A stretch of 39,461 bases of DNA. It comes from an uncultured Bacilli bacterium. Its GTDB lineage: Bacteria > Bacillota_I > Bacilli_A > RFN20 > CAG-826. Positions 1-39,461 of the stretch are shown here, in pieces. The DNA is taken from the NCBI GenBank assembly GCA_905236395.1, contig CAJOPR010000022.1, forward strand, positions 1-39,461, in the 5' to 3' direction. A model generated the notes under the pieces. It saw nothing but the letters and a program-made list of their open reading frames with translations, made no database searches and was not told where the DNA came from. The first letter of the stretch is position 1; each line of letters begins with the position of its first letter. A program made the translations under genes and the position numbers.

Positions 1-1305
1 AACCCATCATGGTATAGAGATGGTGAAAGCCATTACTACTATTATGGTAAGTTCGGTTCTGGTATGCCTGAGATTAACTATCTCAACGAAAATACCAGAA
101 AACTCGTTATCGATATGGCTAAATACTGGATGTCCTTCGGTTTAGATGGCTTCCGTCTTGACGCAGTCAAACACATCTTCATGAGAGATGAATGCTATCA
201 ACAAGGCGATGTCATCATTCCTGATACCGGAAGTAAGACATCCTATAATACCGATACTGGCAAGACAGAAACCAGAGGTTTCGACTACTCCTCTAACGTC
301 ACAAAGAACGTTATGTGGTGGAAAGAATTTGCCCACGGTGTTAAGAACTCTTATCCAGATTGTTTCTTAGTCGGTGAAAACTTCGATGGTTGGGGAACAA
401 GAACCGCTCCTTACTATCAAGCGCTAGACTCTCAATTTAGTTTCTCACATTATTATCACATTCCTGCATACTTGTGGGCGGGCGGACACGCCGGTAGCTT
501 CAAGACACAAGCTGCAGAATCATATGACACATATGCATCATCCTCAATGTTCAACTTGGGTGATACAGGCATCTCCGTCCAAGGTGGTGGCAGAAGCGAC
601 TTCATCGATGGCGCTTTCACCTCTAACCACGACGTTATGAGAGCGATTAACCAAGCAAATGGTACAGGTACTGCCGCTGGCACAACCGCTTTAAATAAAG
701 TCACAGGCACTGCTGAACAAATTAATAAAGCAAAGATTCATGCCGCTGTCACTATCTTTGACCAAGGTATTTCTTGGATCTATTACGGTGATGAATTAGG
801 TATGTCTTCTAATACAGACAAACATAATGATCAAGATCATTACCCAGAAATCGGTGAAAATAACATCGATATTTGGTACCGTCAACCATACTTGTGGCAT
901 AGTGAATCATCTAGACCAAACTACAAGTCTGGTGAATTCAGATTTGAATTAGATGACTATAACAAGACTTTAGCGGATTACGAAGCGCAAAAGGCTGATG
1001 CTAATTCTATGTATAGTTTCTATAAGGAATTAACAAGAATTAAAGGATTATATCCATCATCTGCGAAGATTGAATATCATGAAACAACTGGTGACAATAC
1101 ATTAGTTATTAAAGTAACAGGTATTGGCAAATCCTTAGCAATCTTCATTAACGTTGGTAGAACTGGTGAATCATATTCTATGAATCCATCATTCGTTCTC
1201 GGCAAGAGCGCTGTTAACGTAGCCGCTCTTAATGGTGCCCCATCCACAGTGGGTGGAGATATCGGAGCAACTCCGTATGGCATCTCGGTGTGGCAAGCAG
1301 AATAG
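1..1305 (+). CDS. GH13 alpha-amylase family glycosidase, 5' truncated
   Basis: The reading frame is open from base 1, so the gene begins outside the window and only the C-terminal 434 residues are seen. It is a retaining alpha-glucan hydrolase of family GH13. Conserved region II reads GFRLDAVKH, with the nucleophile Asp encoded at 160-162. Region III is LVGENFDGW, with the acid/base Glu at 376-378. Region IV is TSNHD, with the Asp at 631-633. Region I, the N-terminus and any signal peptide are missing, so secretion cannot be judged. The C-terminal part is the usual small beta domain. The gene is followed 12 nt later by a lipoprotein gene whose ribosome-binding site includes this TAG stop. The context suggests an amylase or neopullulanase acting on starch-like glucans; the exact substrate is not decided. 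Confidence 0.9.
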   Translation, partial: NPSWYRDGESHYYYYGKFGSGMPEINYLNENTRKLVIDMAKYWMSFGLDGFRLDAVKHIFMRDECYQQGDVIIPDTGSKTSYNTDTGKTETRGFDYSSNVTKNVMWWKEFAHGVKNSYPDCFLVGENFDGWGTRTAPYYQALDSQFSFSHYYHIPAYLWAGGHAGSFKTQAAESYDTYASSSMFNLGDTGISVQGGGRSDFIDGAFTSNHDVMRAINQANGTGTAAGTTALNKVTGTAEQINKAKIHAAVTIFDQGISWIYYGDELGMSSNTDKHNDQDHYPEIGENNIDIWYRQPYLWHSESSRPNYKSGEFRFELDDYNKTLADYEAQKADANSMYSFYKELTRIKGLYPSSAKIEYHETTGDNTLVIKVTGIGKSLAIFINVGRTGESYSMNPSFVLGKSAVNVAALNGAPSTVGGDIGATPYGISVWQAE

Positions 1306-1317
1306 GAGGTATAGACA

Positions 1318-2883
1318 ATGAAAAAGACAGTTTTAAGAACATTACTTATCTCCTTAGCAGCATTTATGCTCACAGGCTGTGTCCTTTATAACGGACGCAA
1401 TAAAGACGGCTCACCTAAAGGTGGTGGCTCATCTCAAACCAGTTCAGAAACATCTGAATCTGGAGGTGATATTTCTTCATCTGAAGGTGGTGGCGAAGAA
1501 GAATCTAGCAGTAGTTCTTCTGAAGTTACTCCTCCACCAGAAGGAATGGTCAACTTATACTTCGTATTAGGCCCACACGGCATGCTTAATGGCGATGCTG
1601 GTCATAATGTTGAAGCGAAGTTCCTCGAACACACAATCGTTAGTCAATTAGCCTATGGCGCTGACTTGCCAACAGCAACAGAAGTTACGTCTTCTATCTC
1701 TGGCTCTACATTCTCACACTGGGTTGATAGAGCCACAACCGAACAAGTTAGCAAAGTTACTGTTGATTCTCATATCACAGAACAAGTTTTAGTAGCGGTC
1801 TTCGGTGGTGGTGAAGGTGGTAATACGCCAATCGCACCAGAAGACGGATTACCAGATTCTGGATTTGGTTTCTTATTCAGTGACCACACTAAAGAAACAC
1901 CTCACTATAAAGTGGCGGTTGATGCACAAGATGAAGGCGACTTTAAACAAAAGAAAATTGCTGATTTCCAAATGATTCAAGGACAACAGTTCCAATTATA
2001 TGACTTTGGAGAAAAAGCTGGATGGACAGTGCCACTAGATACACATTCTTGTGGTGGACAACCAGACAAATACATTACCAGAGGCGAATCTTGGTACACA
2101 GTTAATGAGACATTCAACGCAATCGATATTTATATCAAGTTGAAACTCGGTGAAGACCAACTTTACATCGGTAAAGAAAGAGAACCTGGTGATTTACCAG
2201 ATTCCGGTTTCGGTTTCTTGTTCAAGACCGAAGCAGGTGTTGAACCATACTACAAGTTATCAACAGATGTTGGCATGGATGGTGATTACCATCAATATAA
2301 GATTGATGACTTCAGACTTGTCCAAGGACAACAGTTCCAAATCTATGATTTCGGCAACAGTGCTGGATGGACAGTCGAACTTGACCCATATTCCTGTGGT
2401 AGCAACCCAAGTGCATATATCACCAAAGGTGATACTTGGTACGCAGTCATTCAAACGTTTGATGCAGTTGACATCTACATCAAAACAAAATACCAAGCTG
2501 ACCAACTTTACATTGGTTTAGCTGGTGGCTCCACACCAGAACCAGATCCAAGTTCAGTACCAACCACAATCTATTTTGCCCCTAACGCAAGTTGGAAATC
2601 CGATGGCGCAAAATTCGCTATCTATTTCTCCGATGAAACTTGGGCAATGGGCACAGATAGCGATAGTGACGGTATATACGAATTTGATAATAGTGCAAAG
2701 AAAACACAAGTCATCTTTGTTCGTTTGAGTTCAACCGCAACTGCTGGTAGCTGGACAGATAAATGGAATCAATCCCCAGCTCAAGATCAAGGCTTCCACT
2801 CAGTCCCAACTGATGGCAAAAATTTAGCCACAGCAGGCGATGGTTGGGATGGATGTTCCATCACTTGGTCAGTCAAAGCTTAA
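1318..2883 (+). CDS. Lipoprotein with tandem starch-binding-like modules
   Basis: A 521-residue exported lipoprotein: basic n-region, hydrophobic core and lipobox LTGC with the lipidated Cys at residue 21. A Gly/Ser/Glu-rich linker (about 30-72) is followed by a small domain (about 75-165). Two tandem copies of a ~110-residue module follow (about 178-287 and 293-402); both begin LPDSGFGFLF and end DQLYIG, and they look more than half identical by eye. The C-terminal module (about 415-521), beginning TIYFAPNASW, resembles the beta-sandwich starch-binding domains (CBM25/26-like) of gut bacterial amylases. No catalytic motif is seen. It lies between an amylase and MalQ, so a surface glucan-binding role fits well; that role is inferred from position and fold-like patterns. 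The start has a strong AGGAGGT site fused to the upstream stop codon. Confidence 0.72.
   Translation: MKKTVLRTLLISLAAFMLTGCVLYNGRNKDGSPKGGGSSQTSSETSESGGDISSSEGGGEEESSSSSSEVTPPPEGMVNLYFVLGPHGMLNGDAGHNVEAKFLEHTIVSQLAYGADLPTATEVTSSISGSTFSHWVDRATTEQVSKVTVDSHITEQVLVAVFGGGEGGNTPIAPEDGLPDSGFGFLFSDHTKETPHYKVAVDAQDEGDFKQKKIADFQMIQGQQFQLYDFGEKAGWTVPLDTHSCGGQPDKYITRGESWYTVNETFNAIDIYIKLKLGEDQLYIGKEREPGDLPDSGFGFLFKTEAGVEPYYKLSTDVGMDGDYHQYKIDDFRLVQGQQFQIYDFGNSAGWTVELDPYSCGSNPSAYITKGDTWYAVIQTFDAVDIYIKTKYQADQLYIGLAGGSTPEPDPSSVPTTIYFAPNASWKSDGAKFAIYFSDETWAMGTDSDSDGIYEFDNSAKKTQVIFVRLSSTATAGSWTDKWNQSPAQDQGFHSVPTDGKNLATAGDGWDGCSITWSVKA
1849..2515 (+). repeat. Tandem duplication of a ~330-bp coding module
   Basis: Within the lipoprotein gene, bases about 1849-2175 and 2194-2515 encode two diverged copies of the same ~110-residue module. 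Shared landmarks are LPDSGFGFLF at the start, GQQFQ followed by YDF, AGWTV in the middle, YIT before a GxxWY stretch, and DQLYIG at the end. The copies differ at many positions, so this is an old internal duplication and not an assembly repeat. Confidence 0.85.
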
Positions 2884-2896
2884 TTCTTTGAATTAA
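2880..2896. repeat. Perfect inverted repeat before malQ
   Basis: TTAATTC-TTT-GAATTAA, 7-bp arms with a 3-nt loop, overlaps the stop codon of the lipoprotein gene and ends 4 nt before the malQ ATG, exactly where a ribosome-binding site would be expected. It has only one G:C pair per arm, so it is a weak hairpin and not a convincing terminator. Confidence 0.5.
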
Positions 2897-2900
2897 TTTT

Positions 2901-4310
2901 ATGAGAAATAACTTAGGCATTTTACTTCCAGTAGCCTCCTTAGAGGGCAATCATGGTATCGGTGATTTTGGATACCCATCCTTTAAGTTTATTAATTGGT
3001 TATCCAAGAATCATTATAGGTATTGGCAAGTGCTCCCACTTAATCCAGTGGGACCTGGTAATTCACCATATATGAGCACTTGTTCCTATGCCTTAGAGCC
3101 AAGATATATCTCTTTAGACTTATTAGTTAAAGAAGGGCTACTGAAGAAAGTTCCAAATTTCCAAAAAAACACTTCGAAAGTGGACTACCAAAGAACTTTA
3201 TGGTTTAAGGATAAATATCTCTATAAAGCTTATAAAAAGTTCATGAAAAAGCCTTATAGAGGATACCTTAAATTCAAAAGAGAAAATCCTTGGTTAGTGC
3301 CGTACGCCATATTCCTCACATTAAGGTTAAGAAATAACTATGTTATGTGGAATAGATGGAGAAGAGACGATTTAGATTTGTTAAATCTAAAGAAAGCTCC
3401 TAAAGAATTCGAAGATATCGTGGAATTTGAATCTTTCAAACAATTCATTGCTTTCAGACAGTGGGATAAAGTCAGAAAGTACGCGAAAAAGAAAAATGTC
3501 ACCATTATTGCGGATTGTCCATTCTATGTGGGAATCGATTCAATCGACTGCGTCTTAAATAGAGACCAATTCCTACTTGATGAACTATATCATCCAACAG
3601 TGGTGAGTGGTTGCCCACCAGATGCCTTCAGTGATGATGGTCAACTCTGGGGCACCCCAATATATGACTTTAAAAAGATGAAAGAAGATAAGTATCACTT
3701 CTTAATCGAACGTTTAGCGTCATATATGAAAACATGCGATTTATTAAGATTAGATCACTTCCGTGCGTTTGACACATATTGCGTCATTCCTGCGGAGGAT
3801 AGTAACGCTAGAAGAGGCAAATGGGAGAATGGTCCTGCCTATGACTTCTTCGACGAGTTATATAAACAATATCCTAATATTAAATTAATCGCGGAAGACT
3901 TAGGGGGCTTATTCCCATCAGTCTTAGAGCTAAGAGACCATTACAATTTACCAGGCATGTACATCGTCGAATTTACGATCTTCGATAAGAAGGCGATGAG
4001 CACGAATAGACAAATTGTCTATCCTGGTACCCATGACAATCAAACACTCATGGGTTGGTTAAAGACATTGCCGAAAGAAAATGTCGACTTTCTCAAGGTT
4101 AAATTCGGAAAGAACGCCAATTTATTCTCCTCCGTATTTAAATACATTTTGTCCCTACCTTCACTAATGACGATATTCCAGTATCAAGATTTATTGAAGT
4201 TAGACGACAAAGCTAGGATTAATTGTCCTGGCACAGTTAACGACATCAACTGGTCGTTTAAACTGAGGAAGCTAGATAGCAAATTAAAGTTAGATTTATC
4301 AGAGGAATAA
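2901..4310 (+). CDS. malQ: 4-alpha-glucanotransferase (amylomaltase, GH77)
   Basis: MalQ moves alpha-1,4-glucan segments between maltodextrins in the cytoplasm, releasing glucose and building chains suited to phosphorylase. At 469 residues it is slightly short for the bacterial family (about 500). The N-terminus (RNNLGILLPVASL, then GIGDFG) is characteristic. The nucleophile is Asp285 in LLRLDHFRAF, the acid/base is Glu332 in AEDLGG, and the third acid is Asp379 in PGTHDNQ. No signal peptide is present, in contrast to the secreted enzymes beside it. The start has no Shine-Dalgarno; a short perfect inverted repeat (2880-2896) sits between the upstream stop and the ATG, so initiation probably depends on coupling or on an unstructured AU-rich leader. 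Confidence 0.93.
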   Translation: MRNNLGILLPVASLEGNHGIGDFGYPSFKFINWLSKNHYRYWQVLPLNPVGPGNSPYMSTCSYALEPRYISLDLLVKEGLLKKVPNFQKNTSKVDYQRTLWFKDKYLYKAYKKFMKKPYRGYLKFKRENPWLVPYAIFLTLRLRNNYVMWNRWRRDDLDLLNLKKAPKEFEDIVEFESFKQFIAFRQWDKVRKYAKKKNVTIIADCPFYVGIDSIDCVLNRDQFLLDELYHPTVVSGCPPDAFSDDGQLWGTPIYDFKKMKEDKYHFLIERLASYMKTCDLLRLDHFRAFDTYCVIPAEDSNARRGKWENGPAYDFFDELYKQYPNIKLIAEDLGGLFPSVLELRDHYNLPGMYIVEFTIFDKKAMSTNRQIVYPGTHDNQTLMGWLKTLPKENVDFLKVKFGKNANLFSSVFKYILSLPSLMTIFQYQDLLKLDDKARINCPGTVNDINWSFKLRKLDSKLKLDLSEE

Positions 4311-4362
4311 CTTTAAGTTACTAACTAGTGGATTAACTACTTTATAAGGAGAGGACAGACTT

Positions 4363-7300
4363 ATGAAAAAAGTTAAACAAGTCTTATCAACCTTGTTACC
4401 CTCTTTCTTTGTCTTCGCCTTGGCGAGTTCAGCGATTCCCGCAGCGGTAATTGCTGAGAAGTGGTCTCATAAAACTGAGATCATTAGCCAAGACACCGGT
4501 CATGCGCAGTACGATAAGCCAGACTTTAAGTACTCCGGTGATGGTGATGACGACGAAGACGAGGATGTAAGTGTCGTGGTTGATAAAGTCATTCTCCATT
4601 ACTACAACGAAGGTGGAGGCAATGATGAAAGAGCCTTCTACTTCTGGGTAACGGGAGTTGACGGCGCCGAGTACAACATGAAATTCGGCGAGACCTACAA
4701 TCCTAATGGAATTATGTCCGTGAGCGCTGACAAGACTATGATGACCATTGAACTTGATTTCAAGAATGATAGTCACTTCACCGATTTTGCTAATCGTTCA
4801 GGTATGTATTTCATTATTAAGTATGCATTAAGGAGTGAGACAGACCTCAACTGGGGCGGACAATCAGATGATATGTTCATTAGATACGCTGATTATCCAG
4901 CTGCTGTTAACGCCGACAATGTCTGTGAATTATGGACAATGCCTGCGGCTGGCGGTGGTATTGCTATCTTAGATAGCGAAGCTAAGACCAAAGTCCACGG
5001 TGTTGCTCTCGCTCAATTCACTGACTGGAGAACAATTCAATGTACACTCACAAGTGATACAGTCAGTGTCAACTGGAAATTATACGCATACGATCAAACA
5101 TATTTTAAGATCAAACCAAAGAAACGTGCTGATTACCAAAAGTGGTACCTCGTTAAAGAGGGTGTCGGTACAGGTGATTTCAAGATTAGCTTCAAATATG
5201 ACGCACATATCAATGTTGTCTATTCATTAGAATCCCATGACCCATCCACTGATAGTGACCCAGATATGGCGTCATTAAGCAAGATCGTCACAGTTGGTTT
5301 TGATAAACTATATGACACTGATTATTTCCACACACATTATGAAAACGCGAATAAGGATGCGAAATTGGGCGTCACTTACTCAGCTGAATCTACAACATTC
5401 AGAGTGTGGTCACCAGTCAGTGCTAATATGAATGTTCTTGTTTATGACAAGGATACATCCAGTGAATACTGTGGTTCCACAGACGCAGATACCAAGAAGA
5501 TCTACGACAAATACAACGGCTATCATATGCAATATAGAAGCGGTGGTATTTGGGAAGTCACAATCGATGGTAACTTAGAAGGCAAATACTTTAATTACCA
5601 AGTCGATAATACCTTAGGTACAAACGTCGTCATGGATCCATACGCCACCAGTGCTGGTGCTAATGGTTTACGTGGTCTTATCTATGATAAGAACGGTGCG
5701 AAAGTCACACCAGAAGGTTGGAACAACCTCAAGACAAAATGGGATGGCGAAACTGGTTATGATATCGAAACACCACAAGAATTAACCATCTATGAAGTCC
5801 ACATTCAAGACTTCACAGGCGATGCTTCTTGGAATGGTACAGAGAAACCAGGTACATATAAAGCCTTCGTCGAAAAAGGCACTCGTTTAAAAGGTGAAAC
5901 TGGTGACGAATTCTGGAAGAAGACAGGTTATGATCACTTAGATGGTCTCGGTGTTAATGCAGTGCAAATCATGCCAACATTTGATCATGATAACAACGAA
6001 GTTCCTGAACAAGGCAAAGAAAAATATAACTGGGGTTATAATCCATTGAATTATAACATTCCAGAAGGCGCATACTCATCTGATCCACACGATGGTTACG
6101 CAAGAGTTAAAGAATTTAAAGAAATGGTCTTGGGTATGTCTCAAACTGAGGCACATACCAGAGTTATTATGGACGTTGTTTATAACCACGTTTCATCTGC
6201 AACTGGTTCTAACTTCCATAAGTTAATGCCAAGATACTATTTCAGATATTCAATGAAGGATTACACCTACCATTGGACTGATGGTGATGGTAATCCACAA
6301 ACATCCACAGTCAAAGCAGGCGAATTATGGGACGGCTCAGGCTGCCATAACGAAGTTGCTTCTGAAAGAGTCATGATGAGAAAATTCATTGTTGATTCCT
6401 TATGCATGTGGGCGACCGATTATAAAGTAAAAGGATTTAGATTTGACTTAATGGGTCTTATCGATTTCCGTACGATGATCGAAGCCAAGAAAGCACTTTA
6501 TGCGATTGATCCAGACATTTACCTCTATGGTGAAGGTTGGACCAGTGGTGGATACCATGGTGAAGGTTCTGATGAATGGAACGAATACTATGGCAAACCA
6601 GCACAATCTAACTATGGTGCTATGACATGGCAAGTTTATAACGAAACAAATAACTTCCGTAGTGGTGCTTCTAACGAATGTTACTTAGGTGGTTTTAATG
6701 ATAACTTCCGTAATGCAGTGAGAGGTTCTAACGACGGTGGTGGTGCAGGCTATCCTGGAACCGGTTGGGTCCAAGGTGGTAACTGGGTCGGTGGTGGCGA
6801 CTTCCGTTATGACATCGTTAATAGCGTGACCGCAGGTATGTGGGGCATGAACTATGGTGTCTTCGGTAATGGCCAACCAAATAATGGTGATGCCACTGGT
6901 AGATTCCCAGAACAAACAGTTAACTATGTTAGCTGTCACGATAACTGGACAGTTGCCGATCAATTATTCCAGACAATGTTATCTAGAAGCGTTGATCCAA
7001 TTGCCCCAGCAAACATTGCAGAAGGCATCTTAAGAGCTTCAATTCAAGCTCACGCCTTAACATTTGCTTCTAATGGTGTGGCTTTCATCCTTGGTGGTGA
7101 AGAACTCATGAGAAGTAAACTTATCAAATCTGCAGATGGCACAGTTGATTACACAGCCCAAGTCGCTGATAAAGATTCTTATAGAAGCATGTATGGCAAT
7201 TTGATTAGCCATAACTCCTATAACTCCCCACTTGCTGCTAATGCATTCAAATGGGACAACAAAAAACAAGTGACCTTCAAGGGTGAAAAAGATGGCAGTG

Positions 7301-7689
7301 CGTTCTCAAGTACTATCGCAAATGCTGAATTCAATTACTGTGATGTCTTTAAGTCCATCGTTGCCTTACACAGTAAGAGCATCTTAAAACGTGGCACAAA
7401 CGTTGACAAAGTCGAAGACTTTATGGGCAGCATTGGTACACGTTGGTGGTCTAGAGAAGGTCAAACTGACTTATCTAACTGTGTCGCAATTAGAATGAAC
7501 AAAACAGTCATCTTTGTGGCTGTTGGTCCAATTAACATTGGTGCAGATAACGAATTCCTTGGATGTGATCCTAATGAATTAGTAGATCCAAATGATCCAA
7601 AATTTGGATATGGCTATAGTGAATGGAAAGATACATATCATCTCTTCCCGAAAAACTACAACTTTATCCAAGTACACGACACTAAATAG
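4363..7689 (+). CDS. pulA: Secreted type I pullulanase (GH13_14)
   Basis: An 1108-residue exported debranching enzyme hydrolysing alpha-1,6 links of pullulan, amylopectin or glycogen. A Sec signal peptide covers about residues 1-31 (KKVK, hydrophobic run, cleavage near AVIA) without a lipobox. An N-terminal domain at about 65-165 (VILHYYNEGG) looks CBM41-like, tentatively. A CBM48-type domain begins near residue 335. The type I pullulanase signature YNWGYNP is at 555-561. GH13 region I is IMDVVYNH (to His609), the nucleophile is Asp695 (GFRFDLMG), the acid/base is Glu724 (YGEGW), and region IV is SCHDN with Asp860. No LPxTG, SLH or C-terminal anchor is seen, so the protein is probably released or loosely bound. 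A good ribosome-binding site (AAGGAGAGG) precedes it. The 52-nt gap after malQ could hold a weak internal promoter, but none is convincing. Confidence 0.93.
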   Translation: MKKVKQVLSTLLPSFFVFALASSAIPAAVIAEKWSHKTEIISQDTGHAQYDKPDFKYSGDGDDDEDEDVSVVVDKVILHYYNEGGGNDERAFYFWVTGVDGAEYNMKFGETYNPNGIMSVSADKTMMTIELDFKNDSHFTDFANRSGMYFIIKYALRSETDLNWGGQSDDMFIRYADYPAAVNADNVCELWTMPAAGGGIAILDSEAKTKVHGVALAQFTDWRTIQCTLTSDTVSVNWKLYAYDQTYFKIKPKKRADYQKWYLVKEGVGTGDFKISFKYDAHINVVYSLESHDPSTDSDPDMASLSKIVTVGFDKLYDTDYFHTHYENANKDAKLGVTYSAESTTFRVWSPVSANMNVLVYDKDTSSEYCGSTDADTKKIYDKYNGYHMQYRSGGIWEVTIDGNLEGKYFNYQVDNTLGTNVVMDPYATSAGANGLRGLIYDKNGAKVTPEGWNNLKTKWDGETGYDIETPQELTIYEVHIQDFTGDASWNGTEKPGTYKAFVEKGTRLKGETGDEFWKKTGYDHLDGLGVNAVQIMPTFDHDNNEVPEQGKEKYNWGYNPLNYNIPEGAYSSDPHDGYARVKEFKEMVLGMSQTEAHTRVIMDVVYNHVSSATGSNFHKLMPRYYFRYSMKDYTYHWTDGDGNPQTSTVKAGELWDGSGCHNEVASERVMMRKFIVDSLCMWATDYKVKGFRFDLMGLIDFRTMIEAKKALYAIDPDIYLYGEGWTSGGYHGEGSDEWNEYYGKPAQSNYGAMTWQVYNETNNFRSGASNECYLGGFNDNFRNAVRGSNDGGGAGYPGTGWVQGGNWVGGGDFRYDIVNSVTAGMWGMNYGVFGNGQPNNGDATGRFPEQTVNYVSCHDNWTVADQLFQTMLSRSVDPIAPANIAEGILRASIQAHALTFASNGVAFILGGEELMRSKLIKSADGTVDYTAQVADKDSYRSMYGNLISHNSYNSPLAANAFKWDNKKQVTFKGEKDGSAFSSTIANAEFNYCDVFKSIVALHSKSILKRGTNVDKVEDFMGSIGTRWWSREGQTDLSNCVAIRMNKTVIFVAVGPINIGADNEFLGCDPNELVDPNDPKFGYGYSEWKDTYHLFPKNYNFIQVHDTK

Positions 7690-7700
7690 GAGGTAAGAAT

Positions 7701-8114
7701 ATGAACAAGAAATTATTATTCTTAGTCGCATTATTACCTCTCATGGCAGGATGCGCGAGCAGCGAAATTTATAAACCGGCATTCCCATACCCAGGTGAAG
7801 ATCCAGAAGTTAAAGAAGAAGACATGACAGTCAACTTCTACTTCGACAACACCCACTCTGATACACCAATCTTCTCTATGAGATGGTATATGCTAGAACC
7901 ATTAGGTTCCTGTCCAGCAGATGCCGACTTAACAAGCGCTGCAACAATTGCAAAATTAGCTAGCGAAGGTATCGCTAGTGATCCACTCTATCCAACATTT
8001 ATTGGATACAGTGAATTCTCTTCATCTATTGATGAAGAACATCTATGGGATTTCTCCACAGATTACAAACAATCCAATGTCTTAAATCTCTATGGCATTT
8101 GGGTGAATAAATAG
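7701..8114 (+). CDS. Small lipoprotein with an InlB-repeat-like domain
   Basis: A 137-residue exported lipoprotein: lipobox MAGC with the lipidated Cys at residue 18. The rest (about 42-137) reads like one InlB-type beta-grasp repeat (Listeria-Bacteroides repeat). It opens VNFYFDN, has a GYSEFSS segment where these repeats carry GYxFxGW, then WDFST, and closes with LNLYGIWV where the family has LYAxW. The assignment is by eye and needs a profile search. The gene lies between the pullulanase and the maltodextrin-binding protein, with stop-coupled ribosome-binding sites on both sides, so it is translated as part of the same operon. Its job is unknown; a surface adaptor or glucan-binding accessory is possible. 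Confidence 0.6.
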   Translation: MNKKLLFLVALLPLMAGCASSEIYKPAFPYPGEDPEVKEEDMTVNFYFDNTHSDTPIFSMRWYMLEPLGSCPADADLTSAATIAKLASEGIASDPLYPTFIGYSEFSSSIDEEHLWDFSTDYKQSNVLNLYGIWVNK

Positions 8115-8125
8115 GAGGGCGAGTT

Positions 8126-9415
8126 ATGAATTTAAAAAGAATTACTAGATTAGCTCTCTTAGCTCCAGCCTTATTACTATCCGCGTGTAACTTTAAATAC
8201 GTTTACACAATTGAAGGTTTAGTGATTGCTGGTGGAGATGAATACGATGATGATATCGATGATACAGGTTCATACGATATTAAAGTCTGGGTTGACGATC
8301 GTATCGTTAATTTAACCAAATCACAAATTGGTCAATTCGTGAACAATAGTGGTGGTAAATATAACATCAACGCCACAGTTGAACCAGTTAGTGAAGGCAA
8401 CGCCGCAAGCTCAATGTTACAAGACCCACAAGATGGTGCTGATATCTTCGTCTTTGCGCAAGACCAGTTATCCAGATTGAAGGTCGGTGGTGCATTAGCA
8501 AAGCTAAATTCCTCTTATGTTAACTATTTAACAGAAACAATGGATCAAGGCGCGATTAACGCGGCAAAGGTCAATAATGATGTTTATGCCTTCCCAATCA
8601 CATCCGATAACGGTTACTTCTTATATTATGATAAGAGTGTTATCAGTGATGCAGCGGCCGCAAACATGACAAGCTTACTAGCAGCTTGTAAATCCGCTGG
8701 TAAGACACTTAACTTCGAAGCTAGAAGCAACGGCTTCTATGCTGCTTCATATTTCATGGCTACAGGTTGTTATTCCTCATGGGATATCGACTCTGAAAGT
8801 GGTAAGTTTACAGGTTATCACGATACCTATAATTCTGCCGCTGGATTAGTAGCCGCTAAAGCGATTAGACAACTCGATGATAAATCTTTAGTCGCGACTA
8901 ACTCCCAAGCTAGTAAGCTCGGTGATAAGTCCGCAGCGGTTGTCTCTGGTGTTTGGGAATATGACACAGCTAAAAAACGTTTAGGTACTAACTTAGGATG
9001 CGCTCCATTACCAAGTTTCACTGTTGATGATGCAACCTATCATTTATCTAGCTTTGATGGTTACAAATTATTAGGTGTTAAACCTCAAGTTGATGCTAAA
9101 AAAGCATCAGTCTGCAGAAAACTCGCAAGATTCTTGACTAGTGAAGCTGCTCAAGTCGAAAGATTTAATGAAGCTAACTGGGGCCCAACAAATAAAGAAG
9201 CAGCGGAAGATCCAGCAGTCTTAGCACATGATGGTTTACAAGCCTTAAAAGCACAGCACGAATTTGCCAAACCACAAGGACAATGTCCAGGTGCGTGGTT
9301 CACCGCTTTAGCGACAACCGCTAAAGCGATTACTGCAGGTGCGACTGATGCACAATTAAGAACAATTCTCCAAAACTATGAAAATGGTCTTCAAGAATTG
9401 CTCGACAGCGATTAA
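8126..9415 (+). CDS. malE: Maltodextrin ABC transporter substrate-binding lipoprotein
   Basis: A 429-residue extracellular solute-binding lipoprotein of the MalE/MdxE type. The lipobox is LSAC with the lipidated Cys at residue 21, followed by an acidic linker to about residue 45. The mature part begins SYDIKVWVDD, then alternates the two lobes typical of family 1 binding proteins: DGADIFVFAQDQL (early lobe), YAFPITSDNGYFLYYDKS (hinge and ligand face) and AAVVSGVWEYDTA (late lobe). The two permeases and the ATPase follow at once in the same direction, which gives the maltodextrin assignment; the binding residues themselves cannot be proved by eye. The start follows an AGGAGGG site fused to the previous stop. 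Confidence 0.88.
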   Translation: MNLKRITRLALLAPALLLSACNFKYVYTIEGLVIAGGDEYDDDIDDTGSYDIKVWVDDRIVNLTKSQIGQFVNNSGGKYNINATVEPVSEGNAASSMLQDPQDGADIFVFAQDQLSRLKVGGALAKLNSSYVNYLTETMDQGAINAAKVNNDVYAFPITSDNGYFLYYDKSVISDAAAANMTSLLAACKSAGKTLNFEARSNGFYAASYFMATGCYSSWDIDSESGKFTGYHDTYNSAAGLVAAKAIRQLDDKSLVATNSQASKLGDKSAAVVSGVWEYDTAKKRLGTNLGCAPLPSFTVDDATYHLSSFDGYKLLGVKPQVDAKKASVCRKLARFLTSEAAQVERFNEANWGPTNKEAAEDPAVLAHDGLQALKAQHEFAKPQGQCPGAWFTALATTAKAITAGATDAQLRTILQNYENGLQELLDSD

Positions 9416-9430
9416 TAAGGGGGGAATGAA

Positions 9431-10936
9431 ATGGCTCAAAAGAATGAACTTGAATATCTTAAGCTGAACAAGATTCAAAAATTTGGTCACGGTTTCGTTA
9501 ACTTCTTTAAAGGAATCCCTGGCTGGTTTAAGAACTTAGGCAAAAAGATATGGGCAGGCCTCAAAAAAGGCTTCTGGTGTGTGGTCAACTGGTTTAAATT
9601 TATCGGTGTCACATTCGTAAAAGGCGATTGGAAAACAAAAGTCAGTTACTTTGTAATGGGCTTTGGCTCTGTCGCTAGAGGGCAATGGTTAAGAGGTATC
9701 TTGTTCTTCATCTTCGAATTAGTGTTTATCCTTTATATGATTTTCTTCGGCGGTCATTACCTCGGTAGATTGTATATTTTGGGTGAAACCGGTTCGACAA
9801 TCGATGGAGAAACAGGAACAATCACCTATGGTGAAAACTCATTTAACATCATGCTATATGGTGTTCTAACCATCTTCTTTATCGTTGCTCTTATTTATAC
9901 TTGGTATCTCAATGTCAAACAAAATGCGATTGGTGAAGAATACGTAAAAGCAAAGAAGAAATTAGCAAGCGCGAAAGATGATGTCAGAGCGCTTGTTGAT
10001 AAAGACTTCTATAAGACATTATTAGGTTTACCTTTATTAGGTATCTTGGTATTTACAGTCTTACCAATCTTCTTCATGATCCTCGTGGCGTTTACCAACT
10101 ATGATAAATCGCACTTCCCTCCACTAAATTTATTTGGTTGGGTGGGATTTGATAACTTCGCTCTATTATTCCAGTGGACTAATAGTGATGGAGCTAGCTT
10201 CTCAATGACCTTTGGTCAAATCTTATTATGGACATTAGTGTGGGCCTTCTTCGCCACATTCACCAACTACTTCTTAGGTATGTTAGTGGCTATGCTCATT
10301 AATAAGAAAGGAATTAAGTTAAAGAAGTTATGGAGAACCATTCTCGTCTTCTCTATCGCGATTCCACAATTTATCTCGATTTTGTTCGTCTCTAACATGT
10401 TCCAAACCGATGGTATTATCAACGGTATCTTAGGACTAATTAGTGGTGGAAAGATCGTTATCGACTTCTGGGGTAACGCCTGGATCGCCAGAATCACCGT
10501 TATCGTCATCAATATTTGGATCGGTGTTCCTTACTTGATGCTTGTTGTTACAGGTATCTTAATGAACATTCCTGCTGACTTATATGAATCAGCGAATATC
10601 GATGGTGCGAGTGCATGGCAACAGTACAGCAAGATTACCCTTCCATATATGTTATTCATAACCGGTCCATACTTACTGACCAGTTTCACAGGTAATATGA
10701 ACAACTTCAACGTCATTTACCTCTTAACTGGTGGTGGACCAAAAGTTCAAGACTACTATGGCAATGCTGGTAAGACTGACTTATTGATTACCTGGTTGTT
10801 CTCCCTTGCGGTTAACGACACTAACTATAAGTTAGCAGCGGTTATCGGTATCATGGTCTTCATCGTTGTCGCGGTCTTATCCTTAGTTATCTATAACATT
10901 ATTCCATCTACACGTAATGAGGAGGAATTCCAATAA
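9431..10936 (+). CDS. malF: Maltodextrin ABC transporter permease, MalF type
   Basis: A 501-residue inner-membrane permease. The first ~65 residues form an unusual basic, Trp/Phe-rich stretch with repeated FFKGIPGWFK- and IWAGLKKGFW-like units that look amphipathic. After this come about eight membrane helices; the family core begins near YFVMGFGSVARGQ (about 75). The cytoplasmic EAA loop that docks on the ATPase is at about 382-405 (ADLYESANIDGAS). It pairs with MalG just downstream: its TAA stop is one base before the malG start. A GGGGGG-rich ribosome-binding site precedes the ATG. Substrate range is inferred from the neighbouring glucan enzymes. Confidence 0.9.
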   Translation: MAQKNELEYLKLNKIQKFGHGFVNFFKGIPGWFKNLGKKIWAGLKKGFWCVVNWFKFIGVTFVKGDWKTKVSYFVMGFGSVARGQWLRGILFFIFELVFILYMIFFGGHYLGRLYILGETGSTIDGETGTITYGENSFNIMLYGVLTIFFIVALIYTWYLNVKQNAIGEEYVKAKKKLASAKDDVRALVDKDFYKTLLGLPLLGILVFTVLPIFFMILVAFTNYDKSHFPPLNLFGWVGFDNFALLFQWTNSDGASFSMTFGQILLWTLVWAFFATFTNYFLGMLVAMLINKKGIKLKKLWRTILVFSIAIPQFISILFVSNMFQTDGIINGILGLISGGKIVIDFWGNAWIARITVIVINIWIGVPYLMLVVTGILMNIPADLYESANIDGASAWQQYSKITLPYMLFITGPYLLTSFTGNMNNFNVIYLLTGGGPKVQDYYGNAGKTDLLITWLFSLAVNDTNYKLAAVIGIMVFIVVAVLSLVIYNIIPSTRNEEEFQ

Positions 10937-10937
10937 T

Positions 10938-11807
10938 ATGGCAACTGAAAAACGCAGCATGTCGATGTCTAAAAAGAAGATCATCGTCAATACGCTTAGC
11001 TACATTGTCTTAGCGATCATCTCCATAGTATGGATACTTCCATTCGTGTTCTTACTATTAAAATCATTCGATGTTGGTAACACTGGTGTTACAAGCTATG
11101 TGTTCCCAAAACAATGGGGATTTGATAATTACATTTATCTCTTCTCTAGTGAAACTAACTTCTTACAATGGTACTTCAATACCTTCATCATCGCCTTGTT
11201 CGTCTGTGTTATTCAGACAGTGATGCAATTCATGATGGCGTACACATTATCAAGATTTAGATTCGCACTTAGAAAACCTTTGATGAACATCATGTTAGTC
11301 CTTGGTATGTTCCCTGGATTCTTAACAATGATCGTCTTATATCAAATCTTAAAGACAATCGGATTAACCGGTGCCAACGCTGTCCCGGGCTTAATCCTCG
11401 TCTATGTCGCCTCCTCAGGTATGGGCTACTACGTTATTAAGGGCTTCCTTGATACGTTACCAAAATCACTTGATGAAGCGGCCTTGGTCGACGGAGCTAA
11501 TAGAATGCAAATCTTCGTTAAGGTTATCATTCCTCTCTGTAAACCAATTCTCATCTATACCGTCTTAACATCATTCATGGGACCTTGGGGTGACTTCGTC
11601 TTCGCCTATACAGTCTCGCTTGGTAGTCAGGCAGGTATGAACGTCGCGGCAGGTCTTAATTCATGGTTAAGCGCCGCAAACATTGGTGCCCACTTCACAC
11701 ACTTCTGTGCAGCTGGTGTCATCGTCGCTATTCCAGTTATGATCCTCTTCTTGTTCTTGCAGAAGTACTACGTTGAGGGTGTTACTGGTGGTGCAGTTAA
11801 AGGATAG
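10938..11807 (+). CDS. malG: Maltodextrin ABC transporter permease, MalG type
   Basis: A permease of 289 residues with about six membrane helices. The EAA loop is KSLDEAALVDGANRM with Glu180. The ATG at 10938 is chosen because GGAGG at 10921-10925 precedes it and it starts one base after the malF stop; an in-frame ATG at 10917 lies inside malF and has no ribosome-binding site. The start at MSMSKKK a few codons later is also conceivable. It forms the heterodimeric membrane pore with MalF and is driven by the ATPase encoded next. Confidence 0.92.
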   Translation: MATEKRSMSMSKKKIIVNTLSYIVLAIISIVWILPFVFLLLKSFDVGNTGVTSYVFPKQWGFDNYIYLFSSETNFLQWYFNTFIIALFVCVIQTVMQFMMAYTLSRFRFALRKPLMNIMLVLGMFPGFLTMIVLYQILKTIGLTGANAVPGLILVYVASSGMGYYVIKGFLDTLPKSLDEAALVDGANRMQIFVKVIIPLCKPILIYTVLTSFMGPWGDFVFAYTVSLGSQAGMNVAAGLNSWLSAANIGAHFTHFCAAGVIVAIPVMILFLFLQKYYVEGVTGGAVKG

Positions 11808-11818
11808 GAGGCTAATTT

Positions 11819-13264
11819 ATGGCTACTGTAGAATTAAAAGATGTAAAGAAAATTTATCCTGGTAATGTAGAGGTTGTTCACAAGTTTAATCTCTCCATTA
11901 AAGATAAGGAATTTATCGTGTTTGTCGGTCCTTCTGGATGTGGCAAATCCACAACACTAAGAATGGTCGCGGGTCTTGAAGAGATTTCCGCTGGTACTAT
12001 TTCGATTGATGGAGAAGTCGTTAACGACTTACAGCCAAAAGACAGACACATTTCCATGGTCTTCCAAAACTATGCCTTATATCCTCACCTTACTGTTTAC
12101 GAAAACATGGCCTTCCCATTACGTCTCGACAAGAAGGAAAGATTGATGCCTTTAAGCGAGAGCGAATTAGAAGCTGCCAAGAAGGAAATTGAGGCACTTG
12201 AAGCCCAAAAGAAATCTTCCCCAGATAAAGTGGCGAAACTTGACGCAAAGATCAAGAAACTTGAAGACGAAATCGCTAACGGAAGAAAACAAAAAGGTTA
12301 TACTAATGACCAAATCTATGACAGAGTGACCAGCGCCGCTAAAGTGCTCGGTATTACTCAATACTTAACAAGAAAACCAAAAGCCTTATCCGGTGGTCAA
12401 AGACAGCGTGTTGCTATCGGTAGAGCGATGGTTAAAGATTGTAAAGTCTTCTTGATGGATGAACCATTATCTAACTTGGATGCGAAGTTACGTAACCAAA
12501 TGAGAGCGGAAATCATTCTCTTAAGAAAACGTATTAATACAACATTCATCTACGTTACACACGATCAGACTGAAGCTATGACTTTAGGTGATAGAATCGT
12601 TTGCTTAAAAGATGGTTATATTATGCAAGTCGGTTCACCAAGTGAATTATTCGATATGCCAGCGAACTTATTCGTCGCGCAATTCATCGGTGCACCTATG
12701 ATGAACACAGTCGTCTGTGACCTCGTAAACGAAGGTGGCAAATATTCCGTCAATCCATTCGGCTGCAAATTAGTCGTTGATGGTGAAAAAGGCAAAGCCT
12801 TAAAAGAACGTAAGGTCGAATCTAGAAAAGTAATCTTAGGTGTCAGACCAGAACACGTCCAACTCGCTAAAGGTGGTGCGGGTGCCATTCCAGTGGAAAT
12901 CTTAGTTAACGAAATGATGGGTAGTGAATATCACTTACACGTCGCTACTGAAGACGGAACACAACTCGTTGTGAGAATCCCAACCATTAACTTAAGCGAA
13001 GAAGAAAGAGAAAAGATGGTCATGGGCAGCAAGATCAACATTACCTTCGAAGGTAAAGCCATGCACTTCTTTGATCCAGAAAACGAACGCAACCTCTTAG
13101 TGGATGAAATCTATGGTCCAGACGCGATGAAACTCGAACTTGAAGCAGAAGCGAAAGCAAAAGAAGAAGCAGCTGCTCCAAAAGAAGAACCAAAGGCTGA
13201 AGAACCCAAAGAGGAAGAAAAGCCTGCTAAAGAAGCTCCAGTAGAGGAAAAAAGCGAAAAATAA
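11819..13264 (+). CDS. msmX: Sugar ABC transporter ATPase, MsmX/MalK type, with insertion
   Basis: The ATPase of the importer, 481 residues against about 370 for the family. Walker A is GPSGCGKST (37-45), followed by the Q-loop MVFQNYALYPHL, signature LSGGQRQ (190-196), Walker B VFLMDEP (Asp214, Glu215) and H-loop THDQTEAM. The C-terminal regulatory domain has the expected VRPEHV segment. Two features are odd. A Lys/Glu-rich insert of about 55 residues (about 105-160, coiled-coil-like) lies in the helical subdomain between Q-loop and signature. A low-complexity tail of about 45 residues rich in Ala, Glu, Lys and Pro ends the protein. All catalytic motifs are intact. Similar inserts are, from memory, known in mycoplasma MsmK proteins. 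A stop-coupled AGGAGG site precedes the start. Confidence 0.92.
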   Translation: MATVELKDVKKIYPGNVEVVHKFNLSIKDKEFIVFVGPSGCGKSTTLRMVAGLEEISAGTISIDGEVVNDLQPKDRHISMVFQNYALYPHLTVYENMAFPLRLDKKERLMPLSESELEAAKKEIEALEAQKKSSPDKVAKLDAKIKKLEDEIANGRKQKGYTNDQIYDRVTSAAKVLGITQYLTRKPKALSGGQRQRVAIGRAMVKDCKVFLMDEPLSNLDAKLRNQMRAEIILLRKRINTTFIYVTHDQTEAMTLGDRIVCLKDGYIMQVGSPSELFDMPANLFVAQFIGAPMMNTVVCDLVNEGGKYSVNPFGCKLVVDGEKGKALKERKVESRKVILGVRPEHVQLAKGGAGAIPVEILVNEMMGSEYHLHVATEDGTQLVVRIPTINLSEEEREKMVMGSKINITFEGKAMHFFDPENERNLLVDEIYGPDAMKLELEAEAKAKEEAAAPKEEPKAEEPKEEEKPAKEAPVEEKSEK

Positions 13265-13280
13265 TTAGGAGGAAGTGAAA

Positions 13281-13664
13281 ATGAAAGTTTCTAAGAAAAC
13301 TAAACGCCTCCTCGCTTACGTCGCCATTATCGGTGGCTGTGCAGTTTTGTCTCTGTCGTTCTATACAGCGGCACAATATAACAAAGCTAAACACCAAGCC
13401 TCTGAAATGGTCAGATTAACCGCGCTCAGTCACTTGCCAAAAGATGAAGCTGGTAATCCGGTTCCTCAAGAGCAAAGTGAGAGTGAAGTCTACTGGTGGT
13501 ACACTGTTTATCAAGATTTCGTTAAGATCTCTAAACAGAACTCAGCCTTCTACGTTGGAACAGCGGTTCCTGCTTATGTCTTCTCAATGGCCACATTAGT
13601 GAGCTTTGGCTTAGTCCTGAAGCACGCTGATAAGGCTAAGGAAAAAGAAGAAGAGGAAGTTTAG
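13281..13664 (+). CDS. Small two-helix membrane protein of unknown function
   Basis: A 127-residue protein, last gene of the maltodextrin operon. One membrane helix lies at about 10-31 and a second at about 90-113, flanking an extracytoplasmic-looking loop with a YWWYTVYQDF segment. The C-terminus is a short charged tail (KEKEEEEV). ATG 13281 is chosen over an in-frame GTG at 13275 because AGGAGG at 13267-13272 is 8 nt upstream. I do not recognise a family. Position directly after the ATPase suggests a transporter accessory or assembly factor; this is only inference. Confidence 0.75.
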   Translation: MKVSKKTKRLLAYVAIIGGCAVLSLSFYTAAQYNKAKHQASEMVRLTALSHLPKDEAGNPVPQEQSESEVYWWYTVYQDFVKISKQNSAFYVGTAVPAYVFSMATLVSFGLVLKHADKAKEKEEEEV

Positions 13665-13677
13665 TAATAAACAACTC

Positions 13678-13714
13678 AAAAAAGGGTGGTGGAAACATCA
13701 CCTTTTTTATTTTC
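13678..13714 (+). terminator. Intrinsic terminator of the maltodextrin operon
   Basis: Hairpin with AAAAAAGG paired to CCTTTTTT and an inner stem TGGTG/CATCA (one bulged G, one G-U pair) closed by a GAAA loop, followed by a T-rich tract. It begins 13 nt after the stop of the last operon gene. Confidence 0.88.
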
Positions 13715-13724
13715 TTTAAAAATA

Positions 13725-13739
13725 TTAATCAAAGATTAA
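13725..13739. repeat. Short inverted repeat in AT-rich spacer
   Basis: TTAATC-AAA-GATTAA, 6-bp perfect arms, lies between the operon terminator and the second dyad. It may be an operator half-site pair or chance in AT-rich DNA. Confidence 0.3.
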
Positions 13740-13759
13740 AAGAAATGACTTAATAATTT

Positions 13760-13784
13760 TTTGAGAAAAAAGTCGCTTCTCAAA
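13760..13784. promoter_or_regulatory. Operator-like palindrome before the small-peptide unit
   Basis: TTTGAGAA and TTCTCAAA form a perfect 8-bp inverted repeat with a 9-nt centre. It is not followed by a T-run on either strand, so it is not a terminator. The AT-rich candidate -10 (TATTTATATATAG, 13788-13800) lies just downstream; no -35 at normal spacing is convincing (TTGAGA at 13761 is 21 nt from TATTTA). The arrangement fits a regulator-dependent or repressed promoter for the structured transcript that follows. Confidence 0.4.
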
Positions 13785-13835
13785 GCCTATTTATATATAG
13801 GAGGGCAAGAAATTGCTCCCTGGAGGTAAACGCGC

Positions 13836-13946
13836 ATGCCGCATTTATTCTTCAGGCCATCCCATGTTGCCCCGAGAGGAGCAGCTGATGGAAACAATTT
13901 TGATGTTTCTATCATTAGTTGCGGTTATTATTTACCTTTTACGTAA
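13836..13946 (+). CDS. Possible 36-codon leader ORF overlapping the small-peptide ORF
   Basis: ATG at 13836 has a GGAGG 9 nt upstream (13822-13826) and opens 36 codons beginning MPHLFFRPSHVAPRG. It overlaps the 20-codon hydrophobic ORF in a different frame and stops 4 nt before that ORF's stop. Translating it would drag ribosomes through the hairpin that hides the second start, so it could be a regulatory leader peptide. It may also be only a by-product of a conserved RNA structure. Confidence 0.35.
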   Translation: MPHLFFRPSHVAPRGAADGNNFDVSIISCGYYLPFT

Positions 13947-13950
13947 GTAG
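13888..13950 (+). CDS. Putative 20-residue hydrophobic single-helix peptide (type I toxin-like)
   Basis: An ATG preceded by GAGAGGAG (13874-13881, 6 nt spacing) opens a 20-codon ORF: Met-Glu-Thr, then one uninterrupted hydrophobic helix (LMFLSLVAVIIYLL), then Arg-Lys and a TAG stop. Size and layout (short N-terminus, one helix, basic end) are those of small membrane toxins such as Ibs, Fst or the holin-like toxins of Firmicutes, although no clear sequence match is claimed. The start codon is predicted to be paired in the leader hairpin. There is no downstream gene to couple to, although the stop is again part of a TAGGAG. It could instead be a small membrane regulator. Confidence 0.45.
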   Translation: METILMFLSLVAVIIYLLRK

Positions 13951-13955
13951 GAGAT

Positions 13956-14030
13956 AAATAAAAAGGGGATCCCTTGGACAAGGATCTCCAACCGCATTTT
14001 AATGATAGTCCATCAGGAGAGTGAAATCAA
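13956..14030 (-). ncRNA. Possible short antisense RNA with own promoter and terminator
   Basis: On the minus strand TTGATT (14030-14025) and TATCAT (14007-14002) are 17 nt apart, a good sigma-A promoter. The predicted start is near 13995. Reading on, the hairpin at 13989-13965 is followed by TTTTTATTT (13964-13956), so it makes a terminator in this direction but not on the plus strand. The RNA would be only ~40 nt and complementary to the 3' UTR of the small-peptide transcript, as in convergent type I antitoxins. The very short length is the main doubt. Confidence 0.3.
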
Positions 14031-14048
14031 GTGGTGTGGTCCTGAAAG

Positions 14049-14084
14049 TGAAGGTGATTTCCTTTTGGAATAGCCTTCATTTTT
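14049..14084 (+). terminator. Intrinsic terminator of the small-peptide transcript
   Basis: Stem TGAAGG/CCTTCA, a small internal loop, inner stem TTCC/GGAA and a TTTT loop are followed by TTTTT. No conventional gene precedes it, which is itself evidence for the independent transcript. Confidence 0.75.
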
Positions 14085-14086
14085 CA

Positions 14087-14115
14087 TTTAACTTGTAGAG
14101 CAAGTATGCTAAAAT
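14087..14115 (+). promoter_or_regulatory. Extended -10 promoter for the 159-residue membrane protein
   Basis: TGCTAAAAT (14107-14115) is an extended -10 element; a weak -35 (TTTAAC, 14087-14092) is 17 nt upstream. The predicted start of transcription (about 14122) is only ~6 nt before the ATG at 14128. Confidence 0.65.
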
Positions 14116-14127
14116 CATTGGCGATTT

Positions 14128-14607
14128 ATGAAGAAAGAAAAAACTTTGTTTCTTGTATTTCTATTAGTTCTTGGTGGGCTATTCGTTTTATGTGGATTCT
14201 CATTAGTGAGATGCTTTGTCTATAACACATTTGATGATAGTGGTGATCCAAGTATTTTAGAAATTGGTTATTTATTCCTTCATTTAATCATGATTGCGAT
14301 TGTTTTCTATTTAGCCTTTAGAGCGTTCAAAATCAAGTCATCCATCGTGGCGTTGCTCACAATGGGTGATAACGATGAAAAGAAAACCCGCAATTCCCTT
14401 ATTATTTCGGGCATTTTAAGCGTCTTATTCTTCTTCGTGGGTATTTATTCCACCTTGCATGTTTTAGGGCTTACATGTCCGCCTTTGAACTATTTATCGA
14501 TGTCTTTCGCTCATGACTTCATGAACGCTGGATATTTCTTTGGTTCAATTGCCCTAGTATTCTTCATCTATCCATTTATTGCAGAGAAAACGACTTCTGC
14601 GGAATAA
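14128..14607 (+). CDS. Four-helix integral membrane protein of unknown function
   Basis: A 159-residue protein with four hydrophobic segments at about 6-28, 44-66, 87-112 and 130-151. A charged cytoplasmic-looking loop (GDNDEKKTRN) separates helices 2 and 3, and Cys residues occur in the first helix and first loop. No domain is recognised. The ATG has no Shine-Dalgarno and lies about 12 nt after the -10 box, so the mRNA is nearly leaderless. It is followed by glgB with its own promoter, and no terminator separates them. Placement beside glycogen genes gives no functional clue. Confidence 0.75.
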   Translation: MKKEKTLFLVFLLVLGGLFVLCGFSLVRCFVYNTFDDSGDPSILEIGYLFLHLIMIAIVFYLAFRAFKIKSSIVALLTMGDNDEKKTRNSLIISGILSVLFFFVGIYSTLHVLGLTCPPLNYLSMSFAHDFMNAGYFFGSIALVFFIYPFIAEKTTSAE

Positions 14608-14634
14608 ATTTATTTATTTCCTTGTATATGCGTG

Positions 14635-14643
14635 TGTTAATAT
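14635..14643 (+). promoter_or_regulatory. Extended -10 promoter for glgB-glgP
   Basis: TGTTAATAT is an extended -10; no -35 is convincing. Transcription would start near 14650, leaving a ~30-nt leader with GGAGG before the glgB ATG. Confidence 0.5.
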
Positions 14644-14679
14644 ATAGATGACGAATTATCGTTATTTGGAGGTTTTCCT

Positions 14680-16545
14680 ATGGCATACGGTTTAACATAT
14701 GACTTCTTAATGGGCCAATGCATTGACGCTCACAACTATTTTGGTGCGCACTTTGTGAATCAAGATGGCGTGGATGGCGTAGTCTTTAGACTATACGCTC
14801 CATGCGCAAGAGATGTCTCTGTCATCGGTGAATGGAATGGTTGGGATGTCGGTGCTCATAAACTTAAAAAAGTTGATGACGCTGGTATCTGGGAAATATT
14901 TATCCCAGGACTTCAAAACTATCAATCCTATAAATTTCACTTCTTAAATGCTCAGGATAGATATGTTGATAAAATCGATCCATTTGCCTTCTACTCCGAA
15001 ATGAGACCAGGAACCTGCTCCAAATTATTTGATAACCGTAACTTCGCCTGGCACGATGATCCATGGATGAAGAGTAGAACTCGTAACTTCGATTCTCCAA
15101 TGTCTATCTATGAGATGCATTTAGGTTCATGGTATGGACCAGCGGAAGATGGACATACGATGTCTTATGAAGAAATAGCTGATAAATTAATCCCATATAT
15201 CAAAGGTATGGGTTATACCCATGTCGAATTTATGCCCTTAGTCCAATATCCATTTGATGGTTCTTGGGGATATCAAGGAACTGGTTTCTTCTCTATCGAT
15301 TCTAGATATGGAAATCCTTTCCAATTAATGTCCTTAGTGGATAGATTACATCAAGCCGGTATTGGTGCGATTATCGACTTCGCACCTGTGCACTTTGCGA
15401 AAGACAAATGGGCGCTCGCGGAATACGATGGCACCAAGATGTTTGAATATAGCAATAGATGGAGAGTTTCCCCTTGGGGAAGCTATCAATTTGACTTAGG
15501 TAAAGATCCAGTCAGAAGCTTCTTAATGTCCGCGATTAACTACTTCGTCGACTATTTCCATTTCGATGGTGTCCGTGTTGACGCAGTCAGCAACATCATT
15601 TATTACAATGGCGATTCCTCAATCGGACTTAACGATGGTGCAGTTGAATTCATTAAGAGACTCAACGCCAAGATGCATATCGCACACGATTCCGTGATGA
15701 TGATTGCAGAAGACAGTACCGCATTTGCGGGAACCACAAAACCAACCGAACAAGGTGGTTTAGGATTTGACTATAAGTGGGACTTAGGTTGGATGAATGA
15801 TACCTTAAAGTACTACGCTTTAGACCCAATCTATAAAAAATACGACCATAACAAATTAACATTCTCTATGGCCTATTTCTACGCGGATAACTTCATGTTA
15901 CCACTCAGCCACGACGAAGTCGTCCATGGTAAAGGCACAATTATTAATAAGATGTGGGGCGATTATGAACAGAAGTTCGCCTTGCTTAGAAACTTATACA
16001 CATACCAATTCGCACACCCAGGCAAGAAACTTAACTTCATGGGCAATGAATTAGGTACATTCGATGAATGGAATGAAAATAGAGGTTTACAATGGAATCT
16101 CAAATCATTCCCAAAACATGATTCATTATCAAGATTGATTCATGACTTAAATGAAATTTATAAATACCATAAAGCCATGTTCTATCAAGAACACAATCCA
16201 GAGAGATTCAGATGGCTTATGGTAGATAATAAAGATCAATCTGTCTTTGCATTTCAAAGAAAGGTTGATGATGATGTCTTAGTGTTTGTCTTTAATATGA
16301 CCACAAACTACTATGACTACATCAATATCCCAGTCCTAGAAGAAGGCGAATATGAAGAGATCTTCAATAGCGACAAGGATATTTATAGTGGATGGGGACA
16401 ATACAATGGTTTACCAGTGAAATCAGAACCAGGTAGTTTTGAAGGTTTACCAGCGCATATCACCATCAAATTAGCTTGCTTAGGTGCTTGTATCTTTAAG
16501 TTAAAACCAGCACCCAAGAAAAGAGCTAGCAAGAAAGCAAAATAA
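14680..16545 (+). CDS. glgB: 1,4-alpha-glucan branching enzyme (GH13, GlgB)
   Basis: A cytoplasmic glycogen branching enzyme of 621 residues that cuts an alpha-1,4 chain and re-attaches it through alpha-1,6 links. An N-terminal CBM48-type domain (about 30-110) carries VIGEWNGWD. The GH13 barrel has the nucleophile Asp301 (VRVDAVSN), acid/base Glu344 (IAEDST) and region IV LSHDEVVHGKG with Asp412. The C-terminal beta domain ends with a basic tail (KKRASKKAK). The length matches the short-N-terminus GlgB class. The glycogen phosphorylase gene follows 15 nt later, so building and breakdown of storage glucan are co-transcribed. Glycogen synthase (GlgA) and GlgC are not in the window. Confidence 0.95.
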   Translation: MAYGLTYDFLMGQCIDAHNYFGAHFVNQDGVDGVVFRLYAPCARDVSVIGEWNGWDVGAHKLKKVDDAGIWEIFIPGLQNYQSYKFHFLNAQDRYVDKIDPFAFYSEMRPGTCSKLFDNRNFAWHDDPWMKSRTRNFDSPMSIYEMHLGSWYGPAEDGHTMSYEEIADKLIPYIKGMGYTHVEFMPLVQYPFDGSWGYQGTGFFSIDSRYGNPFQLMSLVDRLHQAGIGAIIDFAPVHFAKDKWALAEYDGTKMFEYSNRWRVSPWGSYQFDLGKDPVRSFLMSAINYFVDYFHFDGVRVDAVSNIIYYNGDSSIGLNDGAVEFIKRLNAKMHIAHDSVMMIAEDSTAFAGTTKPTEQGGLGFDYKWDLGWMNDTLKYYALDPIYKKYDHNKLTFSMAYFYADNFMLPLSHDEVVHGKGTIINKMWGDYEQKFALLRNLYTYQFAHPGKKLNFMGNELGTFDEWNENRGLQWNLKSFPKHDSLSRLIHDLNEIYKYHKAMFYQEHNPERFRWLMVDNKDQSVFAFQRKVDDDVLVFVFNMTTNYYDYINIPVLEEGEYEEIFNSDKDIYSGWGQYNGLPVKSEPGSFEGLPAHITIKLACLGACIFKLKPAPKKRASKKAK

Positions 16546-16560
16546 GGGAGTTTAACATAT

Positions 16561-18966
16561 ATGTTTGAAAACAAAGCAGAATTTAAAAAAGCTTTTACCG
16601 AGCGCATGTTAGAGCGTTACGGCGTTTCTATTAAGGACAGCCATATCTCTGAGAGATATGCTATCTTAGGAGAAATGGTCAGAGACTACGCGAACGTGGA
16701 CTGGGGCAATACCAGAAATAAATCCATTAAACGTGACCAAAAGACTCTTATCTATTTCTCTATGGAATTCTTAATTGGTCGTTTACTCGTTAATAATATG
16801 CAAAATATGGGTATTTACGAAGTCGCTAAGGAAGGCCTTAAAGACTTAGGCATCAATATCCACGAATTAGAAGAACAAGAAAGTGATGCTGGTTTAGGTA
16901 ATGGTGGTTTAGGTAGACTCGCCGCTTGTTTCTTAGATAGCATCGCTTCATTAGGTTACTTAGGACATGGTAACTGTATCCGTTACCAATATGGTTTCTT
17001 TAGACAAAGAATCATTGATGGAAAACAAAAAGAGTTCCCAGATCAATGGTTAACAAACGGAAACGTTTGGGAAATCAGACGTCCCAAGTACGAAGTAGAA
17101 GTCAAATTCTATGGAAATCCTGAGACTTATTTAAAACCAGATGGTAGTTATGCGATTAGAACCGCGAATGCATTAGTCGTCCGTGCTGTTCCATACGATG
17201 TCCCAGTTGTCGGCTATCGTAACCACGTCACTAACTCTTTGAGACTTTGGTCCGCAGAACCAACCACTCACCATTTACCAAAAGACATTTCCTTTAACGA
17301 TTACCTTAGAGCGTTAGAAGAATTATGTCATGGTCTATATCCAGATGATTCCACAGAACAAGGACGTATCTTAAGACTCAGACAACAATACTTCTTAGTG
17401 TCCTCTGGTATTCAATGCACATTAAAGAGCTATTATAAGCACCATAAGACCTTAAAAGGTATTCATGAACACTACGTGTTCCAATTAAACGATACACATC
17501 CTATTTTAGCCATTCCAGAAATGATGAGAGTTATGATGGATGAATACGGCATGGGTTGGGATGAATCCTGGGAAGAAGTCAAACAATGTATGGCGTTCAC
17601 TAACCACACAGTTATGCCTGAAGCGTTAGAGAAGTGGCCAGTTAACTATGTCCAAAACTTAATCCCACGTTGTTTCATGATTATCGAAGAAATCAACCGC
17701 AGATTTAATATCCAAATGACCGCATTAGGTGTTAACGATGGTGAAAGATATGCGATGAACATCGTCAAAGATGGTCAAATCCATATGACAAACCTCGCTA
17801 TCTATACCGCCTTCTCCGTCAATGGTGTTGCGGCATTACATACAGAAATCTTAAAAGCAGTTACATTTAAAGACTTCTATAAATACATGCCTGAGAAGTT
17901 CAATAACAAGACCAATGGTGTTACCCATCGTAGATGGCTTATTAATGCTAACCCAGAATTAGCGAAATTAATCTCTTCTAAGATTGGTGAATCTTGGATT
18001 ACCAATATGGAGAAGATTAAAGGCTTTGAAAAGTACAAAGATGATAAAGAAGTCTTAAAGGCTTTAGGTAAGATTAAACTCGATAACAAGAAAGCCTTAG
18101 CTAAATACATTAAGGAGAGCTTGGATATTGATGTCAACGTGAATTCCATCTTTGATGTGCAAATTAAGCGTCTACACGCCTATAAACGTCAATTACTCAA
18201 TATCTTCCACATCATCTATCTCTACCAGAGAATGAAGAGTGATCCAAGCTTTAGAATTTATCCACGTACATTTATCTTTGGTGCGAAAGCAGCACCTAGC
18301 TATGTGTATGCGAAGAAGATTATCGAATTAATTATTGCTGTCGCAAATATCATTAATAACGATGACGATATCTCTAGATACTTAAAAGTCGTTTTCGTAG
18401 AAAATTATGGTGTCTCTTTGGCGGAATTAATCATTCCTGCAGCGGATGTCTCCGAACAAATCTCCACAGCTGGTAAAGAAGCTAGTGGTACATCCAACAT
18501 GAAACTCATGATGAATGGTGCGGTGACATTAGGCACAATGGATGGTGCGAATATTGAAATCGCTGAATGCGCTGGTGAAGAAAACGAAGTTATCTTCGGC
18601 CTCAGAAATAACGAAGTTGAAGAACTTAACCGTAATGGTTCCTATAATCCATGGGATATCTATAACGGTGATTACCGTGTTAAGAACGTTCTCGATTCCT
18701 TATTCTCTGGCGAATGGACTAACTACAAGCCAGATAAGTTCAGAATGATCTTCGATGAAATTATGAATAACCATGATAGTTATTACATTCTCAAAGACTT
18801 TGATAGTTATGTGAAAGCCCAAGAAAAAGTGGAGAAACTCTACAAAGATAAGATGGGCTGGCAACGTATGTGTTTGATGAATATCGCCAATAGTGGAAAG
18901 TTCACCAGCGATAGAACAATCAAACAATACGCCGAAGAAATCTGGCACTTACAAAAGGTTAAATAA
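16561..18966 (+). CDS. glgP: Glycogen/maltodextrin phosphorylase (GT35)
   Basis: An 801-residue pyridoxal-phosphate enzyme releasing glucose-1-phosphate from alpha-1,4-glucans. The PLP lysine is Lys648 in EASGTSNMKLMMNG, followed by the invariant LGTMDGANIEI. Substrate-site segments GLGNGGLGRLAACFLDS and NDTHP are present. The length is normal for the family. The window cannot decide between storage glycogen and imported maltodextrin as substrate; pairing with glgB suggests glycogen, while malQ upstream gives maltodextrins too. The start has a GGGAG site about 13 nt upstream. The next gene begins 2 nt after its stop. Confidence 0.96.
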   Translation: MFENKAEFKKAFTERMLERYGVSIKDSHISERYAILGEMVRDYANVDWGNTRNKSIKRDQKTLIYFSMEFLIGRLLVNNMQNMGIYEVAKEGLKDLGINIHELEEQESDAGLGNGGLGRLAACFLDSIASLGYLGHGNCIRYQYGFFRQRIIDGKQKEFPDQWLTNGNVWEIRRPKYEVEVKFYGNPETYLKPDGSYAIRTANALVVRAVPYDVPVVGYRNHVTNSLRLWSAEPTTHHLPKDISFNDYLRALEELCHGLYPDDSTEQGRILRLRQQYFLVSSGIQCTLKSYYKHHKTLKGIHEHYVFQLNDTHPILAIPEMMRVMMDEYGMGWDESWEEVKQCMAFTNHTVMPEALEKWPVNYVQNLIPRCFMIIEEINRRFNIQMTALGVNDGERYAMNIVKDGQIHMTNLAIYTAFSVNGVAALHTEILKAVTFKDFYKYMPEKFNNKTNGVTHRRWLINANPELAKLISSKIGESWITNMEKIKGFEKYKDDKEVLKALGKIKLDNKKALAKYIKESLDIDVNVNSIFDVQIKRLHAYKRQLLNIFHIIYLYQRMKSDPSFRIYPRTFIFGAKAAPSYVYAKKIIELIIAVANIINNDDDISRYLKVVFVENYGVSLAELIIPAADVSEQISTAGKEASGTSNMKLMMNGAVTLGTMDGANIEIAECAGEENEVIFGLRNNEVEELNRNGSYNPWDIYNGDYRVKNVLDSLFSGEWTNYKPDKFRMIFDEIMNNHDSYYILKDFDSYVKAQEKVEKLYKDKMGWQRMCLMNIANSGKFTSDRTIKQYAEEIWHLQKVK

Positions 18967-18968
18967 TT

Positions 18969-19463
18969 ATGGCGAAAATCGAACTTGAAGAACTATTCAA
19001 AGCGCAAGCGGAATTAGACGCCACAATAGCGAAAAACCATAACATCAGTTACGCCACCACAAGACATAGAAGAATCATGGCTTGTCTAGTGGAAATTGGC
19101 GAACTCGCTAACGCCACAAGATGTTTCAAATATTGGTCTAATAAAGGCCCAGATGCTGATGATGTTGTCCTCGCCGAATTTGCTGATGGACTACATTTCT
19201 TCCTCTCATTAGGTGTGGATATTAAAACTTCTAAAAGAAGTTATAATCTCACCAAACATATGGATAACGCGACCGACCAATTCTTAGAAGTCTATCATCG
19301 TCTAGATCAATATCGTAAAAAACAAGATGATAAGACATTCATCAAAGCGTTCCAATCATTCCTTAATTTGCTTCCATTATTAGGTTATAGATGGAAACAA
19401 TTAAGAGAGGCATATTATAAAAAACTTGGCGTCAATTATAACCGCCAAGAAACTAATTATTAA
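18969..19463 (+). CDS. MazG-like dUTPase (dUTPase_2 family)
   Basis: A 164-residue all-alpha nucleotide pyrophosphatase, most like the dimeric dUTPase family of Gram-positives and phages. The metal-binding pattern is Glu42-x-x-Glu45 (EIGELAN) and Glu70-x-x-Asp73 (EFADGLHF), with FKYWSNKGP between, which is the family hallmark. It would hydrolyse dUTP to dUMP and keep uracil out of DNA. It is joined to the phosphorylase by a TAAATAATTATG junction with no ribosome-binding site, so translation is probably coupled. Its last codons contain the minus-strand terminator of the convergent neighbour. Confidence 0.85.
   Translation: MAKIELEELFKAQAELDATIAKNHNISYATTRHRRIMACLVEIGELANATRCFKYWSNKGPDADDVVLAEFADGLHFFLSLGVDIKTSKRSYNLTKHMDNATDQFLEVYHRLDQYRKKQDDKTFIKAFQSFLNLLPLLGYRWKQLREAYYKKLGVNYNRQETNY
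19419..19449 (-). terminator. Minus-strand terminator inside the dUTPase gene
   Basis: Read on the minus strand, CTTGGCG and CGCCAAG form a perfect 7-bp stem with an 11-nt loop followed by TTTTTT. It ends transcription of the DUF523 gene but lies wholly within the last codons of the dUTPase gene. Confidence 0.8.
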
Positions 19464-19480
19464 TAGTTAGAAATAATTTA

Positions 19481-19912
19481 TTAAAGTAGGGTATCAATCT
19501 CGTCTTCTGAAAGGACAGTGATACCTTTTATTTTTAAGAGTTCTGCAGTAACTCCCATACCATCTTTTAACTTGTGAGAGAAGGTTCCATCGTAGATTTT
19601 ATGTGTGCCACAAGATGGGGAATTTTCTTTTAAGATTGCCACTTTAATTCCGAGGTATAGACAGATGTTTAAAGCGAGCTCCGCACCGGTATCAAATGCT
19701 TTCGTAACGTCTTTACCGTTATCCATTTTGATACGATCTTTGACTCTTTCACTTGGGTGTCTAGGTGAAGGTAAACCGCCTTCCATCTCAGGACAGAAGG
19801 GCACTAATTCATACTTTTCAAGTAAGAGTTTAACTTTTTCATTATAGTTGCTCTTACCATCGTATTTGGTTTTATCACCAACTAGACATGCGGAGATTAA
19901 AATCTTTTCCAT
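19481..19912 (-). CDS. DUF523 family protein
   Basis: A 143-residue cytoplasmic protein of family DUF523. Conserved features are ISACLVG with Cys9, the FCPEMEGGLPSPR segment (about 39-51) and KENSPSCG with Cys101. Such conserved Cys could bind metal or act in redox chemistry; the biochemical role is not established. The start lies 11 nt from a -10 box with no Shine-Dalgarno. It is divergent from the metallopeptidase gene and convergent with the dUTPase gene. Confidence 0.88.
   Translation of the reverse strand: MEKILISACLVGDKTKYDGKSNYNEKVKLLLEKYELVPFCPEMEGGLPSPRHPSERVKDRIKMDNGKDVTKAFDTGAELALNICLYLGIKVAILKENSPSCGTHKIYDGTFSHKLKDGMGVTAELLKIKGITVLSEDEIDTLL
19490..19535 (+). terminator. Plus-strand terminator inside the DUF523 gene
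   Basis: GGTATCA and TGATACC form a perfect 7-bp stem (22-nt loop with possible inner pairing) followed by TTTTATTTTT. It ends the glgB-glgP-dUTPase transcript and lies within the 3' coding end of the opposite-strand gene. Confidence 0.75.
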
Positions 19913-19923
19913 AAACCGTAAAT

Positions 19924-19952
19924 ATTCTATATTTCAGGACAAACTTATTCAA
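19924..19952 (-). promoter_or_regulatory. Promoter of the DUF523 gene
   Basis: On the minus strand TTGAAT (19952-19947) and TAGAAT (19929-19924) are 17 nt apart. The transcript would start about 5 nt before the ATG. The element overlaps the -35 region of the divergent promoter. Confidence 0.65.
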
Positions 19953-19964
19953 GTTATATATAAT
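19936..19964 (+). promoter_or_regulatory. Promoter of the YgjP-type peptidase gene, leaderless
   Basis: A consensus TATAAT (19959-19964) lies 17 nt after a weak AGGACA. Transcription is expected at about 19971, the A of the start codon. Confidence 0.6.
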
Positions 19965-19970
19965 TATGGC

Positions 19971-20615
19971 ATGGCAAATAATGAATTCATTTATATTTAT
20001 AAAGGAATTGAATATCCCGTTATCGTTACTCGTAAGAGAATGAGAAGTATCAGATATACCTACAAAGACGGTGTTTTTAAGGTAAGTGCACCTTATATGT
20101 TTGTCACGCAAGCCAAGATTGTACAGGGCTTAGATAAGTTCGCTGATAAGCTCATTAAAGCGGATGCGAGAAGCATAGCTTCTGGAAGCGATTTTATCTA
20201 TATCTTAGGTACACGTGTGCCCTTACAGGAATCTGGTGAGATCAAATTCACTGATGGTAGCGTTATCCAATATAAAGATCGAGCGGATCTAGATAAGAAA
20301 TTAAAGAAATGGTTTCTTCCCTACATCACAAACCGTGTGAGATATTATGAACAGGTAATGGAGATTAAAAAGCCATACAGCGTTCATGTGAGAAAGATGA
20401 CCACGAGATATGGAAGCAATTCTTCACAAACTCATTCATTATCATTCTCGATGATTTTACTCCATTATTCACGTGAAGTTATCGACTCCGTAATTGTCCA
20501 TGAACTTGCACATGACAAGGTCAGAGACCACTCAAAGAAGTTCTATGATGTAGTTTATAAATATTGCCCTGATTACAAGGCGTTACATAAGAGATTGAGA
20601 AAGGGAGAATTCTAA
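19971..20615 (+). CDS. YgjP/WLM-type zinc metallopeptidase
   Basis: A 214-residue protein of the YgjP family (DUF45, SprT-like fold). The zinc site is HELAH (His177, Glu178, His181), with a further His187 in RDHSKKFY. Upstream are the family segments VRKMTTRYGS and ILLHYSREVIDSVIVHEL. No signal peptide is present, so it is cytoplasmic; substrates of this family are uncertain. The frame is open further upstream, but ATG 19971 (MANNEF) is preferred because it coincides with the predicted transcription start and the protein alignment begins there. The stop overlaps the next gene as TAATG. Confidence 0.85.
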   Translation: MANNEFIYIYKGIEYPVIVTRKRMRSIRYTYKDGVFKVSAPYMFVTQAKIVQGLDKFADKLIKADARSIASGSDFIYILGTRVPLQESGEIKFTDGSVIQYKDRADLDKKLKKWFLPYITNRVRYYEQVMEIKKPYSVHVRKMTTRYGSNSSQTHSLSFSMILLHYSREVIDSVIVHELAHDKVRDHSKKFYDVVYKYCPDYKALHKRLRKGEF

Positions 20616-21334
20616 TGGTTAAGTATATTGAAAGCAAAGAAAACAATAAGATTAAACACGCTGCCAGTTTAAAAGAAAGTAAATACCGTAAAGAGTACGG
20701 CGAATTTCTCGCTGAAGGCAAAAAAGCATTAGAGCTAGCACTTAGTGCTAAGAATGTAAAAGAAATATTCACCTTAAAAGCTTTAGAAAACATCCCAAAT
20801 GATATTACTCAATATGTAGTAAAACCAGATCTTTTAAAGAAGATTTCTCTTACCGGTTCTCCAGAAGGAATCGTCTTTGTTAGTCAGATAGTGGAACGCA
20901 AGCCAAAAAGACTTAATAAAGTAGTGTATCTCGACCATGTGAATGATCCAGGTAATGTGGGCACGATTATGAGAACCGCATTGGCGTTTTCTTATGATGC
21001 AATTATCTTGTCTGAAGGTAGCTGTGATCCATATAACGAGAAGGTTGTTTCTGCGAGTAAAGGTGCTATCTTCCAACTCCCAATATTACGTGCTGAATTA
21101 AGTGAATTCTGCAAAGATAAAACAGTCATTGTTTCTGCTTTGAACGATAAAGCAAAAGACTTAAAAGAGTTAGAAACTCCAAAATCATTTATCCTTGTTG
21201 TGGGTAATGAAGCTTCTGGTGTTTCTAAAGAGACATTAGAAAGTGCAGATATTGTCACAAAAATTGATATTAATAATATAGATTCCTTGAATGTCGCTGT
21301 TGCAGCGGGCATATTAATGAACCATTTGCGTTAA
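20615..21334 (+). CDS. TrmH/SpoU family RNA 2'-O-methyltransferase
   Basis: A 239-residue SPOUT methyltransferase acting on rRNA or tRNA ribose, using S-adenosylmethionine in a trefoil knot. The N-terminal substrate domain (about 1-95) contains EYGEFLAEGKKALELA, typical of 23S rRNA enzymes. Motif 1 is NDPGNVGTIMRTA (110-122), motif 2 GNEASGVS, motif 3 SLNVAVAAGIL. The exact target base is unknown. Translation is coupled to the upstream peptidase by a TAATG overlap. It is followed by pheS with its own promoter. Confidence 0.9.
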   Translation: MVKYIESKENNKIKHAASLKESKYRKEYGEFLAEGKKALELALSAKNVKEIFTLKALENIPNDITQYVVKPDLLKKISLTGSPEGIVFVSQIVERKPKRLNKVVYLDHVNDPGNVGTIMRTALAFSYDAIILSEGSCDPYNEKVVSASKGAIFQLPILRAELSEFCKDKTVIVSALNDKAKDLKELETPKSFILVVGNEASGVSKETLESADIVTKIDINNIDSLNVAVAAGILMNHLR

Positions 21335-21379
21335 TAAAAACGAAATATACCATTTTCATATTTAAAAATATGCACACTA

Positions 21380-21388
21380 TGATATAAT
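21380..21388 (+). promoter_or_regulatory. Extended -10 promoter of pheST-yceD
   Basis: TGATATAAT is an extended -10. The leader before pheS is only ~35 nt, too short for a T-box element. Confidence 0.7.
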
Positions 21389-21427
21389 CACTTTACGTGT
21401 GTAAATTTGATGTAGGAGTAAATGCTT

Positions 21428-22465
21428 ATGAAAAATGAAAAATTAAAAGCAATTCTCGATGAAGCGTTAGAAAACATTCGTAATGCCTTAGAACTAGAAG
21501 ATATTAACGAACGTAGAAACCGCTATCTAGGTAAAAAGAGTGAACTAGCCTCTATGGGTAGTCAAATCGCTACTTTACCACCAGAAGAAAAGAAAACTTT
21601 TGGTCAAGAAATGAATGAAGTTAGAACTAAGATTGCCGAAGCTATTGAAGCCCGTATGGCGGCTATCAAAGCTAAAGCTTTAGAAGCTAAGCTTAAGAGA
21701 GAAACAATCGATATTTCTCTTCCTGGTAGAAATGAAACATTAGGTGCTAGGAATCCATTCTATATCGTTAAAGACGAGATGACTGAGATCTTCTTAGGCA
21801 TGGGTTTTGAAGTGGCTGATGGACCAGAAATTGAAACCGATATGTTTAACTTCGAACTTTTAAATATTCCAAAAGACCATCCTGCAAGAGATATGCAAGA
21901 TACTTTCTACATCGATGAGAACACGTTATTAAGAACACATACTTCCCCAGTTCAAGCGAGAACAATGGAAAAAGCCAAAGGCGCTCCAATAAGAATCATT
22001 TGTCCTGGTAAGACCTATCGTAGAGATGATGACGATGCTACGCATTCTCATCAATTCGCTCAAATTGAAGGTCTTGTTATCGATAAAGGTATCAACATTG
22101 GACACTTAAAAGCGACATTAGAGTTATTCGCGAAAAAGATGTTCGGTGAAAAGAGAGAAATTCGTTTAAGAAGTTCTTACTTCCCATTCACAGAACCTTC
22201 TGTGGAAGTTGATATTACCTGCGCTAATTGCGGTGGCAAAGGCTGCAATATGTGTAAAGGTACTGGATATATTGAAATCCTTGGTGGTGGTATGGTTCAC
22301 CCCAACGTTTTAAAGATGAATGGATACGATCCAGAAGTCTATAGTGGCTTTGCTTTTGGTATTGGTATTGAAAGAGTGGCCATCCTTAGATATGGCATTG
22401 ATGATATCCGTAAATTCTATAACAATGATGTAAGATTCTTACATCAATTCAAGAAGAAAGACTAA
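21428..22465 (+). CDS. pheS: Phenylalanyl-tRNA synthetase alpha subunit
   Basis: The catalytic class II subunit, 345 residues. An N-terminal coiled coil (about 1-85) binds tRNA. The catalytic core has [11 protein letters not shown], motif 2 [11 protein letters not shown] and motif 3 [17 protein letters not shown]. The Cys-rich [16 protein letters not shown] stretch is normal for Gram-positive PheS. ATG 21428 is chosen over 21422 because the AGGAG at 21414-21418 is 9 nt away instead of 3. The partner subunit follows 20 nt later. Confidence 0.96.
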
Positions 22466-22485
22466 GAGAAAGCGAGGAAATAACT

Positions 22486-24882
22486 ATGTTAGTAAGTTTA
22501 AAAGAAGTGAAAAAATACGTTTCTTTAGACGGTTTAACCGCTGAAGAGATTGCTAATGGTTTGACATTCGCTGGTATCGAAGTCGAAGAAATTAGAAGAT
22601 TAGCTAGTGGCACAAATCTTGTCATTGGTGAAATTAAAACTTGTGTGGCTCACCCAGATAGTGATCACCTCCACATTTTAAATGTTGATTTAGGTGAAAA
22701 ATATGGTGTCGAGCAAATCGTCTGTGGTGCGCCTAACGCACGCGCTGGCTTAAAAGTTATCGTGGCCCGTGTGGGTGCGAAGCTTCCTGGTGGCGAGATT
22801 AAAGCAGGTGTTATCCGTGGACAATCCTCTAACGGCATGTGCTGTTCCTTATTAGAACTTGGTGTAGACAGTAAGTATCTTACTGAATACCAACAATCTG
22901 GTATTGAAGAACTACCAGAAGACGCACCTGTTGGTGAAGAAGATGTCCTAGGATATTTAGGTTTAGATGACGAAGTCTTGAACTTAAAGGTTTTGGCCAA
23001 CCGTCCTGATTTATTATCTATTTATAATGTCGCACGCGAGATTGGTGCGATCTTTGATAGAGAAGTAGAAATCCCAGAGCCAGAAGAGATCGTGGATTTT
23101 GATAGCAAATTAATCGTTGGTTCTAAGACCGATAAGTGCACGCAATTCTCCGGTAAAGAAATTAGAAACATCACCGTTAAAGAATCTCCAAAATGGATGA
23201 AAGACGCTTTGATGGCGATGGGTATTAGAAGCATCAACAATATCGTAGATATTGGTAACTATGTCATGCTCATGACAGGTCAACCATTACATATGTATGA
23301 TGCTGATAAATTACCACATGAAGATTTAATCGCTAGAGATAACTATGAAGGCGATTTCGTCGCTTTAGATGAAAAGACCTATAAAGTCATTCCTGGAGAT
23401 ATCGTGATCACCAGCAATAAGAAACCAATGTGTTTAGGTGGTGTCATGGGTGCTCTTGAATGTGCGGTTGATGAAAACACCAAGAACATCTATATCGAAG
23501 CCGCTTCCTTTGACGGAGCGACCATCCGTCATACATCCTCTAGACTTGGCTTAGCTAGTGAATCTAGTTCTAGATTCGTGAAGGGCACAAATCATTTCCA
23601 ATATGAAAGAGTCCTTAACTTAGCGGCAGAATTAATTAGAGACTTATGCGATGGTGAAGAATTCTCTGATATCATCACTTATCAAAGTGAAAAATATGAA
23701 GATAAGAAGATTTCATCTTCTGTGGAAAGAATTAACGGTAGATTAGGTACCGAATTCTCTCCAAAAGAAATCAGAGATGTTTTAGAGAGATTACATTTCA
23801 AAGTGATGATGGGTGATGCTTCCTTTGTCGCAGTAGTCCCATCATGGAGACTTGATGTCACATGTGACGCTGATTTAAGCGAAGAAGTCATCAGACTATT
23901 AGGCTTTGAAAATGTTAAATCTAAACTCCCATGTTTAGACACCAAATTAGGTGCTTTAACACAAGAACAAAATAGACTCAGAAATATCCGTTTCTATTTA
24001 TTAGATAAAGGCTTAGATGAATGTGTTACCTACTCCTTGATCAGCAAAAAGGAGCAAGATTTATTTAATTTATTAAATAATGAAGAACATTATGTCATCT
24101 TAAATCCTCTCACTGATGAAAGAGAAGTATTTAGAACTCACATTCTCCATTCCTTACTCAAAGTGGCTACTTATAACGTCGCTAGACAGAATAAGAATTT
24201 AGCCTTATTTGAATCCGCTCACATGATGAGCAAATCCTCTTCATCCACTCACTTAGTCATCCTCTTAGTGGGCAAAGAAGAAAGAAGAGGCAGTATGGAA
24301 GGCATTTCTTATGACTTCTACCACATGAAAGGTTTAGTGGAAGGCATCTTTGCGATGTTAGGTATTGAATCCTCACGTTACAAATTCGAAAGATGCAAAG
24401 ATCACCTTGAAGAATTGCATCCTGGAAAATCCGCGGAAATTATCTTCCAAAACCAAGTCATCGGTAAGTTCGGTGAGCTCCATCCAAACCAAATTTCTGC
24501 CTATGATTTAGGCAAGACCAGCGCAGTGGTTTTAGAAATGAATCTAGATTCATTACTAAGCGCTAAGGTTTCAACCACAAAAATGACTCCAATTTCCAGA
24601 TTCCCAAGCGTCTCTCGTGACCTCGCTTTATTGGTGGATAAATCAGTTGTCGCAAAAGACTTGATTAAGACCATCAAAGTGACTGGAAAAGGTATTGTTA
24701 CTGATGCAGAAGTCTTCGATGTTTACGAAGGTGAAAACCTCGCATTCAACAAGAAATCTATCGCTATCAGTGTCACTTATTCCAGTGATGATCACACATT
24801 GACCGATAAAGAAATCGTGGAAGTGGAAAATCGCATCAAATTTGAACTCACCAAACAACATAACGCTGAGCTCAGAATGTAA
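22486..24882 (+). CDS. pheT: Phenylalanyl-tRNA synthetase beta subunit
   Basis: A 798-residue subunit of the PheS2PheT2 enzyme. In order: N-terminal strand (VSLKEVKKYV), OB-fold tRNA-binding domain (about 40-150, with CVAHPDSDHLHI and CGAPNAR), the B3/B4 editing domain (about 210-390), the B5 domain (about 400-475), the inactive class II-like core, and a C-terminal ferredoxin-like anticodon-binding domain starting at PISRFPSVSRDLALLVD. It is full length. The ribosome-binding site GAGG is upstream. Confidence 0.96.
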   Translation: MLVSLKEVKKYVSLDGLTAEEIANGLTFAGIEVEEIRRLASGTNLVIGEIKTCVAHPDSDHLHILNVDLGEKYGVEQIVCGAPNARAGLKVIVARVGAKLPGGEIKAGVIRGQSSNGMCCSLLELGVDSKYLTEYQQSGIEELPEDAPVGEEDVLGYLGLDDEVLNLKVLANRPDLLSIYNVAREIGAIFDREVEIPEPEEIVDFDSKLIVGSKTDKCTQFSGKEIRNITVKESPKWMKDALMAMGIRSINNIVDIGNYVMLMTGQPLHMYDADKLPHEDLIARDNYEGDFVALDEKTYKVIPGDIVITSNKKPMCLGGVMGALECAVDENTKNIYIEAASFDGATIRHTSSRLGLASESSSRFVKGTNHFQYERVLNLAAELIRDLCDGEEFSDIITYQSEKYEDKKISSSVERINGRLGTEFSPKEIRDVLERLHFKVMMGDASFVAVVPSWRLDVTCDADLSEEVIRLLGFENVKSKLPCLDTKLGALTQEQNRLRNIRFYLLDKGLDECVTYSLISKKEQDLFNLLNNEEHYVILNPLTDEREVFRTHILHSLLKVATYNVARQNKNLALFESAHMMSKSSSSTHLVILLVGKEERRGSMEGISYDFYHMKGLVEGIFAMLGIESSRYKFERCKDHLEELHPGKSAEIIFQNQVIGKFGELHPNQISAYDLGKTSAVVLEMNLDSLLSAKVSTTKMTPISRFPSVSRDLALLVDKSVVAKDLIKTIKVTGKGIVTDAEVFDVYEGENLAFNKKSIAISVTYSSDDHTLTDKEIVEVENRIKFELTKQHNAELRM

Positions 24883-24883
24883 T

Positions 24884-25375
24884 ATGAAAATTAATCGTGC
24901 TTTACTCACAAATGGGGTATCTCAAAAGTATGAAGAAGAGATAGATTTTTCCTCTGTCTCTTTTGATCCAACTCATATCAAAAGCATCCCTTCTTGTGTG
25001 GTTAAAGCCACAGCTACAGACTATGAATCTATTCTACGAATAGAAGTAGAGATAAATGCCTTAGTCATCGGTGTTTGTGCTTATAGTTTAGAAGATGTTG
25101 AATTGAAGCTTAAAATCAAAGATGAATTGAACTTCACAGATGATCCAGAAGACGAGGATAATTACTACGAAAAAGGTAACATTATTGACCTTGATAGTTA
25201 CATCCTTGGAATCTTACTTGCAAACATCCCGGTGAAGATAGTCAAAAAGAACGCGAAACTTCCAGAAAGTGGTAAAGAATATCGCATTCTCAGCGAAGAG
25301 GAATATGTCAAAGAAAAAGAAAATTCCACAGATCATCGTTGGGATATTTTAGACAGTGTCGAAACTGAAGACTAA
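24884..25375 (+). CDS. yceD: YceD/DUF177 family protein (rRNA accumulation factor)
   Basis: A 163-residue acidic protein of family DUF177, linked in other bacteria and plants to 23S rRNA accumulation. The late segment EDNYYEKGNIIDLDSYILG matches the family core (an acidic stretch, then ID(L) and a helix), followed by a C-terminal region ending DHRWDILDSVETED. ATG 24884 is chosen because it follows the pheT stop by one base (TAATATG). The usual partner rpmF (L32) does not follow; a terminator does. Confidence is moderate because family members are diverse. Confidence 0.75.
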   Translation: MKINRALLTNGVSQKYEEEIDFSSVSFDPTHIKSIPSCVVKATATDYESILRIEVEINALVIGVCAYSLEDVELKLKIKDELNFTDDPEDEDNYYEKGNIIDLDSYILGILLANIPVKIVKKNAKLPESGKEYRILSEEEYVKEKENSTDHRWDILDSVETED

Positions 25376-25401
25376 TAGAACACATAGTGTTATATCATAG
25401 C

Positions 25402-25437
25402 AAAGTCCGAAAATAATTAATTCGGGCTTTTCTTTTT
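25402..25437 (+). terminator. Intrinsic terminator of pheST-yceD
   Basis: AAAGTCCGAA pairs with TTCGGGCTTT (10 bp, one U-G) around a 9-nt loop, followed by TTTTCTTTTT. Confidence 0.9.
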
Positions 25438-25458
25438 AATTTTTCTTTAAAAAATACC

Positions 25459-25488
25459 TTGCGCTATATATAGCAAAATCTCTATAAT
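25459..25488 (+). promoter_or_regulatory. Promoter of the mraZ division cluster
   Basis: TTGCGC (25459-25464) and TATAAT (25483-25488) are 18 nt apart. A perfect 12-bp palindrome GCTATATATAGC (25463-25474) occupies the spacer and part of the -35. Transcription would start near 25495, directly before the 10-bp repeats. Confidence 0.8.
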
Positions 25489-25495
25489 GGTAGTA

Positions 25496-25525
25496 CAAGT
25501 GGAAGAAAGTGGTAGAAAGTGGTAG
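25496..25525 (+). promoter_or_regulatory. Three tandem 10-bp MraZ-type boxes
   Basis: CAAGTGGAAG, AAAGTGGTAG and AAAGTGGTAG lie in perfect 10-bp register, one helical turn each, and end 2 nt before the mraZ ATG. As I recall, Mollicutes MraZ binds repeated AAAGTG[T/G], which fits two units exactly and the first with one change. The repeats take the place of a canonical ribosome-binding site, so binding could block both transcription and initiation. Confidence 0.8.
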
Positions 25526-25527
25526 AA

Positions 25528-25956
25528 ATGTTTTTCGGAAGTTTCGTTCATAATCTCGATAATAAAGGACGTCTCGTCATCCCAAGCAAGATGAGAGATG
25601 AACTTGGCGCTAAAGCATATATCCTAAAAGGATATGATGGTGCTTTATCCATTTATAAAGAAGCTGACTTTGTCGCTTTAATGGAAGAAGTTAAATCTCT
25701 TCCATTCACAAAGAGAAATGCTCGTGCTCATTTAAGAGTGCAATTAGCATCTGTTTGTGAACTTGATATCGACAAACAAGGTCGTGCTTTACTTCCAACA
25801 CAACTATTAAACAAATACAAAATTGGCAAAGAAGTAATCGTCATCGGTGCTTTAGACCATATTGAAGTCTGGAACAGAAGCGATTACGAAGCATATGAAA
25901 AAGCTGCTGATTCTTCATTCGAAGATATCGCTGAAGAATTAGAAGATAACGACTAA
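25528..25956 (+). CDS. mraZ: Transcriptional regulator MraZ
   Basis: A 142-residue ring-forming DNA-binding protein with two SpoVT/AbrB-type half-domains: DNKGRLVIPSKMR (about 11-23) and DKQGRALLPTQL (about 90-101). It controls the division cluster, in known cases as a repressor or activator of its own operon through tandem repeats before the gene, which are present here. ATG 25528 (MFFGSF) matches the family N-terminus; an in-frame GTG at 25519 lies within the repeats and is rejected. The rsmH start is one base after its stop. Confidence 0.95.
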   Translation: MFFGSFVHNLDNKGRLVIPSKMRDELGAKAYILKGYDGALSIYKEADFVALMEEVKSLPFTKRNARAHLRVQLASVCELDIDKQGRALLPTQLLNKYKIGKEVIVIGALDHIEVWNRSDYEAYEKAADSSFEDIAEELEDND

Positions 25957-25957
25957 T

Positions 25958-26881
25958 ATGGGAAAACACATCCCTGTATTACTAAAAGAAACCATTGATG
26001 GTTTGAATATCAAACCAGATGGAATATATCTGGATCTTACTCTCGGTAGAGGTGGTCATAGTGGTGAAATCCTTAAAAGATTAACTTCTGGACATCTATA
26101 CGCCGTTGATCAAGATCAAGAAGCCATCAAGGAAAGTGAAAAATATCTAAGAACTATCAAAGATAATTTCACAATCATCTATTCTAACTTCTCGCATATT
26201 GATGAGATCTTAGATGAAAGACATATCGAATATGTGGATGGAATATTAATGGATTTAGGTGTCTCTTCTCCACAATTTGATGAAGGATATAGAGGTTTCT
26301 CTTATAGAGAAGACGCTCCATTAGACATGAGAATGGATACAAATTCCTCTCTCACAGCCTATCAAATCGTTAACACCTATTCTCTCGATGAAATATTTAG
26401 AATCATCAGAGACTATGGAGAAGACAAGTTCGCTTATCAAATAGCGAAGAACATCGTTAAGGCTCGTGAAACTAAACCGATCAAAACAACATTCGATTTA
26501 GTGGAAATCATCAAAAAGAGCAAACCAATGAAGGAATTAAGCAAAGCCGGACATCCCGCTAAGCAAACCTTCCAAGCCCTCAGAATCGCCGTTAATGATG
26601 AGTTAAATGTATTAGAAATAACTTTAAATAAAGTTATGAAATATCTAAGACCTCATGGAGGTAGACTTGCAGTCATTACCTTCCATAGCTTAGAAGATCG
26701 CATTGTTAAAAACATCTTCAAAGATAATGCGGTAGAACAAGGTAATCGATATGATTTCCTCACCAAAGATGAGAAAGAATATCAATTAGTCAACAGAAAG
26801 CCAATTATCGCCACCGATGAAGAATTAGAAATTAATCATCGAGCGGTAAGTGCAAAGTTAAGAATTATCGAAAGAAAATAA
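25958..26881 (+). CDS. rsmH: 16S rRNA (cytosine1402-N4)-methyltransferase
   Basis: A 307-residue SAM-dependent methyltransferase modifying C1402 of 16S rRNA. It opens HIPVLLKETIDGL, with the SAM loop DLTLGRGGHSGEIL and the conserved MDLGVSSPQFD and RGFSYREDAPLDMRMD. The later AVITFHSLEDRIVK completes the set. The length is normal. It starts one base after the mraZ stop (TAATATG), with no ribosome-binding site, implying coupled translation. Confidence 0.97.
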   Translation: MGKHIPVLLKETIDGLNIKPDGIYLDLTLGRGGHSGEILKRLTSGHLYAVDQDQEAIKESEKYLRTIKDNFTIIYSNFSHIDEILDERHIEYVDGILMDLGVSSPQFDEGYRGFSYREDAPLDMRMDTNSSLTAYQIVNTYSLDEIFRIIRDYGEDKFAYQIAKNIVKARETKPIKTTFDLVEIIKKSKPMKELSKAGHPAKQTFQALRIAVNDELNVLEITLNKVMKYLRPHGGRLAVITFHSLEDRIVKNIFKDNAVEQGNRYDFLTKDEKEYQLVNRKPIIATDEELEINHRAVSAKLRIIERK

Positions 26882-26898
26882 AGAAAGGAGAAACAGCT

Positions 26899-27135
26899 AT
26901 GGTCATGAAAGACAAATTAGTGAAGACCAACCATAAGGGTGGTTACTATATGATGAAGAAACTCTCCATCGGTCTTTTAGCTGTTGCCAGTGTGACATTC
27001 GCCATTGCTGTTCCAACCTACATTATCCACGCAAACAAGACCAAAAATACAATGGGCTTAGCTGAAGAAAATACATCAGAAGTCGTGGAAGAGAGTGTCT
27101 CAGAGGAGAATAAATATGAAAGCTACAATGATTAA
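26899..27135 (+). CDS. Small bitopic membrane protein in the FtsL position
   Basis: A 78-residue protein with a basic N-terminus (about 1-18), one membrane helix (about 22-45, SIGLLAVASVTFAIAVPTYII) and an acidic C-terminal tail. The position after rsmH and the size recall FtsL, but no leucine-zipper heptads follow the helix, so homology is not shown. AAGGAG is 8 nt before the ATG. It overlaps the next gene by 20 nt. Confidence 0.65.
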   Translation: MVMKDKLVKTNHKGGYYMMKKLSIGLLAVASVTFAIAVPTYIIHANKTKNTMGLAEENTSEVVEESVSEENKYESYND

Positions 27136-27340
27136 GAAATTCAATATTATCGTTTCGTTATGGTTGATCGCCATCATCGCTGTGCTAGTGGTGTTAGGCT
27201 TCAAACTTAACGTCTTTGGTTTCTATATTGGTGCCATGGTAGTGGGCTCATTCCTACTCGCTAGCAACACATTCAATATCGTGAGCGGACTCGTATCTTC
27301 CCGTCCAAGAGCAGTGGAAACCGAGAGAAAATACAACTAA
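27116..27340 (+). CDS. Small two-helix membrane protein of the division cluster
   Basis: A 74-residue protein with two hydrophobic segments (about 11-30 and 34-58) and a short basic tail. ATG 27116 is chosen because GAGGAG is 7 nt upstream; a start at 27095 would be deeper in the previous gene without a site. No family is recognised. Its place between rsmH and ftsA suggests a role in division or envelope, by position only. Confidence 0.65.
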   Translation: MKATMIKKFNIIVSLWLIAIIAVLVVLGFKLNVFGFYIGAMVVGSFLLASNTFNIVSGLVSSRPRAVETERKYN

Positions 27341-27379
27341 TATAGTGTAAAAATCTCACATTCAAAATAGTCGCAAATT

Positions 27380-27421
27380 AGTAGTTAATTAGTAGCAAAA
27401 GCGAAAATAACTACTTTTTTA
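27380..27421 (+). terminator. Intrinsic terminator after the mraZ cluster
   Basis: AGTAGTTA and TAACTACT form a perfect 8-bp stem around a 20-nt loop, followed by TTTTTT. An alternative pairing TCGC/GCGA in the same stretch is possible, so attenuation is not excluded. Confidence 0.75.
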
Positions 27422-27422
27422 T

Positions 27423-27474
27423 TAACATATAATGTTATTTCTTGTATATTTTTATAATAGTTATTAAAATAACT
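27423..27474. promoter_or_regulatory. ftsA promoter region with two dyads
   Basis: TATAAT (27453-27458) is a consensus -10; the -35 is poor. A palindrome TAACAT-ATA-ATGTTA (27423-27437) covers the -35 region, and a perfect 16-bp palindrome AGTTATTAAAATAACT (27459-27474) covers the transcription start. Flanking dyads of this kind suit a regulator site. Confidence 0.5.
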
Positions 27475-27491
27475 TTGATTAGGATAAAAAT

Positions 27492-28694
27492 ATGGAAAAA
27501 ACAGTCGCTGCAATTGAATTCGGAAGCAAGAAATTAAAGCTTGTCGTGGGATATGAACTTGATGGCAAAGTTTATATTCTTTATGCATTAACAAAACCTT
27601 ATGGCCATATCGTGGAAACTGGTTCTATTATTGACCAGGCTAAGTTAGCCAAGGCCATTAGTGAAGTCAGAAATATTTCAGATGTAAGCGCGCGTTTAAA
27701 GATTGCTATTTCCGAAGCCTTATTAGCGTTACCTCCATATGGTTTGGAGATATTCCAAACAAAGCAAGTGACTACCGTATTATCTGAAGAAGGTAAGATC
27801 GGTAACATTGATATTAGAAATATCTATTCCTTAATTAAGAATGGTGCCTTGCCACTTAATAATCAATTAATTGATGTCGCACCTGAAAGATACATATTAG
27901 ATCAGGGACGTTCATTCCTTCGCCCGCCTCTTAACGAATCAAGCACGACGCTCACAGTGCTCGCTAAGGTACACACATTACCTAAGCGCATAAGCGGTGA
28001 GTACAAGGCCGCGCTTACCGCAGGCGGATTAAGTATTAAACGTTCTGTTGTTTCTTCATTCGCTGCCGCTGAGCTATTAGGTTCTTATGAAGACTTACCA
28101 AGCGATTACATCCTAGTGGACATTGGTTCCAATGTCACAACAGTCTCCTTGGTGGGTGAAAAAGAATTATATGCCTCCCGCTTCTTTGAATGGGGTGGTG
28201 ATAGAATCACAGAGAGAATTGTTGAATCATTTAATATAAATGAAGCAGACGCTGAGAAATATAAAATCACCTATGGCATCGATAAACGCGAGATGAATTT
28301 CAAAGCCCCAATCTGTATTACAGATGATGGTGAAGGCAATGAAGTGAAACACTACGCTGATGAACTCAATTACATCATTAAAGGTGAATTAGATATCTTC
28401 TTAAAGCAATTATCTTCTTCTTTAGAAGAATTGCTTAAGGGATATGATAGTAGCGCTAAGTCGTTACCGATGATCTTAATCGGTGGTGGCAGCCGCTTAA
28501 ACGGTTTAGTGGATTATATCGAACCAAAGGTTCCAAACGAGAAAGTTATCACTGTTCTCCCACGTACATTAGGTGCGAGAAACCCCACATTCCTAAACTG
28601 TTTAGGTATGATACTTGCTAATAGCAAATATCCAAATGTTTATGACGAAACTCATCCTCACGTTGGTCAATTGACCCGTGATGAAGAAAAATAG
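27492..28694 (+). CDS. ftsA: Cell division protein FtsA (actin-like)
   Basis: A 400-residue actin-fold ATPase that tethers FtsZ to the membrane. Phosphate-1 loop region AIEFGSKKLKLVVG (7-20), the 1C/SHS2 domain (about 85-165, VAPERYILDQ), phosphate-2 loop VDIGSNVTTVSLV, and the adenosine motif ILIGGGSRLNGL are visible. The C-terminus ends DETHPHVGQLTRDEEK and shows no amphipathic membrane-targeting helix, which FtsA normally needs. The gene has its own promoter and a weak AGGAT site. The ftsZ gene follows 11 nt later with a stop-fused AGGAGG. Confidence 0.88.
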   Translation: MEKTVAAIEFGSKKLKLVVGYELDGKVYILYALTKPYGHIVETGSIIDQAKLAKAISEVRNISDVSARLKIAISEALLALPPYGLEIFQTKQVTTVLSEEGKIGNIDIRNIYSLIKNGALPLNNQLIDVAPERYILDQGRSFLRPPLNESSTTLTVLAKVHTLPKRISGEYKAALTAGGLSIKRSVVSSFAAAELLGSYEDLPSDYILVDIGSNVTTVSLVGEKELYASRFFEWGGDRITERIVESFNINEADAEKYKITYGIDKREMNFKAPICITDDGEGNEVKHYADELNYIIKGELDIFLKQLSSSLEELLKGYDSSAKSLPMILIGGGSRLNGLVDYIEPKVPNEKVITVLPRTLGARNPTFLNCLGMILANSKYPNVYDETHPHVGQLTRDEEK

Positions 28695-28705
28695 GAGGCC
28701 AATAT

Positions 28706-29812
28706 ATGGAAAACTATGATTTAGATAATTTCGAACCAGCAGCACGAATTGTTGTTATTGGTGTCGGTGGCGCAGGTAATAACGCCGTCAATCGTATGAT
28801 TGATGATGAGATTCAAAACGTTGAATTCTTCGTGGCTAATACCGACAAACAAGCATTATCTACTAGCAAAGCTAGAAACCGCATTATCTTAGGCGAAGAA
28901 ATCACAGGCGGATTAGGCGCAGGTGGTGAGCCTGAAGTGGGCGAGAAAGCCGCAGAGGCGAGCTCAGATGCGATTCGCGAGATCGTTAAAGGCGCGGATT
29001 TAGTTTTTGTGGCCGCCGGTATGGGTGGAGGCACAGGTACAGGTGCTGCACCTGTTATTGCTAAGATCGCTAAGGATGCTGGTGCATTAGTTCTCGCTAT
29101 TGTTACTAGACCATTTACCTTTGAAGGTAAAAAACGTGTTGTTAACTCCATCGATGGATTAAATAAACTCAGAGCGAATGTTGATAGCATCATCGTTGTT
29201 AGTAACGATAAGTTGTTAATGACCAGTGGTAACGCTCCAATTTCTCAAGCATTCTATGAATCTGATAGAGTTTTAGCCCAATCTGTTAAGACAGTTGTTA
29301 ACTTAATTCTCTTACCAGCAGTCATCAACTTAGACTTCGCTGATGTGAGAAATACACTTAAAGATGCTGGCGTTTCCTTAATCGGATTCGGCTTAGGTTC
29401 AGGACAAAATAGAGCTAAAGATGCCGCTAATGCAGCGTTATCTTCTCCATTGCTTGAAGCATCCATTACTGGTGCTAGAAGAGCAATCGTTTCTGTCACC
29501 TGTGGACCTAATGTTTCCCTCTTTGATGCTCAAGAAACCGTCAACCTACTTATTGATGCAAGTGGACATGATATCGACGTCAAATTCGGTGTGGCAATTA
29601 ATGACCAATTAGACGATGAAATCTTAGTCAGCGTCATTGCCAGCGACTTTGAAGAAGAGGTCGACTTCTCTCGTCCGACCGTGTTCGCGGCCCCAAGTAG
29701 AGATCATGATGACTTCTTTAAAGCTCCTGATGAAGAAAAACCAGTTGAAGAAGAAAAGAAAGAAAGTTCTATTTCTGACGATTCCATTCTTCCAAGCTTC
29801 TTAAAAGACTAA
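28706..29812 (+). CDS. ftsZ: Cell division GTPase FtsZ
   Basis: A 368-residue tubulin-like GTPase forming the division ring. It opens with VIGVGGAGNNAVNRM; the G-box is GMGGGTGTG (105-113); the T7 loop region is NLDFADVRNTL. An acidic linker follows, then a conserved C-terminal peptide DDSILPSFLKD, the usual docking site for FtsA. All catalytic parts are present. Confidence 0.97.
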   Translation: MENYDLDNFEPAARIVVIGVGGAGNNAVNRMIDDEIQNVEFFVANTDKQALSTSKARNRIILGEEITGGLGAGGEPEVGEKAAEASSDAIREIVKGADLVFVAAGMGGGTGTGAAPVIAKIAKDAGALVLAIVTRPFTFEGKKRVVNSIDGLNKLRANVDSIIVVSNDKLLMTSGNAPISQAFYESDRVLAQSVKTVVNLILLPAVINLDFADVRNTLKDAGVSLIGFGLGSGQNRAKDAANAALSSPLLEASITGARRAIVSVTCGPNVSLFDAQETVNLLIDASGHDIDVKFGVAINDQLDDEILVSVIASDFEEEVDFSRPTVFAAPSRDHDDFFKAPDEEKPVEEEKKESSISDDSILPSFLKD

Positions 29813-29827
29813 ATATAAAATATTTAT

Positions 29828-29857
29828 AAGAGCGGCGTTGGTCGCTCTTTTTTATTT
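29828..29857 (+). terminator. Intrinsic terminator of ftsA-ftsZ
   Basis: AAGAGCG and CGCTCTT form a perfect 7-bp stem with an 8-nt loop, followed by a T-rich tract (TTTTTTATTTT). Confidence 0.9.
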
Positions 29858-29900
29858 TCGCTACTCTGTTGTGAAAATAAATTCTAGACATAAAAGTCTT

Positions 29901-29928
29901 ATTAACTTATAGTTAACTACGATAAGAT
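29901..29928 (+). promoter_or_regulatory. Probable promoter of ileS-lspA-rluD
   Basis: ATTAAC (29901-29906) and TAAGAT (29923-29928) are 16 nt apart; a TTAACT repeat lies between. The match is modest. The leader is too short for a T-box, although isoleucyl-tRNA synthetase genes often carry one. Confidence 0.4.
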
Positions 29929-29947
29929 ATCAATGAGGTGAATACCT

Positions 29948-32698
29948 ATGGATTATAAAGACACATTATTAATGAACAAAAGCGAGTTCGAGATGCGTGG
30001 TAATCTATCGCAAAAAGAACCTGCTTTAGTTGAGAAATGGAAAAATGAACGTTTATACGATGAAATGAACCTCAATCATAAAGATGCGATTGAATTTGTT
30101 TTGCATGATGGCCCTCCATATGCAAACGGTGATATGCACTGTGGTCATATGCTTAATAGAGTCCTAAAGGACTTTGTTGTACGTTATAAGAACATGCAAG
30201 GCTATAAAACACCATTTGTTTTTGGCTGGGACACACATGGTCTTCCAATTGAAAACCAAGTCACTAAGTCTGGTGTTAATAGAAAGACAACACCAATCGT
30301 TGAATTCCGTAAAAAATGTGAAGAATATGCTTATAAGCAAGTTGAGAGACAAAAAGAACAAATTAGACGTCTCGGTTTAGTCGGCGACTTTGATAATCCA
30401 TACATCACACTTCAAAAAGAATATGAAGCCAAGCAGATTGAGATCTTCGCTAAGATGGCACTTAGAGGCTTAATCTATAAAGGTTTAAAACCAGTTTATT
30501 GGTCTCCAAGTAGTGAATCTGCTTTAGCAGAAGCAGAAATTGAATATAAGGATGTCGTTAGTCACTCCATCTATGTCGCTTTCCCAGTGAAAGATGGTAA
30601 AGGTGCTGTGGATAATGATGCGAGATTCATCATCTGGACCACAACTCCATGGACATTACCCGCTAACTTAGCAATTTCCGCACATCCTGATTTCGTTTAT
30701 GGTGAATATCAAACAAGCCGTGGAAAATTCGTTTTCCTTAAGGAATTTGAAGAAAAACTATCTCAAGAATTAGATCTTGAAGATGTTAAATTATTAAAAA
30801 CCATTAAAGGTAGCGATTTAGAATTCGTAGTGTGCAAACACCCATTCTATGATCGTGATTCTTTAGTGATTGTTGGAACACATGTTACCAATGATGCTGG
30901 TACTGGTTTGGTCCATACCGCTCCTGGGCATGGTGTGGAAGACTACCAAGTCTGTATGAAATACCCCGGAAGAGGTTTAGATCCATACTGCCCTGTTGAT
31001 GAACATGGTTATATGATGAAAGGAACCGGCGAAGGTATTGAAGGCTTGTTCTATGAACAAGCAAATGACGCTGTTTTAAAGATTATTGAAGAAAACGGTT
31101 CATTATTAAAGCACGAAACATTCTCTCACTCCTATCCACATGACTGGAGAACTGGTAAGCCATTAATCTTTAGAGCGACAGACCAATGGTTCTGTTCTAT
31201 CTCTCCAATTAGAGATGAATTAATTGATATTATTCACCAAACCAAGTGGTATCCAGCTTGGGGTGAAACCAGAATGGTTAATATGATTAAAGACCGCGCT
31301 GACTGGTGTATTTCCCGTCAGAGAGCGTGGGGTGTCCCAATTCCAATCTTCTATAACGAAGATGGTACTCCAATCGTCGAAAAAGAAGTCTTTGACCATG
31401 TTGCCAAATTATTCAGAGAACATGGTAGTAACATCTGGTATGAAAAGACCGCTAAAGAGTTATTACCTGAAGGATTTAAAAATTCACATTCACCTAAAGG
31501 TGAATTCACAAAAGAAAACGACATTATGGATGTCTGGTTCGATAGTGGTTCCTCATGGTCTGGATGTTTAAAAAATAGAGGCATTTCTTATCCAAGTGAC
31601 TTATACCTAGAAGGTAGTGACCAATATCGTGGTTGGTTCAATGCTTCCTTGATCGTCAGTGTCGCTACAGAACATACAGCCCCATTTAAGACTGTCGTCA
31701 GTCATGGTTGGGTTTTAGATGAACATGGCGAACAAATGCATAAATCCAAGGGCAATGGTGTTGATCCAAGTAAGATCGCTAATGTCTATGGTGCTGATAT
31801 CTTAAGACTTTGGGTGGCTATTGTTGATTATCAACAAGATGTCCGCATTGGTGAAAATCTCATCAAACAAGTCGCTGAACAATATCGTAAGATTAGGAAC
31901 ACCTTAAAATTCCTCTCCTGGAATTTAGTGGACTTTGATCCTAAGAAATCCGCATCTAGCTTTGAGAAAGCTGATTTATTCGTTTTGAATAAATTGGATT
32001 TATTAATTAACACAGTTATCGATGATTTCGATAGGTATGACTTCTCATCCGCGATTGGCGCGATTATGACATTCATGTCCGCTGACTTATCTTCCTTCTA
32101 TTTAGATATCAGCAAAGATATCTTGTATTGCGAAGCAAAGGATAGCGTGAGAAGATTACAAGTCCAAACAGCGATGTATCGCATCTCTGAAGCTTTATTA
32201 AGACTCCTCAATCCAATCCTTCCATTTACAATGGATGAATTTAATAGAAACCTTCCTGGTAAGAGAGAAAAGAACGCTCAATTCTTAGATTATCCAAAAC
32301 ATAAGATTTATGAGGCCAAGGAAGAACGTTTAGCGGAAGAATATGAATTATTCAAGGCTTTACGTAGTGATGTCTTAAAGAGCCTAGAAGAGGCCAGAAA
32401 TAACAAAGTTATTGGTTCTGGACAAGAAGCTAAGGTGGAATTAGAGATTACTAAAGATAAAGAAAGATATGAAAAACTCATTAATGAGATTGGTTTACCT
32501 GGTTTAGCCAAAGCCTTTGTCGTTAGTGAAGTGGTAATAAAAGAAAATGACGGCGCAGAGTTAGAAGTCTCTAGAGTCAAAGTCATCCGTCACCCAGGAC
32601 ATTTCTGTGAGAGATGCTGGAACTATGAAGATGACGCAGTACTTCAAGAAGACGGCACATACTTATGTAAACGTTGCCAGAAAGTTGTAGGTAAGTAA
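29948..32698 (+). CDS. ileS: Isoleucyl-tRNA synthetase
   Basis: A 916-residue class I synthetase. The HIGH motif is HCGH (64-67) within GPPYANGDMHCGHMLNR. The editing domain carries WTTTPWTLPANLA. The KMSKS position reads QMHKSKGN (Lys599, Ser600), with the first Lys and first Ser replaced. The anticodon-binding helical domain and a C-terminal zinc finger (CERCW and CKRC) are present. Full length. GAGGTG precedes the ATG. Confidence 0.96.
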   Translation: MDYKDTLLMNKSEFEMRGNLSQKEPALVEKWKNERLYDEMNLNHKDAIEFVLHDGPPYANGDMHCGHMLNRVLKDFVVRYKNMQGYKTPFVFGWDTHGLPIENQVTKSGVNRKTTPIVEFRKKCEEYAYKQVERQKEQIRRLGLVGDFDNPYITLQKEYEAKQIEIFAKMALRGLIYKGLKPVYWSPSSESALAEAEIEYKDVVSHSIYVAFPVKDGKGAVDNDARFIIWTTTPWTLPANLAISAHPDFVYGEYQTSRGKFVFLKEFEEKLSQELDLEDVKLLKTIKGSDLEFVVCKHPFYDRDSLVIVGTHVTNDAGTGLVHTAPGHGVEDYQVCMKYPGRGLDPYCPVDEHGYMMKGTGEGIEGLFYEQANDAVLKIIEENGSLLKHETFSHSYPHDWRTGKPLIFRATDQWFCSISPIRDELIDIIHQTKWYPAWGETRMVNMIKDRADWCISRQRAWGVPIPIFYNEDGTPIVEKEVFDHVAKLFREHGSNIWYEKTAKELLPEGFKNSHSPKGEFTKENDIMDVWFDSGSSWSGCLKNRGISYPSDLYLEGSDQYRGWFNASLIVSVATEHTAPFKTVVSHGWVLDEHGEQMHKSKGNGVDPSKIANVYGADILRLWVAIVDYQQDVRIGENLIKQVAEQYRKIRNTLKFLSWNLVDFDPKKSASSFEKADLFVLNKLDLLINTVIDDFDRYDFSSAIGAIMTFMSADLSSFYLDISKDILYCEAKDSVRRLQVQTAMYRISEALLRLLNPILPFTMDEFNRNLPGKREKNAQFLDYPKHKIYEAKEERLAEEYELFKALRSDVLKSLEEARNNKVIGSGQEAKVELEITKDKERYEKLINEIGLPGLAKAFVVSEVVIKENDGAELEVSRVKVIRHPGHFCERCWNYEDDAVLQEDGTYLCKRCQKVVGK

Positions 32699-32699
32699 T

Positions 32700-33407
32700 A
32701 TGGAACAAAAAACATTTTGGAACAAAGTGGTGGATGGACTCAAATGGTTCTTCCATAGCTACATTTGGTTATTTGTGATATTCTTCGCTATTGATTTAAC
32801 AACAAAGTTGTTAGTAGTGAACTATTTCAGCTCACATACCGAACCAATCGTTTTAATCGGTACAGCGGAGAAGCCATTCTTACAAATTAACTATTCCATC
32901 AATACCGCAGCGGCATTTGGTCTTGGTCTACCAAGCGAAATGGCTAACAGAGTTTTGTATTGCGTTATCGCATTTATTGGTCTCTCATTAATCGTTGGAT
33001 TCTATGTTTGGAAATTTAAAAAGATCAATAGCTTAGTGAAAGCCTGCTTAATGCTCATGGCAGTAGGTGCACTCGGCAATATGGTGGACCGTATTTTCTA
33101 CACACCTGTATTCTTACACAATACTTATAACGGTGTTGTCGACTGGATTGACTTTGCCGGTATCTGGCAATTCATCTTTAACATCGCAGATAGCTGTGTT
33201 GTTGTCGGTACTTTAATCCTCTTAGTTTATCTCATCGTGGATGAGGTCAAAACCGTTAAAGCCGCAAGAGCAAAAGAGGTTAAGGAAACTGGCGGTAAAG
33301 TTCTCTCTAAAGAAGAACAATCTCGCTTAGAAGAAAAACCAGCGGAAGAACCAGCAAAAGAAGAATCTGCTAAAGAGGAAGAAAAGCCTGTTAGCGAAAG
33401 CAAATAA
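32700..33407 (+). CDS. lspA: Lipoprotein signal peptidase II with an extended tail
   Basis: A membrane aspartyl protease that cleaves prolipoproteins at the lipobox Cys; several substrates are encoded in this window. Four membrane helices are visible. The catalytic Asp residues are Asp130 in GNMVDR and Asp164 in FNIADS. At 235 residues it is longer than the usual ~160, because of a Lys/Glu-rich low-complexity tail (about 185-235). It starts one base after the ileS stop and its own stop overlaps the rluD start (TAATG). Confidence 0.94.
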   Translation: MEQKTFWNKVVDGLKWFFHSYIWLFVIFFAIDLTTKLLVVNYFSSHTEPIVLIGTAEKPFLQINYSINTAAAFGLGLPSEMANRVLYCVIAFIGLSLIVGFYVWKFKKINSLVKACLMLMAVGALGNMVDRIFYTPVFLHNTYNGVVDWIDFAGIWQFIFNIADSCVVVGTLILLVYLIVDEVKTVKAARAKEVKETGGKVLSKEEQSRLEEKPAEEPAKEESAKEEEKPVSESK

Positions 33408-34312
33408 TGGAGAAGTACATAGTAAAGGCATCTCAAAATAATATGCGATTAGACAAAGTTCTAGTCGCTTTTATGGTGGATAAATCCCGTAACTATATCT
33501 CTAAAATAATCGATGATGGTAACTGCCTTGTTAATGGTAAAGTTGCCAAAGCTTCTCTTAAAGTAAATGTAGGAGATGTTATTGAACTGGAAATTCCTGA
33601 GGACAAACCCCTTGAAGTTGCCTCTGAAGATATCCCCTTAAACATCATTTACGAAGATGAAGATATTCTCATTATTGATAAGCCACAAGGGATGGTGGTT
33701 CATCCATCTAATGGACATTGGGAGCACACCCTTGTAAATGCGATTATGGCCCATTGTAAGGACCTTAGTGGTATCAATGGTGTAATACGTCCTGGTATCG
33801 TCCATCGTATTGATAAAGATACATCTGGCTTAATTTGTGTCGCTAAAAATGATAAAGCTCATAACTTCTTAGCGGAGCAACTCAAAGATCACACAATGAG
33901 TAGAACCTATGTTGCTTTGGCAAGAGGTGTTATTAAAGAAAACCACGGCACAATCAACATGCCGATTGGTAGAGATAAACGCAATCGTCAAAAGATGGCA
34001 GTCTCTAGAGAAAATAGCAAAGAAGCTATAACTAATTTTGATGTAATCAAAAGATATTCAGAACATACACTTGTGGAATGTCATTTAGTGACTGGTAGAA
34101 CCCATCAAATTAGAGTTCACTTCTCCTATATCGGGCATCCTGTGGAAGGAGATCCTTTATATGGTGGTAGAAGCTATAAGAAACTTTATAGTGGTGGACA
34201 ATTATTAACCGCAATTAAATTGAAACTAATTCATCCAAGAACACAAAAAGAAATGGAATTTGAAACTCAAATCCCATCTTACTTCCAAAATATACTTGAT
34301 GAATTACACTAA
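33407..34312 (+). CDS. rluD: RluD-type 23S rRNA pseudouridine synthase
   Basis: A 301-residue RluA-family enzyme. An S4 RNA-binding domain (about 13-60, MRLDKVLVAFM) precedes the catalytic domain. The catalytic Asp136 is in HRIDKDTSGL; downstream are RTYVALARG and GRTHQIRVHFSYIGHP. The target uridines are likely in helix 69 of 23S rRNA or similar sites, which the sequence does not settle. It ends with a 9-bp overlap with the convergent rnhC gene. Confidence 0.92.
   Translation: MEKYIVKASQNNMRLDKVLVAFMVDKSRNYISKIIDDGNCLVNGKVAKASLKVNVGDVIELEIPEDKPLEVASEDIPLNIIYEDEDILIIDKPQGMVVHPSNGHWEHTLVNAIMAHCKDLSGINGVIRPGIVHRIDKDTSGLICVAKNDKAHNFLAEQLKDHTMSRTYVALARGVIKENHGTINMPIGRDKRNRQKMAVSRENSKEAITNFDVIKRYSEHTLVECHLVTGRTHQIRVHFSYIGHPVEGDPLYGGRSYKKLYSGGQLLTAIKLKLIHPRTQKEMEFETQIPSYFQNILDELH
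34245..34274 (-). terminator. Possible minus-strand terminator inside rluD
   Basis: On the minus strand GGATTTGA and TCAAATTCC pair (8 bp, one bulge, 3-nt loop), followed by ATTTCTTTTT. It would end the rnhC transcript but lies within rluD codons. Confidence 0.5.
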
Positions 34313-35230
34313 TTTGTAACCGATAACTTCGCTGTAATTGGCGAAGTTTTTCTTTGCTACTTTGTATAATTCCTTTTCGCCATAGCGCTTTACAAATTCA
34401 ACAGCGAAGTCTGTGACTCTCTTACTGGCCCCAAAAGGGAATTCCATTTTGTATTTCTCTGAGAGCTTTTCCATCTCTTTGAGATAGGAATATCTCGCTA
34501 TTACGCTTGCGAGCGCGACGCATGGGAACCAAGATTCGCCTTTTGTCTTAAACAAGATGCCTTTGACTTGTTCTTCTTTAGCGTCATTTAAGTATTTATA
34601 ATATGTCTCTTCTTTGACGAATTGGTCAACAAAGATGTTTAAAACATCTTGATACTCTTTATGCATGTTAAGTAATGCGCGATTATGCATCTTGGCTTTC
34701 ATGGAGTTAAGGTTTTCACCTTTATCAAGCATTTCGTTATATTTCTCGTTACTTAACGTAAGTTTGGAGAATTTAAATTCTTTTACTAAGATCGCACCGA
34801 CTTCAAGAAGCTTCTTATCAGTCATCTTCTTAGAATCTTGAATGCCCAATTCTTTTAATCTGGCGATACCTTTCTTATCGACGAAAGTTGCGACAACAAT
34901 CATCGGTCCTAAGAAATCACCAACACCGACTTCGTCGCTTCCGATTTGATCATCAAAATACATCCAAGCGGGTTTAGCTTTTTCTAATTGTTCTTCTTCG
35001 TATGGCTTTGCATCTATATCCCAGATTCTTGCTTCATTTAATGCCCCTTCACCAACGAAAGTGATTTTCTTAGTCTCTTTCTTACTTAGATAAGCAGTGA
35101 TAGTGACATCATTGACCTTAGCTTGGAAATCAACATATTCTCCAGTCGCAGTGACTAAAGAAGAGGAATAGTATTCCCTAATGATTTCTAACTTTGTTAA
35201 ATCGACGGATATAGTAACAAATTCTTTCAT
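34304..35230 (-). CDS. rnhC: Ribonuclease HIII
   Basis: A 308-residue RNase H2-class enzyme that cuts RNA in RNA/DNA hybrids. The N-terminal TBP-like substrate domain (about 1-85) is present, then the catalytic GSDEVGVGDFLGP (Asp99, Glu100) and IQDSKKM with the third acid, plus KAKMHNRAL. The C-terminal residues are encoded over a terminator for rluD. The ATG has no Shine-Dalgarno and lies 7 nt from an extended -10, implying a leaderless mRNA. Divergent from mutS2. Confidence 0.94.
   Translation of the reverse strand: MKEFVTISVDLTKLEIIREYYSSSLVTATGEYVDFQAKVNDVTITAYLSKKETKKITFVGEGALNEARIWDIDAKPYEEEQLEKAKPAWMYFDDQIGSDEVGVGDFLGPMIVVATFVDKKGIARLKELGIQDSKKMTDKKLLEVGAILVKEFKFSKLTLSNEKYNEMLDKGENLNSMKAKMHNRALLNMHKEYQDVLNIFVDQFVKEETYYKYLNDAKEEQVKGILFKTKGESWFPCVALASVIARYSYLKEMEKLSEKYKMEFPFGASKRVTDFAVEFVKRYGEKELYKVAKKNFANYSEVIGYKLV
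34325..34351 (+). terminator. Plus-strand terminator of ileS-lspA-rluD inside rnhC
   Basis: AACTTCGC and GCGAAGTT form a perfect 8-bp stem with an 8-nt loop, followed by TTTTTCTTT. It is located within the last codons of the opposite-strand rnhC gene. Confidence 0.85.
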
Positions 35231-35237
35231 TGGAATT

Positions 35238-35246
35238 ATTCTAGCA
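35238..35246 (-). promoter_or_regulatory. Extended -10 promoter of rnhC
   Basis: TGCTAGAAT on the minus strand is an extended -10 whose end is 7 nt from the rnhC ATG. The -35 is weak (TACACT at 17 nt). Confidence 0.65.
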
Positions 35247-35251
35247 TAACT

Positions 35252-35281
35252 TTGTTATCTAGTGTATATGTGTGATATTAT
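35252..35281 (+). promoter_or_regulatory. Promoter of mutS2-uvrC, leaderless
   Basis: TTGTTA (35252-35257) is 18 nt from TATTAT (35276-35281), which also has the extended TGA before it. The expected start of transcription coincides with the mutS2 ATG (35288). Confidence 0.7.
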
Positions 35282-35287
35282 AGTCGT

Positions 35288-37591
35288 ATGCAAGACATTT
35301 ATCAGACATTTGAATTCCAAAAAATTCAAGAATCCATCAAAGAGTATTCAAAAGCAGAATTAACCAGAGAGAGAATCTCTTCTTTAAGAATGTTTGCTTC
35401 TCAAAGAGAAGTGATTGAGTCTTTAAGCGATTTAAGTGAAATGATGTCCGTGGTCAATCGTTTTGGTGTCATGCCTATCGCCACAAGCGCGAACGCATTA
35501 TACCTGATAGATTTGGCTAAAAAGACCGCTTTATTGACTCCTAGAGATTTGAATCTCATTGCTGATGATGTCTTAACTAGCAAAGCTATTCTCAAATTCT
35601 TCTCTAAGATAGATGTTTCCTATCCTAGATTAAAATCTAAGGTGGATTCTTTCTGCGATCTAGATGCCTTAGAGAAAGAAATACATAGAGTTATTACTCC
35701 ATCCTTAACAGTCAGTGATAAAGCATCCCCGGAATTAAAAGCTATAAGAGATAAGATTAAAAAGATTGAGACTTCTTTAAATCAAAAAGTTGCATCTTTA
35801 TCTCTCACATATAGCAAGTATCTTAATGACGATAATGCGACGATTAGAGATGGCCATTTTGTCTTACCAGTAAAGACCGTTAGTAAGAGCAAAGTTCCCG
35901 GCATTATTTACGATGTCAGTGATAGTGGTGCGACCACATTTATTGAGCCAATGGAAATTGTCCAAATTAACAATCAATTGACCTCATTAAAGGTGGAAGA
36001 AAATGAGGAAGTTAGAAAGATTCTTAAAGCCATGACAGCGTTAGTTTTGCTCCAAGAAAAAGAGATTATTAAAAACAACGCAATCATTGCTGAATTAGAT
36101 TATTTAGTTGCTAAAAGTTTGTACGCAAATGAGATAAATGCAGTAGTGGCGGATAACTCCGAAAAACAAGTTGTTGACTTGATAAATGCTAGACATCCTC
36201 TCATTGATCAAAAGAAGGTAGTGGCAAACTCATATCACCTATATGATGAGAAGAGAATTGTCATTATCTCTGGTCCTAACGCTGGTGGTAAGACTGTCAG
36301 TTTAAAGACTGTTGGCATTATCACACTCATGAATCAGTGTGGGTTAGCAGTTCCATGTGATAAAGCCGAACTTGGATTCTTTAAAAACATCTATATTGAT
36401 ATCGGTGACAATCAGTCTTTGAGTGATAACTTGTCAACATTCTCAGCCCATATGAATCAGATTGGCGAAATTACCCAAATGATAGGCGGTAAGGACTTAT
36501 TATTAATCGATGAATTAGGAACAGGAACCGATCCAAAAGAAGGTGAAGCACTCGCTGTTTCCATTGTAAAATATTTAGAAGATAAACATTGTCTGGCGAT
36601 GATTTCCAGTCACTTCTCCGCGCTTAAAGAATACGCATTTATCAGTAAACATATTGATAATTCCTCAATGGTTTTTGATGAGGAAAAATTATCTCCAACA
36701 TATAAATTTAGACAAGGCGCACCTGGAATGTCTTATGCTCTTGATGTAGCCACAAGATATGGGATTTGCGAGGAAATTGTGGCAAATGCTAAAGATTTTA
36801 TCGCTAAAAACAGCACAGACGAAACCAATGAGTTAATTGTCATTCTCCAAAAGAAATTAGATGAAGCTAATAAGATTGATGAAGAAGCAAAAACAAAACT
36901 AAGAGACGCTGATTCTAAACTCAAGAAATTAGAAAATGACGAATCCACTTTAAAGATGAGAAGAGAGAAACTCATGGATGAAGTTAAGGAAGAAAAACAA
37001 CAGATTCTTGATAAGGCCAGAAAAGAAATTGATGAGATTATCGCTAGCATCAATCAAGATGGAATGGAACTCCATGAAGTCGCAAAGATTAAGAAGAGAT
37101 TTAATGATCTTCAAGACGCTCCTGAAGAAATTGTTTATAACGAACAAATTGAGATTAATGATTATGTAGAGATCCCTTCTCTCAGCATTTATGGTAGGGT
37201 AACAAGAATTAATGGAAATAAGGCGCATGTGTCTTCTGATAGTGGACTTGCTTATGATGTGGAAATTGAGAAATTGCACAAGACAAATGCTCCTAAAAAA
37301 GACTCAGCAAAAAGGAAAACAAGTTCCATTGATTTTGCTATTGATACTAAAGTTGGACTTGAATTAAACATCATTGGAATGCACGTTGAGGAAGCACAAA
37401 TTGCCCTCATCAAATATATCGATACATGCCGTATCAAGAGATTCAAGCAAGTGAGAATTATTCATGGTTTTGGTAGCGGCGCTCTCCGCAAAATGACCAG
37501 AGATTATTTAGATAAACAAAGCGATTTAACTTATCGTGCTGGCGATGGTTCTGAGGGTGGCGGTGGAGCCACTGTGGTGATATTCAAATGA
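35288..37591 (+). CDS. mutS2: MutS2, ATPase/endonuclease with Smr domain
   Basis: A 767-residue MutS2 protein, implicated in suppressing recombination and in rescuing collided ribosomes. Walker A is GPNAGGKT (329-336), Walker B LLLIDELGTGTDP, with a STFSAHM segment between. A long charged coiled coil covers about 520-620. The C-terminal Smr nuclease domain (about 690-767) contains LNIIGMHVEEA and IIHGFGSGALR. The start is set by the family N-terminus and by the promoter immediately upstream. It ends in TGA within ATGA, overlapping uvrC. That TGA is a true stop, which supports the standard code. Confidence 0.94.
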   Translation: MQDIYQTFEFQKIQESIKEYSKAELTRERISSLRMFASQREVIESLSDLSEMMSVVNRFGVMPIATSANALYLIDLAKKTALLTPRDLNLIADDVLTSKAILKFFSKIDVSYPRLKSKVDSFCDLDALEKEIHRVITPSLTVSDKASPELKAIRDKIKKIETSLNQKVASLSLTYSKYLNDDNATIRDGHFVLPVKTVSKSKVPGIIYDVSDSGATTFIEPMEIVQINNQLTSLKVEENEEVRKILKAMTALVLLQEKEIIKNNAIIAELDYLVAKSLYANEINAVVADNSEKQVVDLINARHPLIDQKKVVANSYHLYDEKRIVIISGPNAGGKTVSLKTVGIITLMNQCGLAVPCDKAELGFFKNIYIDIGDNQSLSDNLSTFSAHMNQIGEITQMIGGKDLLLIDELGTGTDPKEGEALAVSIVKYLEDKHCLAMISSHFSALKEYAFISKHIDNSSMVFDEEKLSPTYKFRQGAPGMSYALDVATRYGICEEIVANAKDFIAKNSTDETNELIVILQKKLDEANKIDEEAKTKLRDADSKLKKLENDESTLKMRREKLMDEVKEEKQQILDKARKEIDEIIASINQDGMELHEVAKIKKRFNDLQDAPEEIVYNEQIEINDYVEIPSLSIYGRVTRINGNKAHVSSDSGLAYDVEIEKLHKTNAPKKDSAKRKTSSIDFAIDTKVGLELNIIGMHVEEAQIALIKYIDTCRIKRFKQVRIIHGFGSGALRKMTRDYLDKQSDLTYRAGDGSEGGGGATVVIFK

Positions 37592-39339
37592 CCGAAAGAA
37601 TTAAGACGTTAATTGCGAATCTTAAACACCTTCCTGGTGTCTATTTGATGCACGATAAAGATGGCAACATCATCTATGTCGGCAAGGCTAAAGATTTATA
37701 TAAAAGAGTGAGCCAATATTTCTTAAGACCGCAGTCCGGTAAAGTCTTTAAGATGGTCACAAATGTGGAATACTTTGAAACCATCATTACGGCAAATGAA
37801 AAAGAAGCTCTCGTTTTAGAAATGAATCTCATTCAGAAATATTACCCGAGATATAACGTCTTGCTTAAGGATGGAAGCCATTATCCATATATCGCTTTAA
37901 AGAAGAAAGGAGATCCTATTCTCGTTATTAAAAGAAATAATAAGGATAAGAACTATGATTACTTCGGACCATTCCCTAATTCAGGTGCAGCGTATCAGAC
38001 AATTTCTTTATTAAACAAGATATTTCCTATAAGGAAGTGCCAAACTCTTCCTACTTCTACATGCCTTTATTATCACTTAGGGCAATGCCTTGGACCATGT
38101 GTTAATAAGATTGATGAAGAAGTATTTAATGGCTTAAGAGAAGAAATTAAGGCCTTCATGAGAGGTAATAACTCCAAGCAAAAAGCGGAAATAAAACAAA
38201 AGATGCTACAAGCTAGTGAGAATCTGGAGTTTGAAACTGCGAATGAATATAAGAAACTATTAGATTCTATTGATCACATTAATACTCAACAAAATGTTGA
38301 AAATAGTGATAAGAAAGATAGAGATATATTTGCCTTTTCATCCAGACAAGGCTATCTCGCTTTAGCGGTTCTTACATACCGCAAGGGCATATTATTAGGT
38401 AAACAAGTCTTTATCGTGGAAGAATTTGGTGACAATGAAGAGCAAGTCGCAGATTTGATGCTGCAATACTATGAAAAGTATCCAACAGCAAGTGAAGTGG
38501 TGATTAACAATAAGAATGTTATTGAGCTTTTAGATGGCTTGGTGGACGCAAATGTCGTGAATGTTACCAAAGGTAAGGTCCACGAACTAATCATCAACGC
38601 AAAAGAGAACGCAGATAACGCGTTAGATGAATATTTCTTATCCGCCAGATTAGACGCCAACAAGTTAGAGATGTTAGAGGAGCTTGGTAATATCATCGAT
38701 ATTCCAACTCCATTGCATATTGAATTATTTGATAATTCCCACTTACAAGGTTCATTCCCTGTGGGTGCGATGGTGGCATTTGTGAATGGTGAACCAGCAA
38801 AGAAGCTATATCGTAGATTCCTAATCAATCACGATGAAGCAAGAGATGACTTAAAGAGTATGCAAGAGGTTGTTTATCGTCATTATAAGAGACTAGTGGA
38901 TGAAGACTGTAAAATGCCTGATCTACTTTTAGTAGATGGTGGATTAAATCAAATTAACGCTGCCGCTTTAGCGCTTTTAGAAGCGGGAGCTAATATCCCA
39001 TTATTTGGTTTATATAAGAATGATAAGCATCAAACCGCTGGTTTAATTGATGGAAGTGGTAAAATCTATGAACTGAATAACAAAAATCTCTTCTTTATGC
39101 TTACCAGAATGCAAGATGAAGTTCATAGATTTGCTATTAGTTTCCATAAAGAGAAAAGAAATAAAGCCATGAGAGTGTCCATTTTAGATGACATTCCAGG
39201 ACTTGGTGATAAGAGAAAAGAAATGATTTATAGATCTTATTCAGATTTAGATAGTTTAAAGAATGCTTCTATTGAAGAGTTCTCCCAAATACTTCCCAGA
39301 GAGGTCGCGGAAGCCTTATATAATAAACTTCATAATTAA
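37588..39339 (+). CDS. uvrC: Excinuclease ABC subunit C
   Basis: A 583-residue repair nuclease making both incisions in nucleotide excision repair. The N-terminal GIY-YIG domain (about 13-90) has PGVYLMHD and IIYVGKAKDLYKRV. A Cys cluster (CQTLPTSTCLYYHLGQC) and a UVR motif (about 200-235) bind UvrB. The RNase H-like domain has IELFDNSHLQGSFPVGAMV and LLVDGG. A helix-hairpin-helix end (DDIPGLGDKRKE) binds DNA. Translation is coupled to mutS2 by an ATGA overlap. Confidence 0.95.
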   Translation: MTERIKTLIANLKHLPGVYLMHDKDGNIIYVGKAKDLYKRVSQYFLRPQSGKVFKMVTNVEYFETIITANEKEALVLEMNLIQKYYPRYNVLLKDGSHYPYIALKKKGDPILVIKRNNKDKNYDYFGPFPNSGAAYQTISLLNKIFPIRKCQTLPTSTCLYYHLGQCLGPCVNKIDEEVFNGLREEIKAFMRGNNSKQKAEIKQKMLQASENLEFETANEYKKLLDSIDHINTQQNVENSDKKDRDIFAFSSRQGYLALAVLTYRKGILLGKQVFIVEEFGDNEEQVADLMLQYYEKYPTASEVVINNKNVIELLDGLVDANVVNVTKGKVHELIINAKENADNALDEYFLSARLDANKLEMLEELGNIIDIPTPLHIELFDNSHLQGSFPVGAMVAFVNGEPAKKLYRRFLINHDEARDDLKSMQEVVYRHYKRLVDEDCKMPDLLLVDGGLNQINAAALALLEAGANIPLFGLYKNDKHQTAGLIDGSGKIYELNNKNLFFMLTRMQDEVHRFAISFHKEKRNKAMRVSILDDIPGLGDKRKEMIYRSYSDLDSLKNASIEEFSQILPREVAEALYNKLHN

Positions 39340-39340
39340 C

Positions 39341-39372
39341 TTGAAATGACACAGTGTTTTCATTATTATAAT
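39341..39372 (+). promoter_or_regulatory. Promoter of tRNA-Arg
   Basis: TTGAAA (39341-39346) is 17 nt from TATTAT (39364-39369), which overlaps a TATAAT (39367-39372) at 20 nt. The tRNA begins at 39385. Confidence 0.65.
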
Positions 39373-39384
39373 AAACGCTGACAT

Positions 39385-39461
<77 letters not shown>

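What the first reader, a model, noticed from the sequence alone, without database searches (positions are those of the whole stretch)
19419..19535. Reciprocally nested terminators at the dUTPase/DUF523 junction
Each convergent gene ends at a hairpin-T-run located inside the other gene's coding sequence: minus-strand CTTGGCG/CGCCAAG-TTTTTT within dUTPase, plus-strand GGTATCA/TGATACC-TTTTATTTTT within DUF523. The codons must satisfy both protein and terminator, and the two mRNAs overlap by about 100 nt in antisense.
Basis: seen in the sequence. Interest (0 to 1): 0.55.

Follow-up and report, generated by a model that had tools for sequence, protein, structure and literature searches.

The report
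Terminators nested inside each other's genes
Two bacterial genes that run head-on into each other each appear to carry, within their own protein-coding letters, the stop signal for transcription of the other gene; this is a well-supported example of an arrangement already reported in E. coli, not a new kind of system.

Summary
Synonymous recoding rarely gives hairpins as strong (minus 4/1200, plus 16/1200).

The minus hairpin occurs in 10/19 tail-to-tail junctions without an intergenic terminator and 4/63 others; the plus hairpin in 14/19, against 0/15 junctions with an intergenic terminator and 4/17 with an interval of 200 nt or more. With the same peptide motif KLGxNxxRQ the minus hairpin is found in 10/12 such adjacent loci and 2/16 others. 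Exceptions exist: 4/19 have neither hairpin.

Such placement recurs in this genome: 16/26 gene ends at tight convergent pairs, against 160/1200 control positions. Rho was not found above cut-off in 6 of 6 genus genomes.

The kind is known: a 2007 paper counted, among 58 E. coli convergent overlaps, 19 with one and 2 with both genes using such terminators (passages). No transcript ends were measured here.

The parts
18969..19463 (+). dUTPase_2 (PF08761) gene; its last codons hold the minus-strand terminator
   Evidence: Pfam 3.1e-42
19481..19912 (-). PF04463 (2-thiouracil desulfurase; DUF523 is its older name, recalled) gene; its last codons hold the plus-strand terminator
   Evidence: Pfam 1.5e-43
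19464..19480 (.). 17-nt intergenic gap
19425..19449 (-). terminator-like stem-loop for the DUF523 transcript: 7 bp, 11-nt loop, within dUTPase codons L-G-V-N-Y-N-R-Q-E
19419..19424 (-). T6 tail of the minus-strand element, encoded by the dUTPase Lys-Lys codons AAA AAA
19490..19525 (+). terminator-like stem-loop for the dUTPase transcript: 7-bp outer stem plus 5-bp inner stem, antisense to DUF523 codons from G-I-T to D-T
19526..19535 (+). TTTTATTTTT tail of the plus-strand element, antisense to DUF523 codons of Leu-Lys-Ile-Lys

Best explanation
The two hairpin-T-run elements are intrinsic (Rho-independent) transcription terminators of the two convergent genes. Because the stop codons are only 17 nt apart, each terminator lies inside the 3' end of the other gene's coding sequence. 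RNA polymerase leaving DUF523 copies the antisense of the dUTPase tail, where the hairpin and U6 release it; polymerase leaving dUTPase does the same inside DUF523. Synonymous codon choice in each gene is thus constrained by the neighbour's need to terminate. Where an intergenic terminator or an intervening gene removes that need, the hairpin tends to be absent although the protein motif stays. Shown here by computation: structure, position, rarity under recoding, association with adjacency in relatives, double changes in the plus stem, recurrence in the genome. Inferred: that termination happens there, that the mRNA 3' ends overlap by about 110 nt, and that selection on termination is the cause.
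For: Stable hairpins with T tails facing the neighbour's transcript. Codon-recoding null: minus 4/1200, plus 16/1200; the minus stem uses CGC, 6% of Arg codons. 82 loci: minus hairpin <= -8 kcal/mol in 10/19 adjacent loci without an intergenic terminator, 2/15 adjacent with one, 1/17 with 200 nt or more between the genes, 1/31 with no DUF523 in the stretch held (Fisher 2.6e-5 for 10/19 vs 4/63, loci treated as independent); same motif KLGxNxxRQ 10/12 vs 2/16 (2.7e-4), and those 2 (L042, L115) are other hairpins. Plus hairpin 14/19 adjacent without, 0/15 with an intergenic terminator. Asymmetric retention: in L010, L039 and L041 a plus-strand ORF lies between the genes and ends 25, 19 and 10 nt from DUF523; the plus hairpin stays (-10.4, -17.0, -15.3) while the dUTPase stem is gone or weakened (none of it in L010 and L039, -6.6 in L041). 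Sister contrasts resolved on the tree: L010 vs L001/L008/L009/L011, L018+L045 vs L016, L046 (-6.6) vs L017 (-11.4), L013+L014 vs L012 go the expected way. Covariation score 0.202 vs 0.107 in shuffles (0/500 as high); cells with double change 15 vs 6.6 (0/500); no excess in the 33 control loci. Genome sample: 16/26 ends of convergent pairs with gap <12 nt have such a terminator vs 160/1200 antisense-in-CDS controls (Fisher 2.5e-8); strict tail 13/26 vs 71/1200. The exact stem pattern occurs at one place in the genome. Rho not above cut-off in 6/6 genus genomes.
Against: No transcript ends were measured. 4 of 19 adjacent loci without an intergenic terminator have neither hairpin (L023, L034, L050, L134); L021, L043, L048, L052, L110 have the plus but no minus hairpin <= -8, L016 the minus only by the criterion (one search finds another plus hairpin deeper in DUF523 in L016). 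L131 and L135 have an intergenic terminator yet also a -11.6 hairpin in dUTPase. L039 and L043 are close sisters, one with and one without an intervening gene, and both lack the minus hairpin. L042 has an intervening plus ORF running 4 nt into DUF523 but no plus hairpin. In L010 the 25-nt gap before DUF523 also holds an intergenic hairpin (-9.9 minus, -7.8 plus), so its retained plus hairpin may be redundant. In one search two measures show no excess: pairs with a change on both sides 2 vs 2.2, further pair types 8 vs 8.2; and the 18 rows of A1 were picked by hairpin energy, which inflates the paired percentage. Loci are related and the Fisher tests ignore that. The longer folds are not significant (9/200, 16/200).
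Confidence: 0.85

Rival explanations
1. The hairpins are by-products of conserved protein motifs (KKLG..N..RQ in dUTPase, KGI......ID in DUF523) and have no function.
For: The motifs give Lys AAA runs and a latent CTTG/CAAG complementarity; two g7 loci with an intergenic terminator still have such a hairpin (L131, L135).
Against: With the same KLGxNxxRQ peptide the hairpin is found in 10/12 adjacent loci and 2/16 others; recoding yields one as strong in 4/1200; L010 keeps KLGVNYNRQ but uses CTA GGT ... AGA and has lost the stem.
Confidence: 0.07
2. The hairpins are 3'-end stabilisers or processing sites: transcription really ends further on (or by collision of polymerases) and the ends are trimmed back to the hairpins.
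For: The abstract of PMC3027695 reports that most convergent transcripts examined in Rickettsia prowazekii did not end at a specific site between the genes.
Against: T tails directly follow each stem on the neighbour-facing strand; many convergent pairs of this genome have ordinary hairpin-T elements between the genes.
Confidence: 0.06
3. The roughly 110-nt antisense overlap is itself the selected feature: the two mRNAs regulate each other (excludon-like), and nested terminators are the means.
For: The overlap would be real if both terminators work; overlapping convergent 3' UTRs are part of the excludon concept in a review (PMC7154746, passages).
Against: Relatives use intergenic bidirectional hairpins instead (L013, L015, L024, L028), which should shorten the overlap (inference). 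I made no search for a functional link between the two enzymes.
Confidence: 0.05

Closest known systems
Convergent overlapping genes with Rho-independent terminators in coding sequence, E. coli (PMC2174442, 2007; passages read)
   Same: Terminators of convergent genes inside the other gene's coding sequence; the paper counts 58 convergent overlaps, 19 with one gene and 2 with both genes using such terminators.
   Different: At this locus the CDSs do not overlap (17-nt gap), and gain or loss of the stems was followed through relatives here; the passages read give counts only.
Bidirectional intrinsic terminators between convergent genes (Zymomonas study PMC7566282, passages; TransTermHP paper PMC1852404, passages)
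   Same: Hairpin-T-run elements at tail-to-tail genes; several relatives of this locus have this form.
   Different: Here two separate hairpins, each with its T tail on one strand, sit in the opposite coding sequences instead of one shared hairpin between the genes.
Excludon / overlapping 3' UTRs (PMC7154746, passages)
   Same: Convergent mRNAs whose 3' ends would be complementary.
   Different: Overlap only about 110 nt and no evidence of mutual regulation.

Membership tests
Intrinsic (Rho-independent) terminator | Hairpin with G-C pairs immediately followed by a T-rich tract on the transcribed gene's strand | tested here: met
   both elements
Intrinsic (Rho-independent) terminator | Placed shortly downstream of the stop codon of the gene it serves | tested here: met
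   stems begin 32 nt (minus) and about 26 nt (plus) after the stops
Intrinsic (Rho-independent) terminator | Stem kept by compensatory change in relatives (supporting, not strictly defining) | tested here: inconclusive
   plus stem: covariation 0.202 vs 0.107 and 15 vs 6.6 double-change cells, but pairs with a double change 2 vs 2.2 and pair types 8 vs 8.2, rows picked by hairpin energy; minus stem almost unvarying where present
Intrinsic (Rho-independent) terminator | RNA release at the T tract without Rho | not testable with these tools
   needs in vitro transcription or Term-seq
Terminators of convergent genes lying in the partner's coding sequence (broad kind) | Terminator stem lies wholly inside the opposite gene's CDS | tested here: met
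   both stems, (INSIDE_DUF, INSIDE_DUT)
E. coli convergent-overlap set as surveyed in PMC2174442 | The two coding sequences themselves overlap (the survey's criterion) | tested here: not met
   17-nt gap here, so this locus is not of that set in the strict sense, only of the broad kind; 8 of 38 other called pairs of the genome do overlap, e.g. 34304/34312 by 9 nt
Bidirectional terminator | One hairpin with T tracts for both strands | tested here: not met
   second-strand tails have 2 and 4 T of 8, under the threshold of 5
Excludon | Mutual inhibition of the two overlapping transcripts | not testable with these tools
   no expression data

The most novel reading that the evidence does not exclude
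The neighbour's need for a terminator has shaped not only synonymous codons but the amino acids themselves: in loci with the plus hairpin the DUF523 residue before the C-terminal Leu is Ser, Thr or Ala (17/18; codons TCC 8, ACC 7, GCC 1, GCG 1), while loci without it mostly have Lys, Gln or Glu (24/33; Ser/Thr/Ala 5/33) (related loci, no phylogenetic correction). In a compact lineage apparently without Rho, termination of a neighbouring gene would then be a general force on protein C-termini at tight convergent pairs.
Probability: 0.35. Interest if true: 0.5.

Novelty: new member of a known kind. Interest (0 to 1): 0.36.

Why it matters
It is a natural experiment for dual coding: gene order seems to switch a terminator requirement on and off, and the codons (perhaps residues) of the neighbouring gene follow. 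It also warns that terminator prediction limited to intergenic DNA can miss many 3' ends in compact genomes such as this one, and that synonymous sites near convergent ends may not be neutral.

Tried and rejected
The generic scan did not list either hairpin (loop limit), so a scanner was written. A first gene caller missed the dUTPase/DUF523 pair because of an over-long TTG start and was replaced. Rfam gave no match up to E 1 for 18900-20000. A dispersed repeat was rejected: the stem pattern occurs at one place in the genome. Whether the plus-strand ORFs between the genes in L010, L018, L045, L039, L041, L042, L046 are insertions or ancestral was not resolved; those of L039, L041 and L042 are weakly related to each other. 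The pair L041/L044 was dropped as a sister contrast because their fork is open in the tree. Paper searches were made; one search was too broad to help. The 2019 full-length RNA study of bidirectional terminators is recalled; it was seen only as a cited title in the search. Confidence was lowered from 0.87 to 0.85 on rechecking, for the intergenic hairpin of L010 and the dropped contrast.

Full report
What is there. The window is a 39-kb contig of a 978-kb, 78.9% complete genome; two same-genus records carry the titles Bacilli bacterium and uncultured Erysipelotrichaceae bacterium. It holds a dUTPase_2 gene (18969-19463, +) and a PF04463 gene (19481-19912, -; DUF523 is its older name, recalled), tail to tail with 17 nt between the stop codons. 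The minus-strand element begins 32 nt after the DUF523 stop and the plus-strand element about 26 nt after the dUTPase stop, ordinary distances for intrinsic terminators (general knowledge). Each passes the T-tail criterion only on the strand that faces the neighbour's transcript.

More than chance. Folding z-scores of the hairpins alone are -3.3 and -3.2; longer pieces give -2.0 and -1.5. When the ends of the two genes are recoded at random with synonymous codons weighted by the genome's usage, a minus hairpin at least as strong appears in 4/1200 and a plus one in 16/1200; with a strict T tail 0 and 4. The minus stem needs CTT (15% of Leu), GGC (24% of Gly) and CGC (6% of Arg). The exact stem pattern occurs at one place in the genome.

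Relatives. dUTPase was found in 159 of 224 family genomes; I examined 85 loci, 82 after dropping a duplicate, a truncated and a masked one. Of the 82, 19 are tail-to-tail without an intergenic hairpin, 15 tail-to-tail with one, 17 have 200 nt or more between the genes, and 31 show no DUF523 in the stretch held. The minus hairpin (<= -8 kcal/mol) is found in 10/19, 2/15, 1/17 and 1/31; the plus hairpin in 14/19, 0/15 and 4/17 (it cannot be scored in the 31). Both are present in 9/19, plus only in 5, minus only in 1, neither in 4. The single minus hits in the 17 and 31 classes (L042, L115) are different hairpins from the CTTGGCG one.

Protein against hairpin. Among loci with the peptide KLGxNxxRQ, 10/12 adjacent loci without an intergenic terminator have the minus hairpin and 2/16 others do. 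L010, of the same genus, reads FKKLGVNYNRQ but with CTA GGT and AGA, and the stem is gone; 1,272 nt with a 415-aa plus-strand ORF separate the genes there.

Asymmetry. In L010, L039 and L041 the intervening plus-strand ORF ends 25, 19 and 10 nt from DUF523. The plus hairpin inside DUF523, still useful to that ORF, is kept; the minus stem inside dUTPase is gone (L010, L039) or weak (-6.6, L041). Caveats: the gap of L010 also holds an intergenic hairpin (-9.9 minus, -7.8 plus); L046 keeps the plus hairpin, but its intervening 300-aa ORF ends 405 nt away and only a further 81-aa ORF runs into DUF523; L042 goes against, its ORF running into DUF523 without a plus hairpin. In L018 and L045 an intergenic hairpin lies before DUF523 and neither nested hairpin is present.

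Turnover on the tree. In a tree of 51 concatenated dUTPase+DUF523 proteins, L013+L014, with intergenic terminators and no nested ones, are sister to L012, which has both nested; the same direction is seen for L010 against its genus, L018+L045 against L016, and L046 against L017. L041 lies in an unresolved fork with L044 and L017+L046. L039 and L043 are uninformative. The joint of L010's sister group is weak (85/43).

Covariation. In the 18 loci with the plus hairpin the pairs at columns 9/40 and 13/36 change on both sides (AU, UA, UG, CG, GC; GC, AU). Covariation score 0.202 against 0.107 in shuffles and lower at every slide of the partner; cells with a double change 15 against 6.6; but the number of pairs with a double change (2 vs 2.2) and of pair types (8 vs 8.2) shows no excess. 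In the 33 loci without the hairpin there is no excess in score (0.072 vs 0.085). The 18 were picked by hairpin energy, which inflates the paired percentage, and relatedness alone can raise the score.

Recurrence in the genome. In 474,488 bases of the own genome 38 convergent pairs were called; 18 have gaps under 20 nt and 8 overlap. Of the 26 gene ends at pairs with gaps under 12 nt, 16 have a terminator <= -8 starting 5-75 nt downstream, against 160/1200 random antisense positions inside genes; with a strict tail 13/26 against 71/1200. A second reciprocal case lies in the window: a pseudouridine synthase (PF00849) and a ribonuclease HII-family protein with DUF3378 (PF01351, PF11858), overlapping by 9 nt at 34304-34312. 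Of the 6 genus genomes, 5 gave the second protein, and in all 5 the pair is convergent (gaps -9 to +4) with scanner-positive hairpins on both strands. Rho was not above the curated cut-off in 6/6 genus genomes, 3 of them at least 90% complete; weaker hits of 29-38 bits come as two neighbouring ORFs per genome and are probably other ATPases (inference); in the named controls 12 of 14 give a hit and 8 pass the cut-off. Without Rho each transcription unit would depend more on hairpins, which fits pressure to nest them (inference).

Known or new. A 2007 study states that Rho-independent terminators of convergent overlapping genes must lie in coding sequence and counts, in E. coli, 58 convergent overlaps, 19 with one and 2 with both genes using such terminators (PMC2174442, passages). 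The broad kind is therefore known, although this locus has a 17-nt gap and would not have been in that survey. What is added is a locus where gene order, codons and stems can be compared across relatives, and a hint that residues follow too (Ser/Thr/Ala 17/18 against 5/33). In the listings I saw no title on this gene pair; of the papers I saw one abstract and passages.

Verdict. The hairpins are probably working intrinsic terminators under selection in both genes (0.85). The arrangement is a good example of a known kind. Transcript ends remain unmeasured.

Noticed in passing
window 34304-34312: A second convergent pair (pseudouridine synthase / RNase HII-family with DUF3378) overlaps by 9 nt, with terminator-like hairpins nested in both partners; the pair with hairpins on both strands was seen in 5 of 6 genus genomes.
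   Followed up: partly
own-genome sample, 474,488 bases: Convergent pairs are very tight: 18 of 38 called pairs have gaps under 20 nt and 8 overlap.
   Followed up: partly
genus genomes G000-G005: No transcription factor Rho above the NCBIfam cut-off in 6 of 6 genomes, 3 of which are at least 90% complete.
   Followed up: partly
L039, L041, L042, L046, L029, L032 between dUTPase and DUF523: The interval holds a plus-strand ORF that begins like a lipoprotein signal peptide (Lys-rich start, hydrophobic stretch, Cys); those of L039, L041 and L042 are weakly related. It may be a site of repeated gene gain or loss.
   Followed up: partly
L018 and L045, just downstream of DUF523: The intergenic hairpin there has nearly the same stem letters (CTTGGC/GCCAAG) as the nested dUTPase hairpin of the relatives; it could be a copy of that end or chance.
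   Followed up: no
window 19453-19470: An A/T-rich inverted repeat (CTAATTA/TAGTTAG) spans the dUTPase stop codon between the two nested hairpins; no function assigned.
   Followed up: no
L140 (G004:C23:6098-7009): The match to the RNase HII-family protein in this relative is reported with one TAA inside.
   Followed up: no
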